From Patescibacteria group bacterium (GTDB taxonomy: Bacteria > Patescibacteriota > Microgenomatia > UBA1406 > GWC2-37-13): a stretch of 64,000 nt of DNA. The stretch covers positions 146,155 through 210,154 of the forward strand of contig JANWUX010000001.1 of assembly GCA_025057905.1 (NCBI GenBank), read 5' to 3'. Under the pieces are notes generated by a model, which was given only the letters and a program-made list of their open reading frames with translations, was not told the DNA's origin and searched no databases. The position numbers were made by a program, and so were the translations under genes. Below, one piece after another: positions 1 through 64,000 of the stretch (within the stretch, counting starts at the first letter, position 1; every line of letters begins with the position of its first letter).

Positions 1-472
1 TAACACCTTTTGCACCACTTTCCATCACTTTGTTCATTGCCAAATGAACAACAGACCGATGGGGAAGATTTTTTATCAATCTCTCCGCAATCCATTGAGC
101 AACATAGTAGGCGCTTAGATAAGGCTTTTTTACCTGTTCGATTTTTATGTCAATTTTGATATCTCTTCCTTTTTCTGTTTTTTTCAGAATCGGCTCAATC
201 ATTTTCTTAATTTCCTCTAACCCTTTACCGCCTTTGCCGATTATAACTCCTGGTTTTACTGAGTGAATAATCAAAGTAATTTTGTTTATCGCTCTTTCGA
301 TCTCAATTTGGGTGACAGCAGCGAACGAAAGTTTCTCTCTTAAGACCTCTCTTATCTTGAGATCAGAAATCAGCGTCTCTCGATATCTTTTTTTGTCAGA
401 AAAAAACCATCTTGATGACCAATTGTAGAGGCCACCCAGCCTAAATCCAATCGGATGGACTTTTTGACCCAT
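1..472 (-). CDS. rpsC: 30S ribosomal protein S3 (C-terminus outside window)
   Basis: uS3 of the small-subunit head, which helps form the mRNA entry channel. Reading leftward from the ATG at 470-472, the protein opens MGQKVHPIGFRLG, the family's typical N-terminus. A KH-type RNA-binding loop GKGGKG follows near residues 79-84. About 157 residues are visible and no stop is reached, so the C-terminal domain lies before the window. It follows rplV by 12 bases, the standard L22-S3 order. The start is fixed by family homology; there is no clear Shine-Dalgarno sequence. Confidence 0.95.
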   Translation of the reverse strand, partial: MGQKVHPIGFRLGGLYNWSSRWFFSDKKRYRETLISDLKIREVLREKLSFAAVTQIEIERAINKITLIIHSVKPGVIIGKGGKGLEEIKKMIEPILKKTEKGRDIKIDIKIEQVKKPYLSAYYVAQWIAERLIKNLPHRSVVHLAMNKVMESGAKGV

Positions 473-484
473 ACCTTATAAAAA

Positions 485-925
485 CTATTTTTTCAGAATT
501 TGTGTCTTCTTTTGAGAAATTTGATTTTTTTCTAACGATCTCTTAGCAAGTTCCGGTAATTGACTTTCTTTTACCAAAGATCGATCCCCAATCTTTGGTT
601 CAAGAACAATCTCAAGGTGACTTCTTCGCCTTTTAATTGGTCTGATTGTTCCTCGTGGACCTGGACGATATCTTTTTAACTTTATACCTTCATCAACTTT
701 TAAGGTCTTAAATTTTAGCAAATTAGCATCTAATTTTAAAGCCTGCTTAGCGTTGTTTATTGCTGATTTGATTGCCTGGTAAAGAATCTTGGCCGCTTTA
801 AGCCGAGAGTAAAAAAGATAATCAAGACTTTTCATTGGCGAAAGATTTTTTATTGATGGTAGTAATGATCTCAATTTTTTTGGAGGAATAGGTAAGTTCC
901 TGAGATAAGTTTTTGACTTACTCAT
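485..925 (-). CDS. rplV: 50S ribosomal protein L22
   Basis: uL22, which lines the peptide exit tunnel. The 146-residue protein carries the L22 core (AINNAKQALKLDA, then VDEGIKLKRYRPGPRG and the hairpin segment ending KRRRSHLEIVLE). A lysine-rich tail of about 35 residues follows, making it longer than the usual ~110. It starts only 3 bases after the rplB stop. In nearly all bacteria rpsS sits between rplB and rplV, and here there is no room for it. The start matches the family's N-terminus. Confidence 0.95.
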   Translation of the reverse strand: MSKSKTYLRNLPIPPKKLRSLLPSIKNLSPMKSLDYLFYSRLKAAKILYQAIKSAINNAKQALKLDANLLKFKTLKVDEGIKLKRYRPGPRGTIRPIKRRRSHLEIVLEPKIGDRSLVKESQLPELAKRSLEKNQISQKKTQILKK

Positions 926-928
926 TTT

Positions 929-1699
929 TTATTTTCTTCTTTTAACAATTAAATAATCAGTTCGATGGTTCTTCTTTCTTGTTTTCTTGCCCCGAGCTGG
1001 TTTTCCCCATGGAGTTTTTGGCGGCATACCCTCACCAGTTCTTCCCTCTCCGCCCCCATGAGGATGGCTGCGTGGATTTTGAGCTGTCCCTCTAACGGTG
1101 GGTCTTATCCCCATCAATCTACTTCGCCCAGCTTTACCAATTTTTTCTTCTTTTTTTTCTATGTTACCTACCTGACCAATGGTGGCAAAACAATCGTTTA
1201 AAAATCTTTTTATCTCTCCAGAAGGGAGCTTTATTTGTGTGTACTTTTCTTCATGGGCAACCACAATACCACTGGCACCAGCACTTCTGATCACTTGCCC
1301 TCCTTGACCTGGATATTTCTCAATGTTGTGAACATTGATACTAACAGGTATGTTTTTCAATGGCAGAGCATTTCCAACCTTTATCTCAGCTTTCTCACTA
1401 GCGATGATCTTGTCACCTACCTTCAAGCCATTGGGTTGAAGAATGTATCTGAGTTCTCCATCGGTGTATTTGATCAGGGCGATAAAGCAGTTTCTATTTG
1501 GATCTTTTTCTATTCTGATTATTTCTCCTTCAATATCTCTTTTGTCTCGACGAAAGTCGATTATTCGATAGTATCTTTTCTGGCGACCACCTTGGTGCCG
1601 AACCGAGATTCTACCTTGATTGTCTCTGCCAGAGTGTTTTTTTAGGATGACTCTCAGGCTTTTGACTGGTTGAGCGCTTTTGTTAACTAACTCATTCAT
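929..1699 (-). CDS. rplB: 50S ribosomal protein L2
   Basis: uL2, a large-subunit protein beside the peptidyl-transferase centre. The 256 residues are slightly shorter than the usual ~273. The conserved C-terminal signature is present: PTVRGTAQNP, then HPHGGGEGR with the functional histidine, then TPWGKPARGKKTRKK. The middle holds the OB/SH3-like segment with GRDNQGRIS and GQGGQVIRSAG. The N-terminus is trimmed and begins MNELVNKSAQPVKSLR. It lies 3 bases after rplW in the S10-type operon. No convincing Shine-Dalgarno sequence precedes the ATG. Confidence 0.97.
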   Translation of the reverse strand: MNELVNKSAQPVKSLRVILKKHSGRDNQGRISVRHQGGRQKRYYRIIDFRRDKRDIEGEIIRIEKDPNRNCFIALIKYTDGELRYILQPNGLKVGDKIIASEKAEIKVGNALPLKNIPVSINVHNIEKYPGQGGQVIRSAGASGIVVAHEEKYTQIKLPSGEIKRFLNDCFATIGQVGNIEKKEEKIGKAGRSRLMGIRPTVRGTAQNPRSHPHGGGEGRTGEGMPPKTPWGKPARGKKTRKKNHRTDYLIVKRRK

Positions 1700-1702
1700 A
1701 GC

Positions 1703-1993
1703 TTAGGTCTTTGGAAAAACTTCTATCTTACCCTCCTCTAGCTTTACAAAGGCTATCTTTTCTGGCGATTGACTTTTTTGTTTTAATCTATTTTTTCCCA
1801 CTCTAATTTTTTTTCCTTTTCTTATGAATGTCCTGACAATCTTTACTTTCACCTGGTATAACTGCTCAATCGCTTGTTTTATCTGAGTTTTTCTGGCTCT
1901 CAGGTTAACTTTGAAGGCATAATGATCATCTTTAACAAGATTTGTCGTTTTTTCAGTTATGATAGGCTCAATGATGATATCCTTTAGATTCAT
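1703..1993 (-). CDS. rplW: 50S ribosomal protein L23
   Basis: uL23 sits at the tunnel exit, where trigger factor and SRP dock. The 96 residues fit the family. Recognisable parts are the N-terminal IIEPIITEKTTNL, then YAFKVNLRARKTQIKQAIEQLY, read here as two adjacent blocks (YAFKVNLRARKTQ and IKQAIEQLY), and the C-terminal strand. It lies between rplD (22 bases upstream) and rplB (3 bases downstream) in the standard order. The bases before the ATG (AAGAG) are at best a weak Shine-Dalgarno. Confidence 0.95.
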   Translation of the reverse strand: MNLKDIIIEPIITEKTTNLVKDDHYAFKVNLRARKTQIKQAIEQLYQVKVKIVRTFIRKGKKIRVGKNRLKQKSQSPEKIAFVKLEEGKIEVFPKT

Positions 1994-2015
1994 CTCTTAA
2001 TTTAAACCGAAAGTG

Positions 2016-2744
2016 CTAATGAGTAACTTGAAAAATTTTTTTTATTTCATCGATAGCGCTTTCAAAGATAATTATTTGATGACAATTGAGAATTTGATAG
2101 GTATTAATCATTCTCGCTTCAATAAAGTCAGTCTTTGGAATATTTCTAAGGGAGAGGATAAATTCTTGTGATAATTTAGGAAGGATAAAAAGAACCTTCT
2201 TTCCTTTTAAGCCGAGTTTTTCTAGAAAACGATTGATAATCTTGGTTTTTGGTTTGTCGATTTTTAAAGCTTCATCATCAAGAATGATGATATTTTCATT
2301 TTTAAATTGAAAGGAAAGAGCGCTTATGATTGATTTTTTGTTTTGTTTTTTGTTTATCTTTAGTGAGAAGTCTTTTGGTTTTGGTCCACCAACAACGCCG
2401 CCGCCGACAAAAATTGGTGCTTTAATATCGCCATGCCTGGCTCGACCGGTCCCTTTCTGTCGATAAATTTTTCTAGTTGAGCCGGCGACCTCACCTCGGG
2501 TTTTAGTTGAGGCAGTCCCTTGTCTTTGATTAAAGAGATAAACTCTAACAGTTTGAGCCATAAGCTTTTCATTGATTGTCGTTTTGAATATTTGTGGTGG
2601 CAGATTGATATTTCCTGTTTGATTTCCCTCAAGATCATAGATTAGCAAGTTTGTATCCTCATTCTTTTTTCTGCCTCTGATCGCAATTCTCTTTTTTGGT
2701 GAAATATCGCTTTTATTTTTTTTATCTTTTTCTTGACTAATCAT
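2016..2744 (-). CDS. rplD: 50S ribosomal protein L4 with N-terminal extension
   Basis: uL4, whose internal loop reaches the exit tunnel. The L4 core starts near residue 33 (NLLIYDLEGNQTG). It includes the loop signature RQGTASTKTRGEVAGS, then RQKGTGRARHG, and the C-terminal nucleotide-fold segment. A basic, probably disordered extension of about 30 residues precedes the core, making 242 residues against the usual ~205. The ATG overlaps the end of rplC by 8 bases, which suggests translational coupling. In Escherichia coli L4 controls its own operon through the S10 leader; whether it acts on the structured leader ahead of rplC here cannot be told. Confidence 0.95.
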   Translation of the reverse strand: MISQEKDKKNKSDISPKKRIAIRGRKKNEDTNLLIYDLEGNQTGNINLPPQIFKTTINEKLMAQTVRVYLFNQRQGTASTKTRGEVAGSTRKIYRQKGTGRARHGDIKAPIFVGGGVVGGPKPKDFSLKINKKQNKKSIISALSFQFKNENIIILDDEALKIDKPKTKIINRFLEKLGLKGKKVLFILPKLSQEFILSLRNIPKTDFIEARMINTYQILNCHQIIIFESAIDEIKKIFQVTH

Positions 2745-3432
2745 TTCTCAAATCTGAAACTACTTCTAGCAATCCACCACAAACCCCGGGCACAAATCCT
2801 TTGATCATAAGATGATCATCGCTTACGTCAATCACCTCTAATCCCTTGATAGTGACTCGCTCATTCCCCATCCGACCGGCCATTCTTTTACCTTTGAAGA
2901 TTCTTCCGGGAGTCGTTGTCATTCCAACTGATCCTGGTGCTCGTTCATGTTGTGACTGACCGTGAGTTCTTGGCCCACCAGCAAAACCATACCTCTTAAA
3001 AACACCCTGGAACCCCTTGCCCTTGGAGGTACCTGAAACAACGACTTTTTCGCCTTTCTTGAAAAAAAAATTTGGTTTTAACTTATCACCAATAAAAACC
3101 TTCGTTCCTGAATCGTTAATAATTCCCCTTTTTTCTCCCTCTTCGATTACCTTGAATTTAGCCTCTCTTCCGTTCTTGTCAAGTCTTATTTCCTTCAAAA
3201 AACGAAGGAGAATTTGTATACTAGCTTTTTTTAATTCTCCCTTGATCGGTTTTTTTATTCTTTTCGTTTTTTTTATCCCGAGTTTTACTGAAAAATAGCC
3301 ATTCTTTTCTTTTGTCTTGATGCCAATCAAATAACAATCGTCAGCCTTGATATAAGTCACCGGCACTCTTTCCCCCTTCTGATTAAAAACCTGAGACTGA
3401 CCTTCTTTAATTCCCAGAATAAAGCCGGCCAT
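2737..3432 (-). CDS. rplC: 50S ribosomal protein L3
   Basis: uL3, which reaches into the peptidyl-transferase region. The 231-residue protein opens MAGFILGIKEGQSQVF, equivalent to the family's start. It carries GTSKGKGFQGVFKRYGFAGG, then THGQSQHERAPGSVG and TPGRIFKGKRMAGRMG, all L3 hallmarks. The start codon sits 3 bases after a seven-T tract that closes a GC-rich hairpin, so no Shine-Dalgarno can lie in the usual window. A consensus promoter about 95 bases upstream suggests rplC begins its own transcript with a structured leader. Confidence 0.96.
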   Translation of the reverse strand: MAGFILGIKEGQSQVFNQKGERVPVTYIKADDCYLIGIKTKEKNGYFSVKLGIKKTKRIKKPIKGELKKASIQILLRFLKEIRLDKNGREAKFKVIEEGEKRGIINDSGTKVFIGDKLKPNFFFKKGEKVVVSGTSKGKGFQGVFKRYGFAGGPRTHGQSQHERAPGSVGMTTTPGRIFKGKRMAGRMGNERVTIKGLEVIDVSDDHLMIKGFVPGVCGGLLEVVSDLRND

Positions 3433-3435
3433 TTT

Positions 3436-3480
3436 AAAAAAAGGCCCCAGATTGGGGCGTAGATTGGTCTTCCAATCTGG
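3436..3480 (-). promoter_or_regulatory. Two-hairpin leader ending in a terminator-like stem before rplC
   Basis: On the minus strand a first hairpin pairs AGATTGG with CCAATCT around a 4-base loop (3461-3478). A second pairs GCCCC with GGGGC around AATCT (3444-3458) and is followed by seven T (3436-3442). In addition CCAGATTGG (3472-3480) is complementary to CCAATCTGG (3447-3455), a 9-bp pairing that excludes both hairpins. This is the layout of a transcription attenuator or ribosomal-protein leader. The rplC ATG follows 3 bases later. The pairings are read directly; the regulatory role is inferred. It could instead be a plain terminator for the tuf-rpsJ transcript. Confidence 0.7.
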
Positions 3481-3528
3481 AATAAAAAACTATCTAATTT
3501 TCAATCTTTTTCATTTTTTCAACACTTA

Positions 3529-3557
3529 ATTATACTAAAGTTCTCAGTTTGCGTCAA
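3529..3557 (-). promoter_or_regulatory. Sigma-70 type promoter for rplC
   Basis: Minus strand: -35 TTGACG (3552-3557), 17-base spacer, -10 TATAAT (3529-3534). Expected transcription start is near 3522, giving a leader of about 90 bases that contains a six-codon reading frame (MKKIEN, 3494-3514) and then the paired hairpins. The match to consensus is nearly perfect. Confidence 0.8.
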
Positions 3558-3569
3558 ACAGAGAATATC

Positions 3570-3878
3570 TTACATCTTTAGTTCAACCTCAACTCCAGCG
3601 GGCAGTTCCAGATGAGTCAATGAATCAATCGTCTGATTTGTTGGGTTAATGATGTCAATAATTCGTTTATGTGTTTTTAGGCAAAAATGTTCACGTGAGT
3701 CTTTGTCGATGAAAGGTGAACGATTTACGGTAAAGATTTCTTTCTCAGTCGGTAAGGGGATCGGCCCAACTACCGACGCTCCTGTCCTGATTGCAGTGTC
3801 GACTAATTTTTGACAAGTCTGATCAATTAGTCGACAATCATAAGATTTCAGTTTGATTCTGATGCGCCCTTTTGGCAT
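3570..3878 (-). CDS. rpsJ: 30S ribosomal protein S10
   Basis: uS10 (NusE) of the small-subunit head, also a partner of NusB in antitermination. The 102 residues include [14 protein letters not shown], then [20 protein letters not shown] and the C-terminal [17 protein letters not shown], all family signatures. The length is normal. The gene follows tuf by 58 bases and is separated from rplC by a promoter and leader, so it may belong mainly to the tuf transcript. No Shine-Dalgarno is evident. Confidence 0.96.
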
Positions 3879-3905
3879 ATAAAAGTGCTCTTTTCTAAAC
3901 CTTTA

Positions 3906-3939
3906 TAAGAAACTCTTGATTTTCCTGAACCGTTTCTTA
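3906..3939 (-). other. Hairpin between tuf and rpsJ
   Basis: TAAGAAAC and GTTTCTTA form a perfect 8-bp inverted repeat around an 18-base loop, beginning at the tuf stop codon. No T-tract follows, so it is not a typical intrinsic terminator. It could stabilise or process the 3' end of the tuf message. The evidence is limited to complementarity in an AT-rich spacer. Confidence 0.35.
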
Positions 3940-5121
3940 CTTAATAATTTTCGTCACCACACCGGCACCGACAGTATGACCACCTTCTCTAATGGCAAAC
4001 TTTAACCCTTGCTCCAAAGCTACTGGATAGATCAGTTTTGCGGTAATTCTCACGTTGTCACCAGGCATTACCATCTCGACTCCGGCTGGGAGAGTGGTCT
4101 CACCGGTGACATCTGTCGTTTTGATGTAAAACTGTGGTCGATAACCACTGAAAAAAGGCGTATGTCTTCCGCCTTCTTCTTTTGTTAAAACATATATCTC
4201 TGCTTCGAACTCAGTATGTGGTGTAATCGTCCCCGGCTTGGCTACTACCTGGCCACGAAAAACCTCATTTTTTTCTATGCCTCTCAGTAGTAACCCAACA
4301 TTGTCACCCGCTCTCGCCTCGTCAAGCGTCTTTCTAAACATTTCGATACCAGTAACGACGGTTTTTTTGGTTTCTCTAAGACCAACAATCTCAACTTCCT
4401 CATTGAGCTTAATTGTTCCTCTCTCGACTCGACCGGTGACGACTGTTCCTCTACCAGAGATTGAAAAGACATCTTCGATTGACATAAGAAAAGGCTGATC
4501 AACTAACCTGACTGGCTCTGGAATGTACTCATCTACTTTGTTTAACAGTTCTTCAATTGATTTAATTGCCTCTGGATCATCTTGAAGGGCTTTAAGGGCA
4601 CTACCTCTAACTACAGGTACTTGATCACCTGGGTATTTGTACTTTGTCAGAAGATCTCGAACCTCCATCTCCACAAGGTCGACTATCTCCTTGTCGGAAA
4701 CCATATCGATTTTGTTCAGGAAGACAACAATGGCTGGCACATTCACTTGCCGAGCCAAAAGGATGTGCTCGCGGGTCTGAGGCATCGGACCGTCAGGAGC
4801 CGAAACCACAAGGATGGCTCCATCCATCTGGGCTGCTCCAGTTATCATGTTTTTTATATAGTCGGCATGACCTGGAGCATCAATGTGAGCGTAGTGCCTT
4901 CTCTCCGTCTCGTACTCACTGTGGTGAAGATTTATTGTCACTCCCCTGGCTCTTTCTTCTGGGGCTTTGTCAATCTCTTCGTACTTTAAAAATTTAGCCA
5001 AACCTCTCTTTGAAAGGACATAATGAAGAGCTGAAGTAAGAGTTGTTTTACCGTGATCAACATGACCAATAGTTCCAATGTTAAGATGAGGTTTTGTGCG
5101 TTGAAATACTCCTTCTGCCAT
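3937..5121 (-). CDS. tuf: Elongation factor Tu
   Basis: The GTPase that delivers aminoacyl-tRNA to the ribosome. The 394 residues are full length. Motifs seen are [11 protein letters not shown] (P-loop, about residues 18-28), the switch region [19 protein letters not shown] and SALKALQ, followed by the two beta-barrel domains ending [10 protein letters not shown]. It is preceded by AAAAGGAGGA (5131-5140), the clearest Shine-Dalgarno in the window, 9 bases before the ATG. A promoter lies upstream. It heads the S10-type cluster and reads away from tRNA-Asp. Confidence 0.99.
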
Positions 5122-5130
5122 AGATTTTAA

Positions 5131-5140
5131 TCCTCCTTTT
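5131..5140 (-). promoter_or_regulatory. Strong Shine-Dalgarno of tuf
   Basis: AAAAGGAGGA on the minus strand, 9 bases before the ATG. It is notable because most genes in this window have no such sequence, so it shows the organism probably keeps an anti-Shine-Dalgarno 16S rRNA end and uses it selectively. Confidence 0.8.
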
Positions 5141-5197
5141 AATAATTGATAATAAAATAAAATTGACAGTTATGATCAAGTTTACGGCTAACGAATT

Positions 5198-5226
5198 ATA
5201 ATAAGAAGAAAAACCAAAAAAGTCAA
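5198..5226 (-). promoter_or_regulatory. Promoter of tuf
   Basis: Minus strand: -35 TTGACT (5221-5226) and, after 17 bases, -10 TATTAT (5198-5203). An overlapping TATAAT lies 3 bases further downstream, which would make the spacer 20. The start site would leave a leader of about 65-70 bases. Confidence 0.6.
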
Positions 5227-5277
5227 GTAGAATTTCAAAACAAAAAAACTTAGAATGATAATTTTTCTAAATCATGA

Positions 5278-5306
5278 TTGAAATCTCATTTCTGAGGTTA
5301 TAAAAT
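5278..5306 (+). promoter_or_regulatory. Promoter of tRNA-Asp
   Basis: -35 TTGAAA (5278-5283), 17-base spacer, -10 TAAAAT (5301-5306), with the mature tRNA starting 12 bases later. The spacing fits a short 5' leader removed by RNase P. Confidence 0.5.
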
Positions 5307-5318
5307 TGAAAAAAGAAA

Positions 5319-5392
5319 GCGGTCGTAGCTCAATTGGCCAGAGCACTTCCCTGTCACGGAAGGGGCTGCGGGTTCGAGTCCCGTCGATCGCG
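5319..5392 (+). tRNA. tRNA-Asp (GTC)
   Basis: A complete cloverleaf: acceptor GCGGTCG with CGATCGC (one G-U pair), D stem GCTC/GAGC, anticodon stem CTTCC/GGAAG with loop CTGTCAC giving anticodon GTC, T stem GCGGG/CCCGT (one G-U pair) with TTCGAGT. The discriminator is G, as expected for Asp. The 3' CCA is not encoded, in keeping with the cca gene at 34138-35508. It reads divergently from tuf. Confidence 0.95.
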
Positions 5393-5427
5393 CTATTTTT
5401 GGTTAAAAGTTATTCTAAAGATTGAGC

Positions 5428-5985
5428 ATGATGAATATTCCATTTCTCGTTGGCGTAGGGGTTTTGGTTGTAGTCATAATCTACATTATCTCAACCTACA
5501 ATACTTTCATTGCTCTTCGAGCAAGGATTAAAGAGGCTCTCTCTAATATTGACATTCAACTCAAAAGACGAGCTGACCTAATTCCTAATCTCGTTGAAAC
5601 TGTCAAGGGTTATGCCAAGCACGAAAAGGAAGTTATGAATGAGGTAACTAAAGCTCGCTCAAACTTACTGAAAGCTAATTCTTTAGAAGAAAAAGCCAAA
5701 GCCAATAATCAACTAACCGAGGCACTGAAGTCTCTTTTCGCCGTTGCCGAAGCCTATCCCCAACTTCAAGCCAGTCAAAATTTTCTTGCTCTTCAAAGAC
5801 AACTAGAAGACACCGAGGATAAAATTGCCTATTCAAGGCAATTTTATAACACCAACGTTCTTGACTACAACACTTTAATTGAAACATTTCCGTCGAATAT
5901 CGTCGCTTATGTATTCAAATTTAAAGGCCTCGAATTTTTTGAGGCAACAGAGAAAGAAAGGAAAGAAATATCGATCAAATTTTGA
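5428..5985 (+). CDS. lemA: LemA family protein
   Basis: A membrane-anchored coiled-coil protein of unknown biochemical role. One N-terminal transmembrane helix (about residues 5-24) is followed by the LemA domain: [21 protein letters not shown], read as [14 protein letters not shown] and [18 protein letters not shown], then [10 protein letters not shown] near the C-terminus. About 185 residues is normal. I chose the ATG at 5428; an adjacent ATG and an upstream TTG are alternatives. It lies 13 bases before htpX, a common bacterial pairing. The stop is TGA. Confidence 0.93.
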
Positions 5986-5998
5986 AGCTTAAGTAAAA

Positions 5999-6883
5999 AT
6001 GTCCCCCTACGCTCAGATTAGCAATAATGTAAAAAAAACCTGGTTGATTATGATCATTTTTGTCATCATTTTTAGTGGTTTTTTTTATCTCATTGGTCAA
6101 GTTCTAAACTCACCTTGGCTCTATCTTTTGATTGGTTTGACAATCTCAATTCTCTCTGCTGTTGGAAGTTATTTCTTTTCCGATAAGATAGTCCTAACCT
6201 TGATGAGAGCCAGACTAGCAGATAAGAAAGAGTTCTTTGATTTTTACACAACAACAGAAAATCTTTGTCTTGCAGCTGGGTTACCTATGCCTAAACTCTA
6301 TGTGATCGATGATCCAGCACCAAATGCCTTTGCCACCGGCAGAGATCCAAAACACGCTGTTGTCTGTGCCACCACTGGTTTGCTAAGAATGCTTGACCGC
6401 TCTGATATTGAAGGCGTAGTTGCCCATGAGCTTTCTCACATCAAAAACTATGACATCCTTTTGGCAACTATTATTTCCGTCATTGTCGGAACAATCAGTA
6501 TTGTTGCTGATATTGCGCTCAAAAGCTTCTTTTGGGGTAACCGAAGTAATCAAGAAAGAAGAAGTCCACTCTTAATGGTTATCTTCTTCCTCTCTTTAGT
6601 GTTAATTCCCTTAGCGGCAACTTTGATTCAGCTGGCTATTTCCCGAAAAAGAGAGTTTTTAGCGGATGCCTCGGCTGTTTTGCTTACTCGAAATCCAGAG
6701 GGTCTAGCTGATGCTTTAGAAAAAATAAGTCGGTATCAATCTTCAAGATTTATACCCAGTTCTTTTGCTCACTTGTTTATTGTCAATCCCCTGAACTCAA
6801 AAAAAGCTCTCTCATGGTTAGCCAATCTTTTCTCCACTCACCCACCAATAGAAGAGAGAATAAAAATCCTAAGAGGTATGTAG
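5999..6883 (+). CDS. htpX: HtpX-like membrane zinc metalloprotease (M48)
   Basis: A membrane protease of the HtpX/M48B family that degrades misfolded membrane proteins. Two N-terminal transmembrane segments (about 14-33 and 39-60) come first. The zinc motif HELSH is at residues 143-147, with a second hydrophobic pair (about 155-172 and 190-212). The third-ligand region REFLADASAV follows. The C-terminus THPPIEERIKIL is typical. The 294 residues are full length. It follows lemA, with which it commonly occurs. No Shine-Dalgarno is obvious. Confidence 0.94.
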   Translation: MSPYAQISNNVKKTWLIMIIFVIIFSGFFYLIGQVLNSPWLYLLIGLTISILSAVGSYFFSDKIVLTLMRARLADKKEFFDFYTTTENLCLAAGLPMPKLYVIDDPAPNAFATGRDPKHAVVCATTGLLRMLDRSDIEGVVAHELSHIKNYDILLATIISVIVGTISIVADIALKSFFWGNRSNQERRSPLLMVIFFLSLVLIPLAATLIQLAISRKREFLADASAVLLTRNPEGLADALEKISRYQSSRFIPSSFAHLFIVNPLNSKKALSWLANLFSTHPPIEERIKILRGM

Positions 6884-6926
6884 AAAAAGAGTTCTTGATT
6901 GCAAGAGAAAAAGCCTTCTTTCACTA

Positions 6927-9833
6927 ATGTTTAATCGAAATCAGCAAAGAGCAGTTGAGTATAATCAAGGACCTCTGCTGATCATTGCTGGCCCAGGAAC
7001 AGGAAAAACTACGGTCATCATTAAGAAGATTAATTTTCTCATCAAAAACAACCTAGCTAAGCCTGAAGAAATTCTCGCACTCACTTTTACGGAAAAAGCC
7101 GCTTTAGAAATGGAAGAAAAAGTAGACCAAGAGTTACCTTACGGATATTTTCAGATGGTTATCGATACTTTCCATGGTTTTGCTGATCAAGTTTTGAGAA
7201 ATGAGATCATTCATCTAGGCTTGTCAAACAATTATCAGCTTATGAGTGAAGCTGAAGCGCTTATTTTTTTTAAAAAAAACTTGTCTTTATTTGAACTGAG
7301 TCTTTATCAACCAATCGGTAATCCAACTAAGTATGTCAAGGAACTTCTTGATCATTTTTCTCGATTAAGAGACGAAAATATCTCCCCGGTCGATTATCTC
7401 AACTGGGTAAAGAAAAATAAAAGACTAACTCGAGAAGAAAAGCGACGATATCAGGAATTAGCTCAGGCATATGACAAATTTCAGCACCTAAAACTAGAAA
7501 AAAATCTCTTTGACTTTGCCGATCTCATCTTTTACCTGATTAAGCTCTTTAGGGAAAGACCATCAATTCTCAATCAATATCAGCAAAAATTCAAGTATAT
7601 CTTAATTGACGAATTTCAAGATACAAACGTGGCTCAGTATGAGCTGATTAAACTTCTGAAGCCTCCAGGAAGAAACTCTCTTTTGTGTGTCGTTGGCGAT
7701 GACTCTCAGGCGATCTATAAATTTCGAGGCGCCTCAGTTTCCAATATTCTGAGTTTTATGAACGACTATCCCGAGGCAGAGAAAATTAACTTGATTAAAA
7801 ACTACCGCTCTAACCAGACAATTCTTGACAAAAGCTATCGACTAATTAGAGTTAATGATCCCGATACCCTTGAAGCTAAACTGGGAATTTCAAAAAAATT
7901 AATCGCTATCAACAAAAAAACACCAGAAGAGCCAGTTGATTTTTTTCTGGCAACCACTGAGGAGGAAGAAGCTGAGTTTGTCGTTGAAAAAATCTTGTCT
8001 TTAAGAAAGAAGAATGGCTATCAGTACCGGGACTTTGCCATTCTTTGTCGAGCCAATAATCACGCTAATACCTTCACAAAAGCTCTAGAAATCAAAGGCA
8101 TTCCCTATCAATTTCTTGGTCCAAGTTTTCTCTTTAAACAACCAGAGATAAAAGATCTTATTGCTTACTTGAAATTTCTTGCTGATGTTTTTGATAGTAT
8201 CTCTCTTTTTCGAGTACTGTCCATGAAGATTTTTGATATTGATCCAATCGATCTTAAGCTACTGATTGACTTCGCCAATAAAATTAACCGATCTCTTTTT
8301 GAGACGATGGAAATTTATCTTGGGTCCTTTGATAGAAAATATTTCAAAGAAGACTCAGAGAAGTACTACCAGTTTCTTCCCCTTATCCGAAGGCAAACCA
8401 AAGAAAGCTTAATCAAGATTTTTGATCTGTTGAAAAGAGGACTAACTCTTCTCAAAAACCACTCAGTCGTTGAGATCCTTTATGATTTTTTAGAAAAAAG
8501 CGGTTATCTAAGGCTTCTGTCTCAATATAAGACCGAAATCGAAGAAAAAATCGCTCTCAATATTTCAAAATTTTTTAGAAGACTCAAAAGCTTTGAACTT
8601 GCCAATCCAGCTTACTCAATTGCCGAAGTGGTTGAGTTTTTAGAACTAAGCATGGAGATTGGAGACTCGCCTTTGGCTGAGATCACCGATCTTTCTTCTG
8701 TTGATGCCGTCAACATTCTAACAGTTCACTCAGCCAAAGGACTCGAGTTTCCAGTTGTTTTTGTCGTCAATCTCACTTATGGAAGATTTCCCTCTAAAAA
8801 TAGAAAAGAATTGATTCCCATCCCTGAAGAACTAATCAAAGAAATTCTTCCTCAAGGTAATCCACATCTACAAGAAGAAAGACGATTATTTTACGTGGCC
8901 ATGACAAGAGCTAAGAACCATCTCTACTTATCAGCGTCAAAGTTTTATGGCGAAGGAAAAAGACAGCAGAAGGTTTCACCTTTTGTTATCGAGATTTTTG
9001 ACCAGGATTATCTCGAGAATAAATATTTTGCTAAAAAAAGACAAAGTTTTTCTCATCTAATCTCTGATCAAAAAATTGATTCCAAAGTATTTCCACAAAG
9101 AGAAGCTAATGAAGTTTTTTCACACACTCAATTAGAGATTTATGAACGGTGTCCTCTTCAATACAAATACACTTATGTTCTCCAACTGCCAACCCCAAAA
9201 TCCGCCTCTTTAAACTTCGGCGAGATCATTCATAAAACGCTCTTCGATTTTTACTCCCTTTTTAAAAAAGAAAGAAATGTTGGTGAGAAAGAGATGTTGG
9301 CTCTATATCAAAAAAACTGGCAACCTGTTGGTTTTCTTTCTAAAAAACACGAGTCCGACTACTTTAAAAGAGGTAAACAGATGCTAATTGATTATTTAAA
9401 AAAACATCACCATAAAGATATTAACATCAGCTACCTTGAGATGAATTTCAAAATAAAATTTGAGAGTCAGTTTATTGTCAGAGGAAAGATAGACCGTGTC
9501 GATATTTTTGACCAAAAAAAAATTGAGGTTATTGACTACAAAACCGGCAAAAAACCAGAAGATGACAAACTAGAGAAAGATTTTCAACTTGCGATTTACG
9601 GCTTGGCCTTGAAGGAACTGCTCAAGAAAGACTATTCTCAGATTCTCCTCTCTTACCTTTTTCTTGAGACTCAAGAGAAAGTCAGCTTATCAATTAATTC
9701 TTCAGAGTTAGAACTTCTAAAAAAAAATGTCGTTGAAAAAATAAGAAAGATAATAACCAGAGACTTTACTCCAAAACCTGGTTTTCACTGCGATTTCTGT
9801 CCATTTAGAATAATCTGTGAGGCTTGGAGTTAG
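6927..9833 (+). CDS. UvrD/AddA-type helicase fused to an Fe-S RecB-family nuclease
   Basis: A superfamily-1 DNA helicase with a C-terminal PD-(D/E)XK nuclease. Helicase motifs: AGPGTGKT (21-28), LTFTEKAA, LIDEFQDTN, VGDDSQAIYKFRGA, and late motifs NILTVHSAKGLEF and RRLFYVAMTRAK. The nuclease spans roughly residues 725-968: FGEIIHKT, GKIDRVD, VIDYKTGK and DFQLAIYGLA, with four cysteines (one in ERCPLQY, three in CDFCPFRIIC) arranged as in AddB/AdnB 4Fe-4S domains. A role in double-strand break processing is likely. No AddB-type partner is adjacent, and UvrD/PcrA proper lacks the nuclease, so I leave the symbol empty. Confidence 0.92.
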   Translation: MFNRNQQRAVEYNQGPLLIIAGPGTGKTTVIIKKINFLIKNNLAKPEEILALTFTEKAALEMEEKVDQELPYGYFQMVIDTFHGFADQVLRNEIIHLGLSNNYQLMSEAEALIFFKKNLSLFELSLYQPIGNPTKYVKELLDHFSRLRDENISPVDYLNWVKKNKRLTREEKRRYQELAQAYDKFQHLKLEKNLFDFADLIFYLIKLFRERPSILNQYQQKFKYILIDEFQDTNVAQYELIKLLKPPGRNSLLCVVGDDSQAIYKFRGASVSNILSFMNDYPEAEKINLIKNYRSNQTILDKSYRLIRVNDPDTLEAKLGISKKLIAINKKTPEEPVDFFLATTEEEEAEFVVEKILSLRKKNGYQYRDFAILCRANNHANTFTKALEIKGIPYQFLGPSFLFKQPEIKDLIAYLKFLADVFDSISLFRVLSMKIFDIDPIDLKLLIDFANKINRSLFETMEIYLGSFDRKYFKEDSEKYYQFLPLIRRQTKESLIKIFDLLKRGLTLLKNHSVVEILYDFLEKSGYLRLLSQYKTEIEEKIALNISKFFRRLKSFELANPAYSIAEVVEFLELSMEIGDSPLAEITDLSSVDAVNILTVHSAKGLEFPVVFVVNLTYGRFPSKNRKELIPIPEELIKEILPQGNPHLQEERRLFYVAMTRAKNHLYLSASKFYGEGKRQQKVSPFVIEIFDQDYLENKYFAKKRQSFSHLISDQKIDSKVFPQREANEVFSHTQLEIYERCPLQYKYTYVLQLPTPKSASLNFGEIIHKTLFDFYSLFKKERNVGEKEMLALYQKNWQPVGFLSKKHESDYFKRGKQMLIDYLKKHHHKDINISYLEMNFKIKFESQFIVRGKIDRVDIFDQKKIEVIDYKTGKKPEDDKLEKDFQLAIYGLALKELLKKDYSQILLSYLFLETQEKVSLSINSSELELLKKNVVEKIRKIITRDFTPKPGFHCDFCPFRIICEAWS

Positions 9834-9875
9834 AACTATTTAGAACTATAAGTTATAATAATACCAAAGAGTTAG

Positions 9876-11342
9876 ATGACAAGATCTCTTGGTTTTGAAA
9901 AAATCGCAAATCGAATTGTGCCTGTTCTGTCTTGGTTGTTAATCACACTTCCTCTTTGGTTGTCTCCATTTCATCCGGCTGTAGCTTCTTATTTTATCAT
10001 TGGTTTCAATATCTATTTCTTCTATAAGTCAATGATCACCGCCTTCTACGCAGTCATCTCGTACAAAAAAATCCTTCTGAACTCAAGGGTTAACTACTCA
10101 AAGAAACTCATGAAAATCAAAGAGTCATTAACGCTCAATCATTTCGTTATCATTCCCAATTATAAGGAACCAATCCATAAGCTTGAATCAACAATCAGTT
10201 CAATTACTAACAGCGATTACCCTTCGAAAAAGATTTTTTTGGTCTTGGCTTTTGAAAAAAGAGAAGCTGAATCAACTGAAAAAGCACGAATCTTAAAAAA
10301 CAAATTTCAAAACCAGTTTAAAATGATAATCACCACCTTTCATCCTGATCAACCAGATGAAGAGCCAGGCAAGGCAAGTAACCAAACGTATGCTGCTCGA
10401 ATCGTTGAGAAGTTAGTTGACGAAAGAAATATTGATCCCCGTAAAACTTTGATTACCATCTGCGACGCAGATAGTCATCTCCCGAAAAATTATTTCTCTT
10501 ACTTAAGTTTTATTTTTTTAAAAGACAAAGAAAGGTTGTATCATTTCTACTGGGCACCTGTTCTACTTTATAACAATTTCTGGCAATTACCAGTATTTGT
10601 CAGAATTCAAGCGACCCTCTCTTCTATCCTTAGATTAGCTTTTCTTTCTCAAGGAGACAATCTAATTCAAATCTCAACTTACTCAACAAATCTTTGGTTT
10701 TTGAAGCAAATAAATTTTTGGGACGTTGACATCATTCCTGAGGATTGGCACGTTTTTTTCCAGGCCTTCTTTAAATTTGGACAGAAAGTTAGGACTATCC
10801 CCCTCTTCACCATCATTAACAGTGATGCCGTTTACTCGGGAAATATCTTCAAGACTTTAGTTAACCGCTATGAACAGGAAAAGAGATGGGCTTGGGGAGT
10901 GAGCGATGTCGGTTATTTTTTCGATCAATTTTTAAAAACGCCCAAGATAAACCTCTGGATCAAGATAAAAAAATTAATCTTTCTCGTCGAGACACATTTG
11001 CTGTGGCCAGTTTCCTTTTTCGTTCTTACCCTCAGTGCCTCGATTCCGCCCCTGATTAATCCTTTCTTCAAAAACACAGTGCTTGGTTTTTTGTTGCCCA
11101 AGATCTCAGCCTTTATTTTAACCTTGACCTCAAGTTTCCTAATCTTATACCTTTATCTCGATATCCGAGTCAGGGAAAAAGTAAAAATCAAGACACCTTT
11201 GACTAGTTTGCCGATGCTTTTTATCCAGTGGTATCTGTTGCCGCTAGTCTCTTTTTTCTTTTCTTCGTTACCAGCCCTTGATAGTCACACGCGAATTCTT
11301 CTGGGGAAAAAAATTAAGTATCAGGTAACTGAAAAAGTTTAA
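9876..11342 (+). CDS. Membrane glycosyltransferase, family 2 (cellulose-synthase-like fold)
   Basis: A processive-type GT2 enzyme that probably makes or extends a surface polysaccharide; the donor is unknown. Two N-terminal transmembrane helices (about 17-36 and 38-62) precede a cytoplasmic GT-A domain. That domain has FVIIPNYKE, CDADSHLP (DxD), IIPEDWHVF (catalytic ED) and QEKRWAWG (the QxxRW motif of processive enzymes). Several C-terminal helices follow. The 488 residues are plausible. A TATAAT box lies 16 bases before the ATG. It is followed by a GT39-like gene, so both may serve envelope glycan assembly. Confidence 0.85.
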   Translation: MTRSLGFEKIANRIVPVLSWLLITLPLWLSPFHPAVASYFIIGFNIYFFYKSMITAFYAVISYKKILLNSRVNYSKKLMKIKESLTLNHFVIIPNYKEPIHKLESTISSITNSDYPSKKIFLVLAFEKREAESTEKARILKNKFQNQFKMIITTFHPDQPDEEPGKASNQTYAARIVEKLVDERNIDPRKTLITICDADSHLPKNYFSYLSFIFLKDKERLYHFYWAPVLLYNNFWQLPVFVRIQATLSSILRLAFLSQGDNLIQISTYSTNLWFLKQINFWDVDIIPEDWHVFFQAFFKFGQKVRTIPLFTIINSDAVYSGNIFKTLVNRYEQEKRWAWGVSDVGYFFDQFLKTPKINLWIKIKKLIFLVETHLLWPVSFFVLTLSASIPPLINPFFKNTVLGFLLPKISAFILTLTSSFLILYLYLDIRVREKVKIKTPLTSLPMLFIQWYLLPLVSFFFSSLPALDSHTRILLGKKIKYQVTEKV

Positions 11343-11382
11343 TCAAGATTGACCCTTGAAGGAAAAATTTTCATAATAAAAA

Positions 11383-12648
11383 ATGATCGATTGGTTGTTT
11401 TCAAAATCCCCTCTCTTATTCCTAGTTCAGCCTCTCTGGCGAGACGAAGCCTTTTCATATCTAATCTCGAAAAAAAAACCTCTTGAAATTATCAACTTGA
11501 CCGCCATGGATTTTAATCCACCCCTTTACTATCTTGTTCTTCATTTTTGGATGAAAATTTTTGGCTCATCTGAGATAACAATGAGACTGGTTTCTTTGAT
11601 CTTTTTCTGGTTAACCGCTTACCTATTCTTACTGTTTCTGACGAATATCTTCCAAATAAAAATCAGCAAATCATTTCTTTACCTTCTTCTTTTTTTCACC
11701 AATCCAATATTCGTTTATTATGCTTTTGAGGCCAGAGGTTACACTATGTTTGGCTTTTTCACTCTTCTTTCTTTTTATTCCTTTTTTACCAAAAAAGACC
11801 TTTGGTATTTCCTGGCTACCATAGGCGGTCTCTATACTCATTACTTTATGATCTTTGTTTGGTTAATCCAGTTTTTAATTGCTCGTTCCAGAAGACAGAT
11901 GATCTGTTTTCTTGCTTTTCTTCCATGGTTGGTGTTTTTGTTTTTTAAGGGGTTTTCCATCGAATCGTTTTGGCTTGCTCCAGTCAAGTTAGAAGAAATT
12001 ACTGGCTTATTCGCAAAAATCTATCTAGGCCATGAAAAAAAGATCGATCTTTTTTCGCCAATTAGCTATTTTTCTCTAGTTATCAGTTTTGTTATTCTTT
12101 CGGGTTTGTTTTTAAGATTCAAGCGCAGAACAAACAAAAAAATCTTCCTGATTCTTTTTCTTTGGTCATTCGTTCTGCCTGTGATCATCTTCCTTGTCTC
12201 CGTAATTAAACCGATATTCTTTCCGCGATACCTAATTTTTGCTTCGGTAGGTCTTTTGTTAACTTTGGTTTTTGTCGTCGAGAATTATCCAATGATAATG
12301 AAGATTGCAATCTTTATTTTTTTGCTTTTAGTTAACATCATTTATCATCAAGTGCAAATCCCTCAAAGACAAAAAGCTGATTTAAGAATAACAATAAGAA
12401 TCATCAAAAAAGTCATGAATAGCAAAGACTATCTGTATGTTAAAAACATTCTTGATTTTTTCGTGGCTCAGTATTATCTTGACGAAAAAAGAGTCTATCT
12501 GTGGCAAGTGAACTACGATCAAATTCCTCACTTTGTTGGCAAGGTTCTCATTCCTAAAGAAAAAATAGCCAAAAATCTGCCCTATTACCCAAGAAGAGCC
12601 TTTATTCTCGATGATAACCAAGACTTCTCAATTCAATCAATCAAATAA
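11383..12648 (+). CDS. GT39/ArnT-like polytopic glycosyltransferase
   Basis: A membrane GT-C enzyme that would transfer a sugar from a polyprenyl-phosphate donor to an extracytoplasmic acceptor. About nine hydrophobic helices are seen. The catalytic acidic pair follows the first short helix (LWRDEAFSYL), then NPPLYYLVLHFWMKIFG and RLVSL, typical of the dolichyl-phosphate-mannose/ArnT group. The N-terminus is short, so helix 1 is only about 12 residues before the motif; an unrecognised upstream start is possible. 421 residues. Its polyprenyl-linked donor could come from the DPM-like protein at 21811-22920. Confidence 0.78.
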   Translation: MIDWLFSKSPLLFLVQPLWRDEAFSYLISKKKPLEIINLTAMDFNPPLYYLVLHFWMKIFGSSEITMRLVSLIFFWLTAYLFLLFLTNIFQIKISKSFLYLLLFFTNPIFVYYAFEARGYTMFGFFTLLSFYSFFTKKDLWYFLATIGGLYTHYFMIFVWLIQFLIARSRRQMICFLAFLPWLVFLFFKGFSIESFWLAPVKLEEITGLFAKIYLGHEKKIDLFSPISYFSLVISFVILSGLFLRFKRRTNKKIFLILFLWSFVLPVIIFLVSVIKPIFFPRYLIFASVGLLLTLVFVVENYPMIMKIAIFIFLLLVNIIYHQVQIPQRQKADLRITIRIIKKVMNSKDYLYVKNILDFFVAQYYLDEKRVYLWQVNYDQIPHFVGKVLIPKEKIAKNLPYYPRRAFILDDNQDFSIQSIK

Positions 12649-12663
12649 ACAGTCGGATTAACT

Positions 12664-12692
12664 TTGATCTCGTTTAAAAACTGATTTATAAT
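12664..12692 (+). promoter_or_regulatory. Promoter of tRNA-Gln
   Basis: -35 TTGATC (12664-12669), 17-base spacer, -10 TATAAT (12687-12692), 14 bases before the mature tRNA. Good consensus and position. Confidence 0.7.
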
Positions 12693-12706
12693 ATTTTCAG
12701 TCCTTT

Positions 12707-12777
12707 TCGGGGGTCGTCTAACGGTAGGACACGACTCTCTGGAAGTCGGTATCTTGGTTCAAATCCAAGCCCCCGAA
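12707..12777 (+). tRNA. tRNA-Gln (CTG)
   Basis: Acceptor TCGGGGG pairs fully with CCCCCGA. The T1-A72 end pair is typical of tRNA-Gln. Anticodon stem CGACT/AGTCG with loop CTCTGGA gives anticodon CTG. The T arm is CTTGG-TTCAAAT-CCAAG and the discriminator is A. CCA is not encoded. The D arm is short but normal. The presence of a CTG isoacceptor suggests a second Gln tRNA (TTG) elsewhere. Confidence 0.92.
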
Positions 12778-12800
12778 CAAAGAATTGAGATTTTCCATGA

Positions 12801-13103
12801 ATGAAACTTCTTCTTTTAACCAATTTATTTATCTTTCTGATGTTTATTTTTCGAGCAAACTCTCTACCACCTCAAATTCCTCTCTTTTATAGCCGATCAG
12901 ATGATGAGCTTCAGATTGCTGAAACCTGGATGATTATTATTCTTCCCTTCCTTATGAACACCTTTTTTTTCCTCAATCATTTCCTATTGAGAAATATCTT
13001 TAAGAACGATCAGGTTATTCTGAAAATAATTAATTTTTTTAATCTCTTTTTATTGGTAAGTTTTAGCTTCGCCTTTGCTCGGATTATTTTTATCGTTACC
13101 TAA
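12801..13103 (+). CDS. Small membrane protein of unknown function
   Basis: 100 residues with three predicted transmembrane helices (about 2-20, 43-63 and 79-99). A short loop between helices 1 and 2 contains LPPQIPLFYSRSDDELQ. The PPQIPLFYS segment recalls small two- and three-helix membrane proteins of the DUF1648 kind, but I do not claim membership. It lies 23 bases after tRNA-Gln and 18 before a WecA-like transferase on the same strand, so it is probably cotranscribed and may act in the membrane beside that enzyme. Function unknown. Confidence 0.65.
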   Translation: MKLLLLTNLFIFLMFIFRANSLPPQIPLFYSRSDDELQIAETWMIIILPFLMNTFFFLNHFLLRNIFKNDQVILKIINFFNLFLLVSFSFAFARIIFIVT

Positions 13104-13121
13104 AGAAAAAGCAAAAAGGCC

Positions 13122-14180
13122 ATGATTTTAGTGATTATTCTTAGCGCCCTTTTTTCAAGCTTCTTTACTCTCATTACAATTTTTCTGGCTAAGAAAATCA
13201 ATTTGGTCACCGATGTCACTAAAAGAAGTCACCCAGCTCACACTCACTCAGGTAAGATTCCTCGTGGCGGTGGTCTGCCGATACTTCTAACTTTACTTAT
13301 CGGGAGCCTTCTATTTTTACCGATTAATAAAATCATCACCGGTATCTTAATCTCTAGTCTTCTTTTGGTTTTTGTTGGTCTTCTGGATGACTATTTTGAT
13401 ATTTCCCCCTATCTCAGATTTATTTTGAATATTCTTTTTTCCTGTCTATTGGTGATGTTTGGTCTGGGGATCCCTTTCATCTCAAATCCCCTCAATCCGG
13501 AAGGAGTAGTTCGTCTTGATGAATGGCGAATCACTATTGATTTGTTCGGCAAGAGAGAAATTTTGATCTTGGCTAATCTCTTCTCGGTAATCTGGCTCAC
13601 CTGGACAACAAATATGGTTAACTGGAGCAAAGGCGTCGATGGGCAGTTGCCAGGTTTTGTTGCTATCACTGCGTTTTTTCTGGGCCTTCTCTCTCAGCGA
13701 TTTACTGCTCACGATATTAGTGCTCAGACCGTTGCTAATCTCGCCTTTATTACCACTGGCGCCTATCTCGGGTTTCTTGTTTTTAACATCTATCCCCAGA
13801 AAATAATGCCCGGGTATGGTGGTGGTGCTTTGGCCGGGTTTCTCCTTGGGGTTCTTTCTATCTTGTCTTTTGGTAAACTCGGAACGGCTATTCTTATTTT
13901 ATCCGTTCCAACAATCGATGCCATTTATACGATCTTGAGGCGAATAAAAAATAAAAAATCTCCTTTCAAAGCCGACTGGGGCCATTTTCATCATCGACTG
14001 CTAGAAATTGGCTGGGGTAGGCGCCGAATTGCCACCTTTTACTGGTTGGTATCGTTAATTTTTGGAATTGCCTCCCTTTTTCTTAAAGGAGTCGAAAAGC
14101 TTGTTGCTTTTGTCAGTATTGGTATCATTTTGTTAATTTTTATTTACCTAATCGAACAGATTAAAAAAATTTATCAATGA
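13122..14180 (+). CDS. WecA/MraY-type polyprenyl-phosphate sugar-1-phosphate transferase
   Basis: A polytopic enzyme of the glycosyltransferase-4 family, predicted to start lipid-linked glycan synthesis on undecaprenyl phosphate. About ten helices. Seen: GKIPRGGGLPI (44-54), LDDYFDISPYLRF with the DD pair at 89-90, NWSKGVDGQLPG (167-178) and WGHFHHRLL (286-294). The family's FMGDxG motif is replaced by MPGYGG (229-234), so the aspartate that helps hold Mg2+ in MraY is a tyrosine (Tyr232). Other features argue for WecA/TagO rather than MraY. It overlaps the next gene by 4 bases. Confidence 0.85.
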   Translation: MILVIILSALFSSFFTLITIFLAKKINLVTDVTKRSHPAHTHSGKIPRGGGLPILLTLLIGSLLFLPINKIITGILISSLLLVFVGLLDDYFDISPYLRFILNILFSCLLVMFGLGIPFISNPLNPEGVVRLDEWRITIDLFGKREILILANLFSVIWLTWTTNMVNWSKGVDGQLPGFVAITAFFLGLLSQRFTAHDISAQTVANLAFITTGAYLGFLVFNIYPQKIMPGYGGGALAGFLLGVLSILSFGKLGTAILILSVPTIDAIYTILRRIKNKKSPFKADWGHFHHRLLEIGWGRRRIATFYWLVSLIFGIASLFLKGVEKLVAFVSIGIILLIFIYLIEQIKKIYQ

Positions 14181-14605
14181 AAATCGCTCGCGTGTATATC
14201 GACGGTGGATCAAGAGGAAATCCTGGCCAAGGATCAATTGCCGTTGCCATTTTTCTTGGCAAAAAAAACGTGTTTCAAGACTCTCGATTGATCGGTTTGA
14301 CGACTAACAATGACGCAGAATATCAAGCTCTCATCTGGGGATTGGAAAAAATTCTTGAAATAAAAGATAACCAGATGATTAAGAAAGTTATTTTTCAAAG
14401 TGATTCCCAGCTTCTTATTAATCAACTAACCGGTAAGTACAAGGTTAGGAGCAAGAAAATAAAAGAACACCTGACCAAGATAAAATTACTTGAGAAAAAA
14501 ATCAACCTACCAATTCTTTACAAAAAGATTCCTCGAGAAAAAAATCAACTTGCTGATAGGTTAGTCAACCTGGCTTTCGTCAAGTCTAAGCTAAAGATTC
14601 TTTGA
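14177..14605 (+). CDS. RNase H-like protein
   Basis: A ribonuclease H fold protein, expected to cut RNA in RNA-DNA hybrids. The 142 residues carry all four catalytic acidic positions: the Asp of YIDGGSRGNPG, the Glu of NDAEYQALIWGLE, the Asp of QSDSQLLINQL, and a C-terminal Asp in QLADRLVNLA. It belongs to the short RnhA-like group with reverse-transcriptase-type RNase H similarity. The ATG overlaps the WecA-like stop (ATGA). It converges on the next gene with a 20-base overlap. Confidence 0.88.
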   Translation: MKIARVYIDGGSRGNPGQGSIAVAIFLGKKNVFQDSRLIGLTTNNDAEYQALIWGLEKILEIKDNQMIKKVIFQSDSQLLINQLTGKYKVRSKKIKEHLTKIKLLEKKINLPILYKKIPREKNQLADRLVNLAFVKSKLKIL

Positions 14606-15206
14606 TTGCCAAAATTAACTCAGGAAACTCAGCTACTCGAAAATGGCCCTCTTTATCTTTAAAAGTCAAATAATTGGCTAATGGAAGTTTTTTTTGATAT
14701 CGCACCATATGAGAGAGAGGAATAATTGGATCGTCGAAGGAGAAATAAAAGTAAATTTTTTGACATTGACGAGAAACTTGAGAAAGACTGCCTCTAACCC
14801 AGAAATCCCTCCTTAAAGGCTCGGGAGAGTCTTGATCATCAAAAGGAGGAGCTACTAAGTGAAGAGAAGGAATTCTTAATCTTGTTGAATAATTTGAAAG
14901 ATACTTGACAAGAAAAACAGCACCCAAAGAATAACCCAAAAAAACTACTGGTTTCTCTTCCTTTTCCAAGAGTTCGAGATATTTTTCAAAGACTATTCGC
15001 CACTCATCAAAGCGGGCATTTTCCTTGCACGGAAGATGAGGACGAGTCAGTTTGATGTAAGAAGGAAGATTTTCATCCAAATAGTCACCACTCCAATGAT
15101 CAACTTTTTCCAATCTTACTTCTTTGTTTTTTAAATAGTTAAGATAGTCTTCTCTGCTTTCAAAAGCCGTTCCACCATGAAGATAAACTAGGTAGCAATG
15201 ACTCAT
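14586..15206 (-). CDS. Alpha/beta-hydrolase (RBBP9/YdeN-like)
   Basis: A serine hydrolase of unknown substrate. The 206 residues start YLVYLHGGTAF, an oxyanion-hole-type strand. They include the nucleophile elbow GYSLGA, an acidic residue in SFDDPIIPL, and the histidine in DKEGHFRVAEFPEL, completing a Ser-Asp-His triad. The size and the EGHF region resemble the RBBP9/YdeN group. The start overlaps the stop of cutA (ATGA), so the two are probably translationally coupled. The 3' end overlaps RNase H on the other strand. Confidence 0.82.
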   Translation of the reverse strand: MSHCYLVYLHGGTAFESREDYLNYLKNKEVRLEKVDHWSGDYLDENLPSYIKLTRPHLPCKENARFDEWRIVFEKYLELLEKEEKPVVFLGYSLGAVFLVKYLSNYSTRLRIPSLHLVAPPFDDQDSPEPLRRDFWVRGSLSQVSRQCQKIYFYFSFDDPIIPLSHMVRYQKKLPLANYLTFKDKEGHFRVAEFPELILAIKESLA

Positions 15207-15511
15207 TTGATGTTTTTTTTCATCCAGTTGAGATACTCAGGGTTTAAATTAGCCTTGATTTTGGCCAAAATTGGTATCTCGTAAGGATGAACCTTTTTTA
15301 TCTCTTCTTCAACCAGAGAGACTTTATCTTCAAAAGTCTTGATTAGAACAGCAACCTCTTTTTCTTTAATGGTTTTACCTTGCCATTGGTAAAGACTAGT
15401 TATGGGCCAAAGATTTACACAGGCAACTAGTCTTTTGTTTAGAAGCTCAAAAGCGATTGCTTTTGCTACTTTTTGGCTTGGAGAAGTGAGATAGAGGAAA
15501 GTTGGATTCAT
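15203..15511 (-). CDS. cutA: CutA-like divalent cation tolerance protein
   Basis: A small trimeric ferredoxin-like protein that binds divalent metals; its exact role is not settled. The chosen start MNPTFLYLTSP gives 102 residues, the usual size. Signatures: LLNKRLVACVNLWPITSLYQW, read as KRLVACVNLWPI and TSLYQWQGK, then EVAVLIKTFEDK and HPYEIPILAKI. A longer reading from a TTG upstream would run into the miaB start on the other strand and has no family support. Only 18 bases separate this ATG from the miaB ATG, so at least one of these genes probably has a leaderless transcript. Confidence 0.92.
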   Translation of the reverse strand: MNPTFLYLTSPSQKVAKAIAFELLNKRLVACVNLWPITSLYQWQGKTIKEKEVAVLIKTFEDKVSLVEEEIKKVHPYEIPILAKIKANLNPEYLNWMKKNIK

Positions 15512-15513
15512 TT

Positions 15514-15522
15514 TGTTAAAAT
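15514..15522 (+). promoter_or_regulatory. Extended -10 of miaB
   Basis: TGTTAAAAT, an extended -10 box (TGn plus TAAAAT), ends 7 bases before the miaB ATG at 15530. RNA synthesis would start at or within a base of the start codon. No good -35 is seen, as is usual with an extended -10. Confidence 0.6.
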
Positions 15523-15529
15523 TAACACC

Positions 15530-16792
15530 ATGAGACTTAAGTATTATATAAAAACCTTTGGTTGCCAACAAAACAAGGCCGATTCAGAGAGAATAGCTGC
15601 TTATTTTCAGGCTCGAGGGATGACACCAGCTAAGGACTATCAACAAGCAAACTACATCATCATTAACACTTGCATGGTAAGGCAGTCAGCTGAGGATCGA
15701 GTTTATGGTCTCGTGAGAAATCTTGGCAGGCTGAAAACTCAAAATTCTCAGCGATTAATTAAGATTATCGTCACTGGCTGTCTTGTTGGAGTCGCTCTTC
15801 GTGACAAAACCGGATCTTTATTAAAAAAACTAAGAGAGCGAATGCCGGAGGTCGATGAGTTTATGCCGATTGAAGAAGTTGGCTTTGATTACGAACCAAT
15901 AAGAGTCAATCAAACTCATGCTTGGATCCCCATCTCTAATGGTTGCAATAACTTTTGTACTTTCTGTGTTGTTCCGTTTACTCGTGGCCGAGAGGTAAGC
16001 CGACCGTTTGAAGAAATTCTTGAGGAAGCATTAACCTTGAAAAAAAAGGGCTATCAAGAAGTGACCCTCTTGGGCCAGAATGTCAACAGTTACGGTGCTG
16101 ATCTTATTTTGGGAAAAAACAACATTCAAGTGATGAGAGATCTTCCAGAAACTTACTTTAAAAGCCAAAAAAATAAAGAAAATTTCTCTGAAAAAAGAAA
16201 GAAAATTCTCGATTTTATCGTCAAGCATCATCTAAAGCCTGTTTATGTAAAACACCTGGGGCGCTACCGAATCCCAACTCTTTTTCCGTATCTTCTGGAA
16301 GAGGTCGCCAAGATTGGTTTTAGAAAAGTTGATTTCATCTCTAGCAATCCTTGGGACTTTTCCGATGAGCTAATCGAGATAATTGCTCGCTATCCAAATA
16401 TCACCCGAACTATTCATCTTCCGGTTCAATCCGGCGATAACAATGTCTTGAAGAGAATGAATCGTTGGTACACCGCCGAGGAATATTTTGCGCTTATTGA
16501 TAAAATTAGAAAAAGAATACCAGAAGCAAAGTTTACCACCGACATCATAGTTGGCTTCTCCGGAGAAACCGAAGCAGAGTTTAGGAATACCGTCTCTCTA
16601 GCTTTGAAAGTCAACTTTGAAAAAGCGTATATCGCCATGTACTCTCCTCGACCAATGACCGCCGCTTTCAAAGTGATGAAAGATGATGTTCCCTACGAGA
16701 TCAAAAAAAAGCGCTGGCAAATCTTGGAAGATTTAATTAACAAGAAAAAATCAGATATTACCTTACCGGCAATACCGCCTCACTTTAGCTAA
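15530..16792 (+). CDS. miaB: MiaB-type tRNA methylthiotransferase lacking TRAM
   Basis: A radical-SAM enzyme that adds the methylthio group to i6A37 of tRNAs. The N-terminal domain has FGCQQNKADSE and NTCMVRQSAEDRV. The radical-SAM motif CNNFCTFC (CxxxCxxC) is near residue 143. IHLPVQSGDNNVLKRMNR and FTTDIIVGFSGETE follow. About 60 extra residues are inserted after LLGQNVNSYG. The protein ends soon after VPYEIKKKRWQIL, so the usual C-terminal TRAM domain is missing. The start MRLKYYIKTFG is chosen by homology and by the -10 box just before it. The last 30 bases overlap the convergent nuclease gene. Confidence 0.9.
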   Translation: MRLKYYIKTFGCQQNKADSERIAAYFQARGMTPAKDYQQANYIIINTCMVRQSAEDRVYGLVRNLGRLKTQNSQRLIKIIVTGCLVGVALRDKTGSLLKKLRERMPEVDEFMPIEEVGFDYEPIRVNQTHAWIPISNGCNNFCTFCVVPFTRGREVSRPFEEILEEALTLKKKGYQEVTLLGQNVNSYGADLILGKNNIQVMRDLPETYFKSQKNKENFSEKRKKILDFIVKHHLKPVYVKHLGRYRIPTLFPYLLEEVAKIGFRKVDFISSNPWDFSDELIEIIARYPNITRTIHLPVQSGDNNVLKRMNRWYTAEEYFALIDKIRKRIPEAKFTTDIIVGFSGETEAEFRNTVSLALKVNFEKAYIAMYSPRPMTAAFKVMKDDVPYEIKKKRWQILEDLINKKKSDITLPAIPPHFS

Positions 16793-17479
16793 CCATCGAC
16801 AAAAAGAGCAGCTGATTGAACCTTTTGGTATTCTTGATTTAAGAACCTTGACAGCTGCTTCAATCCGGCTTTTAATGTCCTTAACTTTCCTTTTAACTTT
16901 GACTACATGAATAATCATTGACAAGTCCGCCGCTGATTCTAAGTTTATAATCGGAAAGAAATATATAAGGTAACCAAAACCAGCAGTCTTTAGACCATTC
17001 TCTTCCATTAAGAACAAATACTCATCTATTTGATTTTGATAACTATCAAGTATTTCCTTATTTCTTGGATCAGAAGAAGTAGTTTTAAAATCAATAGGAA
17101 TATGTTCGCCTTTCTCATTAATCAAACACTCATCTAGCCTTCCATAAAAACCATATTCATTGTCTATTTCACAGTAATAGGATTCTCGAAATGGATTTTG
17201 AAGTTTACCAGCAATCTTATCTTCAACCATAGGCGGAATTTTTCCTTGACGACGATAAAAGTTAAAATATCTTTTGATAATTTGATCAAACCGATTAGCC
17301 AGTCGAGATTGAATTCCTTCCGGTAACTTAATACCTTCTCGGTAACTCAACCAAAAACACCTAGGACAGCGATTCAACTCTTCGATTGCTGAGTGAGAAA
17401 GCCACTTTACCTTCTTTCGATTTTTAATACCATCAAGAGTTGATAATCTTTTCTGAGAGAAGAGTTTTTCTTGGTTCAC
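16763..17479 (-). CDS. PD-(D/E)XK nuclease with four-cysteine Fe-S signature (RecB/Cas4-like)
   Basis: A stand-alone RecB-family nuclease. From the GTG at 17479 it has about 238 residues. Seen: SHSAIEELNRCPRCFWLSYR (first cysteine), GRLDECLINEKGEHIPIDFK read as GRLDECLI and IPIDFKTTSS (nuclease core D-x(n)-DFK), a QxxxY-like NQIDEYLFL, and C-terminal CSFCRWLAKVRRYC supplying three more cysteines. The pattern matches AddB/Cas4-type 4Fe-4S nucleases. No cas genes or CRISPR array lie in the window, so Cas4 is unlikely. A longer start at 17566 is open, but TATAAT lies exactly 7 bases before the GTG, supporting a leaderless start there. Confidence 0.82.
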   Translation of the reverse strand: MNQEKLFSQKRLSTLDGIKNRKKVKWLSHSAIEELNRCPRCFWLSYREGIKLPEGIQSRLANRFDQIIKRYFNFYRRQGKIPPMVEDKIAGKLQNPFRESYYCEIDNEYGFYGRLDECLINEKGEHIPIDFKTTSSDPRNKEILDSYQNQIDEYLFLMEENGLKTAGFGYLIYFFPIINLESAADLSMIIHVVKVKRKVKDIKSRIEAAVKVLKSRIPKGSISCSFCRWLAKVRRYCR

Positions 17480-17486
17480 AGAGGAA

Positions 17487-17521
17487 ATTATATTAGAAAT
17501 CTCTTCTGAATTGGATATAAT
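17487..17521. promoter_or_regulatory. Divergent -10 boxes for the nuclease and rmlB
   Basis: On the minus strand TATAAT (17487-17492) ends 7 bases before the nuclease GTG. On the plus strand TATAAT (17516-17521) ends 10 bases before the rmlB ATG at 17532. Both would give leaders of 0-4 bases. The -35 regions are weak. Confidence 0.55.
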
Positions 17522-17531
17522 TATAGTTAAA

Positions 17532-18512
17532 ATGAATCTTTTTGTAACTGGTGGAGCAGGTTTCATTGGCTCTAATTTTATTCTCTATTGGCTTAAACGA
17601 TACCCTCAGGATAAAATTATTAATCTCGATAAGCTCACCTACGCCGGCAACCTTGACAATCTTAAATCAGTAGAAAATCATCCAGGTTATCGATTTATTA
17701 GAGGCGACGTCTGCGATTTTGAGCTCGTTGACTATTTGCTCAAGAAATACCAGGTTGATGCTATTGTTCATTTTGCCGCTGAAACTCATGTTGACCGATC
17801 AATTGTTAACGCCGCTCCTTTTATCAAAACAAACATTGAGGGCACCTATGTTCTACTCGAAGCGGCTTTAAGAAATGGAAAGATAAGATTTCATCATATC
17901 TCAACTGATGAAGTTTTTGGAACTCTGCCCGTCAAAAGTAAAAAAAAGTTTAATGAAAAAACTCCCTATCAACCTCGCTCACCTTACTCAGCTTCGAAAG
18001 CAGCTTCTGATCATCTAGTGAGATCCTATCACATCACCTATGGCCTGCCAGTGACAATCTCAAATTGTTCAAACAACTACGGTCCATATCAACATCCAGA
18101 AAAATTAATCCCACTAGCGATCACTAACATAATAGAAAACAAAAAGGTGCCAATATATGGAGATGGTCTTTACTACCGAGATTGGCTGTATGTTGAAGAT
18201 CACTGTCGAGCTCTTGACTTAATCATACACAAAGGAAAAAATGGCCAGACTTACTTTATCGGTAGCCTAATCAAAGAAATCTCTAACCTTGACTTAGTCA
18301 AGAAAATCTTAAGAATAATGAAAAAAGATCAAGACCTTATTGAATTTGTTGCCGATCGGCCTGGCCACGATCGACGCTATGCGATCGATTGGCAAAAAAT
18401 TCACAAAGAACTTGGTTGGTCGCCTATAATTGATCTTGATCAAGGGTTAAAACTGACTTTCAACTGGTATAGGAAAAACCAGACCTGGTGGAAAAAGATA
18501 AAAGGCAGATAA
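17532..18512 (+). CDS. rfbB: dTDP-glucose 4,6-dehydratase
   Basis: Converts dTDP-glucose to dTDP-4-keto-6-deoxyglucose, the second step of the dTDP-rhamnose route. Short-chain dehydrogenase fold of 326 residues: TGGAGFIGSN near residue 6 (NAD binding), DKLTYAGNLDNL, HFAAETHVDRSI, HISTDEVFG, and the YxxxK pair in YSASKAASDHLV. NNYGPYQHPEKLIP is characteristic of RmlB. The ATG at 17532 starts the Rossmann strand directly. It opens a plus-strand sugar-nucleotide block; the rmlA and rmlC partners are not in the window. Confidence 0.95.
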   Translation: MNLFVTGGAGFIGSNFILYWLKRYPQDKIINLDKLTYAGNLDNLKSVENHPGYRFIRGDVCDFELVDYLLKKYQVDAIVHFAAETHVDRSIVNAAPFIKTNIEGTYVLLEAALRNGKIRFHHISTDEVFGTLPVKSKKKFNEKTPYQPRSPYSASKAASDHLVRSYHITYGLPVTISNCSNNYGPYQHPEKLIPLAITNIIENKKVPIYGDGLYYRDWLYVEDHCRALDLIIHKGKNGQTYFIGSLIKEISNLDLVKKILRIMKKDQDLIEFVADRPGHDRRYAIDWQKIHKELGWSPIIDLDQGLKLTFNWYRKNQTWWKKIKGR

Positions 18513-18635
18513 ATAGAGGAAAATTTTTCACTTAAGAACAAAAGGTTAATCTGAAAATACTTTTTTAAAATTCACGTGAATAAACTCATAAATTAAAAAA
18601 GACATATCTAAATTTAAAAATCGCAGAGCCATTCA

Positions 18636-19490
18636 ATGCTTAAAATTGCAATTACGGGCGCTTCCGGCCTTGTTGGCTCAAGAATAATTGATCTTCTCGG
18701 ACAAGATTTTACTTTTATCCCAATATCCCATAATCAACTTGACATTACCAATAAAGAAAAAGTCTTTCGGTTTTTTGGAGAAATTTCCTTCGATTTCCTG
18801 ATTCACCTTGCTGCTTACACTAATGTCACCAAAGCTGAAGAAGAAAAGGAAATCGCCTACCTGATTAATGTCAAAGGTACGAGCTACCTTTTTGATTTAG
18901 CTGTGTCAAAGAAAAAAAAATTTATTTTTTTTTCAACTGATTTCGTTTTTAGCGGAAAAAATCCTCCCTACTTTGAGAACTCAAAACCTGAACCAGTTGG
19001 TGTCTATGGCTTGACTAAATATCAAGCGGAACTTTTGATTAGTCCAAAAACTTACCCAAATAGCATGATAATCCGAATCGCCTACCCCTACCGGGCTCAG
19101 TTTAGAAAAAAAGCTGATTTTTTTAGAAAATTCAAATCTTTTCTTGAGGAAAAAAAACCACTAAAAATGATCACTGATGCTTTAATGACACCAACCTTTA
19201 TTGATGACATTGCCATTGGCCTAAAGTATTTAGTAAAAAACTTTACTAATGATATCTTTCATCTCGTTGGCTCTCAGTCACTCTCCCCATTTGAAGCCGC
19301 CTCTCTTATTGCCAGGGTTTTTAACTTAGACAAAGATCTGATCTCAAAAATTTCATTTGAAGAATATGTTAAAAATCATCCTGGCATACCCCAGTTCAGT
19401 GAAATCAAGTCAAAAAAAAACATTTTCTTCAGAATGAAATCTTTTGAAGAAGGATTGTCGGCTATCAAAAAACAACTTTCACTTGATTAA
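18636..19490 (+). CDS. rfbD: RmlD-like dTDP-4-dehydrorhamnose reductase family protein
   Basis: A predicted NAD(P)H-dependent reductase of the RmlD group that would finish dTDP-L-rhamnose. The 284 residues contain ITGASGLVGSRI, DITNKEKVFRFF, HLAAYTNVTKAEEE, STDFVFSGKNPPY and YGLTKYQAE (YxxxK). MTPTFIDDIAIGLKYLV near the C-terminal part is typical of RmlD. Gap to rmlB is 123 bases with nothing definite in it. Some family members (for example in S-adenosylmethionine synthetase complexes or other sugar pathways) differ in substrate, so the exact product is moderately sure. Confidence 0.82.
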   Translation: MLKIAITGASGLVGSRIIDLLGQDFTFIPISHNQLDITNKEKVFRFFGEISFDFLIHLAAYTNVTKAEEEKEIAYLINVKGTSYLFDLAVSKKKKFIFFSTDFVFSGKNPPYFENSKPEPVGVYGLTKYQAELLISPKTYPNSMIIRIAYPYRAQFRKKADFFRKFKSFLEEKKPLKMITDALMTPTFIDDIAIGLKYLVKNFTNDIFHLVGSQSLSPFEAASLIARVFNLDKDLISKISFEEYVKNHPGIPQFSEIKSKKNIFFRMKSFEEGLSAIKKQLSLD

Positions 19491-19534
19491 CATTTCCTTT
19501 AAAATCAACCCACTTTCTGCTAAGATATTAACTT

Positions 19535-20830
19535 ATGACATTGACGGTTGTTGGTCATGGCTATGTAGGCCTAGTTACCGCCTGTGTCTTCGCTGATTTT
19601 GGCAACACCGTCTATGTCATCGGTCGAAACGAAAAAAAAATTAACGAGTTGAGAAAGGGAAATCCACTGATTTATGAGCCGGGGTTGAAAGAGATTCTTC
19701 AAAGAAATCTTCAGGCCAAAAGAATTTTTTTTAGACTCGATTACACCTCTGTCTCTCAGTCAGAGATCGTTTTCATAGCGGTTGGGACACCCCCCAAGGA
19801 AAATGGTGAAGCTGATCTTTCTGGAGTTTTTGAAGTTTCTGAGAAGATTGCTAAAAATCTATCGAAAAAAAACGATCATTTTACCGTTATTTCCTGTAAA
19901 AGCACCGTCCCGGTTGGGACAAATAAACAAATTGAAAAAATAATAAAAAATCACACACCAAAGAGAGTGAATTTTGCTGTTGCCTCCTGTCCTGAGTTTC
20001 TTCGTGAAGGAAGTGCCATCAGTGACACTTTAAATGCTGACCGAGTAGTCATTGGCTCAGAAAGCAAAAAAGCAATTGAGATTCTTCTTGAACTTCATAA
20101 ACCAATTGAAGGAAAAAAGATTGTCACTGACCTTTCTTCGGCGGAACTGATTAAATACACTGCCAACGCAATGCTGGCAACAAAAGTTTCTTTTGCTAAT
20201 TTTATTTCTTTTTTTTGTGAGAAAACTGGCGCTGATATTGAGACAGTCTTGGATGCTGTCGGCCTAGACAAAAGAATTGGTCGGGTTTTCATGTCACCAG
20301 GAGTCGGCTTCGGAGGCTCATGTTTGCCAAAGGACGTCATGGCACTGATCAGTACTGGTAAAAAACTTAATATTGATGTCTCTTTTCTTGAAGCTGTCGT
20401 TAAAATCAATTCGCAAGCAAAGAAAAACTTTCTGAAAAAAATCCTTTCCAATCACCAAGGAAAGAATCTCGCCATCTGGGGACTTGCTTTTAAACCTAAC
20501 ACCGATGACATTCGTTTTGCTCCTTCTCTATTTATTATCGAAAAACTTCTTGAAAATGACTTCCAGTTAACTGTCTATGATCAGCAAGCACTTCTCAACG
20601 TAAAAAAAATTTTTAAAGATAAGATTAGATACACAAAAGATCCTTACCAGGCTATCAAAGAGAAAGATGGGTTAGTCATCCTTACCGAGTGGAATGAGTT
20701 TCGCCAAGTTGATCTTAATAGAGTAAGGAGTCTTCTCAAAAAACCGGTAATATTTGACGGTCGAAATCTTTATCAAATATCAACGATGAAAAAGTTGGGT
20801 TTCTATTATTACTCGGTCGGAAGGTCATAA
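19535..20830 (+). CDS. ugd: UDP-glucose 6-dehydrogenase
   Basis: Oxidises UDP-glucose to UDP-glucuronate with NAD+. The 431 residues are full length: GHGYVGLVTACVFADFG, NPLIYEPGL, VAVGTPP-type IAVGTPPKENGEADLS, STVPVGTNK, PEFLREGSAI, the catalytic cysteine in GFGGSCLPKD, and GLAFKPNTDDIRFAPS. An extended -10 TGCTAAGAT lies 8 bases before the ATG, implying a leaderless start. The next gene is a UDP-glucuronate decarboxylase-like protein, so the pair probably makes UDP-xylose. Confidence 0.95.
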   Translation: MTLTVVGHGYVGLVTACVFADFGNTVYVIGRNEKKINELRKGNPLIYEPGLKEILQRNLQAKRIFFRLDYTSVSQSEIVFIAVGTPPKENGEADLSGVFEVSEKIAKNLSKKNDHFTVISCKSTVPVGTNKQIEKIIKNHTPKRVNFAVASCPEFLREGSAISDTLNADRVVIGSESKKAIEILLELHKPIEGKKIVTDLSSAELIKYTANAMLATKVSFANFISFFCEKTGADIETVLDAVGLDKRIGRVFMSPGVGFGGSCLPKDVMALISTGKKLNIDVSFLEAVVKINSQAKKNFLKKILSNHQGKNLAIWGLAFKPNTDDIRFAPSLFIIEKLLENDFQLTVYDQQALLNVKKIFKDKIRYTKDPYQAIKEKDGLVILTEWNEFRQVDLNRVRSLLKKPVIFDGRNLYQISTMKKLGFYYYSVGRS

Positions 20831-20857
20831 AATTACTCAGAGATATCCATCAAAAAA

Positions 20858-21814
20858 ATGATAATTTTGGTTGCCGGAGGAGGCGGATTTATCGGCTCGC
20901 ATCTCTGTGAAAAGCTAATCAGAGAAAATCACCAAGTTATTTGTGTTGATAACCTCTCAACAGGATTGAGGGAAAATCTCTATACCTTGATCTCGAACAA
21001 GAATTTTGAGTTTGTAAAAAAAGATATAAACGAAATGATTAATATCAAAAAAAAAATCGACATAATTTTTCACCTTGCCTCACCGGCCTCTCCTAATCCA
21101 TATAGCCAAATTAGCTATTTATCTCTCTGGAAAGAAACTTTTCTTACAAATACCTTGGGAACAGTTAATCTTCTTGAATTGGCTCTAAAAAACCAAGCGA
21201 TTTTTCTATATGCTTCTACCTCCGAAATTTATGGTAATCCTCAAATCCATCCACAACCAGAAAATTACTGGGGCAATGTCAATCCGGTGGGAGTGAGGTC
21301 AATATATGATGAGTCAAAAAGGGCTGGTGAAACAATTTGTTATTATTACTCTCTCAAGAAAAATGTAGATGTACGAATTGTCAGAATTTTTAACACTTAC
21401 GGTCCACGAATGAGATTAGATGACAAGCGAATGATTATCAATTTTATTCACCAAGCCCTTACCAACAAACCGATCACAATTTATGGTAACGGCCATCAAA
21501 CTCGCTCTCTTTGCTATATCGATGATCTCATTAATGGACTAATCTTGATTGCATTCAAGAATGGACTCAAAGGACAAGTAATTAATCTCGGTAACCCCGA
21601 AGAGTATCGAGTTATCGACTATGCCAGAATGATAAAAAAAATAACCGGCTCAAAAAGCAGAATAATTTTCCTTGAAAAACAGCAGGACGATCCTGAAAGA
21701 AGAAGGCCTGATATTGCAAAGGCTATCAGTCTTCTCAATTGGCAACCGATTGTTGATATCAACATTGGTCTAAAAAAAACCGTTGAATACTATCGATCAA
21801 TAATTAAAAAATGA
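20858..21814 (+). CDS. UDP-glucuronate decarboxylase-like (UDP-xylose synthase)
   Basis: An SDR-type sugar-nucleotide enzyme most like UXS, which turns UDP-glucuronate into UDP-xylose. Motifs: GGGGFIGSHLCEKL, DNLSTGLRENL, FHLASPASPNPY, STSEIYGNPQIHPQPENYWG and NPVGVRSIYDESKRAGE, with the YxxxK pair, then NTYGPRMRLDDKR. The ASPASP and HPQPE-YWG elements are UXS hallmarks. 318 residues. Directly downstream of ugd and overlapping the next gene by 4 bases. A related 4-epimerase is the main alternative. Confidence 0.88.
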   Translation: MIILVAGGGGFIGSHLCEKLIRENHQVICVDNLSTGLRENLYTLISNKNFEFVKKDINEMINIKKKIDIIFHLASPASPNPYSQISYLSLWKETFLTNTLGTVNLLELALKNQAIFLYASTSEIYGNPQIHPQPENYWGNVNPVGVRSIYDESKRAGETICYYYSLKKNVDVRIVRIFNTYGPRMRLDDKRMIINFIHQALTNKPITIYGNGHQTRSLCYIDDLINGLILIAFKNGLKGQVINLGNPEEYRVIDYARMIKKITGSKSRIIFLEKQQDDPERRRPDIAKAISLLNWQPIVDINIGLKKTVEYYRSIIKK

Positions 21815-22920
21815 GAAAAATAGCTTTGATAATTCTTCCCACTCACAACGAAGCAGGTAATATAAAAAAACTAATTAAAAGAATTTTCATTCAAGAGAAC
21901 AAAATTGAAAAATTTTCTCTTGAAATTCTTGTTAATGATAGCTCTTCGGTCGATAACACTGCTGGTATCGTCAAAGAACTGATTAAAAAATATCCCAAAA
22001 AACTTCATCTTATTGAGACAAAAAAGGAAGGTTTAGGAAAGGCTTACTATCAGGGTTTTTTGTATGCTCAGGTGAAAATTAAGCCGTTCGTTATTTTTGA
22101 GATGGATGCCGATCTATCTCATCAACCCGAAAAAATCCCTGAAATGCTCAAGGAAATTGAAAAAGGCGCCGACATGGTCATTGGCTCTCGGTACGTCAAG
22201 GGGGGGTCAATTCCCAAAAATTGGGGGTTTCACCGAAAAATTTTTTCTTTTTTTGGAAATTTGATTATTCGCTTTGGGTTTATGAAGCTAGAAATTCATG
22301 ATTGGACTTCAGGATTCAGAGCAATGAAAATTTGGATTCTTAATCAGTCTCTTGAACATATAAAAAAATATTCTGGTTATGTTTTCCAGGTGGCTCTGCT
22401 GGATTTTGCTTTAAAGCAAGGAGCGAGAGTAAAAGAGATTCCGATAAATTTTGTCGACAGGGAATATGGTGAGTCTAAAATTTTTTTTAGCCAGTACATT
22501 TTCAGCACGCTGGCCTACCTAGTCATGTTTTCGCCCTTTATTCGATTTTCAATCGTGGGAACAATTGGTTTTCTAATCGATTTTCTTATTTTAACTTTCT
22601 TTGATAAAGGATTACAGATTCCTTCTTCTTACTTCTGGCTAGCTCAGTTAGTCTCGGCCGAGACAGCAATCGCGAGTAATTTTCTTTTGAATAATTTTTG
22701 GAGTTTTGGCTACAAAAAAATTAAGAAAAATCTCTTTGGTAGTTTTCTTAAGTTTAATTTGATCTCAGTTGGTTCAATCGTTATTCAGTCGGTCCTCTTA
22801 CAGCTTGCGGTTAGTTTATTTGGTCGTCAATACTGGATAATAGCTAAGATTCTGATAATAGCCCTGATCATTATTCCTTATTCTTATCTTCTTTATAACA
22901 AAGTCGTCTGGAATAAGTGA
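21811..22920 (+). CDS. DPM1-like polyprenyl-phosphate glycosyltransferase fused to a GtrA domain
   Basis: Residues 1-230 form a GT2 domain of the dolichyl-phosphate mannosyltransferase type that would load a sugar on polyprenyl phosphate: ILPTHNEAGNIKKL, EMDADLSHQPEKIPEML and GSRYVKGGSIPKNWG. Residues about 245-369 form four helices of the GtrA family (FSIVGTIGFLIDFLIL, NFLLNNFWSFG), which is linked to flipping or use of such lipid donors. The usual acidic start of the DDxS motif reads NDSS. The ATG overlaps the previous stop (ATGA). It would feed GT-C enzymes such as the one at 11383-12648. Confidence 0.88.
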   Translation: MRKIALIILPTHNEAGNIKKLIKRIFIQENKIEKFSLEILVNDSSSVDNTAGIVKELIKKYPKKLHLIETKKEGLGKAYYQGFLYAQVKIKPFVIFEMDADLSHQPEKIPEMLKEIEKGADMVIGSRYVKGGSIPKNWGFHRKIFSFFGNLIIRFGFMKLEIHDWTSGFRAMKIWILNQSLEHIKKYSGYVFQVALLDFALKQGARVKEIPINFVDREYGESKIFFSQYIFSTLAYLVMFSPFIRFSIVGTIGFLIDFLILTFFDKGLQIPSSYFWLAQLVSAETAIASNFLLNNFWSFGYKKIKKNLFGSFLKFNLISVGSIVIQSVLLQLAVSLFGRQYWIIAKILIIALIIIPYSYLLYNKVVWNK

Positions 22921-22931
22921 AAGAAAAAGAG

Positions 22932-23822
22932 TTATTCTTCTTCCACTAGACTCGCATACTCCTTCCAGACCCAGCCTTCAATAAATTCACCAGAAATCAA
23001 ACTTTCAGGATTATTGTTAAATTTGATCCTGTACCAACCGTTTTTTTCTTCAATAAATTCAAACTTTTCCCCTATTTTTACTCTAGCTTCTTCAGTGGAG
23101 TTAATTTTTGGTTCAGATCTTACTCTTAGCCATCCTTGCGGATTTTTGTTAATCAAGACAAATTTCTTCTTCTCTCTTGCAATTTGAGCGCTTAAAGTTG
23201 CTTCTTTTTCGAGATCTTCAACTTTCCTTTGATTTTCATCCAGAGCCAACTTAAAAAAACCATTAATCCGGAAACCGCTGTCCACATTTATCTTCTGAGT
23301 TCTTCTAAAGAATCCAGGAAGTAAGACCGACAATTCATGATTGCCCTCGGGGACATTTTCGATAAATAGTGGTGCAATCCCTTTTTCTTGATTGTTGAGA
23401 GTGACAATGGCACCTTGGGGCTCGGTTTCAACATAAATCTCTCCAAACCCTCTTTTTACTGAGGGCGAGGCTTTTTGAACAGTAAAGATCTCTCCTGCTG
23501 AAAATATATCCGATTTACCTAGCTCAATATTGACAAAAGTTTTTGCGTTTTTATAGATACTTATCTTTCCATTCCACGATGCAGTCTCGGTTGCTGACCC
23601 TTCGGGAATTAATTTTATCAAGAACTCACCGGCCTGAAATTTTTGCTCGAAAGGTGTTCTTCCGACTGCCAGATTGTTAATAAAGATTGTTGAGATAGGA
23701 AAAGATTTTATCTCCAAAACACCAAATTGATTATTTTTTTGATCCGTGACAAAAAAATTCATAACCAAAAAAACTCCAAATCCAGCAAAAAGAACCAGAA
23801 GCAAAATAATCTTTGCTTTCAT
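22932..23822 (-). CDS. Membrane-anchored PEGA-domain protein with SH3-like C-terminus
   Basis: An extracytoplasmic protein with an N-terminal hydrophobic anchor (about residues 4-22). Two PEGA-type repeats follow: FGVLEIKSFPISTIFINN with VGRTPF, and GEIYVETEPQGAIVTLNN with APLFIENVPEGNHEL. A bacterial SH3-like domain (about 225-290, GWLRVRSEPKINSTEEARV) completes the architecture. PEGA and SH3 domains are linked to cell-wall or surface binding; the ligand is unknown. 296 residues. It converges on the DPM-GtrA gene with an 11-base gap. Confidence 0.82.
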   Translation of the reverse strand: MKAKIILLLVLFAGFGVFLVMNFFVTDQKNNQFGVLEIKSFPISTIFINNLAVGRTPFEQKFQAGEFLIKLIPEGSATETASWNGKISIYKNAKTFVNIELGKSDIFSAGEIFTVQKASPSVKRGFGEIYVETEPQGAIVTLNNQEKGIAPLFIENVPEGNHELSVLLPGFFRRTQKINVDSGFRINGFFKLALDENQRKVEDLEKEATLSAQIAREKKKFVLINKNPQGWLRVRSEPKINSTEEARVKIGEKFEFIEEKNGWYRIKFNNNPESLISGEFIEGWVWKEYASLVEEE

Positions 23823-23880
23823 ATCACTTCATTAATTTTATTTTATTCTATTTATCCTTTCGAAGATTTAAAGAACCTTT

Positions 23881-23889
23881 TGATATCAT
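23881..23889 (+). promoter_or_regulatory. Extended -10 of argS
   Basis: TGATATCAT, an extended -10 box, ends 7 bases before the ATG at 23897 (4 before the adjacent ATG at 23894). It implies a leaderless or nearly leaderless argS message. Confidence 0.5.
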
Positions 23890-23896
23890 ATACATG

Positions 23897-25603
23897 ATGG
23901 TAGAAAAAATAAAAGAAAAAATTACCAAAAAATTCCAAGAGGCGATCAATCAAATCACCGAGAAAAAGATTAAAATTGACCAGCTAGAAATTCCACCTTT
24001 ACTTGATTTTGGCGACTTCTCAACCACCGTCAGCTTTTCTTTGGCCAGAATTTTAAAGAAAGATCCAATGACGATTGGGTCCTTGATCAAGAATCATCTC
24101 AAGAATGATCGCCTTATCGAAAAAGTTGATCTTGTCAAGCCCGGCTATTTAAATTTCTGGATATCAAAAGAGATTATCTTTAAAGTTGTTGACCTCTCAG
24201 CAAAAGGCGTTTTCCTTTTTCCTCCATTTCATTTTGGCAACAACAAAAGGATTATGATTGAGTTTGCTCAACCAAACACTCACAAGCTCTTTCATATAGG
24301 TCATTTTCGAAACATCAGTCTTGGAGAATCTCTGGCAAGAATTCTGGAAGCTGTTGGTAATCGAATCATCCGCGCCAATTACCAAGGAGATGTTGGTCTC
24401 CATATTGCCAAGTGCATCTATCAAATTCTGACAACTCCTAACTATCAAGAGAAGGTTCGTCATCTCCAAACCCTTGAAGAAAAGATGGCTTTTATCGGCA
24501 AAATGTACACTCTTGGAACAAAAGCTTACGAAGAAAGTCCTAAGGCTCAAAGAGAAATAGTTGAAATTAACAAGAAGATATATCATCAAGATAAAGATGT
24601 TTTTCATCTATGGCAAGAAACAAGAAATTGGAGTCTAGAGTATTTTGACAAGATATATCAGCGACTTGATACCCATTTTGACAAACTTTACTTTGAAAGC
24701 GAGATGAGTCAGAGTGCTCTAGAGACATGTCAAAGGGCTCTCCAAGAAAAGATCTTAGAAAAAAGTGATGGCGCGATTATCTTTCGAGGAAAAGAGTTTG
24801 GGTTAGACAACCGTGTCTTTATCAATTCTCTTGGCTATCCAACTTATGAAGGAAAGGAACTGGCTTTAGCCGAAAGAGAATTTTCCGATTTTGGTGATCT
24901 AGACAAAAATATTCATGTCGTAACTCCCGAACAGACAAGCTTTTTTAAGGTTACTTTTAAAGTCGAGGAACTGATCAATCCGAAAATAAATGGAAAACAA
25001 TATCACTTAGCCTATGAGTGGGTAAAATTGAAGACCGGAAAGATGTCCTCTCGGGAAGGTAACATCATTGAGACAAATTGGTTAATAGATAAAATAAAAC
25101 AAAAAATCGCCAAAAGTTTCAACGTTGACGAAAAGGTTGCTGAGACTTTAGCGGTTGCTTCCGCTAAATATTCATTCCTGAAAAATAGTCATCAAACTCC
25201 AATAAATTTCGACATCGATGAGTCAATAAATCTCTCCGGAAACTCAGCTTGCTACTTGATTTATACATATGTAAGAGGAAAGAGTATCTTAAAAAAGATT
25301 GGAGTCACGGAGATTAAAGATTTTGACTTTAAAAATCTTGAACCCTTAGAACATAGTCTAGCAAGAAAGATTTTTCAATTCCCAGAGGTAGTTTTTTGTT
25401 CAGGAAAAAATCTCTCCCCAAATATAATCGCTACCTATCTTTACGAGTTAGCCTCTTTGTTCAATCTCTTTTACCAAAAACTGCCGGTAATCAAGAGCAA
25501 AATTGAAAAAAAGACTTTGAGATTGCTACTCACAAAAGCAACAGTTAATGTGATCAAAAAAGGTCTTTTTCTTTTGGGTATTAGAACTGTTGAAAAGATG
25601 TAA
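23897..25603 (+). CDS. argS: Arginyl-tRNA synthetase
   Basis: A class I synthetase charging tRNA-Arg. The additional N-terminal domain is followed by the HIGH signature KLFHIGHFRNI and by NYQGDVGLH. The KMSKS loop appears as KTGKMSSREGN. The C-terminal DALR anticodon domain ends in LFLLGIRTVEKM. About 568 residues, normal for the family. An ATG pair lies at 23894 and 23897; I chose the second because the -10 box ends 7 bases before it. An upstream TTG reading adds a non-homologous hydrophobic stretch. radA follows 14 bases later. Confidence 0.95.
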   Translation: MVEKIKEKITKKFQEAINQITEKKIKIDQLEIPPLLDFGDFSTTVSFSLARILKKDPMTIGSLIKNHLKNDRLIEKVDLVKPGYLNFWISKEIIFKVVDLSAKGVFLFPPFHFGNNKRIMIEFAQPNTHKLFHIGHFRNISLGESLARILEAVGNRIIRANYQGDVGLHIAKCIYQILTTPNYQEKVRHLQTLEEKMAFIGKMYTLGTKAYEESPKAQREIVEINKKIYHQDKDVFHLWQETRNWSLEYFDKIYQRLDTHFDKLYFESEMSQSALETCQRALQEKILEKSDGAIIFRGKEFGLDNRVFINSLGYPTYEGKELALAEREFSDFGDLDKNIHVVTPEQTSFFKVTFKVEELINPKINGKQYHLAYEWVKLKTGKMSSREGNIIETNWLIDKIKQKIAKSFNVDEKVAETLAVASAKYSFLKNSHQTPINFDIDESINLSGNSACYLIYTYVRGKSILKKIGVTEIKDFDFKNLEPLEHSLARKIFQFPEVVFCSGKNLSPNIIATYLYELASLFNLFYQKLPVIKSKIEKKTLRLLLTKATVNVIKKGLFLLGIRTVEKM

Positions 25604-25617
25604 AAATCAATTTAAGA

Positions 25618-26904
25618 ATGAGTTACTTTATATGTCAAGAATGCGGTTTTGGCTCCGTCTCGTGGTACGGCCGGTGTCCAAACTGCAACAGTTGGAATAG
25701 TTTCGAAGAAAAAGAAAAAAAAATCGCTTCTGGCCTGTCCGCTTATGAACCCATAAGAGAAGTAAAATTAGTCTCTCTTAAGTCAGTTAATATCACAAGA
25801 AAGAAAAGAGTCGAAACAAATTTTTTTGAAGTTGATCGAGTCTTGGGTGGTGGCCTGGTTCAAGGCAGCGTTATTTTTCTCACTGGTGAGCCAGGAATTG
25901 GAAAATCAACGCTGGTCATTCAGATTGTTGAGAGATTACCAACTTTGTATGTCTCTGGAGAGGAATCCATCGATCAGGTAAAAGAGCGTGCTGATCGGCT
26001 AAGTCTGAAATTAGAAAATCTTTTTTTAACAAACGAAGTCCAAATTGAAAGTATAATCGAAACAATCAAGAAGAGTAATTCTTGGGTTAAAGTTATTGTT
26101 ATTGACTCGATTCAAACAGTCTACTCACGAACTCTCCCAAATTCACCTTCAAGTGTAGCTCAGATAAGAGAGGTGACTAAAATCCTGGTAAATTATGCCA
26201 AGAGTACCAACACGATCGTGATCATCATTGGTCATCTGACAAAAGAGGGTGAGATTGCGGGCCCAAAAACACTAGAGCACCTTGTTGATGTCGTTCTTAG
26301 TTTCGAAGGAGAGAAAATCTCTAGCTACCGAATTATTCGAGTTACGAAAAACCGATTTGGGTCAACCGAGGAGGTTGGTATCCTTCAAATGACAGCTGCT
26401 GGCCTAAAGGCAGTCAATCATTCCCTCGCTTTTTTTGAAACAATTCAAACAGATCAGCCGGGAAGGGCAATTGTTGGTATTTGTGAAGGCAATCGTTCGG
26501 TTTTTTTTGAAATCCAAACTCTTGTTGCTAACTCAATTTTGCCCATTCCGCGGCGGGTAATTAAGGGATTTGATTATAACAAATTTCTTCTTCTTTTAGC
26601 AGTGATAAGAAAGAACTTAAACTTTTCCTTTGAGAGTTATGATATTTATGTCAATATCGTTGGTGGTTTCAGTATCAAAAGCACTGCCGCCGATTTGGGA
26701 TTAGTTGCTAGTATCATCTCTTCAATAAAAAATAAAACTATTGATAATCAGTCTTTGTTCATCGGCGAGGTGGGTTTGCTTGGCGAGATAAGAAAGGTTA
26801 CTAATCAAGAAAAAATTATTGAAGAAGGAAAACGATTAGGATTCAAGAGAATATTTTCCTCGACTAATCTGAAATCGATCAAAAATCTTTCTTCCTTTAT
26901 TTAG
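25618..26904 (+). CDS. radA: DNA repair protein RadA
   Basis: A RecA-like ATPase that promotes branch migration in recombination. The 428 residues carry the N-terminal zinc finger CQECGF-(n)-CPNCNSW, Walker A GEPGIGKST, Walker B VIVIDSIQTV, the RadA motif KNRFG, and the C-terminal Lon-like domain with GGFSIKSTAADLG and GEVGLLGEIR. Length is slightly below the usual ~450. It is downstream of argS and its end overlaps the convergent rodZ-like gene by 8 bases. Confidence 0.96.
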   Translation: MSYFICQECGFGSVSWYGRCPNCNSWNSFEEKEKKIASGLSAYEPIREVKLVSLKSVNITRKKRVETNFFEVDRVLGGGLVQGSVIFLTGEPGIGKSTLVIQIVERLPTLYVSGEESIDQVKERADRLSLKLENLFLTNEVQIESIIETIKKSNSWVKVIVIDSIQTVYSRTLPNSPSSVAQIREVTKILVNYAKSTNTIVIIIGHLTKEGEIAGPKTLEHLVDVVLSFEGEKISSYRIIRVTKNRFGSTEEVGILQMTAAGLKAVNHSLAFFETIQTDQPGRAIVGICEGNRSVFFEIQTLVANSILPIPRRVIKGFDYNKFLLLLAVIRKNLNFSFESYDIYVNIVGGFSIKSTAADLGLVASIISSIKNKTIDNQSLFIGEVGLLGEIRKVTNQEKIIEEGKRLGFKRIFSSTNLKSIKNLSSFI

Positions 26905-27526
26905 GCGCTTCTTTTATAAAAACTCTCTCGATTTTTGATCGGCGACCATTAGCACCGATCAATTCAACAACCAGTCGGTTCTCTCCTGTTTTCAAGGGAA
27001 GATCGTATTCAAAAATTCCTTCTTTATTCTGATAGATTCGCTGGCCTTGAATAAAAATCATCGTCTCAAGATCAGTACGGCCAACAATTTTTATCTTGTT
27101 TTCTCTTTTAAAGACGGACTGTTTTGGTGAGAGAATTTCACCTTTTGGTGGTGAGAAGTAGAGATAAAGTTGAAAACCAAAGTAAAGAAAGAAAAATAAA
27201 AAAATAATAAAAATCAGTCTTCGCCAAAGAACTTTGCCTTGAGGATTGATATCTTCATCAGTGAGTTTTTTTCTAAAGCCTAAATCCTCTTTTTTTTCGT
27301 AGTCACGGCGAAAAAAAGCAAGAACTTTACTTTCATCAAGATTTAGAAACTTAGCGTAAGTCTTTAGAATGCCAATGATGTAAATTTTCGAAGAAAAGAA
27401 ATCCCACTCATTCCGCTCAATTGCCTCAAGGTATTTTTTTCTTATCCTTGTTTTCTTTTCAACCTCTTCTAATCCAATATTTTTTTTTACGCGCTCATTT
27501 TTAAGAATCTCGCCAACTGTCAGCAT
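26897..27526 (-). CDS. RodZ-like helix-turn-helix membrane protein
   Basis: A cytoplasmic HTH_25 domain (residues 1-70: VGEILKNERVKKNIGLEEV, then YLEAIERNEW) is joined to a basic linker, one transmembrane helix (about 110-130) and an extracytoplasmic beta-rich domain. This is the RodZ layout, and RodZ links MreB to cell-shape control. The extracellular part is short. The ATG at 27526 is chosen; a TTG one codon earlier is possible. It is last in a run downstream of efp (gap 36 bases). Whether MreB exists here is not visible. Confidence 0.8.
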   Translation of the reverse strand: MLTVGEILKNERVKKNIGLEEVEKKTRIRKKYLEAIERNEWDFFSSKIYIIGILKTYAKFLNLDESKVLAFFRRDYEKKEDLGFRKKLTDEDINPQGKVLWRRLIFIIFLFFFLYFGFQLYLYFSPPKGEILSPKQSVFKRENKIKIVGRTDLETMIFIQGQRIYQNKEGIFEYDLPLKTGENRLVVELIGANGRRSKIERVFIKEAPK

Positions 27527-27562
27527 CAAAAATATAATTTTTCCAGAAACTTTGCCAAAAAA

Positions 27563-28123
27563 TTAAGCCCGACCGGTGTAATCGCCCGTCTCCGGATTGA
27601 TTGTGATTAAATCACCGGTTTTTATAAACAAAGGTACCATAACAACCGCTCCGGTTTCCAACTTAGCTGGTTTTCTAGCGCTTGAAACAGTATCTCCTTT
27701 AACTGCCATTTCGGTTTCAGTTACTTTCAGTGTCACGCTTAGAGGCGGCCTTATTGCCAAAGGTTTTTCATTGTATAGATAAACATACATCTTCTCTCCT
27801 TCTTTAAAAAATCTCACAGAATCACCAACAGACTTTATCGGCAAGGAATATTGCTCAAAATTTCTCTCATTCATAAAGTAAAGATTCTCATTATCTCGAT
27901 AAAGAAACTGCATTTCGACTGACTGAACTTCGATGATCTCGACTAGCTCAGTGGATTTAAAGGCATAGTCAATATTTTTGCCTGAGGCAAGATTTTTGAT
28001 TCTCGTCTTCATAAGAGCTGCTCCTTTTCCTGGCGAATAAAAATCAGCTTTTTGAACCTGCCAGATTTCTTGTTGGTAGATAATAAAATCGCCCTTCTTG
28101 AGATTACCGGCGTTAATCTTCAT
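27563..28123 (-). CDS. efp: Elongation factor P
   Basis: EF-P rescues ribosomes stalled at polyproline stretches. The 186 residues are full length with three domains. The loop SPGKGAALMKTR presents Lys33, equivalent to the beta-lysylated Lys34 of Escherichia coli EF-P. The C-terminal OB domain has GDTVSSARKPAKLETGAVV and the end ETGDYTGRA. The start overlaps the end of the epmA-like gene by 11 bases, so modifier and target are coupled. Confidence 0.96.
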   Translation of the reverse strand: MKINAGNLKKGDFIIYQQEIWQVQKADFYSPGKGAALMKTRIKNLASGKNIDYAFKSTELVEIIEVQSVEMQFLYRDNENLYFMNERNFEQYSLPIKSVGDSVRFFKEGEKMYVYLYNEKPLAIRPPLSVTLKVTETEMAVKGDTVSSARKPAKLETGAVVMVPLFIKTGDLITINPETGDYTGRA

Positions 28124-29132
28124 TGATAATTGAAACTAACTTCAGCTGTTGAATTGATGAAAGGCCAAGCAAGACTAAGGCCAGTCTCTCTACGCCTATG
28201 GCTATCCCACTGCAAGGTTTAAGTCCATATTTTAACGCCTCAAGAAAACCTTTGTCAATTCGGTGATTGACCTTTCTTAGAATCTTTCTCTTCTTAATCT
28301 CTTCGATTAATCTTTGTTTTTGTTCTTGCCAGTCAATAAGCTCAGTGTAACAATCACCAAGCTCCTTTCCCTGAAAATAAAATTCAAATCTCTGAGCTGT
28401 TCGCCTGTCGGGGTTAAGTTTAGCTAAAGCGGCAAACTCTTTTGGGTAATCATAAATAAGAGTTAGTCGCTCGCCAAGACCTAGATTTGGCTCAATCTCT
28501 TGAACATAGATCTGTGACCAAACTTCCTCGTAAGAGAAGCCCTCTACCTGGTAGCCCTTCTCTTTTGCCTTTTCAAGAAATTGCTTATGGTCAAAAAGAA
28601 CATCTCTTTTCATACCAGCCCATTTTTCAAAGGCTTCGGCCACCGTTATCTTTTCCCAGTAATCGAACTTAATTTCTGGTGAACGCCAAGTTGGATCACT
28701 CAGAAATTTCTCTTGTTTTATTTTCTTATGAACATAGCTTATCATTGCTAAGATCTCCTCTGCTAGCTCAAGATAGCTGATGTTAGTTTTATAGATTTCA
28801 AGAATAGTAAACTCAAAAGTGTGAAGATCAGAGGGAAAATCACCATTTCTAAAGGATTTTCCAAGATAGAAGCAATCACCCAAACCAAAAGCAAGAAGTC
28901 TTTTTAAAAAAAGTTCAGGCGAGGGTGTGAGGTATATTCTCTCCTTCTTGTTCATATAGATGAACTTTGTCTCAAAGACCTCAAGATAAGACTCCGGAAT
29001 TAGTGCTGGCGATAAAACTGGCAGATCAACCTTTAAGTAACCTTTTTTTTCAAGATACTCTTCAATAAATTTTTGGACCAGAAGGAAAAAACGATGGTTC
29101 TCTCTATTATCAATCCAGGTGGCTATTTTCAT
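28113..29132 (-). CDS. epmA: EpmA-like EF-P lysyltransferase (LysRS paralogue)
   Basis: A class II synthetase core without the anticodon-binding OB domain, as in EpmA (GenX/PoxA), which ligates (R)-beta-lysine to EF-P. The 339 residues contain FIEEYLEKKGYLKVDLPVL, YLTPSPELFLKRLLAFG, motif 2 FRNGDFPSDLHTFEFTILE, and motif 3 CSGIAIGVERLALVLLG. The size matches EpmA (~325) and not LysRS (~500). Its overlap with efp supports the call. The aminomutase EpmB, which supplies beta-lysine, is not in this window. Confidence 0.9.
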   Translation of the reverse strand: MKIATWIDNRENHRFFLLVQKFIEEYLEKKGYLKVDLPVLSPALIPESYLEVFETKFIYMNKKERIYLTPSPELFLKRLLAFGLGDCFYLGKSFRNGDFPSDLHTFEFTILEIYKTNISYLELAEEILAMISYVHKKIKQEKFLSDPTWRSPEIKFDYWEKITVAEAFEKWAGMKRDVLFDHKQFLEKAKEKGYQVEGFSYEEVWSQIYVQEIEPNLGLGERLTLIYDYPKEFAALAKLNPDRRTAQRFEFYFQGKELGDCYTELIDWQEQKQRLIEEIKKRKILRKVNHRIDKGFLEALKYGLKPCSGIAIGVERLALVLLGLSSIQQLKLVSIINED

Positions 29133-29139
29133 TTCTTCA

Positions 29140-29997
29140 TCACAATTCTCTTCCTAATTCTTCAATGAGTTTTCTTGCTTTCAAAGAAATTTTTGAGGGT
29201 ATCTTTACTTTAAAAATTACATACTGATCGCCTCTCTCTGATGGCGATTGCGGATAAGGAATTCCCCGAGACTTCAGCCTAATCATTGTCCCGGGATGAG
29301 TTGCTGGGCGAACTTTGATTTTGACAGAACCATCAAGGGTTGGTATATCAACGGTTCCGCCTAAGACGGCGATTGGGAAGGAGATTTCCTTTTCAACAAA
29401 AATATCTTGACCCTGGCGCTTAAAAACTGGATGAGGCTTGACATTTACTAACAAGTCAAAATCAGAAAATCTAATTTTTGTCCCATCGTCGACACCGGCT
29501 GGAATCTTAACCGTTTTTTTTTCTCCTTTTACTAAGATCTCCTTAACGGCACCTTTCACTGCCTCCTCAAAATTTAAGCTAATTTGATAAACATCCCCTC
29601 TTTTTCGTCTCCTTGAAAATGGTGAAGAAAAACCAAAAAATTGTTCGAAAATTTCAAAGGGATCAGAAAAACCTTCAAACTCAAAATCAAATCCGGGAAA
29701 ACCTCCTTCGCCAAAATTAGTGTAAACCCTAAAGGGACCTTGCTGGTATTGACCAGCACTTGAGTAACCACTGGCAGCCGCTGTTTTAAAAGCTGCCTCA
29801 CCAAATTGGTTATAAATCTGCCGTTTTTTTGGATCAGACAGAACTTCAAACGCCTCATTGATCTTCTTAAACCTATCAGTAGCTTCTGGAGACCTGTTTC
29901 TATCCGGATGCCATTTTAGAGCCTGCTTTCTGTAGGCAGCTTTTATTTCCTCCTGAGTCGCATTCCTGGGAACTTCGAGAATTTCATAGTAGTCCAT
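29140..29997 (-). CDS. DnaJ/CbpA-type J-domain cochaperone without zinc finger
   Basis: The J domain (residues 1-65) has the HPD motif in [12 protein letters not shown] and stimulates DnaK ATPase. A glycine/phenylalanine-rich stretch follows (about 75-125). Two substrate-binding beta domains come next ([14 protein letters not shown] and the C-terminal part with [11 protein letters not shown]). The CxxCxGxG zinc-finger repeats of classical DnaJ are absent, so it is a CbpA-like type II protein although it sits in the dnaK operon. 285 residues. Three CAGT repeats abut its start codon. Confidence 0.92.
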
Positions 29998-30050
29998 ACT
30001 GACTGACTGTTTTTTTGGGGCATTAAATTATTAACAAGTACTCTTAATTC

Positions 30051-31925
30051 TTAACCAACGACCTCTCCTTCTTCAACATTCTTTTTTTTATCTTCGGTTG
30101 ATTTATTCTCTTGCTGAGATTGAGAGCTTGTTCCTTGCTGATACATTGCCTGGCCAATTTTTGAAAGCTCATCGGAAAGCTCTCTAGTTGCTGACTCAAT
30201 TTCCTGTTTTGTGCCTTTGTCCATGAGCTCCTTTAGCTCTTTGATCTTCTTTTCAATTTTCTCCTTAATCTCTTTGGTAACTTTATCACCTGACTCCTTG
30301 AGTGATTTTTCAGCTACATAAATCATTTGATCAGCTCTGTTTCTTGCCTCAATTTTTTCTCTTTCCTGTCGATCTCTTTCAGTGTTTCTTTCCGCTTCTT
30401 CTTTCATTCTCTCAATCTCTTCCTTGCTTAAACCTGTTGAGCCAGTAATTTTTATGCTTTGAGATTTTCCTGTCGCTCTATCTCTCGCTGTCACTGAGAG
30501 AATACCTGAGGCGTCAATGTCAAAAGTTACCTCAATCTGAGGCACACCTCGAGGGGCCGGCGGAATGCCATCAAGGATAAAGCGACCGAGAGATTTGTTG
30601 TCTCTGGCTAAAGGTCGCTCCCCTTGAAGAACATGAATCTCTACCTGTGTTTGATTATCAGCCGCTGTTGAAAAAATCTCAGTTTTTGAGGTTGGTATCG
30701 TTGTGTTTCTTGTAATAAGAGGTGTCATCACCCCTCCTAAAGTTTCGACTCCTAGAGTCAGAGGTGTCACATCAAGAAGAACTACATCTTTTGTTTCCCC
30801 CATTAAAACACCAGCTTGAATGGCGGCTCCGATTGCCACTACTTCATCAGGATTGACCGATCGATTTGGTTCTTTGCCAAAAAACTCCTTCACTCGCCCA
30901 ATGATTTTTGGCATTCTTGTCATCCCACCAACCAAGACGACCTCGTCAATATCTTTTATCTCAACTTTTGCATCTTTAAGACATCTTTTTACCGGCTCAA
31001 AAGTTTTTTCGATTAAATGACTCACTAAAGACTCCAATTTAGCTCGAGTAAGGCGCGTGACAAAGTGAAGCGGTTGATTATCCTTCATTGTAATAAAGGG
31101 GAGATTAATCTCTGCTTCCAAAGATGAGGAGAGTTCAATCTTTGCTTTTTCGGCTGCGTCTCTTAATCTTTGAAGAGCTTGCGAATCTCTTCTCAGATCA
31201 ATACCGTATTCTTTTTTGAACTCATCAGCCAGATGATTTATTATCGCCTGATCAAAGTCGTCTCCCCCAAGGTGAGTATCACCGTTGGTCGCCTTTACTT
31301 GAAAGACACCTTCACCTAACTCAAGAATGGTAATGTCAAAAGTTCCTCCACCAAGATCATAAACGGCAATTGTGTGAGCATGTTTTTTATCCAGACCATA
31401 AGCTAAAGAAGCGGCCGTTGGCTCGTTGATGATTCTGACGACTTCAAGTCCTGCAATCTCTCCCGCTTGCTTGGTCGCCTGGCGTTGGGAATCATCAAAA
31501 TAAGCTGGTACGGTTATGACTGCTTTTTCCACTTTCTGACCCAAGTAAGCTTCGGCATCTCTTTTTATCTTTTGAAGAATCATGGCTGAGATCTCTTGAG
31601 GTGTATAGGTTCTTCCACCAACCTCAACAACCGCCATGCCATCTCTTCCTTCAACGATCTTATAGGGTAGCCATTTCATGTCGTATTGAACCGATTCGTC
31701 TTTAAATCTTCTTCCCATCAATCTTTTTATTGAAAAGATTGTGTTTTTTGGATTAATAATCATTTGTCTCTTGGCCACATCACCAACGATTCTCTTTGCC
31801 GGATCTACAACTGAGGGAATGACATTCCGGCCTTCTGCTGAATAAATAACTTTTGGCTTGCCGCCCTCCATCACTGCCACACACGAATTGGTTGTTCCCA
31901 AATCAATACCAACTATCTTTGACAT
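30051..31925 (-). CDS. dnaK: Chaperone protein DnaK (Hsp70)
   Basis: The ATP-dependent Hsp70. The 624 residues include the N-terminal [40 protein letters not shown], the substrate domain with [16 protein letters not shown], and an acidic C-terminal tail. Length is normal. It lies 13 bases after grpE and 53 before the dnaJ-like gene, under the CIRCE-like control region ahead of hrcA. The bases before its ATG carry no Shine-Dalgarno. Confidence 0.98.
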
Positions 31926-31938
31926 AAGAGGAAAATAA

Positions 31939-32415
31939 TTAACTTATAACTTTTTTACTTACCTTAACTTGAGCCACTCTCAGAATCTTATCTCCAAGCT
32001 TGTAACCTTTTCTGGTTACCTCAACAATCACGTTATCCTTTTCGCCATTAACAACCTCAACCGCCTCGGAAAAGTGAGGATCAAATTCTTTACCTAGAAC
32101 ATCAATTTCCTCAAGTCCAAGTTCCTTTAAAATTTTAAGAAAACTCTCCTTCACAAGCCTCAAACCTTCATCTTTAAAGAAAACCTCAGCTCGATCAAGA
32201 TTATCAAGGAAAGGAAGTAATTTAAGAAGCAACTCAGACTTGGCTTTGTTGGTAATTTCCTTTCTTTCTTCCTCGATTCTTTTTTCTAGGTTTTGGTAGT
32301 CAGCCAAAGCTCTGAGATACTTATTCTTATAATCATTCAATTCCCTCTCTAATTCTTCGATTCCAATCTGTTGATTCTGATCTTTTTTTTTCTTTTCAAT
32401 TTTTTTTGTTTTCAT
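31939..32415 (-). CDS. grpE: Nucleotide exchange factor GrpE
   Basis: Releases ADP from DnaK. The 158-residue protein has a long N-terminal coiled coil (about 15-65, [20 protein letters not shown]) and a C-terminal beta domain with [13 protein letters not shown] and [18 protein letters not shown], the family end. It starts 31 bases after hrcA and precedes dnaK, the standard order. The N-terminus is lysine-rich. Confidence 0.95.
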
Positions 32416-32446
32416 AGGGAGTTTGCAGTAAAAGAACTTCTACTGA

Positions 32447-33187
32447 CTACAAATTTTCTTCTCTCAAGATATCTTCAAGTAAACCAGAAAAATATTTTAT
32501 CTGAGGTATGATAACTTCATAATACATTCTTCTTGATCCGATAACACCAACAATTCCTTTCATCTTACGCCCATTGAATTCGCCCCAAACTCCAGCACAG
32601 GCACTAAATACTGGATCCCGAAAATCATCTTCACCAATTAAAAGCCTTACCTGTTCTTCAATCTTATCAAACTCTTTAATCAATCTCTCCCAAAAGTCAA
32701 ACTCGTCCAGTAGATGAAGAAGATTTCTAGAGATATTGACATTAGAAAACTCCGGCTGAGAAAAAATGTTGGCAGCACCGGCGTAGTAAACATCTCCATT
32801 GAGAGTTGCCACTAAAGAGAGAAGACCAGTTCGCTGAGATAGAATCTTAGCTGATTGAGATAGAAGTCGGTGAACTTCTCTTCTCTCATCCCAGATGCTA
32901 TTTTTATAGGCAACTTCTTCGTTTGTTGATAATTCTTTAGGTTTTAGCAGGTTTTTAATGTAAAAACGGAAACCTTTAGCGGATGGAATTCGACCCGAGG
33001 AAAAGTAACTTTTGGTGATGTAACCTTTTTTTGCCAGCTCAACCATTTCGTTTCTTATCGTTGCCGGTGAGATACCTAACTTATATTTTTTCTCAATCAC
33101 TTCACTTCCGACCGGATTACTCGTTTCGGAGTACTCTTTAATAATCGCTTTTAAGATTTCTATTTGTCTTGGAGTTAAGTCTTGCAT
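32447..33187 (-). CDS. hrcA: Heat-inducible repressor HrcA (short form)
   Basis: Represses class I heat-shock genes by binding CIRCE. The winged-helix N-terminus is clear: LTPRQIEILKAIIKEY, NPVGSEVIEKKYKLGISPAT and EMVELAKKGYI. The ligand-binding part retains GVIGSRRMYYEVIIPQI near the end. At 246 residues it is about 100 shorter than the usual HrcA, with the central GAF-like and insert region reduced. It heads the operon and its promoter overlaps a CIRCE-like element, so autoregulation is expected. Confidence 0.92.
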   Translation of the reverse strand: MQDLTPRQIEILKAIIKEYSETSNPVGSEVIEKKYKLGISPATIRNEMVELAKKGYITKSYFSSGRIPSAKGFRFYIKNLLKPKELSTNEEVAYKNSIWDERREVHRLLSQSAKILSQRTGLLSLVATLNGDVYYAGAANIFSQPEFSNVNISRNLLHLLDEFDFWERLIKEFDKIEEQVRLLIGEDDFRDPVFSACAGVWGEFNGRKMKGIVGVIGSRRMYYEVIIPQIKYFSGLLEDILREENL

Positions 33188-33202
33188 AGACTTGTTCTCT
33201 AA

Positions 33203-33229
33203 TTAGCAATCTTATCAAATATCTGCTAA
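33203..33229. promoter_or_regulatory. CIRCE-like HrcA operator
   Basis: TTAGCAATC, 9 bases, ATCTGCTAA. The left arm matches 8 of 9 positions of the classical CIRCE (TTAGCACTC) and the right arm 6 of 9 (GAGTGCTAA), with the exact 9-9-9 spacing and outer TTAGCA/TGCTAA symmetry. It overlaps the spacer and -10 of the hrcA promoter, as expected for repression. Confidence 0.8.
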
Positions 33230-33237
33230 TGTGTCAA
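33209..33237 (-). promoter_or_regulatory. Promoter of the hrcA-grpE-dnaK operon
   Basis: Minus strand: -35 TTGACA (33232-33237), 17-base spacer, -10 TAAGAT (33209-33214). Transcription would start near 33202, giving hrcA a leader of about 15 bases. Confidence 0.8.
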
Positions 33238-33265
33238 GAGGTAATTTCAAACCTTATTGTTGGTG

Positions 33266-33271
33266 TAAAAT
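33266..33271 (+). promoter_or_regulatory. -10 box of nfo
   Basis: TAAAAT ends 8 bases before the nfo ATG (33280), implying an almost leaderless message. The -35 is weak. Confidence 0.4.
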
Positions 33272-33279
33272 AAAAAATC

Positions 33280-34134
33280 ATGACTGAAAATCTTAAAATT
33301 AGAAAACTTGGAGCCCACCAATCGATTAAAGATGGTTATGTTCAAGCCCTTAATCGAATAAAAAAAATTGGCGGAAACTGCCTTCAGATATTTTCAAGCA
33401 GTCCTCGAGGCTGGTCAACTTCTTTTAAAATAAATCCGCAAGAGATTAAGACGTTTCTTTCATTAAAAAAAGAACTAAGAGCTGAGCCAATTTATTTCCA
33501 TGCTTCTTATCTGATTAATCTTGCTGACAGTGGAAAGATCGGCCATCTTTCAAAAATATCTCTTATCAATGAACTCTGCCTGGCAGAAAAGATGGAAATA
33601 AGAGGTTCAATTGTTCATCTTGGCTCCTATAAAGGTGAATCTTCCCAAGAGAAAATGAAGATCCTAATCAAAAACATTAAAGAAGTTCTTGAAAAAACGC
33701 CAAAAACCACTCTTTTTATCATCGAAAATGCCGGAACTAAAAAAATTGGCCAAAAACTTGAAGAAATCACTCAGATTATCGACTGTCTTGATAATCCTCG
33801 GGTTAGAGTCTGCCTTGATACCTGTCATCTTTTCAGTAGCGGAGTTAGATTTGAGAAAGCTTCTGATTTAGATGACTTTTTGAAAAAACTTGATAATCTT
33901 GATCTCCTTGAGAGACTTGAGTGTTGGCATTTTAATGATAGCAAGGATGAGTTTAACTCAGGAAAAGACCGACATGAAAACATTGGTCAAGGAAAAATCG
34001 GCCTTGAGGAGTTCAAAATCATTTTAAATCACCCAAAAACCAAGAACTTTCCCTTTATTATCGAAACTCCTGGCTTTAGCGATGAAGGACCAGACAAAGA
34101 AAATCTTGACATCTTAAAATCTCTCGTTGATTAA
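33280..34134 (+). CDS. nfo: Endonuclease IV (AP endonuclease)
   Basis: Cuts DNA at abasic sites in base-excision repair. The TIM-barrel protein has 284 residues with the zinc ligands of the family: LGAHQSIKDGY, FHASYLINLAD, IVHLGSYKGE, IIENAGTKK, CLDTCHLFSSG, CWHFNDSKDEFNSGKDRHENIGQG read as WHFNDSK and GKDRHENIGQG, and FIIETPGF. Full length. Divergent from hrcA and 3 bases before cca on the same strand, so probably cotranscribed with it. Confidence 0.95.
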   Translation: MTENLKIRKLGAHQSIKDGYVQALNRIKKIGGNCLQIFSSSPRGWSTSFKINPQEIKTFLSLKKELRAEPIYFHASYLINLADSGKIGHLSKISLINELCLAEKMEIRGSIVHLGSYKGESSQEKMKILIKNIKEVLEKTPKTTLFIIENAGTKKIGQKLEEITQIIDCLDNPRVRVCLDTCHLFSSGVRFEKASDLDDFLKKLDNLDLLERLECWHFNDSKDEFNSGKDRHENIGQGKIGLEEFKIILNHPKTKNFPFIIETPGFSDEGPDKENLDILKSLVD

Positions 34135-34137
34135 TCA

Positions 34138-35508
34138 ATGTTCTCTTTACCAGAAGCAATTGGAAACATTTTCAAAACTCTCAAGAAAAATCATTTTGAG
34201 ATCTACTTAGTAGGAGGTGCGGTAAGAGATTTGCTGTTAAACCGAAAACCAGAGAACTGGGACTTCACTACTAACGCCACCCCAGATGATATCCAAGCAC
34301 TTTTCCCTGACTCCTTTTACCATAACAAGTATGGAACAGTCTCAATACCAGTGACAATCGATCAAGAGAATAAGCCATCGATTCAAACAATCGTCGAGAT
34401 CACTCCATTTAGAAAAGAAACAAGTTATCTCGATCTTCGCCATCCAGCGAAAATTGAATGGGCAAAAACTGTTGAAGAAGACTTAAAAAGGCGAGACTTT
34501 ACCATAAATGCCTTAGCTTATGATGAAGAAAAAATAATCGATCTTTTTCAAGGCCAAGATGATTTGAAAAATAAGCTTATCAGAGCCATCGGCGACCCCG
34601 ATCAAAAATTTCAAGAGGATGCCCTGAGACTAATTCGAGCAATAAGGCTAGCGGCACAATTGGGCTTTCTTATCGAAGATAAAACTCGACTCTCAATTGA
34701 AAAAAATGCTCAGTTAATCACAAAAATTTCATGGGAACGAATAAGAGACGAGTTCTTGAAAATCTTAAAAACCAATCATCCCGCCGAGGGAGTACTTTTT
34801 CTGAGAAACACAAAGCTTCTTCAATATCTTCTCCCTGAGTTGGATGTTTGTTTTAATATTCCTCAAAAAAGCCCCAAAAGACATCATCGCTACGATGTGG
34901 GAACACACTTGGTAATGTCACTCAAAAACTGCCCGTCATCAGACGAGATTACTCGCTTTGCCACTTTAATTCATGACATTGGCAAAGCTCAAACTTTCAA
35001 AAGAGACTATCAGACTGGCATAATAACCTTCTATAATCATGAAGTCGTTGGCGAAAAACTGGCTCTGAAAATTGCTGAAAGATTTAAACTTTCCAATCAA
35101 AAAAAGGAAAAACTGCGGCGGCTGGTCAGGTATCATCAGTTCACTGTTTCTGAAAAGCAAACCGATAAGGCAATCAGAAGATTCATTCGCCAGGTCGGCA
35201 AAGAATACCTCCAGGATATCCTTGATCTTAGATTTGCCGATCGAATCGGTTCAGGGGCTAAACCTGACTCCTGGCGATTTAAACACTTTCGCCAACGCCT
35301 TGTTGAAGTTCAAAAAGAACCCTTCAAGGTGACTGATCTGGCTGTTGATGGTTATGATGTAATGAAAATTCTTGGAGTTAAGCCCGGCCCCATTGTCGGT
35401 AAAGTTTTAAATGAGTTGTTTCAAATGGTAGTCGACAAGAAATTAGTCAACGACCGAGAGGTTTTACTTAAGGAAATTGAGAGCTTTAAGACTATAAAGA
35501 TCAGCTAA
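34138..35508 (+). CDS. cca: CCA-adding tRNA nucleotidyltransferase with HD domain
   Basis: Adds or repairs the 3' CCA of tRNAs. The 456 residues start with the nucleotidyltransferase head YLVGGAVRDLLLNRKPENWD, read as VGGAVRDLLL and ENWDFTTNA with the Asp-x-Asp equivalents, then RRDFTINALAY. The RNA-binding neck follows, and an HD domain carries FATLIHDIGKA and VRYHQFT. The two tRNA genes here lack CCA, which makes this enzyme necessary. Its 3' end overlaps the convergent MBL gene by 8 bases. Confidence 0.93.
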   Translation: MFSLPEAIGNIFKTLKKNHFEIYLVGGAVRDLLLNRKPENWDFTTNATPDDIQALFPDSFYHNKYGTVSIPVTIDQENKPSIQTIVEITPFRKETSYLDLRHPAKIEWAKTVEEDLKRRDFTINALAYDEEKIIDLFQGQDDLKNKLIRAIGDPDQKFQEDALRLIRAIRLAAQLGFLIEDKTRLSIEKNAQLITKISWERIRDEFLKILKTNHPAEGVLFLRNTKLLQYLLPELDVCFNIPQKSPKRHHRYDVGTHLVMSLKNCPSSDEITRFATLIHDIGKAQTFKRDYQTGIITFYNHEVVGEKLALKIAERFKLSNQKKEKLRRLVRYHQFTVSEKQTDKAIRRFIRQVGKEYLQDILDLRFADRIGSGAKPDSWRFKHFRQRLVEVQKEPFKVTDLAVDGYDVMKILGVKPGPIVGKVLNELFQMVVDKKLVNDREVLLKEIESFKTIKIS

Positions 35509-36139
35509 CTTCTAAGGAAATAAACTGATCAATAATTGCTTTTTGTTTAGCGACTGTTGTTTCTTCGCCATGGCCAGGACAAATCACTGTCTCAGAAGGT
35601 AGACTGATGATTTTTTTAATTGATTCTTTGAGGTGATTTTTATTTGAATAAGAAAAGTCATATCGACCGATACCTCTTTTAAAGAGAGTATCACCACTGA
35701 AAACTATCTTTTCCTTCTCGAAATAGAACGCCACTGATCCAGGAGTGTGACCGGGAGTAGGGATAACTTTAACTTTAAACTCTTCGAAAGTAAGAAATTG
35801 ACTATGGCAAATATCAATCACTTTTTTTATTGGTATGGTGACTATTTGATAGCCAAGGAAATATTGAGCTGATCTTACAAGGTTTTTTATCAAAAAGTAA
35901 TCTTTCTTGTTTAAATAAAGATTAACTCTCAAGGACTCCTGAATTTCGCCAACCGCCATCAAATGATCAAAATGACCATGAGTTGCTAGAATTGCAAGAA
36001 GATTAAGGTCTCGCTTTCTTATCTCTTCAAGAAGAAAACTGGCTTCATCTCCTGGATCAATCAAGATTGCTTTTTTGTTCTTAATTATCAGATAACAATT
36101 TACCGCCAGCTGACCAAGAGAGTAACGAATAATCCTCAT
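35501..36139 (-). CDS. Metallo-beta-lactamase-fold hydrolase (glyoxalase II-like)
   Basis: A small MBL-fold enzyme. Metal motifs: THGHFDHL, PTPGHTPGS, FSGDTLFKRG and CPGHGEET. About 212 residues from MRIIRYSLG, the size of glyoxalase-II-like and persulfide-dioxygenase-like hydrolases without an extra C-terminal domain. The substrate cannot be told. The ATG at 36139 overlaps the secF stop (ATGA), preferred over an upstream start within secF. Confidence 0.85.
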   Translation of the reverse strand: MRIIRYSLGQLAVNCYLIIKNKKAILIDPGDEASFLLEEIRKRDLNLLAILATHGHFDHLMAVGEIQESLRVNLYLNKKDYFLIKNLVRSAQYFLGYQIVTIPIKKVIDICHSQFLTFEEFKVKVIPTPGHTPGSVAFYFEKEKIVFSGDTLFKRGIGRYDFSYSNKNHLKESIKKIISLPSETVICPGHGEETTVAKQKAIIDQFISLEVS

Positions 36140-37002
36140 CTTCTTTTTCTTTTTTCCAACCAAACAAGCAACGGCGTGGCGATAAATGGCGAAGAGTAAG
36201 TCCCAGTGATTGCTCCAATCAAAAGCGCCAACACAAAAAACTTAATCGTTTGACCACCTAGGAGAATCAGGGAGAGCAAGATAAAAATAATTGTCATTGA
36301 ATTATTAAGTGATCTAATGACAGTTTGGGTTAAAGCCCGATTGGCGATTATTTCAATCTCAATCTCAGGCTCCTTTTTTATAGACTCTCTGATCTTGTCA
36401 AAAATGACAATTGTATCATGAACAGAAAAAGACATAGTCGTTAACATCGCTGTGACAAAGAGCGGGTCAATCTCGGCACCGAAGAAATGAGAAATTAACG
36501 AGTAAGCACCCAGTAAGATCAAAAAATCATGAATCATCGCCAAAATAGCTGCAAGAGCAAAATTAAAACTTCTAAAGGCAAAACTAACATAAAGAAGGAT
36601 ACCTCCGAGAGCCAGGACTGAGGCCAGACAAGTTTTTCTGATTATCTCCTGACTGATGGTAGGACCAACAGTTTCTAGTCTTTGGGTGATTAACTTTGTT
36701 CTCAAACTATCTTCAATTTTCTTTTTTAATTGATTAAGACGATTGTTATCAGTTTCTTTTGTTGTCAGTCTAATTGTTTTTTTATTAACCTGCAAAAAAA
36801 TAAAATTAACATTGTCTTGATTAAGGAGTTTTTCTACTTCTTGTCGGGGAATAATCTTGTCAGCTTCAAATTCAACAGTCGTTCCACCGGTGAAATCAAC
36901 CGAAAATCGAAAGCCCCACCTAAAAATTGAGAATAAACCAATCAAAATTATCGTTGCAGAAAGAAAGAAGAAAATTAATCTAAATCTTAAAAAATTAATC
37001 AC
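36136..37002 (-). CDS. secF: Protein translocase subunit SecF
   Basis: With SecD uses the proton motive force to help pull proteins through SecYEG. The 288 residues have six helices and the conserved VDFTGGTTVEFEAD, VGPTISQEIIRKTCLA, and SFSVHDTIVIFDKIRE with the following NRALTQTVIRSLNNSMT. The GTG start at 37002 overlaps the secD stop (GTGA). Stop is TGA. Full length. Confidence 0.95.
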   Translation of the reverse strand: MINFLRFRLIFFFLSATIILIGLFSIFRWGFRFSVDFTGGTTVEFEADKIIPRQEVEKLLNQDNVNFIFLQVNKKTIRLTTKETDNNRLNQLKKKIEDSLRTKLITQRLETVGPTISQEIIRKTCLASVLALGGILLYVSFAFRSFNFALAAILAMIHDFLILLGAYSLISHFFGAEIDPLFVTAMLTTMSFSVHDTIVIFDKIRESIKKEPEIEIEIIANRALTQTVIRSLNNSMTIIFILLSLILLGGQTIKFFVLALLIGAITGTYSSPFIATPLLVWLEKRKRR

Positions 37003-38303
37003 CGCTTCTTTTTTAGATAAAAAACTTGAATTAATCTCTTAGTGATAAAAACTCCGGTAAAAAAGCTAATTATCACCCCAATCGCCAGAGTTAGGGAAAA
37101 GCCTCTGACTAAACCAAATTGAGGTAAAAACTCCCAACTTAAAGGATTAAACAAAATAAAGGCGATGACCAGAGTGGTTATATTGGCGTCTTTGATCGCT
37201 TCAATAGCTCGGCCAAAACCGACTTTTACTGCCATGTCTATTTCCTTTCCTTTTCGCAACTCTTCCTTAATTCGTTCAAATATTAAGATATTTGAATCAA
37301 CAGCCATGCCAATTGAAAGAATGAAACCAGCTATTCCCGGTAGGGTTAACACAATTGTAAAGATCTTAAAGATCGCCAGACTCATGGCACCGTAGATCAA
37401 CAAAGCGACCGAAGCAAGAACTCCTAGTTTGCCATAGTAAAAAATCATAAAGACCAGCACCGACACCAAACCAACAACACCAGCAGACAAGCTTCGCCTC
37501 ACTTCTTCTTTACCCAGCGATGGTCCAATTTTTTTTTGCTCAATAAGTTTTACGTCTACCGGCAAAGCACCGGCATTAATCGTAATAGCAATTCTCTTTG
37601 CTTCATTTAGATCAAAAGCACCAGAAATTCTGGCTTGACCTCCAGCTATTTCTTCCTGAACAATGGGCGCAGTGACAAGTTGATCGTCAATAAAGATCGC
37701 CAGTGGTTTTTTTATGTTTCTTCTTGTAATTTCCTGAAATTTTTTACTTCCTTCATCACTAAATTCCAGAGCAACTTCTGGCTTGCCAGTCTCCTGGCTA
37801 AAAGTAACGGAGGCTTTCTTGATGTACTTGCCAGTTAGATCGGTGGGTAAAAAAAATGACGACGGCGAGGCGTCTTTCGTTTCGATGATCTTCTGTTCCA
37901 TGAAAACCAACTGAGCTGTCTTGCCGATAACCTGAATTGCGTCATCGACATTCTCAATCCCAGGCAACTCGACAATAATACGATAATCATCATTAATCTT
38001 TAGCGACTGGATTACCGGCTCGGAGACGCCGAAAAAATTAACTCTTCTTTCGATAATGCTTCTTGCCGATTCGACCGCTTCAGGTAAATCTTTTTTTTTG
38101 ACATTTTTTGGATTAACTTGAAAGACAAGCCGACTCCCCCCTTGAAGATCAAGACCAAGCCGAAGTTTTACTGGGTGGTTAATTCCAAAAAGGCTAATTG
38201 AGGTTGGAAGTTTATATTTTTCTTTAATCTCTTCAGGAAGAATAACCCAGAAAATAAAAGTAGCAAAAACTATGATTAAAAGTGTCTTCAAAAACTTTTT
38301 CAT
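36999..38303 (-). CDS. secD: Protein translocase subunit SecD
   Basis: The partner of SecF. Residues 1-25 form helix 1. The periplasmic domain has LRLGLDLQGGSRLVFQV and IERRVNFFGVSEPVIQ. The C-terminal helices include ALLIYGAMSLAIFKIFT, TLPGIAGFILSIGMAVDSN and NILIFERIKEELRKG, then DANITTLVIAFILF. 434 residues, typical of Gram-positive-type SecD. It lies 8 bases after a winged-helix gene, in a run that also holds DUF3048 and DUF4446 proteins. Confidence 0.95.
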   Translation of the reverse strand: MKKFLKTLLIIVFATFIFWVILPEEIKEKYKLPTSISLFGINHPVKLRLGLDLQGGSRLVFQVNPKNVKKKDLPEAVESARSIIERRVNFFGVSEPVIQSLKINDDYRIIVELPGIENVDDAIQVIGKTAQLVFMEQKIIETKDASPSSFFLPTDLTGKYIKKASVTFSQETGKPEVALEFSDEGSKKFQEITRRNIKKPLAIFIDDQLVTAPIVQEEIAGGQARISGAFDLNEAKRIAITINAGALPVDVKLIEQKKIGPSLGKEEVRRSLSAGVVGLVSVLVFMIFYYGKLGVLASVALLIYGAMSLAIFKIFTIVLTLPGIAGFILSIGMAVDSNILIFERIKEELRKGKEIDMAVKVGFGRAIEAIKDANITTLVIAFILFNPLSWEFLPQFGLVRGFSLTLAIGVIISFFTGVFITKRLIQVFYLKKKR

Positions 38304-38311
38304 AAAAAAGT

Positions 38312-38887
38312 CTACTTCATGAACTCTTCATCCGAACCAACCAACATCACCTTTGGTTGTTTGAGGAATCGCCAAATGAATGGATCATTGTTTTTCTTTC
38401 TAAATTTGAATTCTTCCTCAGTCATGTAAGTGTAGTTTATTGATCGATTGTAAGTTTTTTCTGCTTGAGCAATCAGCTCATCTAACTCTACTTGGACCAC
38501 CACCCCAACAATCACGAGATGAACTTCGTCGTTTTTTATAGGAATATTCTTGACAAACTTCATCGAAAGTGCAACATACTTGATTTTTCCAATCTTTGAG
38601 ATATTTTCTAGAATTAGTCTTGAGAGAAAAGTGGTTTTGGCAAAAATTCTAAAAAACTCTTCATAGAAAAGGTAATGTTTGTTCAAAAAAAAATAAACCT
38701 TGTTTAGTCTTTTTTCTCTTAGAAGAAGCTTTTCAACCGAGAGAATATCAAGTTCTCTTTTTACAGCATTGACTTCATCGCCGACTTGGCGGACAATCTC
38801 TCGTAGGTAGTGAGTTTTCTCAGGATGATGAAAAAAAAGCTCAAGGATTTTTCTTCGAGTTCTTGAAGTGATAATTTTTTCAAGCAT
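38312..38887 (-). CDS. Winged-helix protein with a degenerate nucleotidyltransferase-like domain
   Basis: Residues 1-75 look like a winged-helix DNA-binding domain (SRTRRKILELFFHHPEKTHY, read as RRKILELFF and THYLREIVRQVG, and VYFFLNKHYLFYEEF). The rest resembles the small polymerase-beta-type domain that often follows such heads, but the GSxxxG and DxD positions read ALSMKFVKNIPIKNDEVHLV, read here as KYVALSMKF and NDEVHLVIVG, so catalysis is unlikely. It may be a regulator or toxin-antitoxin relic. The ATG at 38887 is 2 bases after the DUF3048 stop; a TTG at 38893 is also possible. Confidence 0.65.
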   Translation of the reverse strand: MLEKIITSRTRRKILELFFHHPEKTHYLREIVRQVGDEVNAVKRELDILSVEKLLLREKRLNKVYFFLNKHYLFYEEFFRIFAKTTFLSRLILENISKIGKIKYVALSMKFVKNIPIKNDEVHLVIVGVVVQVELDELIAQAEKTYNRSINYTYMTEEEFKFRKKNNDPFIWRFLKQPKVMLVGSDEEFMK

Positions 38888-38889
38888 CT

Positions 38890-40062
38890 TCAATAGGTAA
38901 CTCTATTGCCAATCGGCAGAATCTCAATCCAGGTATTGCCTCTGACAAAACTGATTTCTCTATTTTTTTCATCAAAAAATCTAATTAGCGCTGAATCGTT
39001 CTCTTTCAGCCATGTGCCTTGAATCACTTTACCATTTTGAAAAACGATTGTTTCGCCTTTGCCGACTAAATCATAAACAAGATGACCACCCGGATAACCA
39101 TCATTAGCTGGCGATTCTTTAGCAAAAACAACGACAACATTTTTGGCTGAAATTTGTTTGTTGTTGTTCTTGTCCAATTGAAGTTGTCCGCCATTGACTC
39201 TCAAATAAACATTTCTCTCTCGGTCGTAATTCCAGACGACTCCATAATCATTAAAGGAACTCTCCCAAAAACCAAACTCTATCTTTTCAATGACTCCTCG
39301 CTGGGCTGGCGGATTTTCATCCTTGAACTGCCATTCTTTGAAACTTTCATTCCACCTTAGACCGTCTTTGTCGACATCAGCCAGACCTCTTTTCTCTCTG
39401 CTATACTGCCAAAGCTTTTCTGTAGACGAGTACATTGTATGTTCAACAGCTCTACCCGGTAGTCTCTCATAGTCTCGCCAGAAATAGGGAAATGGAATAG
39501 CAAACTGATTTAGACTGTTATAGTTGCTCCAGCCTAACTTCTTCAACTCACCCAAAGCGTCCGCTGGACCAGGAGTGTTAGCACCACCAACATGTACATA
39601 CAGAGGATAATGTCCAAAACCTTGAAGAAGTTTTATGAAATAAATTCTGGCTGACCTTATCGGACCAACATAAGAAGCATCCTGACAATAAAAAATTGCT
39701 AGAAAACGGGTAATTCCTCCCTCAGCGACTGCTTCAAAAACAATATCGGCTGTTGATAGACCCGATTGAGGTCGAGCTTCGGTGTGGTTTTCGATCATCA
39801 CCCCCAAAGGTCGTCGTTTCTCCCATTGTTGCCGTCTAATCTTTGAGTAATACGCACCTGTCAAAGGGCAAGGCTCAGTTTTTGGTAAATTTTTTTCCAT
39901 TTCCTCGTTAAAAGATTCACTTATACTTACTGTTGGCTGATAACTTATAGTGGCTGACGGCTCTTGAACTCTGTAGATAATCGAAAAGAGACCGTAGGAA
40001 GATATCAAAGAAGAAAAGAAGATTAAAATAATCAGAATCGATGCCTTTTTTCTCTCAATCAT
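38890..40062 (-). CDS. DUF3048 (YerB-like) membrane-anchored protein
   Basis: A conserved surface protein of unknown function. An N-terminal hydrophobic anchor (about residues 7-27) is followed by two DUF3048 modules: CPLTGAYYSKIRRQQWEKRR, read as CPLTG and RRPLGVMIENHTEARPQSGL, then ADIVFEAVAEGGITRFLAIF and VGPIRSARIYF, and a C-terminal part with GTWLKENDSALIRFFDEKN. About 390 residues. YerB of Bacillus is a lipoprotein; no lipobox is clear here. ATG at 40062 chosen over an in-frame TTG. It lies between DUF4446 and the winged-helix gene. Confidence 0.85.
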   Translation of the reverse strand: MIERKKASILIILIFFSSLISSYGLFSIIYRVQEPSATISYQPTVSISESFNEEMEKNLPKTEPCPLTGAYYSKIRRQQWEKRRPLGVMIENHTEARPQSGLSTADIVFEAVAEGGITRFLAIFYCQDASYVGPIRSARIYFIKLLQGFGHYPLYVHVGGANTPGPADALGELKKLGWSNYNSLNQFAIPFPYFWRDYERLPGRAVEHTMYSSTEKLWQYSREKRGLADVDKDGLRWNESFKEWQFKDENPPAQRGVIEKIEFGFWESSFNDYGVVWNYDRERNVYLRVNGGQLQLDKNNNKQISAKNVVVVFAKESPANDGYPGGHLVYDLVGKGETIVFQNGKVIQGTWLKENDSALIRFFDEKNREISFVRGNTWIEILPIGNRVTY

Positions 40063-40085
40063 TTCACAGAACAAATCAGAAAATC

Positions 40086-40535
40086 CTAATTAGAAACAAC
40101 TCTCTTTATCAATTTTTTTTCTTCGTCTGACAGTTCATACTCCTCACTTTTCCCCTTAGTTATTTTTTTTGGGTAAATTCTGAGACCATCTTTCGTGTAG
40201 ATAAAGTTCAGGATTAAACCATTATTTTCAGCATCAAGAAAGACAATAACAAAACTTTGCTTTACTCCTTCTCGCTGAAAGGGATCATAACGAAGAAGAT
40301 CAAATTTCTGAAGAAATTTTCGTGAAAGATTGAGATGTGAATGGAAACTTTCCTTCAAGCTATTAATCTCTTTTAAAATCTGCTCCTCTTTTTCGAGCAA
40401 AAAATCTAGAATCTCATCCAGTCTTTCTTTTTTTGTTTTTGCTACAAGTTTTTGATAATGAGCTCTTATCTTTAACACTAGGTAGGAAAGAGAAAATATC
40501 CAGAGAAAAAAAAATATACTCACAAGATCAATCAT
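40086..40535 (-). CDS. DUF4446 family membrane protein
   Basis: 149 residues with one N-terminal helix (about 3-22), a coiled coil (30-75) and the DUF4446 core LLRYDPFQREGVKQSFVIVF followed by LDAENNGLILNFIYTKDGLR and EYELSDEEKKLI. Function unknown; the family is widespread in Firmicutes-like and CPR genomes. It starts a minus-strand run towards secDF. TATAAA lies about 15 bases before its ATG. Confidence 0.82.
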   Translation of the reverse strand: MIDLVSIFFFLWIFSLSYLVLKIRAHYQKLVAKTKKERLDEILDFLLEKEEQILKEINSLKESFHSHLNLSRKFLQKFDLLRYDPFQREGVKQSFVIVFLDAENNGLILNFIYTKDGLRIYPKKITKGKSEEYELSDEEKKLIKRVVSN

Positions 40536-40604
40536 TCCTGAAGATAAATTTTATAGATCAGCTAGACTGATGTCAATTTTCTTTGCTAAAATTGCTACCA
40601 GCAA

Positions 40605-40904
40605 ATGCCTAGAAAAACAAAAAAGGAAAAAATAATTGCCGAATATCGAAAAAGACTGAAATTAATTTCTCAGCGTCTTTCACAACCCAACAAGAATAAT
40701 TCAGAAAGAAAAGAAATTTACTCTAAGGATCAACCCTCTTTGTGTTCAAAAGTGCCAAAGTTAAATCAACAAATATCACCTAAAGACGACAATCAAGATT
40801 CAAAAGTAACGAAGAAATATCTTTATCAAGATCTAAAAAAAACCATCATTTTAAGTTTGATTATTTTCGTCATCCAAATAATCCTAGCGATTTCGATCTT
40901 TTAG
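40605..40904 (+). CDS. Small tail-anchored hypothetical protein
   Basis: 99 residues: a very basic N-terminal coil (MPRKTKKEKIIAEYRKRLK), a polar middle, and one C-terminal transmembrane helix (about 80-98). This is a tail-anchored layout. I recognise no family. It stands alone between two divergent/convergent neighbours with TGCTAAAAT, an extended -10, 12 bases before the ATG, which supports it being a real gene. It ends 10 bases from the convergent thpR. Confidence 0.6.
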   Translation: MPRKTKKEKIIAEYRKRLKLISQRLSQPNKNNSERKEIYSKDQPSLCSKVPKLNQQISPKDDNQDSKVTKKYLYQDLKKTIILSLIIFVIQIILAISIF

Positions 40905-40914
40905 TCATGAGAAA

Positions 40915-41457
40915 TTATTTTTCAACCAGTTCAAAACTCATTATTTTTTTATAGATTGGGATTCTCTCACTGAGAATACTTTGGAAGAGATAAACTCTGT
41001 CAACTTTGAATGAAACCTCAATCTTTATCTTTCTAAGCTTACTTTTAAGAGCAAAGTATTGCTGTTTAGATGATCTTGGCCCCCGACTGAGAGTCAGGTG
41101 AGGAATAAATTTGTGATGATTTTTGTTTTCTAGACCAAAAACACCTCTAATTTTCTCCACCAATCTCTCCATCTCCTTTTCTCGGTAAAAGTCTAGATAG
41201 ACAATAAGCCTTCTGTTTACAAAGGTATCAAGGCGAAATGAGTGCAGATAAAAGAAAGACTGATCCCAAAGCAACGCCTCGACTTTTTGCTTTATTTTCT
41301 GACAATTGTCAACTGAACCAAAAAAATAGAGAGTGATGTGAAAATTTTTCGGTACTATCCAATCAAAGTGAGAATAGTCTCTCTTTAAAGAGATAATCTC
41401 TTTATCTATTTTCTCCTTGATTACCTCTGGAACATCAATCCCTAAAAAAAGCCTCAT
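40915..41457 (-). CDS. thpR: RNA 2',3'-cyclic phosphodiesterase (2'-5' RNA ligase family)
   Basis: A 2H phosphoesterase that opens 2',3'-cyclic phosphates on RNA. Both catalytic HxTL motifs are present (FHITLYFFG and PHLTLSRGP). The start MRLFLGIDVPE matches the family; about 180 residues. A longer reading upstream would overlap the cytidylyltransferase gene and has no homology. It begins 4 bases after that gene's stop. Confidence 0.9.
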   Translation of the reverse strand: MRLFLGIDVPEVIKEKIDKEIISLKRDYSHFDWIVPKNFHITLYFFGSVDNCQKIKQKVEALLWDQSFFYLHSFRLDTFVNRRLIVYLDFYREKEMERLVEKIRGVFGLENKNHHKFIPHLTLSRGPRSSKQQYFALKSKLRKIKIEVSFKVDRVYLFQSILSERIPIYKKIMSFELVEK

Positions 41458-41461
41458 TATT

Positions 41462-41944
41462 TTAGTCCGCCAGCAAAAGGTTAATGATTCTTCTTGTCGA
41501 AAACTTTCTAAGTCGATTAGTGACGATCTTGACTTGAGCTCCAACCCACCCTGCTTGTGATTTCTTATTGTTAAGTTTTTCGTCACCACGAGTCACGGCA
41601 ATGACTCTTGGCTTAACCCTTTTAACCAGCTCAAGATAATCATCATCACTTCTAAAGAGCGGTAGAAGAATTACCAGATCGACAAAATAAAAACTCGCCA
41701 AAATCTCCGCTCTTTCTTTTTGAGAATGGAATGGATTGCGATTTTTTCGCTTTCGAATAAACTCATCCGGCTCCAAAGCAATAATTAAGACTTCACCCTG
41801 GTCTTTTGCTTTTTTCAGGAATTGAAGATGGCCGTAATGAATGAGATCAAAACAACCGCCAACCAAAACGATTTTTTTTTGAAAAATTTTCTTGTCAACT
41901 TGATTTAACCTAGAGTAACAAGCAATCTTTGAAAGATCACTCAC
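41462..41944 (-). CDS. Cytidylyltransferase-like nucleotidyltransferase (RfaE C-terminal type)
   Basis: A HIGH-superfamily nucleotidyltransferase. Seen: VGGCFDLIHYGHLQFLKKAK with the HxGH motif (HYGH), and NRNPFHSQKERAEILASF, resembling the RfaE2/HldE-C and TagD groups that activate sugar phosphates or glycerol phosphate. 160 residues. The start codon is GTG at 41944; a minus-strand TATAAT ends exactly 6 bases before it, implying a leaderless message. Substrate not determined. Confidence 0.82.
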   Translation of the reverse strand: MSDLSKIACYSRLNQVDKKIFQKKIVLVGGCFDLIHYGHLQFLKKAKDQGEVLIIALEPDEFIRKRKNRNPFHSQKERAEILASFYFVDLVILLPLFRSDDDYLELVKRVKPRVIAVTRGDEKLNNKKSQAGWVGAQVKIVTNRLRKFSTRRIINLLLAD

Positions 41945-41946
41945 TC

Positions 41947-41956
41947 TATAATTATA
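41947..41956. promoter_or_regulatory. Palindromic TATAATTATA serving two divergent leaderless genes
   Basis: The 10-bp palindrome holds TATAAT on both strands. Each copy ends exactly 6 bases before a start codon: GTG at 41944 (minus) and ATG at 41959 (plus). Only 14 bases separate the two coding regions, so both messages must start at or next to the start codon. Position and symmetry are read directly; promoter function is inferred. Confidence 0.7.
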
Positions 41957-41958
41957 CT

Positions 41959-44208
41959 ATGAAGCTAAGAACTGAAATCATTTCTGAAACTCAAAAGGCG
42001 CTAATCATTTGCTCACAGAGAGTTGCCTTTCTTCCGATTCTTAAAACTTATCTTGAAAAAAAAGCCATCGAGGTTTGCATCTCTTCCAAGGAGCCACCTT
42101 CGTTTGAGGGCTTTAATTACCTAATAGCCGTTGATAATCCAGTACCAGTAAGAAAGATTGATGCTCATCCGGGCTTAAGATATCTTTTTATCTTTGCAGA
42201 AAAAAAACCTTCTCCTTTCTTTCTTAACTTGACTTCAAAGAGGCTATTTAAAATTGTCAGATTAGCAAGCAAACAGTTGACAATCGAGGAAGTTGAAAAG
42301 ATTGTCTGGTTTGGACTGTCATCTTCGTCTGAGAACATTTTAGAGATAAACAATCCTTCTCAGAGGCCGATGCCTAACCAGCTGAAAAAATCTTTTTCTT
42401 TAGCTTCTTTTTTTAGTTCTAAGACCATCTTTCGAGGAATAATTTTCTTTATGATTGGTTGTCAGCTGATTTTTCTCCCTTTTTTTTTACTCTCAATTTT
42501 CTTTACCCTTATCTCCCTCAGAGAGTTTAGAAAAGAAAATTTCAGCAAAACAAAAACTCAACTAGTCTGGGCAAAAGATCTTTCAAAAATTGCCAATAAT
42601 CTCTATCAACAAGTAGATCAAAATTTTCGTTTCGTTGGTATATCACAACCGATAGAAAATTTACTATCCCTTAATCAATTAACAATTGACTCAGTTAAGA
42701 CCGCTATTGATTTAATTGACAACTTAAAAAAAATCAATCAACTAGTCTTCACTAAGGATAAATCTGAAGAAGAAAAAACTCAGCTTCATCTTCGTATACA
42801 AGAAGCTGACAGGCAGATAGATAAAATTACCCATTCTCTAGATAAAATCAATCAAAAAATTACTCTTCCTCTGGAAAACTTCAGAAGGAAAAAAGCCCAA
42901 CTTGCTGAGGTTAACGAGATGATTGTAAAAAAAAAACCGCTTTTTGATTACTTAAAAAAGATTGTCACTCAGAAAAATATCTCTCGTTATCTAATTTTTT
43001 TTGCTAACAATAGCGAATTAAGACCTGGTGGTGGTTTTATTGGCTCAATTGCCATAGTTGAGATCGGTGATTTTGAGATTAAGAACCTGAAAGTTTACGA
43101 TGTCTATGATCTCGATGGCCAGATCAAAGTTCATGTTGATCCACCAAAACCTCTATCAAAATATCTCAATCTTCCTCATCTTTTTCTTAGAGACTCAAAT
43201 TTTTCCCCTGATTTTGTTACTAATTATCAAAAGGGAGTTTTTTTCGTTGAAAAATCGCTTGGAATCTCTCACTTTGACGGAACAATTTTGTTGACAACAA
43301 CTGCCGTTGAAAACCTTCTCAATGCCTTTGGAGAAATTTACCTTCCTGACTACAAAGAATTTATCAATTCTAAAAATTTTTTCCTGAAAACTCAGCTTCA
43401 TGTAGAAAAAAATTTCTTCCCAGGCTCAAATCAGAAAGAGAATTTTCTCTCAGAGCTTCTTAATCAGCTAATTATCAACCTCGATCAAGCCTCACTTTTT
43501 ACTCTAATCACCAACTTCAAAAAATCTCTCGATGAGAAGCAGATTGTCGTCTATCTAGATAACCAACAGACTCAGACTATAATCGACTCTTTTTTCTGGT
43601 CTGGAAGATTAATTGACACAAAGTGCCTGACCCAGTCTAAGCCTTGTCTTGTTAACTATATTTTTCCAGTAGAGACTAATGTTGGTGCCAACAAGGCTAA
43701 CTTTTTCATAAAGAAGTATTACTCACTAAAACTTTTTTTTGACCAAAATATCATCTCTCATCAACTGACAATTAAGTATGAAAATACCTCGCCGTCGGAG
43801 ATTTTCCCGACAGGTTTTTATCGAAATTACTTTCAGGTCTTTTTGCCCATAAATTCTGTGATAAACTCAATCACAAAAAATGGTGTTTTAGTTGAAGATT
43901 ACGATCAAAAAGATGACTTTTACAAAGTTATTGGTTTTTATTTTGAAATTCCCCCCAAAAAAAATTTAGAGATTAAAATTAATTACTCTCTCAATCAGTC
44001 AGTTTCCTCAGGAAAAAGCCTCTATCAGCTAATCTTCCAGAAGCAAATCGGTGAAAAAAACTCTGATCTTATTCTTGAGTTTTATTTTGATAAAAAACTA
44101 TCCCTTCTTGATCAAAATTTTCGGCCCCTTGTCAAGAATAACCAAATTATTTATAATACAACCTTAAACACTGACAAGATATTTCTTTTAGAAATTGAAA
44201 AGAAATAA
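41959..44208 (+). CDS. DUF4012 membrane protein
   Basis: A large (749-residue) surface protein. After an N-terminal cytoplasmic domain of about 150 residues comes one helix pair (about 160-190), a coiled-coil stretch (200-330) and the DUF4012 domain: ANNSELRPGGGFIGSIAIVE, VYDVYDLDGQIK, LFLRDSNFSPDF and GTILLTTTAVENLL. This is distantly like LytR-CpsA-Psr-associated DUF4012 proteins found in actinobacteria and CPR. A role in envelope polymer attachment is often assumed but unproved. Start chosen at 41959, where the -10 box forces it. Confidence 0.85.
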   Translation: MKLRTEIISETQKALIICSQRVAFLPILKTYLEKKAIEVCISSKEPPSFEGFNYLIAVDNPVPVRKIDAHPGLRYLFIFAEKKPSPFFLNLTSKRLFKIVRLASKQLTIEEVEKIVWFGLSSSSENILEINNPSQRPMPNQLKKSFSLASFFSSKTIFRGIIFFMIGCQLIFLPFFLLSIFFTLISLREFRKENFSKTKTQLVWAKDLSKIANNLYQQVDQNFRFVGISQPIENLLSLNQLTIDSVKTAIDLIDNLKKINQLVFTKDKSEEEKTQLHLRIQEADRQIDKITHSLDKINQKITLPLENFRRKKAQLAEVNEMIVKKKPLFDYLKKIVTQKNISRYLIFFANNSELRPGGGFIGSIAIVEIGDFEIKNLKVYDVYDLDGQIKVHVDPPKPLSKYLNLPHLFLRDSNFSPDFVTNYQKGVFFVEKSLGISHFDGTILLTTTAVENLLNAFGEIYLPDYKEFINSKNFFLKTQLHVEKNFFPGSNQKENFLSELLNQLIINLDQASLFTLITNFKKSLDEKQIVVYLDNQQTQTIIDSFFWSGRLIDTKCLTQSKPCLVNYIFPVETNVGANKANFFIKKYYSLKLFFDQNIISHQLTIKYENTSPSEIFPTGFYRNYFQVFLPINSVINSITKNGVLVEDYDQKDDFYKVIGFYFEIPPKKNLEIKINYSLNQSVSSGKSLYQLIFQKQIGEKNSDLILEFYFDKKLSLLDQNFRPLVKNNQIIYNTTLNTDKIFLLEIEKK

Positions 44209-44210
44209 CT

Positions 44211-44879
44211 GTGGAAAAGAAAGTAAAGCTTAAAGTTGAAAAAAGAACCTTATTTGGAAAAAAGGCAAAAAAGCTTATTAAAGAGGGCTATACTCTGGGA
44301 AATATCTACGGAAGAAACTTTCCTTCAACAGCGGTAAGCATTCCAAAAAAAGAATTTTTAAGAGTCTACCGAGTCGTTAAAGAGACCGGAGTTTTCTATC
44401 TCGAAATTGATGGTCAAGAGCTCTCTGTAATGGTAAAAGATGTTCAGAGACACCAAGTAACTGACGAAATTATTCACATTGATTTTCGAAAAATCGATCT
44501 CAATGAAAAAATCGAAACCGAGGTTCCAATAAAGATTATCGGTCAGTCAAAGGCAGTGGCTGAGAAGGGAGGCGTACTTCTTACTCAAACAAACTCAATT
44601 ACCATTGAGGCTCTACCCGAGAAAATTCCTCAAGTAATTGAGATTGACATCAGCTCTTTGAAAGAGATCGGTCAGCAAATCAAAGTGGCTGACCTTGATA
44701 GCTCAGCGGAATACAAAATAAAAGCTCCCCTGGAAAAGGTAATCGTCTCTGTTGTCTCTCATAAAGAAGAAAGCACCAGTCCGGAAACAACTTCTGTTAC
44801 ACCAGAGATAGTGACTGAGAAAAAAGAAGAGATTAAACAGGATAAATCAAATAGTTCCCAAAGTGAAGTTAATCAGTAA
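44211..44879 (+). CDS. rplY: 50S ribosomal protein L25 (CTC/TL5 family)
   Basis: bL25, which binds 5S rRNA. The N-terminal L25 domain (KLKVEKRTLFGKKAKKLIKE, then VKDVQRHQVTDEIIHIDFRK) is followed by the TL5 beta domain (VPIKIIGQSKAVAEKGGVL, ALPEKIPQVIEIDISSLK). A Ser/Glu/Thr-rich tail of about 40 residues ends it. 222 residues, normal for the CTC form. GTG start, 2 bases after the DUF4012 stop, so possibly coupled to it. Confidence 0.93.
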   Translation: MEKKVKLKVEKRTLFGKKAKKLIKEGYTLGNIYGRNFPSTAVSIPKKEFLRVYRVVKETGVFYLEIDGQELSVMVKDVQRHQVTDEIIHIDFRKIDLNEKIETEVPIKIIGQSKAVAEKGGVLLTQTNSITIEALPEKIPQVIEIDISSLKEIGQQIKVADLDSSAEYKIKAPLEKVIVSVVSHKEESTSPETTSVTPEIVTEKKEEIKQDKSNSSQSEVNQ

Positions 44880-44890
44880 AATCCTAAAAA

Positions 44891-45874
44891 ATGTCAATAA
44901 TCAAATCAGAATTTCTCTTGGCTCTCAATCAAGTAGCCACCGAAAGGGGCATTTCACCTGAGGAAGTAATTGCCTCAATTGAGGCGGCTGTGATTGCTGC
45001 TTATCGAAAAGAATATCCAGAAAAATTCAAGGATGAACCAATTAAGGCGATTGTCAATAAAGAAACGGGTGAGATCAAGATTTTGAGAAACGATAAAGAC
45101 ATTACACCACCTGAATTTGGTCGAATTGCCACTCAAACAGCTAAACAAGTTATAATTCAAAAAATCAGAGAAGCAGAAAAGCAAACGATTATTGCCCATT
45201 ATCAGTCCCAAATCGGCACAATTGTCAAGGGGAGAATTATCCGGTCAGATAATCATTTTATCTATGTCGACATTGGGCGGGTTGAGGCCTTTTTACCAAA
45301 AGAAGAGCAGATTAAAAACGAAAATTACCTACCGAATACAACGATGATTTTTTTTCTTAAGTCAATAGAAAGTGATAAATTTGGCAATCCTCGCATCATT
45401 ATCTCCCGAACTCATCCAGGCTTAATTCTTGAACTTCTTGAGCGTGAGGTTCCAGAAGTTGCCAATGGCAGCGTTGAAGTTAAGAAAATCGTTCGCGAAC
45501 CGGGTGAAAGAGCAAAAGTGGCGGTTTTCTCTTCAGTAACAGGAATTGATCCAGTAGGTGCCTGCGTCGGCCAGAAAGGAATTCGAGTCCAAACCGTGAG
45601 TCAGGAAATCGGCGAAAGCGAAAGAATTGACATTATTCTGTGGAGTAACAACAAAGAACAGTTAATCACTACTGCTCTCTCTCCGGCAAAAATAAAAAAG
45701 GTTGAACTGAATCAAGATAAAAAAAAAGCGAAGGTTTATGTTGACGAAAAAGAAGCACCGCTGGCAATTGGCAAAGGAGGTGTTAATATTAATCTCGCCT
45801 CAAAGTTAGCTGATGTTGAGATTGATGTCATCCAAGTCAAATCAGAGCAAGAAAAAAACAGCTTGGCTTCTTAA
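44891..45874 (+). CDS. nusA: Transcription termination/antitermination factor NusA
   Basis: Binds RNA polymerase and nascent RNA. The N-terminal domain SEFLLALNQVATERGISPEE, read as FLLALNQVATERGIS and SIEAAVIAAYRKEY, is followed by an S1 domain (GTIVKGRIIRSDNHFIYVDI, FLPKEEQI), then KH1 (GACVGQKGIRVQTVSQEIGE) and KH2 (LAIGKGGVNINLASKL). 327 residues, so no acidic-repeat C-terminus. It is followed by infB after 90 bases, as in many bacteria, but ylxR and rimP are not adjacent. Confidence 0.95.
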   Translation: MSIIKSEFLLALNQVATERGISPEEVIASIEAAVIAAYRKEYPEKFKDEPIKAIVNKETGEIKILRNDKDITPPEFGRIATQTAKQVIIQKIREAEKQTIIAHYQSQIGTIVKGRIIRSDNHFIYVDIGRVEAFLPKEEQIKNENYLPNTTMIFFLKSIESDKFGNPRIIISRTHPGLILELLEREVPEVANGSVEVKKIVREPGERAKVAVFSSVTGIDPVGACVGQKGIRVQTVSQEIGESERIDIILWSNNKEQLITTALSPAKIKKVELNQDKKKAKVYVDEKEAPLAIGKGGVNINLASKLADVEIDVIQVKSEQEKNSLAS

Positions 45875-45964
45875 GAAAGTCTAGGAGGATGAATCTGTAG
45901 TAAAATTATTGTACCAACTCCTATCAAGAATTATTAACAAGTTAACCTACAGCTCATTAGATTT

Positions 45965-47425
45965 ATGTTTCGAGGACCAGTTGTCGTTATCTTGGGACAT
46001 GTTGACCACGGAAAAACCACCCTTCTTGATTATCTTAGAAAGAGCCAACTAGCAAAGAGAGAATTTGGCGGGATAACTCAGAAAATCGGCGCTTATCAAG
46101 TTACTGTCCCAATCAAAACTTTCAAGAGTAACAAGATTACCTTTATCGACACTCCTGGTCACGAAGCTTTTTCTAAACTTCGATCTCGAGGAGCAACTGT
46201 CGCTGATTTAGCGATTCTTGTTGTTGATGCTAAAGACTCAGTCATGCCTCAGACAATCGAATCGATCTATCACATTAAAAACGCAAAAATTCCACTTATC
46301 GTCGCAGTCAACAAAATTGACCTACCAGAGGCAAACTCAGAAAAAGTCAAAAATGATCTCCTAAAACATGATCTCATTGTCGAAGATAGGGGTGGAAATG
46401 TTCCTCTCTGTCTGATTTCAGCAAAAACTGGCAAAGGTATTCCTGAGCTTCTCGAGACAATTATCTTGATGAGCGAATTCATGAATCTAACCTGGAACGA
46501 TCAGGAACCGAGTAAAGCTTACATCATTGAGACCAAACAAGACCGCCGAGGAATTGTCGCCTCGGCCATCATTAAAGAAGGAAAAATTCGCCGTGGTGAC
46601 TTCGTTTATATTGAACAAAAAAAAATAAAAGTAAGATCCCTCTTTGATGAAACCGGTCAGTTAGTTGACGAAGTGTCTCCTTCAATGCCCTTTGAGATCC
46701 TCGGATTTGATAATCTGCCACCAGTTGGAGCTCTTATCTCAAGCATTAAACATGAGTCATCAAGTTCAAAGCCTCTGATATCGAGAATAAATCAAAAACC
46801 AAAGACTTCTTTTTCTTTAGAAAAAATCCTAGGTGAATCCAAGGAAGAAAAAAAACTTTCCCTCATAATCAGGGCTGATTCTCAAGGAAGTCTGGAAGCC
46901 ATTGAAAACTCTATGGAGAACATAAAAAATCTTGAAATCGTTCTTAAAGGAATTGGCGAGATTAATAAATCTGATGTTTTTCTCGCCAAGACAACAAATT
47001 CGGTGATTATCGGTTTTGAGGTTAAAGTCGCTAAAGATGCTGAAGATCTAGCTCACCAGGAAAAAATCATCATCAAAACTTACCGTATTATCTATGAGTT
47101 AATTGAGGAACTAAGCGAAGTAGCCAATTTAATCAAAGAAAAAGAAATAAAAGAAAGAAACATAAAAGGCGAAGCTAAAGTTCTGGCCACTTTTATAGTA
47201 AACAAAGAAAAAATTTTTGGAGTTAAGATAACGAAAGGAAAGATCGCATTAAATGACTCAATCGAGGTTTATCGGAACAATAAACTTATAGGAAAGACTA
47301 AGTTAATCTCTTTGAAACATAAAGCTAAATTCATAACCGAGGCAAAAAAAGATATGGAAGCAGGAATGATCTTCTATCCAAATCTTGACATAAGTGTTGG
47401 TGATGTGATAAAATCTATCCTATAA
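45965..47425 (+). CDS. infB: Translation initiation factor IF-2 (core only)
   Basis: The GTPase that places initiator tRNA. The G domain begins at once: [16 protein letters not shown] (residues 9-24), then FGGITQKIGAYQV, DTPGHEAFSKLRSRG and NKIDLPEA. Domain II and the C-terminal C1/C2 domains follow. At 486 residues it lacks the N-terminal IF2N domain and linker entirely; in-frame stops upstream (near 45935) rule out an extension. The start MFRGPVVVILGHV is thus the only sensible one. No Shine-Dalgarno lies near it. Confidence 0.95.
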   Translation: MFRGPVVVILGHVDHGKTTLLDYLRKSQLAKREFGGITQKIGAYQVTVPIKTFKSNKITFIDTPGHEAFSKLRSRGATVADLAILVVDAKDSVMPQTIESIYHIKNAKIPLIVAVNKIDLPEANSEKVKNDLLKHDLIVEDRGGNVPLCLISAKTGKGIPELLETIILMSEFMNLTWNDQEPSKAYIIETKQDRRGIVASAIIKEGKIRRGDFVYIEQKKIKVRSLFDETGQLVDEVSPSMPFEILGFDNLPPVGALISSIKHESSSSKPLISRINQKPKTSFSLEKILGESKEEKKLSLIIRADSQGSLEAIENSMENIKNLEIVLKGIGEINKSDVFLAKTTNSVIIGFEVKVAKDAEDLAHQEKIIIKTYRIIYELIEELSEVANLIKEKEIKERNIKGEAKVLATFIVNKEKIFGVKITKGKIALNDSIEVYRNNKLIGKTKLISLKHKAKFITEAKKDMEAGMIFYPNLDISVGDVIKSIL

Positions 47426-47426
47426 T
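47385..47426 (+). promoter_or_regulatory. Promoters inside the infB end, ahead of the DHH-like gene
   Basis: TTGACA (47385-47390), 18-base spacer and extended -10 TGATAAAAT (47406-47414) form a good promoter within infB. A second -10, TATAAT (47421-47426), overlaps the infB stop and ends 8 bases before the next ATG (47435). The gene could therefore be transcribed on its own, with a short or absent leader. Confidence 0.6.
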
Positions 47427-47434
47427 AAAATAAT

Positions 47435-48424
47435 ATGAACAACCAGTTAAACACCCTTTCAAGAATTAAAGAGATTGTTGACAAAGGAAAAACGGCAGTC
47501 ATCGTTCTTCCTTTAAAACCATCCATTGATGCCATCGCTTCAGCTACTAGTCTCTATCTGGGATTAATTAAAATAGGCAAAAATGTTTCTCTAGCTTGTT
47601 CTGACGAAATCGATGTTGATTTAGTTGGTGCAGAAAAATTTGAAAAAAAAATTTCGGCCCAAGGAAAGGCTCTAATGATCTCTTTTCCATATGTTGAAGG
47701 TTCTATCGATAAAATCGACTATCAAATCGATGGAAATTATTTCAATCTTGTCATTACCCCCCGAGAAGGCTATCCAAAACTTAATCCAGATCATGTCAAA
47801 TACTCTTACACTGGCGGTGTTGTTGATTTTTTAATAGTTATTGACGCTCCCAATCTCAATAGCATTGGTGATCTTTACACAAAAAATCAATCCCAGTTCA
47901 TCGGAAAAGACATCATAAATATCGATCGTCATCTTACTAATGATTACTTTGGGACTGTTAATCTCGTTGACAAAACAATTTCATCAATATCTGAATTGAT
48001 TCTGAAGATTCTTCAAACTCTTAAAGTAGAAATTGACCGAGATATGGCTACAAATCTCTATGTCGGGATAAGCACCGTCACAAATAACTTTACCTCTTAC
48101 TCAACCAATGCTAATACTTTTGAAAGCGTTGCCTTACTGCTCCGTTTCGGCGCCAGAAAAAAAATCCTAAAAAAACCGGAAGAGTCTTCAAAATCGCCTA
48201 TTTCCTTTAACATTCCTTCGGGATTTTACTCTTTTGGTCGGACCATAAATCCATCTTTCTCACAAACTAACCAATCGACCACTCAAACTCAGGCTCCTAA
48301 GATGGTAACCAACTCACAAAATCAACAAGAAAAAAATAACCCAAAGATATCACCGGCAACCGATCAAAATCCTTCAGAGATGCTCAAACCCAAGATTACC
48401 CGAGCAGATGTTGATTTGATATAA
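47435..48424 (+). CDS. Degenerate DHH-family (NrnA-like) protein, probably inactive
   Basis: The fold follows NrnA/RecJ-type DHH phosphoesterases: PSIDAIASATSLYLGLIKIG, VVDFLIVIDAPNLNSIGDL, NIDRHLTNDYFG and LYVGISTVTNNF. The catalytic motifs are altered: the DxD of the first reads SID (30-32), DHH reads DRH (164-166) and the DTG near 215 reads VTN. The protein is then unlikely to cut phosphodiesters. A Ser/Gln/Pro-rich tail of about 80 residues replaces the DHHA1 domain. It follows infB where rbfA and nrnA are often found; it may have a structural or nucleotide-sensing role. Confidence 0.8.
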   Translation: MNNQLNTLSRIKEIVDKGKTAVIVLPLKPSIDAIASATSLYLGLIKIGKNVSLACSDEIDVDLVGAEKFEKKISAQGKALMISFPYVEGSIDKIDYQIDGNYFNLVITPREGYPKLNPDHVKYSYTGGVVDFLIVIDAPNLNSIGDLYTKNQSQFIGKDIINIDRHLTNDYFGTVNLVDKTISSISELILKILQTLKVEIDRDMATNLYVGISTVTNNFTSYSTNANTFESVALLLRFGARKKILKKPEESSKSPISFNIPSGFYSFGRTINPSFSQTNQSTTQTQAPKMVTNSQNQQEKNNPKISPATDQNPSEMLKPKITRADVDLI

Positions 48425-48432
48425 CCTTATAG

Positions 48433-49494
48433 CTAGTCTTTACCTGTCTCTTCTTCTTGAGTTAAATCTTTTTCTCGAGTTTCCGATCTGATCTTTTCAA
48501 CCAGACTAACCAATTGATAGTTCTTAATACTGCTTATGATTTGATATTGCTTGAGAACTAAATCGATTCGCTCGCCAAGTTTGAAAAATTCGCTATTATA
48601 TTTCTCAAACTCAGTTTCAAAGGCCTTGATGTAGCTAATAACTTGCTGAAGGTTTTTTTGATAGTAAAAGTTATCATAAGCCTGGCGAATCAATTGAAGA
48701 AGTGCCGTGAAGGTAAACGGACCAGCCAAAATCACTTTTCGCCTCAACGCCTCAATCCAAAGATCAGTTAGCTTTTCGTAAATATAGAAAAAAATCATTT
48801 CATTGGGAATAAAAAGAATCACAAAATCAAGAGTATTCTCAGTAGGATTGATATAGTTTCGATCTGAGACTTGATTGATTTTGTTTAGAACATCTCGTCT
48901 AAAATCTTTTTCAAGTTCTCTTTTCCCTCGGGGATCATCGATCTCAGCCATTTTTCTGAGGTTTTGATAAGGAAATTTAACATCAACATTGATTTTTCGT
49001 CTGTCTGGAAGATAAATAGTCAAGTCTGGTCTGGTTTCAGTTAGTCTTTGTTTTTTGTTTAATTCATAATCGATACCTTTAACAAAACCGGTCATTTTTA
49101 AGAGATTTTCCGCGACCTGCTCTCCAAACTGACCTCGAAGTTGGTTATTTGAGAGAAGATTTCTTAAACTCTCGGTCGTTGATCTTAATTTTTCGGTAAT
49201 TGAAAATTGATTTTCTAGAGCTTGGGCGAGTTTAGAAAAGGAACTAATTCTTTCTTGCTCGCTTTTTTCCATTTTTTCTTCAGTTGTTCTGATTAGTGAC
49301 TTAATTTCTTGAAAAAGATTTTCAATAATTAATCTCTTATTATCAAGATCTGTCTTTATTTCATTTTTCTCCGAACTTAGCCTTTCTTGGGCTATCTTCA
49401 AAGTCTGATCGAGAAATCTAGGTAAGAATAAAGTAATCACAAAGTAAGCAACAATAACACCAGCTAAGATACCAATAATAACCGATTCAACCAT
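48433..49494 (-). CDS. rmuC: RmuC family protein
   Basis: A membrane-anchored protein associated with limiting DNA inversion and recombination; it has a predicted restriction-endonuclease-like fold. One N-terminal helix (about 4-24), a long coiled coil (30-120), then the RmuC core: GQFGEQVAENLLKMTGFVKG, TRPDLTIYLPDRRKINVDVK and FVILFIPNEMIFFYIYEK. 353 residues. TGTTAGAAT, an extended -10, ends 9 bases before its ATG. It is divergent from recJ. Confidence 0.92.
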   Translation of the reverse strand: MVESVIIGILAGVIVAYFVITLFLPRFLDQTLKIAQERLSSEKNEIKTDLDNKRLIIENLFQEIKSLIRTTEEKMEKSEQERISSFSKLAQALENQFSITEKLRSTTESLRNLLSNNQLRGQFGEQVAENLLKMTGFVKGIDYELNKKQRLTETRPDLTIYLPDRRKINVDVKFPYQNLRKMAEIDDPRGKRELEKDFRRDVLNKINQVSDRNYINPTENTLDFVILFIPNEMIFFYIYEKLTDLWIEALRRKVILAGPFTFTALLQLIRQAYDNFYYQKNLQQVISYIKAFETEFEKYNSEFFKLGERIDLVLKQYQIISSIKNYQLVSLVEKIRSETREKDLTQEEETGKD

Positions 49495-49535
49495 TTAATT
49501 TTTATTCTAACAAAGACCTTTTGAAAAAATTTATA

Positions 49536-51278
49536 ATGAGAAAGACAAGATCGCTTGATCCTATGATCATCAATTACTTCAAAGAAATCAAGTCAACCGA
49601 GGAAATAACCAGTGAGAGAATAATTGAGTTAATCCTTCAGAGAAGAAAGGTTGATAACCTTGAAGAGTTTATCAATCCTCCCTCTCCAGAAAAAATTTCA
49701 CTCTCTCAATTCGGACCTAGATATCAAAAAGAATTTTTCAAGGTGATTAAGATCCTCGAGGAGATTTATCAAAAAAAAGAGCCTGTGGTTGTCTATACCG
49801 ATTACGATGCTGATGGAATCACTGGTGGAGCCATCCTTTGGGAAACTCTTTACCTTCTTGGCTTTAATGTTATGCCCTACGTCCCCGATCGAGTGACTGA
49901 AGGTTATGGACTTTCAATAAAAGGAATTGATAAAGTAATCTCTCAGCTTAAACCAAGATTAATTATCACCGTTGATAACGGAATTACAAAGATAAGAGAA
50001 ATTAGCTACGCAAAAAAAATGGGTCTGAGAGTAATTGTCACCGATCATCACCTCAAAAGTGAAACTCTCCCAAACGCTGATGCCATTTTTCATATCCCAA
50101 TCCTCTCCGGAAGCGGTGTTGCTTATTTTTTCAGTAAGGAAATTTTCCATCATTTTTATTCAAAAGCGAAAGACAAGGAAAAAGTAATAAAAGATAATTT
50201 TTCCACCGATTATCTAGGATTGGCAATGATTGGTACCATCGCCGATTCGGTTTCGCTGACCGGCCACTCTCGCGCTATTGTCAAACACGGTCTGGCAGTG
50301 TTTCCTCGGATAAAAAGAATCGGTTTAAAACACATCTTAAAAGAAGCCCGAATTGACAAGAAAAAGATCACTCCTTATGAAGTCGGCTTTATAATCGCTC
50401 CAAGAATTAACGCCTCGGGAAGACTTACAAATGCTCTTGATGCTCTAAGACTACTCTGCACAAAAAAAGAGACAAGAGCTTCATATTTAGCTTCTTTTAT
50501 TGGTCAAATTAATCGGCAACGTCAAGATATGTTGGAAAAATCAATTACTGAAGCCAAGACCGTCATCGAAAAGAAAAGAAATTTTTTTTTAAAAAATAAG
50601 ATGATTACTCTTGTCTCTGAGAATTGGCACGAGGGAATAATCGGCTTAATAGCCTCAAAAATTGCTGAAGAGTTCTACCGACCAACCCTGATTATCACTA
50701 AAACCAACGCTCACTACAAAGGTTCGGCTAGATCAGTAACTGGTTTTGATATCACTGGATTTCTTCGCCATTTTTCCTCTTATTTTATCGACATTGGTGG
50801 TCATCAACAGGCAGCTGGTTTTACCTTGAAAAAAGAGCAAGTCTCAGAATTCGTCTCTAGGATAACTCAAAAAGCAAATCAGGTGATTGAAGAGACAATT
50901 CTCGAGAGAAAACTTTCTGTTGATTTGAAAATTTCTCTCACTAAGCTTTCTCTTGAACTCGGTGAAAAAATTGAAAAACTGGCACCTTTTGGGATAGGCA
51001 ACCCTGAACCTCTGTTCATGACTGAGATTGTCGTTGAATCAGCGAAGATTTTCGGAAAAAAGAACGAACATTTAAAAATATACGGGCATGACTATTTAAA
51101 AAATAACTCCAAATCAACAGTCATCGATTCACCATTTGAATTTATCGCTTTTAATCAGGCTCAATACTTTTCTCAGTTAGCTCGAGATCAAAGATCGATA
51201 CTAATCTACACCTTAGAAGTTGACCGTTGGCATGAAAAGAAAAGATTGAGAGGTAAGGTCGTTGAGATTTTAAAATAA
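49536..51278 (+). CDS. recJ: Single-stranded-DNA exonuclease RecJ
   Basis: A 5'-3' exonuclease in recombination and repair. Catalytic motifs: YTDYDADGITGG, VTDHHLKSE (DHH), ADSVSLTGHSRAIVKHGL and the DHHA1 motif DIGGHQQAAGFTL. An OB domain follows. 580 residues. ATG at 49536 chosen; an in-frame TTG 15 bases earlier and an ATG at 49563 are alternatives. TATAAT overlaps the chosen ATG, so if that box is the -10 the start would be 49563. Confidence 0.94.
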   Translation: MRKTRSLDPMIINYFKEIKSTEEITSERIIELILQRRKVDNLEEFINPPSPEKISLSQFGPRYQKEFFKVIKILEEIYQKKEPVVVYTDYDADGITGGAILWETLYLLGFNVMPYVPDRVTEGYGLSIKGIDKVISQLKPRLIITVDNGITKIREISYAKKMGLRVIVTDHHLKSETLPNADAIFHIPILSGSGVAYFFSKEIFHHFYSKAKDKEKVIKDNFSTDYLGLAMIGTIADSVSLTGHSRAIVKHGLAVFPRIKRIGLKHILKEARIDKKKITPYEVGFIIAPRINASGRLTNALDALRLLCTKKETRASYLASFIGQINRQRQDMLEKSITEAKTVIEKKRNFFLKNKMITLVSENWHEGIIGLIASKIAEEFYRPTLIITKTNAHYKGSARSVTGFDITGFLRHFSSYFIDIGGHQQAAGFTLKKEQVSEFVSRITQKANQVIEETILERKLSVDLKISLTKLSLELGEKIEKLAPFGIGNPEPLFMTEIVVESAKIFGKKNEHLKIYGHDYLKNNSKSTVIDSPFEFIAFNQAQYFSQLARDQRSILIYTLEVDRWHEKKRLRGKVVEILK

Positions 51279-51463
51279 ACTAGTCAAAAGAGACTTCATA
51301 TCCTCACTTTTAAGTTAAAGACTGGTTAGTGAGAAGAATTAAGAATTACGATTTTACCTATATCTTAATAAAGACAATTAAGATCAGCAGTAAAGAAAAG
51401 CTTTTGAAAAATTCAAGTTCTTGTGGGTTAGCTTAAATAACTCAATATAATTTAATTAAGAGT

Positions 51464-51469
51464 TATAAT
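51464..51469 (+). promoter_or_regulatory. -10 box of aspS
   Basis: TATAAT ends 8 bases before the ATG at 51478, so the message would begin at the start codon. The 199-base spacer ahead of it (51279-51477) holds nothing else I can recognise. Confidence 0.55.
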
Positions 51470-51477
51470 AATTGCAA

Positions 51478-52851
51478 ATGAAGCATTTCTTTATCAGCGA
51501 GCTCACCGAAAAAATAAATCAAGAGGTAAAGCTTTATGGCTGGGCTCAGTCAGTGAGAAAACATAAGGAAGTTATTTTCGTTGATTTGCGCGACCGAAGT
51601 GGTGTCGTTCAGGTAGTCATCACAAAGGCTAATCAAGAAATTAACATAAATCAAGAAGATGTTCTTTATATTAAGGGAAAGGTAAAAAACAGACCGGGAA
51701 ATTTTGTCAACAAAAATCTACCTACTGGCTCGATTGAGGTTGAAGCAAGCGAAGTCAAAATCCTAAATCACACTCGTCCCCTGCCACTTCAAGTTAATAC
51801 CAGTGGCTATGAGATAAACGAAGAAATTAGACTAAAGTATCGCTTCTTAGATCTTCGCCGACCAAGACTTTTCCGAAATCTCCAGTTTCGCTGTCGATTT
51901 ATCCAAACAATCAGGGAATTTTTTTTAGAAAAAGGTTTTATTGAGGTTGAAACGCCAATTCTTTCTGAAGCAACACCAGAAGGTGCTCGTGATTTCATTG
52001 TACCTTCGAGACTTCAGCCAGGCAATTTTTACGCTCTTCCCCAGTCACCCCAGCAATATAAACAGCTTCTAATGGTGGCTGGAATAGAGAGATATTTCCA
52101 GATCGCTCGCTGTTTTCGAGATGAAGATCCTCGAGCCGATCGAGCCTATGGTGAATTTACTCAATTAGATGTTGAAATAAGTTTTGTTAGCCGGGATGAA
52201 GTTATGAAAATGATTGAAACGATGATTATCGAAGTCTATGAAAAACTGAAAATTCCCATCAAAGAAAAACCCTTTCCGATTTTCACTTATCAACAGACAA
52301 TGAGAAAATTTGGAGCCGATAAGTTTGACTTAAGAACTGAAAAAGAGAAAGAGAAAAATATCCAGGCTTTTGCTTGGATAATCGATTTTCCTTTTTTCAA
52401 AAAAACTAACACTGGCTGGACCTTTACCCACAACCCCTTTTCTTCCCCTAAGCCAGAATTCATGGAAGATCTTTTAACCAAAAGAAACATCAATGAGATC
52501 TTAACAACTCAATACGATCTTGTCTGTAACGGCTACGAAGTTGGAGGTGGATCAATTAGAAACCATCACCCGGAAGCATTAAAAGCCGTCTTTGAAATTA
52601 TGGGTCTTTCTAAAGATGAGATCGAATCAAAGTTTGGTCATATAATCGACGCATTAGGATATGGAGCCCCCCCCCATGGCGGAATTGCCTTGGGGATTGA
52701 CCGCTTACTAGCATGTGTTCTTAACGAGAAAAATGTCCGGGAAGTAATTGCCATGCCGATGACCTCAGGCGGAAAGACATCAGTCATGAACGCACCGTCG
52801 CCTGTTGATGAAGAAAAACTAAAAGAGCTAGGTATCAGAATAAGCGTATAA
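51478..52851 (+). CDS. aspS: Aspartyl-tRNA synthetase lacking the GAD insertion
   Basis: A class IIb synthetase. N-terminal OB anticodon domain (VKLYGWAQSVRKHKEVIFVDLR, read as KLYGWAQSVRK and VIFVDLRDRSG), then motif 1 and FLDLRRPRLFRN, the flipping loop SEATPEGARDFIVPSR, PQSPQQYKQLLMVAG, motif 2 FRDEDPRADR, and motif 3 GIALGIDRLLA. Bacterial AspRS normally has a GAD domain of about 120 residues between DKFDLR and the WIIDFPFF strand; here only 12 residues join them. 457 residues against ~590. Charging of Asn-tRNA as well cannot be judged from this. Confidence 0.93.
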   Translation: MKHFFISELTEKINQEVKLYGWAQSVRKHKEVIFVDLRDRSGVVQVVITKANQEININQEDVLYIKGKVKNRPGNFVNKNLPTGSIEVEASEVKILNHTRPLPLQVNTSGYEINEEIRLKYRFLDLRRPRLFRNLQFRCRFIQTIREFFLEKGFIEVETPILSEATPEGARDFIVPSRLQPGNFYALPQSPQQYKQLLMVAGIERYFQIARCFRDEDPRADRAYGEFTQLDVEISFVSRDEVMKMIETMIIEVYEKLKIPIKEKPFPIFTYQQTMRKFGADKFDLRTEKEKEKNIQAFAWIIDFPFFKKTNTGWTFTHNPFSSPKPEFMEDLLTKRNINEILTTQYDLVCNGYEVGGGSIRNHHPEALKAVFEIMGLSKDEIESKFGHIIDALGYGAPPHGGIALGIDRLLACVLNEKNVREVIAMPMTSGGKTSVMNAPSPVDEEKLKELGIRISV

Positions 52852-52870
52852 AACAGTCAAACTTTCTCTC

Positions 52871-53788
52871 ATGAAAAAAAGATTTCCTTCTTTGTTCATT
52901 TTCTACTTGATTTTATTTCTCTTCTACCCAGGAAACTCGATCTACCTTGAGATATTTTCCCATAAACGAAACTTGTTTGAAAAACAAAACGAAAAAAAAA
53001 TCAAATTAACACTTAATCCTCTCCCTCACCTCAGAGATCCAAATCTGTTACCAGAAATCAAAGCACAGGGAGTTTATGTTGTTGATCTCAATAGCTTTAC
53101 TCCTATCTATCAGAAAAATCCCCAGATGAAATTTATCCCTGCCTCAACAACGAAGATTATTACCGCCATGGTTGCCTATGAAATTTACCGTCCAGAAATG
53201 GTAATTAAAGTCAATCAAATGTTTCCATTCGGTCAAATAATGAATCTTCAGCAAGGAGAAAGACTGACAGTGGAAAATCTTCTCTATGGTTTACTTGTTC
53301 ACTCGGCCAATGATGCTGCCTATGTACTTGCTCACAATTTTGGCTACCAAAAATTTGTTGATTTAATGAATAAAAAGACAAAAGAGATAAAAATGATGAA
53401 GACAAACTTCACCGATCCAGCCGGTCTGGAAGAAAAAAACCAGTACACCACTCCTTTCGATTTAGCTCTCGCTGCCAGAGAATTTCTCAAAAATAAATAT
53501 CTTTCAAAGATTGTTGCAACTAAAGAGATTGTCATAAGCGATGTCGAATTTCGATACTTTCATCGATTGAGCAATATCAATCAACTTCTCGGTGAAGTTG
53601 CTGGTATCGGAGGATTGAAAACTGGCTACACAGAAAACGCCAGAGAAAACTTAGTCTCTTTCTTTGTTAAAGATAACAAGAAATTTATTATTGTCATCCT
53701 AAAAAGCGAAGATCGATTTGATGATACTAAAAAAGTTATTAATTGGCTACAAGAAAATCTTAGTTACCTTCGACTTGATCCTCTCTAA
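52871..53788 (+). CDS. D-alanyl-D-alanine carboxypeptidase (S11)
   Basis: A penicillin-binding-type carboxypeptidase that trims peptidoglycan stem peptides. An N-terminal hydrophobic signal/anchor (about 7-25) is followed by FIPASTTKIITAMVA with the SxxK motif, HSANDAAYVLA (SxN), and GLKTGYTENARENL with the KTG box. 305 residues with no C-terminal amphipathic anchor. It follows aspS by 19 bases and overlaps the convergent unknown gene by 29 bases. Its presence argues for a peptidoglycan wall. Confidence 0.9.
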   Translation: MKKRFPSLFIFYLILFLFYPGNSIYLEIFSHKRNLFEKQNEKKIKLTLNPLPHLRDPNLLPEIKAQGVYVVDLNSFTPIYQKNPQMKFIPASTTKIITAMVAYEIYRPEMVIKVNQMFPFGQIMNLQQGERLTVENLLYGLLVHSANDAAYVLAHNFGYQKFVDLMNKKTKEIKMMKTNFTDPAGLEEKNQYTTPFDLALAAREFLKNKYLSKIVATKEIVISDVEFRYFHRLSNINQLLGEVAGIGGLKTGYTENARENLVSFFVKDNKKFIIVILKSEDRFDDTKKVINWLQENLSYLRLDPL

Positions 53789-54830
53789 CAAGCCACTGAT
53801 CTGGAATCGCCTCGACATAGGCCGCAAAGTTATTGTCACCAAGAAACAAGTAGACAGGCTGAAGAAAACTTTGATAACTATCAAAGTCATAATAGCCAAG
53901 ATCAATCTTTTTTATCGCCACCTCTCGCTGACCTTCAGTAGCAGCAACAACTTTACCCTTCCCTTTAATAAGCTCTTCCCAAGCAAGATCAGCCGATTTA
54001 ATAGGATAAAGATCGTACTGAGAATCTGATCTTTCAAAAAAGGCAACTTGTGCCTTAATCACTTCATAATCAATTTCTTCATTAAATGTCATGATAACGT
54101 AATTCTGACTTTTGAAGAAACTTGGCGAAAAGACTGGACGCTCATTTATGTTCTGACGATAAAAATCAACCTCAACTACGTTTGCCTCCTCTCGATTCTT
54201 TACCTCGACAAAATCTTGAAACACAGGATCATACTTGATGTAAATTAATCTGATCATTCCCTTGGCTAACTCATCTGGATAACGATTTATTCTTTTCAAA
54301 AAGTCAATGGCTTTGTTTTCTATCTCTCTCTCCGAAGGAAATAAAGCCGTAGATGTGGCAATCAAATTTCTGTCTGGAAAACTTTCATACTTGAAATTAA
54401 AATTGGTGATATTGATTTCTAAACTTCTATTTTCATCTTCAAAGATTGCGATATTGTCGACTAAAGAATAAGGTGTTTTTTCAACATCAAAGCCAAGAGT
54501 CTTCGCCATCAGCAAAATTTTCTCACGGTAACCAAATCTGACAGCTGGTTTAGGAACAAAGTACACCCTGGCGCTATCAGTGGTTGTTATTGGTTGACCT
54601 TCAATAGTATCCAAGAGAAAGCTGAAGTAACCACTAGAAGTGGCATTTTTTATTTGAGGCGGTCTAATTTTGCCAAAAATCTTGGGGGCAATCACTGGTT
54701 TCGGTTTGTTATTCTCAAGATAGCGAAGATAAAAGTTTATGAAATAAGAAATAGTAAAAATAAGGAGAACAAAAATAATCGCCACTGGAAGAACCCGTCG
54801 AATATAGTAAGAAAACTCAGTCAGTGACAT
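53760..54830 (-). CDS. Membrane-anchored extracytoplasmic protein of unknown function
   Basis: 356 residues from the ATG at 54830 (a TTG eight codons earlier is possible). One helix (about 12-33) anchors a long extracytoplasmic part. The end SADLAWEELIKGKGKVVAAT and the following YYDFDSYQSFLQPVYLFLGD have the pattern seen in YycH/YycI-like sensors, where a repeated domain closes with LQPVYxF; this resemblance is weak and I do not assign the family. A promoter-like TTGCCT-N17-TATGAT and a hairpin lie upstream. It is last in the uvrB-to-SBP run. Confidence 0.7.
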   Translation of the reverse strand: MSLTEFSYYIRRVLPVAIIFVLLIFTISYFINFYLRYLENNKPKPVIAPKIFGKIRPPQIKNATSSGYFSFLLDTIEGQPITTTDSARVYFVPKPAVRFGYREKILLMAKTLGFDVEKTPYSLVDNIAIFEDENRSLEINITNFNFKYESFPDRNLIATSTALFPSEREIENKAIDFLKRINRYPDELAKGMIRLIYIKYDPVFQDFVEVKNREEANVVEVDFYRQNINERPVFSPSFFKSQNYVIMTFNEEIDYEVIKAQVAFFERSDSQYDLYPIKSADLAWEELIKGKGKVVAATEGQREVAIKKIDLGYYDFDSYQSFLQPVYLFLGDNNFAAYVEAIPDQWLVREDQVEGN

Positions 54831-54893
54831 AATTATTCTTCTGATTGACAACAAACAAAAATACTTCTTAACAGATTAAGGAGATAAGTAAAT

Positions 54894-54913
54894 ATCCCTT
54901 TAATAAAGGGGAT
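54894..54913. other. Hairpin in the spacer downstream of the solute-binding-like gene
   Basis: ATCCCTTT-AAT-AAAGGGGAT forms an 8-bp stem with one bulged base. No T-tract follows on the minus strand, so it is a weak terminator candidate. It lies about 25 bases after a possible promoter for the gene ending at 53760. Confidence 0.35.
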
Positions 54914-54983
54914 CATATTTTAAAATCATTTTAAAGGCAAAAATCTGCTTTTTCTACAAAAGAAAAATTAAAAAAAAGAGAGA

Positions 54984-56345
54984 CTATTTTCTTTTTATCT
55001 GATAAACAAACGGGAAGTAAAGAAATATAGCGGGCGGATCTTCTCTTAACACCTCTTGAAACTCAAGATAGTGTTTTTTTCTCTCTTCCTTGAGAAGAGT
55101 CGAACGGCCTTTTTCTAAATACAAATCAACCTTGGGATTTCGATAGCCTCCGATATTACTTTTTTCTTGAGTTGAATGCCAGTAGTAATACTGATCAGGA
55201 TCAGGAGGAATTTTTAAAAATGCAAGAAAGAAATCAAAGGATTTTAATTGATCAATTGACCCAATTCTTAACTCTACCGGAAGGCCCACTTTCCTAATTT
55301 CTTCAAGAATGATTTCTGCTGTTTCGAAGTTGTCATAAAAAGTCAGCAATGTGAGGGAGGATGAAAGAGTTGCCACTTTTTCTTTCTCAATTATCTTTCG
55401 ACTTGTGTCTAGATCATAGAAATAGCTCTTTAATCGGGAGTTGAAGGCCCAAGAAGTTGGCGAAATTGGTCCTCTGGCTGGCTCTCCAAATTGAGAAAAC
55501 TTGGCAACATCAATTAACATTGATAAAGCATTCCTTAGCTCTCGATCATTTAGATAGGGATTTTTGAAATTAAAGAACAAAGTAAGAAGTTTTGAGTAAT
55601 CTACAAACTTTTCTATTTGAGTATTTTTCCAGTCAGAGAAACTGTCAGCAATTGATTTCTTAAAAACTCTCATCTGGGTAATTTCTCCTTTTTTGTAAGC
55701 GTTAATTAATTGATTTTCATTTTGATAAAAAAAATAACTAAAAGAAGGCAGATTTCTTAAATTAGAATTCAGCGAGACCTCTCTTAAATAACCGGCACTT
55801 GTTCTGATTTTACTAACTCGGTAATAGCCTGCAACGCCAACGAGAGGTTTTTTTATGATTGGCTTTGACAGATAGATAGGAAAGATTTCCAGAGGTTTTT
55901 TTAGAATAAAATCAATTGTTTTTTCATCAATTACTTTTGTTTCGACATCCTCAAATCGATAATTAATCTCATAAGCTGAAAATTTTTTATTATCATTCCA
56001 AAAAAGATTATCTTTTAGGTAAAACCGATATCTTTTGCCACCATCTTTCATTTCCCAGTGATTGGCTAGAATCGGAATGATTCTTCCCTGGAGATCAAAA
56101 GATATCAAGCCTTGAGAAATTTGATTAGTAATCTCATCTGGTGGGTTGTCTAAAGAGTATGTGCCGACAAGACCAATTCGGTTTTTTCTGTAGTTTTCAA
56201 AACTAAACACGGAAGAGAAAGAGAAGATAGAAATAAAGACGATTAAACTTACAAGGAAACTTAGAATGAAAATCTTGTTATGTTTTTTAAAAAACTCAAT
56301 TGTCAACCAATAGTAATAGCGAAGTACCTTTCTTAACGAAGCCAT
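54984..56345 (-). CDS. Family-5 solute-binding-like protein, membrane anchored
   Basis: Resembles the periplasmic binding component of oligopeptide transporters (SBP_bac_5). An N-terminal helix (about 25-48) anchors it; there is no lipobox. Then ISQGLISFDLQGRIIPILAN, HWEMKDGGKRYRFYLKDNLF, LSMLIDVAKFSQFG and the C-terminal part with DPDQYYYWHSTQ and KVDLYLEKGRSTL. 453 residues, shorter than the usual ~530. No permease or ATPase genes are adjacent; the neighbours are secG and an unknown protein. It may bind peptides for another purpose. Confidence 0.82.
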   Translation of the reverse strand: MASLRKVLRYYYWLTIEFFKKHNKIFILSFLVSLIVFISIFSFSSVFSFENYRKNRIGLVGTYSLDNPPDEITNQISQGLISFDLQGRIIPILANHWEMKDGGKRYRFYLKDNLFWNDNKKFSAYEINYRFEDVETKVIDEKTIDFILKKPLEIFPIYLSKPIIKKPLVGVAGYYRVSKIRTSAGYLREVSLNSNLRNLPSFSYFFYQNENQLINAYKKGEITQMRVFKKSIADSFSDWKNTQIEKFVDYSKLLTLFFNFKNPYLNDRELRNALSMLIDVAKFSQFGEPARGPISPTSWAFNSRLKSYFYDLDTSRKIIEKEKVATLSSSLTLLTFYDNFETAEIILEEIRKVGLPVELRIGSIDQLKSFDFFLAFLKIPPDPDQYYYWHSTQEKSNIGGYRNPKVDLYLEKGRSTLLKEERKKHYLEFQEVLREDPPAIFLYFPFVYQIKRK

Positions 56346-56359
56346 AGCTTAAAACTTGA

Positions 56360-56575
56360 TCATCTAAGAAGGAGGTTAATTAAAGAAATTATTAAAAAAA
56401 GAAACACTAAAAAAGAGGTTAGCCAAAGAACGGTTTTCTCAATCCCTCTTCTTGTTTGGTAACGTTCGCCAGCTCCCCAGGCACTTCCTAGCCCAGCTCC
56501 CCGGCCCTGAATTAAGATAAAAAAAACAATCAAAAGACTTATGATAATGGTTAACAATAAAAAAAACTCTCTCAT
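56360..56575 (-). CDS. secG: Protein translocase subunit SecG
   Basis: A small SecYEG subunit. 71 residues with two helices (about 3-22 and 48-68) around the conserved loop LIQGRGAGLGSAWGAG. The ATG overlaps the stop of the PF04020 gene (ATGA). It is separated from secD/secF, which are at 36999-38303 and 36136-37002. Confidence 0.9.
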   Translation of the reverse strand: MREFFLLLTIIISLLIVFFILIQGRGAGLGSAWGAGERYQTRRGIEKTVLWLTSFLVFLFLIISLINLLLR

Positions 56576-56973
56576 AGGAGTTTTTCGAGCAAGTTAATGA
56601 TTACAATGATTGACAAAGAAGATAAAAAAACATTTGTCGAGTGGGTGATTGTCATTGGACTCAGAGAGAGCAAATTAATTTTCAAACCTGTAAAATTCCA
56701 AGATTTTATCGTTATCAAATCATCAAATTGACTAAAAAACAAAAAAAATACCAATCCATAAGCAAAAATCGAAAACAAGCCAAAAGTAACAAGGTTAAAG
56801 GGAAAAAAAACCACTCTTGATAGAGGAATTATCAGGTAATATATCAAGCCGATGATGATCGAAGCTTTTAAGATGGCCAATGGCTCTAAATTAATCAAAA
56901 AACCTTTGTTCCAAAGGGAAGTCAGATAGATTCCCAAAGCCGAAAAAACAATCATCCGAAATATTTTTTTCAT
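56572..56973 (-). CDS. Four-helix membrane protein, PF04020 (phage_holin_4_2-like)
   Basis: 133 residues with four hydrophobic helices and the family pattern LIIPLSRVVFFPFNLVTFGL (P...lP.nl.T.GL). The family name refers to distant holin similarity; chromosomal members are widespread and of unknown role. Sits between uvrC and secG in the same run, overlapping secG by 4 bases. No phage genes are nearby. Confidence 0.8.
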   Translation of the reverse strand: MKKIFRMIVFSALGIYLTSLWNKGFLINLEPLAILKASIIIGLIYYLIIPLSRVVFFPFNLVTFGLFSIFAYGLVFFLFFSQFDDLITIKSWNFTGLKINLLSLSPMTITHSTNVFLSSLSIIVIINLLEKLL

Positions 56974-56983
56974 TCTAAGTGGA

Positions 56984-58288
56984 TTATATCAAAAAGTCTT
57001 TTTCTCTCAGTTTGATATGATATCTCCTGGCAAACCGGTGAGCTTCATCTCTAATAAGAGTGATTAGTCGAAATCCCATGTCTGTCTGAGGAAATTTAAT
57101 TGTTAGAAATTTGTTATTTTTTTCTCGAATTACAAGTCGATCTGGATTTTTGGCAATTCCCACTACTGGAATCTCTTTTCCTATTTTTGCCAACGTTTCA
57201 GTAACGACTCTTACTTGGGGTCGACCACCATCAATAACAATCAGATCCGGCTCAGACCAATTTTGATTAAACCGGCGGAGAATCACTTCTCTAATTCTTT
57301 CAAAATCAGAACGCGAAGCGAGATGTTTTATCCGAAATCGCCGATATTCTTTTTTATCCAGGATGCCATTTGCCATCACAACCATCGAGGCTGCTGGGCT
57401 TTTTTGCTGAAGATTACTTACATCATAACACTCGATTCGACTAAGTTTTTTTAAAGAGCCAAAGTAAACTGACAGCTTTCTTAAAAGAAGCGATTGACGG
57501 TTTTGATCCTGAGACATTGAACTTAGCTCCTCATCCTTTATTGGATTATTAATAAGCCTTTCAAGCCGAAATATTTTCTCTCTTATTTTAATCGCCTCCT
57601 CAAATTTTTCATCTTTAATAAGACTTCTCAATTGTTTGTAAAAGTCATCCAGAATTTCAACAACCTTCCCCTCAAATATTTTGATGATTTTTTTTATGTT
57701 GTTTCGATATTGACGTTTCAGGTATCTTTTTATTTTTTCATCTTGTTGAAGTTCAATGAAATTTGGACAGGGATTACAAAGATTGATTTTTGAGTAAAAA
57801 CAAGGTCTTTTTGAGATCTTATTTTCACTGCAAAAGGGCACAATCCGCCGAATTTCTCTGAGCAATTTCTCAGCAACATTTACCGAGGAGAATGGACCAA
57901 AAACAATAAACTTTTTTTGATCATCGCTGCCAATGTCTTTTTTTCTTATCAAAAAAATCCTTGGATAACCTTCGCTATTGGTAATTTTTATGTATAGATA
58001 ACTCTTGTCATCTTTCCAACTAAAGTTATATTTTGGCTTGTATCTTTTAATTAATTCTGACTCAAGAAGAAGCGATTGAAAATCATTTTCAGTGATAACA
58101 TAGTTAATTGAGTCACTATTCTTAACAATCTGGGCTTCTTTTTTGTTAACTTTTGCACTTTCAATGTGAGATAAAATTCTTGCCTTAAGATTAACTGATT
58201 TGCCAACATAAATAACCTCTTCTTTGTTTTTGAAAAGGTAGACGCCAAAGGTGGCCGGAATCTTTTTGAGATCTTTTTTTTCAATCAC
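56984..58288 (-). CDS. uvrC: UvrABC system protein C, no helix-hairpin-helix domain
   Basis: Makes both incisions in nucleotide excision repair. GIY-YIG domain at the start (GVYLFKNKEEVIYVGKSVNL), a UVR motif near 200 (FEEAIKIREKIFRLERLI), and the RNase-H-like domain with ECYDVSNLQQKSPAASMV, LIVIDGGRPQV and the end RDEAHRFARRYH. It stops there, without the usual C-terminal tandem HhH DNA-binding region; 434 residues against ~600. GTG start overlaps the stop of the transglutaminase-like gene. Confidence 0.92.
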   Translation of the reverse strand: MIEKKDLKKIPATFGVYLFKNKEEVIYVGKSVNLKARILSHIESAKVNKKEAQIVKNSDSINYVITENDFQSLLLESELIKRYKPKYNFSWKDDKSYLYIKITNSEGYPRIFLIRKKDIGSDDQKKFIVFGPFSSVNVAEKLLREIRRIVPFCSENKISKRPCFYSKINLCNPCPNFIELQQDEKIKRYLKRQYRNNIKKIIKIFEGKVVEILDDFYKQLRSLIKDEKFEEAIKIREKIFRLERLINNPIKDEELSSMSQDQNRQSLLLRKLSVYFGSLKKLSRIECYDVSNLQQKSPAASMVVMANGILDKKEYRRFRIKHLASRSDFERIREVILRRFNQNWSEPDLIVIDGGRPQVRVVTETLAKIGKEIPVVGIAKNPDRLVIREKNNKFLTIKFPQTDMGFRLITLIRDEAHRFARRYHIKLREKDFLI

Positions 58289-60126
58289 TTTAGAAAAAAT
58301 TTTCTGACAATAAGAAAAACCACACCAATAGAAAAGCTAAAAATAGTTCCTAATCTAAGAGGAGACACAATTGAAGATCTGACATCAACCATCTCTTCAT
58401 GAATTTTTTGATCGTTGAAAAAGATCTTGAGCGAGTCTTTGCCGTAACCGGCTTTTTGGGAGTAATAAAAGCTTAGTTTCAATTCTTTTTCTTGAAAAGG
58501 AGCCAAAAGTTCAAGAATAAATTTTTTTTGTTGATCCGATCCCAGTCTTTGACTCTCTATTCTTAGTGGTTGATTGATTAAAAAAACATTCCCTTCATTT
58601 CTTACTCTTAAAACATAGCTAAACTTATTGTCTTGTCTTGATTCTTTGACAAACCGGGTTGCTCTTACTCTGAGAATTTTCTTTTCCTGAGGTAGAGTGT
58701 TTGATGTTGTAATAATTATATCCTTGGAATCATCAACCTTGTACATCCCAGCTGGTATAGGTGAATCATTTGATCGGCCATGGATAGTAAAAACAATGTG
58801 ATTAAGGTCGAAAGAAGAAAAATAATCAATGCCTGAGGTGTTTTCCCAGGTCGGGTCAACCGGAATCCACATCTGTTTTAGCTCGTCATAATACTCTGGC
58901 CAGGCATGAAGGATGTCGCTCTTAAGAGAGATTGGTTGAAGTTTTGGATCAAAAGAAAAACCATAGCCACTTATTTGCCTAGCAAAAAAACCCTTTTCTC
59001 GAGCGATGCTAACGAAAAGATCAGTAAATTCTAAACAAACAGCATAGGAAGGATTATCCAAAACTCTCTCTGCTCCCAGGCGAGGATTTTGTTGGTTAAG
59101 CTTTTGATAATTGTACCTTAAAGTATCGACAACAAAAGAGTAAATTTCGGGAATAGTCCTTAAGGTTTTGACACGATCTAAATCTTCATTTTTTAGGGAC
59201 CAGTATTTTTGAGCTCTGAGTAAGTATTTTTTTTGATAAGCCAATCGTTTTCTATTTATTTCAACCATTTCTTGTCTTGGTCTTGAAAAGACTCTGACAT
59301 GTCCCCTAAAAGTTATCTTTCTTGACTCAAGCGGTTTGAGAGTGTACCGAGCCAGATAATTACCGTCATCATCAACAAAAACTGCCTTCGGTGGCTCAAG
59401 AGACTCAAGATAAATTTTTTGGAAAGGCGTTTCTGGTGGAAGGGCAATTTCTTTTGTTACTGGAAAGACTTCTTGATTTTTAAGATGGTATGTCAACTGA
59501 GCTTGATAGATTTGAAAATCGCCAAAAACAGCGTAAATCATCTTGGTTTTTGGATTTTCCCAGACAATCTCACGGCCAGAGATTAGAGTTGGTTTTGGCT
59601 TGGAAAGAGAGATTTTTTTTTCAGAATTCTCTGGAAGAACCACCTCAACAAGATAATTTTCCCCCTCTTTTCTTTCTAAAACCGGAAGAACGACTTCCCA
59701 TATCTGACCATTGATTTTGAATAAGTTTTTCTGAACGAAATTTAGATAAAGATTATTGATAGAGTTTTTTCCCGTTCTTGGCTTTAAAAAAGGCATCTCA
59801 ATTTTGGTAATGTCGCCGTTGGTGATGATTTGATAATTAACTTCTCCAGTGTCATCAAAAACTCTTATCTGATCTATGTAAAACCGAGAAGGTAATGAAA
59901 TGATGAATTTGTTAACAAAGAAATCACTTCTTAGATTGATAACCCGAATGTGGAACCGAACTTCAACCGCTTGAGTTTCTCTAAATCTTCTTAAATCATA
60001 GACTACTTGATAGTCAGCTTGGTATTCATTGTTCGCATCAATTTTTTCAAGAAAAGTTGGAATGGCAAACAAAAACAGTAAAATACTCAAAGACCAAGGA
60101 AAAAAAAACCTGTGCATTAAGATCAC
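58285..60126 (-). CDS. Transglutaminase-like membrane protein
   Basis: Signal/anchor at the N-terminus (about 5-25), a large beta-rich extracytoplasmic region, then a transglutaminase core (about 330-450): SYAVCLEFTDLFVSIAREKG with the catalytic cysteine, SDILHAWPEYY with the histidine, and WIPVDPTWENTSG with the aspartate. One C-terminal helix. The triad is intact, so it may be a protease or crosslinker at the surface. 613 residues. GTG start overlaps the uvrA stop and its own stop overlaps the uvrC start, both GTGA; an ATG at 60117 is an alternative. Confidence 0.88.
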   Translation of the reverse strand: MILMHRFFFPWSLSILLFLFAIPTFLEKIDANNEYQADYQVVYDLRRFRETQAVEVRFHIRVINLRSDFFVNKFIISLPSRFYIDQIRVFDDTGEVNYQIITNGDITKIEMPFLKPRTGKNSINNLYLNFVQKNLFKINGQIWEVVLPVLERKEGENYLVEVVLPENSEKKISLSKPKPTLISGREIVWENPKTKMIYAVFGDFQIYQAQLTYHLKNQEVFPVTKEIALPPETPFQKIYLESLEPPKAVFVDDDGNYLARYTLKPLESRKITFRGHVRVFSRPRQEMVEINRKRLAYQKKYLLRAQKYWSLKNEDLDRVKTLRTIPEIYSFVVDTLRYNYQKLNQQNPRLGAERVLDNPSYAVCLEFTDLFVSIAREKGFFARQISGYGFSFDPKLQPISLKSDILHAWPEYYDELKQMWIPVDPTWENTSGIDYFSSFDLNHIVFTIHGRSNDSPIPAGMYKVDDSKDIIITTSNTLPQEKKILRVRATRFVKESRQDNKFSYVLRVRNEGNVFLINQPLRIESQRLGSDQQKKFILELLAPFQEKELKLSFYYSQKAGYGKDSLKIFFNDQKIHEEMVDVRSSIVSPLRLGTIFSFSIGVVFLIVRKFFLK

Positions 60127-63005
60127 TTGTTGAGAATTTTCGCCAGGTACTGGCCCGTGTAAGATTGTCTCACTTTAATTATATCATCGATTTTTCCCTG
60201 ATAGACAACTCGGCCGCCTTGATCGCCACCTTCTGGTCCAAGATCGATAATGTATTGACAATTCTTAATCACATCTAGATTATGTTCGATAATAATTACC
60301 GTATTACCTCGATCAACGAGTTCTCTTAAAGCAAAGATCAGTTTTTCAACGTCATAAAAATGAAGACCGGTGGTTGGCTCATCAAGAATGTAGAGTGTCC
60401 TCCCTGTGTCTCGGCGTGACAGTTCGTTGGCCAGTTTCAGTCGCTGGGCTTCACCGCCAGAGAGTGTCGGCGCTGGCTGACCTAGTTGAAGGTAACCCAA
60501 ACCAATTTTTTTCATAAACTCAAGCTTTTGAATAATCCTGTTGTGACCGAAAAAAAAGTTGCATGCCTCATCAATAGTCATTTTTAAAACCTCGAAAATA
60601 TTCTTACCTTTGTACTTTATTTCCAAAGTCTCTCGATTATATCGCTGGCCGTTGCAAACATCACAAGTGACATAAACATCCGCTAAAAACTGCATCTCAA
60701 TCCTAATTACCCCAGCTCCTTGACACTTCTCGCATCGACCGCCTCTAACATTGAATGAAAAGCGACCTTTTTTGAAACCCACCGCTCGAGCATCAATGGT
60801 TGAAGCAAATATCTCTCTTATATCGTCAAAAAATCCAAGGTAAGTGGCCGGATTTGACCGCGGAGTTCTGCCAATCGGCGATTGATCAACTAGAAAAACT
60901 CGATCCAAATATTGAAAACCTTCTAGTCTGCTAAAGAGGCCAATTTTTTCTTGATAATAACCATCAAGATAATACTTAAGAGCGGGATATAAAGTATCGG
61001 TAATCAAGGTTGACTTGCCGCTCCCAGAGACGCCGGTAATAGCAATTAAGTTGCCCAGGGGAATTCTGATATCAACATTTTTCAAGTTATGCTCTCTGGC
61101 GCCTTTCAGGATAATCTCTCCTCGATTTGTGATTAAATCCTTTTTTTTTACCTTTATCTTTCTTCTGCCAGAAAGAAATAAACCAGTTAGAGATTGAAAG
61201 TCTTTCTTTGCCTCCTCAACCAAACCACTAAAGACGACTCGACCGCCATTTTTTCCCGCCCTTGGTCCAAGCTCAACTAACCAATCAGCCGCCTCAATTG
61301 TCTCTTTATCATGCTCGACAACAATCAAAGTGTTACCTATATCTCTGAGTTTTTTTAGAGTCAAGATCAACGAAAAAACATCTTTGGGATGAAGACCAAT
61401 TGAAGGCTCATCAAGAACATAAAGAACGCCTGTTAGACCAGTGCCGATTTGTGAAGCCAAACGGATTCGCTGAAGTTCACCACCAGAGAGAGTTTTCGCC
61501 TCTCGACTAATCGTCAGATATGACAAGCCAACATTGGCTAAAAAACTTAGTCGATTGATAATTTCCTTCAGAATCGGCTTTGCAACTTCCTTCTCGTAAG
61601 GTGTTAACTTGGCCAGCAGGTCTTTCTGAAGATAATTCAAAAGAAAATCAACCGAACAACTACAAACCTCAGCAATATTTTTTTTATCAATGGTAATTGA
61701 GAGAACTTCTTTTTTAAGCCGTTGTCCTTGACATTGCGGGCAAGTCTCCTCACGCATGTATTTTTGTATCTCAAGGTCACTATGGTAATTTTCTGAGTCA
61801 TAGTATCGCTTTTCTAATTCAGCGATCAACCCGGGGAATTTTTCGTAAATAATTGATGGCTGACCAAATCGATTTGTTCCTCTTACCTGATAAACCTTGT
61901 CGGTTCCATAAAGAAGAATGTCAATCTTCTCCTTTGGTAAAAGACCAATCGGTGTGTTTAGGTCAATCCCTTCCTCTTGAGCGACTTTTTTTAGAAGTCG
62001 AGTATACCAAGTTTCGCTGAAAAAAAATCGGTTAAAGGGAAGAATCCCGCCCTCCAAAATTGAGAGATTTTTATTGAAGATTGCCTCTTTGTCAACAGCA
62101 AAAATGGTTCCAATTCCCTTGCATCTTTCACAAGCTCCAAGGGGGGAGTTGAAGGAAAACATTCGTGGCTCAAGTTCAGGCAAAGAAATTCCATCTAAGG
62201 GACAGGAAAACTTTTCCGAAAATAGAATCCTCTTTTTTCCAGAGTCAGCAACAACCAAGCCATCAGCTAAAGTTAGGGATTGCTCAATTGAGGTCGATAA
62301 CCGAGACCGAAGACCCATCAGAAAGGATTGACTCTTCAATTGTTTGTAAAAAAGAGAAAGGTTATCAATTACTACTTCAATGTTGTGTTTATTTGTCTTT
62401 ATTAAGCTGATATTTGCTCGAAGATCTTTTTCTTGATTGTCAACGATAACCTTAGTGTACCCCTTGCTCAATAGATTTTCAAAAAGAGCTCTAAACTCAC
62501 CCTTTTTCTCTCTAACCACAGGAGACAAAACTCTGAAAGGGATAGGTCTTAGTTTCTCTCGCGATGTCTCCTCGAGTATAAGGTTTAGAGTTTTTTCAAC
62601 AATTTCATCCAGAGACATTCTACTTATTTCCAAACCACATTTTGGACAGTGAGGATGACCGACTCTTGCAAACAGAAGTCTGAAATAATCATAAATCTCG
62701 GTAATTGTTCCAACAGTTGACCGAGGATTGTGAGAAGGAGTTTTCTGATCAATTGAGATTGAAGGAGACAAACCTTCAATTAAATCAACATCTGGTTTAT
62801 TCATAATTCCCAAAAATTGTCGTGCATAAGCTGAAAGCGACTCAACATATCGGCGCTGACCTTCGGCATATATCGTGTCAAAAGCAAGGCTTGATTTACC
62901 GCTACCAGAGATGCCGGTGATGACAACTAGCTTATTTTTGGGAATGTCAAGAGAAATGTTTTTTAAATTATGTTCGCGGGCGCCTCGGATTTTCAGATAA
63001 TCCAT
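60123..63005 (-). CDS. uvrA: UvrABC system protein A
   Basis: Damage-sensing ATPase of excision repair. Two ABC modules: [18 protein letters not shown] (about 30-47) with [12 protein letters not shown], and [18 protein letters not shown] with [12 protein letters not shown]. The second zinc finger CEKCQGAG-(n)-CDVC is complete. In the first, the usual CPxC reads CPLD (Cys268, Asp271) before the [15 protein letters not shown] half, so one ligand is lost. 960 residues, full length. Followed by a transglutaminase-like gene instead of uvrC directly. Confidence 0.98.
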
Positions 63006-63018
63006 CAGAGTGACTCTT

Positions 63019-64000
63019 CTAACTTGATCTTTCGATTTCTTTTATTTTATCTCTGATCTTAATCGCCAACTCAAAATTTAGTTCTTCAGCCTGTTTCATC
63101 ATTTCTTGCCTGAGTCTTTTGATCAATTTTTTTCTGTCATAGGGAGTTAAAGATTCAACATTAATTCTTTCAAGATCACAAAGATCTCGGCTAACATCCG
63201 AAATTAAAGCGTTAATTTCATCAGTTTTTTTTTCAATAATTTTTTCTCTTATTGGTTTGGAAATTGGCCTTGGTGTGATCTGATGTTTTTTGTTGTACTC
63301 AAGCTGATATCTTCTCCGCCGGTTTATCTCCTTAATTGCCTCTTTCATCGATTGAGTCATCTCGTCAGCATAAAGAATTACTTGAGAATTAACATTTCTG
63401 GCCGCTCGACCCATTGTCTGGATTAGAGATGTCTTGGATCTTAAAAATCCCTCTTTATCGGCATCAAGAATCGCCACTAAAGAAACCTCTGGTAAATCCA
63501 GTCCCTCTCTAAGAAGGTTAACACCAATCAAGACATCATATTTTCCCCGTCGCAGGTCATCAAGAATGTCACTACGTTCAAGAGTATCGATATCACAGTG
63601 AAGATAGGCAGCTTTTATTTTTTTTTCTTTTAAATAGTTAGAGAGATCTTCGGCCATTTTTTTTGTTAGAGTCGTTACAAGAATCTTTTCTTTTTTTTCT
63701 ACCCTTTTTTCAATCTCAGAAAGAAGATCGATCACTTCATTTTTTGCAGGTCTGACAATGATCTTTGGATCAATGATACCAGTTGGTCGAATTAATTGTT
63801 CAGCGATAGCAAATTTATCATAAACTCCAAGCTTTTTGATTGGATTGTCATCTGGAACTCGAGATTGATTCATCTCCCACTCATCCGGAGTCGCCGAAAC
63901 ATAAATAATTCGCGAAGGAATTGGATAGAATTCCTCAAATTTAAGCGGCCGGTTATCAAAGGCGGCTTTGAGACGAAAACCAAACTCAACGAGGGTCTTC
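63019..64000 (-). CDS. uvrB: UvrABC system protein B (N-terminal part outside window)
   Basis: Helicase-like damage-verification subunit. The window edge cuts the gene; about 326 C-terminal residues are visible, starting before the region LVEFGFRLKAAFDNRPL. Seen: YVSATPDEWE, RPTGIIDPKI, VTTLTKKMAEDLSNYL, INLLREGLDLPEV-type VNLLREGLDLPEV, DADKEGFLRS, QTMGRAARN and the C-terminal UVR domain FELAIKIRDKIKEI. It precedes uvrA by 13 bases, so uvrB, uvrA and uvrC form one run. Confidence 0.96.
   Translation of the reverse strand, partial: KTLVEFGFRLKAAFDNRPLKFEEFYPIPSRIIYVSATPDEWEMNQSRVPDDNPIKKLGVYDKFAIAEQLIRPTGIIDPKIIVRPAKNEVIDLLSEIEKRVEKKEKILVTTLTKKMAEDLSNYLKEKKIKAAYLHCDIDTLERSDILDDLRRGKYDVLIGVNLLREGLDLPEVSLVAILDADKEGFLRSKTSLIQTMGRAARNVNSQVILYADEMTQSMKEAIKEINRRRRYQLEYNKKHQITPRPISKPIREKIIEKKTDEINALISDVSRDLCDLERINVESLTPYDRKKLIKRLRQEMMKQAEELNFELAIKIRDKIKEIERSS

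Follow-up and report, generated by a model that had tools for sequence, protein, structure and literature searches.

Known attenuators and the leader before rplC

The matching of ribosomal-protein output to need is known mostly through proteins that bind the mRNA encoding them. In E. coli, the S10 operon is regulated by uL4, partly through termination in the leader (PMC10931766), and in B. subtilis an attenuator governs rplJL, with L10(L12)4 as its ligand and a leader peptide located at and after the terminator (PMC4538822). The list of r-leaders compiled by Eckert and Weinberg in 2020 (PMC7247131) has a single rplC-type entry, which is archaeal (Archaeoglobi), and none from Patescibacteria. 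A search of the open-access literature on Patescibacteria and the Candidate Phyla Radiation turned up no description of a ribosomal leader or other structured RNA.

The attenuator ORF trpL of S. meliloti is leaderless, acts in cis on the operon that follows it, and senses an amino acid by means of repeated codons. The same three properties are found in the polycysteine ORFs of mycobacteria, which PMC13236596 cites. In the ilvB1 attenuator of M. tuberculosis, a ribosome at the stop codon masks about 26 nt, the antiterminator included (PMC13236596).

The leader considered here lies upstream of rplC in the window (the whole stretch of DNA that was analysed, 64,000 nucleotides in length). Like the E. 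coli trp and M. tuberculosis ilvB1 attenuators, it combines a short ORF, an antiterminator just past the stop codon, and a terminator before the first gene, but its target is a ribosomal-protein operon, it has no regulatory codons, its peptide is not conserved, and its ORF probably has a nearly leaderless start. A (nearly) leaderless short ORF would be shared with trpL and the polycysteine ORFs, but their repeated sensing codons are absent. As with the E. coli S10 leader, termination would act on an operon that includes rplC and rplD. However, an E. coli-type L4 leader stands before rpsJ, whereas this one precedes rplC, and rpsJ lies upstream of it or is absent from there; it is also only about 90 nt in place of a long structured leader, and it has a conserved mini-ORF. 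The rplJL leader of B. subtilis offers a third comparison: both attenuate a ribosomal-protein operon by means of antiterminator and terminator, both have a leader peptide, and the copy in the window carries an anti-antiterminator hairpin, but here the ORF precedes the switch. A scan against Rfam 15 gave no family at gathering score, only chance matches at the level of E-values. What we class as new is the probable deployment of a translated-leader attenuator on a ribosomal-protein operon. The setting is a lineage of ultra-small, uncultured bacteria with minimal genomes and no Shine-Dalgarno (SD) signal at gene starts. There the signal may be the ribosome itself, as is suggested by a leader whose translated frame and stop position are the conserved part.

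The leader in the window and its gene starts

The minus strand carries, in order (genes named through NCBIfam), tuf (EF-Tu), rpsJ (S10), the leader, rplC (L3), rplD (L4), rplW (L23), rplB (L2), and rplV (L22). The source genome is 783 kb in size, and its relatives include Candidatus Roizmanbacteria (L031), by which we take it to belong to the Microgenomates group of Patescibacteria. The gene rpsS does not lie between rplB and rplV (window 929-485; G000:C2:143423-143665), unlike in the usual S10 operon, and is located about 3 kb further downstream, beyond the window.

All parts of the leader are on the minus strand. The sigma-70-like promoter TTGACG-N17-TATAAT (3529-3557, with the -35 element at 3557-3552, a 17-nt spacer, and the -10 element at 3534-3529) scores 11/12 and is the best promoter-like site among the 6 kb scanned. 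It is followed by the mini-ORF ATGAAAAAGATTGAAAATTAG (3494-3514; MKKIEN, 21 nt with its stop), a homologue, by position, of the mini-ORFs that relatives carry, which are mostly 30-78 nt. The antiterminator strand A, CCAGATTGG (3472-3480), is recognised both in the sequence and in the alignment of relatives, where it reads CCRGATTGG. According to sequence and folding, it would be sequestered by a local 7-bp hairpin, AGATTGG-AAGA-CCAATCT (3461-3478, arms at 3478-3472 and 3467-3461). Next comes the intrinsic terminator hairpin GCCCC-AATCT-GGGGC (3444-3458), evident from the sequence and from covariation in relatives, then a single C and a tract of seven T's (3436-3442). The terminator loop with part of both arms makes up the antiterminator strand B, CCAATCTGG (3447-3455), picked out by its conserved loop. 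Strand A (3480-3472) and strand B (3455-3447) can form 9 bp, a pairing incompatible with both the 7-bp hairpin and the terminator. The first gene under the proposed control, rplC (2737-3432; TIGR03625 etc., with rplD, rplW, rplB, and rplV after it), has its ATG at 3432, 3 nt past the end of the T tract. A preliminary description of this DNA had listed promoter, six-codon ORF, 7-bp hairpin, terminator, and competing 9-bp pairing, and each is present where it had been placed. Taken alone the fold is unremarkable, being only mildly better than those of shuffled sequences (z -1.83; 11/200).

The same description held that a ribosome site cannot fit after the T tract without rearrangement of the RNA, an argument borne out neither by gene starts in the source genome nor by relatives, in which the distance from terminator to ATG varies widely. 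In the 727 ORF-called genes of the source genome, starts carry fewer SD-like sequences than the background, and -10 hexamers are most frequent at 6-9 nt upstream of the start (22-28 per position, vs about 9 further out). That excess of -10 boxes just before starts implies that leaderless genes are common, and with SD signals few, a T tract close to an ATG is no argument for rearrangement. The anti-SD of the 16S rRNA is nevertheless intact, retaining GGATCACCTCCTTT. When the whole source genome was scanned for a promoter, a nearby ATG, a short ORF, a terminator, and a gene start in succession, the rplC leader was the sole match.

Conservation of the leader among relatives

Some 125 genomes of the class were compared in the region upstream of rplC. 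Comparison of these sequences demonstrates a conserved architecture in which the frame and stop of the ORF are selected, the terminator covaries, and the whole is unique to rplC. Families f1-f3, which make up the window's order, share one order of elements: TTGAC-N17-TATAAT, ATG, a short hairpin, CCRGATTGG, GCCCCAATCTGGGGC with a T tract, and rplC. Nearly all relatives have the promoter. A covariance model built from the leader's last part finds a single match per genome, always adjoining rplC, in 29 of the 32 genomes of the order that were sampled, and also matches three genomes of two nearby families; the window's own match has an E-value of 2.5e-7. An attenuator with its own promoter, as the preliminary description had it, is thus conserved before rplC in relatives, while the regulatory switch itself is what we infer from it. 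Its placement inside the operon describes the window, where the leader lies between rpsJ and rplC, but not every relative: rpsJ is missing upstream in at least about 20 of 56 leaders (by a regex check that overlooks a few rpsJ genes). Since so many genomes have the leader without an upstream rpsJ, the leader belongs to rplC.

Not every part is kept everywhere. Several relatives have no antiterminator; one (L026) has no ORF, and L168-L170 have no trace of the switch as a whole. In a clade of five (L027, L030, L141, L142, and L147), strand A and the terminator are gone, a T run follows a hairpin within the ORF, and the ORF, 105-126 nt long, crosses the start of rplC out of frame, all of which suggests a leader that has been rewired.

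The terminator stem covaries in relatives, with 28 cells showing double changes, a number reached by none of 500 shuffles. The columns of the strand A core, GATTG, are at least 90% conserved in the aligned leaders, and the terminator loop, AATCT, is 90-100% conserved. The loop of an ordinary terminator is free to vary, so an invariant one is what would be expected if the loop doubles as strand B. The two strands pair in 93% of cells, through invariance and G-U changes, but compensatory changes in the antiterminator do not rise above those in shuffles across the order, nor are they significant within family f25. The check for covariation called for at the outset hence gives a divided answer: both alternative pairings recur in relatives and the terminator stem covaries, but the antiterminator has no significant compensatory change.

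The mini-ORF had at first been treated as a minor feature, and here the comparison alters the picture most: the conserved core of the leader is the ORF's reading frame together with the place of its stop. In 34 of the 36 leaders that constitute a non-redundant set for the order (none sharing more than 70% identity with another), the stop codon falls 4-18 nt (median 9) before the GATT of strand A; with every leader counted, the figure is 51 of 54. Only 6 and 7 of the 36 have a stop in that range in frames +1 and +2, and in 1000 dinucleotide shuffles the number of stops in range averages 5.6 and never exceeds 14. At the other end, 50 of the 54 leaders have their first ATG 7-10 nt past the -10 box. 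This is not one conserved sequence, as can be seen from the varied lengths of the ORFs (21-78 nt in the 36 leaders) and their mixed stop codons (TAA 18, TAG 13, TGA 5). Within genus g7, ORFs of 33, 54, 57, and 57 nt share one end point. Family f25, with other RNA sequences, has the same stop spacing in 11 of 13 leaders (vs 2 and 4 for the other frames). No residue is common to all 36 leader peptides, and the peptide sequences are unrelated across the order. On the strength of these alignments, the frame and stop position of the mini-ORF are under selection and the peptide sequence is not conserved, a pattern that would make the translating ribosome the effector.

Possible control by translation of the leader

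A translated-leader transcription attenuator probably controls the rplC operon (L3-L4-L23-L2-L22), with start site, switching, sign of control, and signal inferred as follows. The RNA would begin at the AUG of the mini-ORF or a few nt before it, so that the ORF would be read with no SD site. If no ribosome were on the mini-ORF, strand A would pair with strand B as B leaves RNA polymerase, blocking the terminator and allowing transcription of rplC-rplD-rplW-rplB-rplV. A ribosome translating the mini-ORF would reach the stop codon and cover strand A, whereupon the GCCCC/GGGGC terminator would form and the operon would be turned down. Masking of this kind has been published for the ilvB1 attenuator of M. 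tuberculosis (PMC13236596). The signal would be the ease with which ribosomes start or finish on the leader, as proposed because frame and stop position are conserved and the peptide is not, and translation capacity would in this way feed back on the synthesis of ribosomal proteins. A broader proposition is that the leaderless mini-ORF senses ribosome supply independently of its peptide, translation alone sufficing to close the operon, and does so in much of the Microgenomates class; this we advance tentatively, at slightly less than even chances. If no codon is sensed, then ribosome supply is the natural signal.

The selected short ORF and the conserved terminator before the first gene are those of a translated-leader attenuator. 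That the antiterminator beside the ORF stop excludes the terminator is indicated by the frequency of A:B pairing and by spacing, with covariation no greater than in shuffles. At equilibrium, folding favours the full terminator over the antiterminator in most leaders, so a switch must be kinetic, and only the folding of growing transcripts is informative about it. In a model of such folding, A:B forms first, with a mean probability of 0.94 in the free RNA, falling to 0.46 when the model places a ribosome on the stop codon (compared at equal RNA length, 12 nt into the terminator). Duplex energies after swapping strands across families were set aside as too noisy, own pairs being better in f1-3, f25, f4, f18, and f22.

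The leader might instead be autogenous, with L4 (in the manner of the E. coli S10 operon) or L3 binding it, perhaps at the hairpin of the mini-ORF, and favouring termination; L3 or L4 as ligand was an idea of the preliminary description. This we consider unlikely, even given the precedent of uL4, which acts partly through leader termination in E. coli (PMC10931766). The region encoding the ORF does fold better than shuffles (mean z -1.45, with 23 of 34 below -1), and a site for a protein might well show the near invariance seen in strand A and the terminator loop. However, neither the hairpin nor its loop sequence is constant within the order, Rfam offers no matching r-leader, and a binding protein leaves the conserved frame and stop position of the ORF unexplained. 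The hairpin in the ORF-encoding region may be a pause signal.

Considerably less probable is an attenuator that responds to stalling at given codons or to a nascent peptide, as in the trp, ilv, and erm leaders. The general layout of ORF, antiterminator, and terminator is the same, and Phe occurs in 29 of the 36 peptides vs 18.5 expected, but that excess can stem from the U-rich arm of the hairpin. No amino acid is common to the 36 peptides, whose sequences are unrelated, and a ribosomal-protein operon would be an odd target. Regulatory codons for a sensed amino acid were sought in the 36 peptides and not found, and amino-acid sensing was rejected for want of common codons. Slightly more improbable still is plain insulation, in which a constitutive, non-switching terminator would stop the transcripts of tuf-rpsJ and cause some attenuation of rplC. 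The terminator is strong and wins at equilibrium, and several relatives have lost the antiterminator, both of which speak for this reading. The promoter, however, lies upstream of the terminator, obliging rplC transcripts to cross it; the leader remains with rplC where rpsJ is absent upstream; and the conservation of strand A, the loop, and the ORF stop position would have no explanation.

The copy in the window is not typical of the translated-leader attenuator proposed here. Its AUG comes 14 nt after the -10 box, and its six-codon ORF stops 16 nt before GATT. The second copy of CCAATCT, and with it the local hairpin on strand A, is found in the window genome and in none of the other aligned leaders. 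In the folding model this extra hairpin holds strand A with or without a ribosome, and modelled masking has no effect on A:B. The window copy is a divergent member and looks tilted towards termination.

Other leaders before rplC

In other families of the class, rplC is preceded by leaders of different kinds, many with a terminator at the end. Among 53 of these leaders, GGAGGTG, the complement of the anti-SD, occurs in 9 (L183, L189, L192, L209, L222, L228, L229, L231, and L235), vs 0.2 expected, and in none on the opposite strand. It serves mostly as ATG-GAG-GTG, the opening of a short ORF. Judged by these sequences, such leaders fit a ribosome that acts as sensor.

Saccharibacteria (L094, L099, L101-L105, L107, and L110) have a distinct conserved rplC leader, AACTTATTACGTAATA...GGTGAATTGGTAAGTC...GCCACC...TTTTAA; six of these loci were scanned against Rfam and none matched. 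Four members of family f5 (L226, L234, L237, and L238) have in common the motif CAGTAGATCGYGCGTC...GATACGRCGATT...ACTGAGTGA upstream of rplC, likely another structured leader. Finally, families f9 and f42 (L215-L220, L232, and L236) carry GAGATACTTTGGTATACTTA...ACCAAAAGTCTCGGATGAG, mutually complementary, together with a CGACCTCAACCGAGGTCG terminator.
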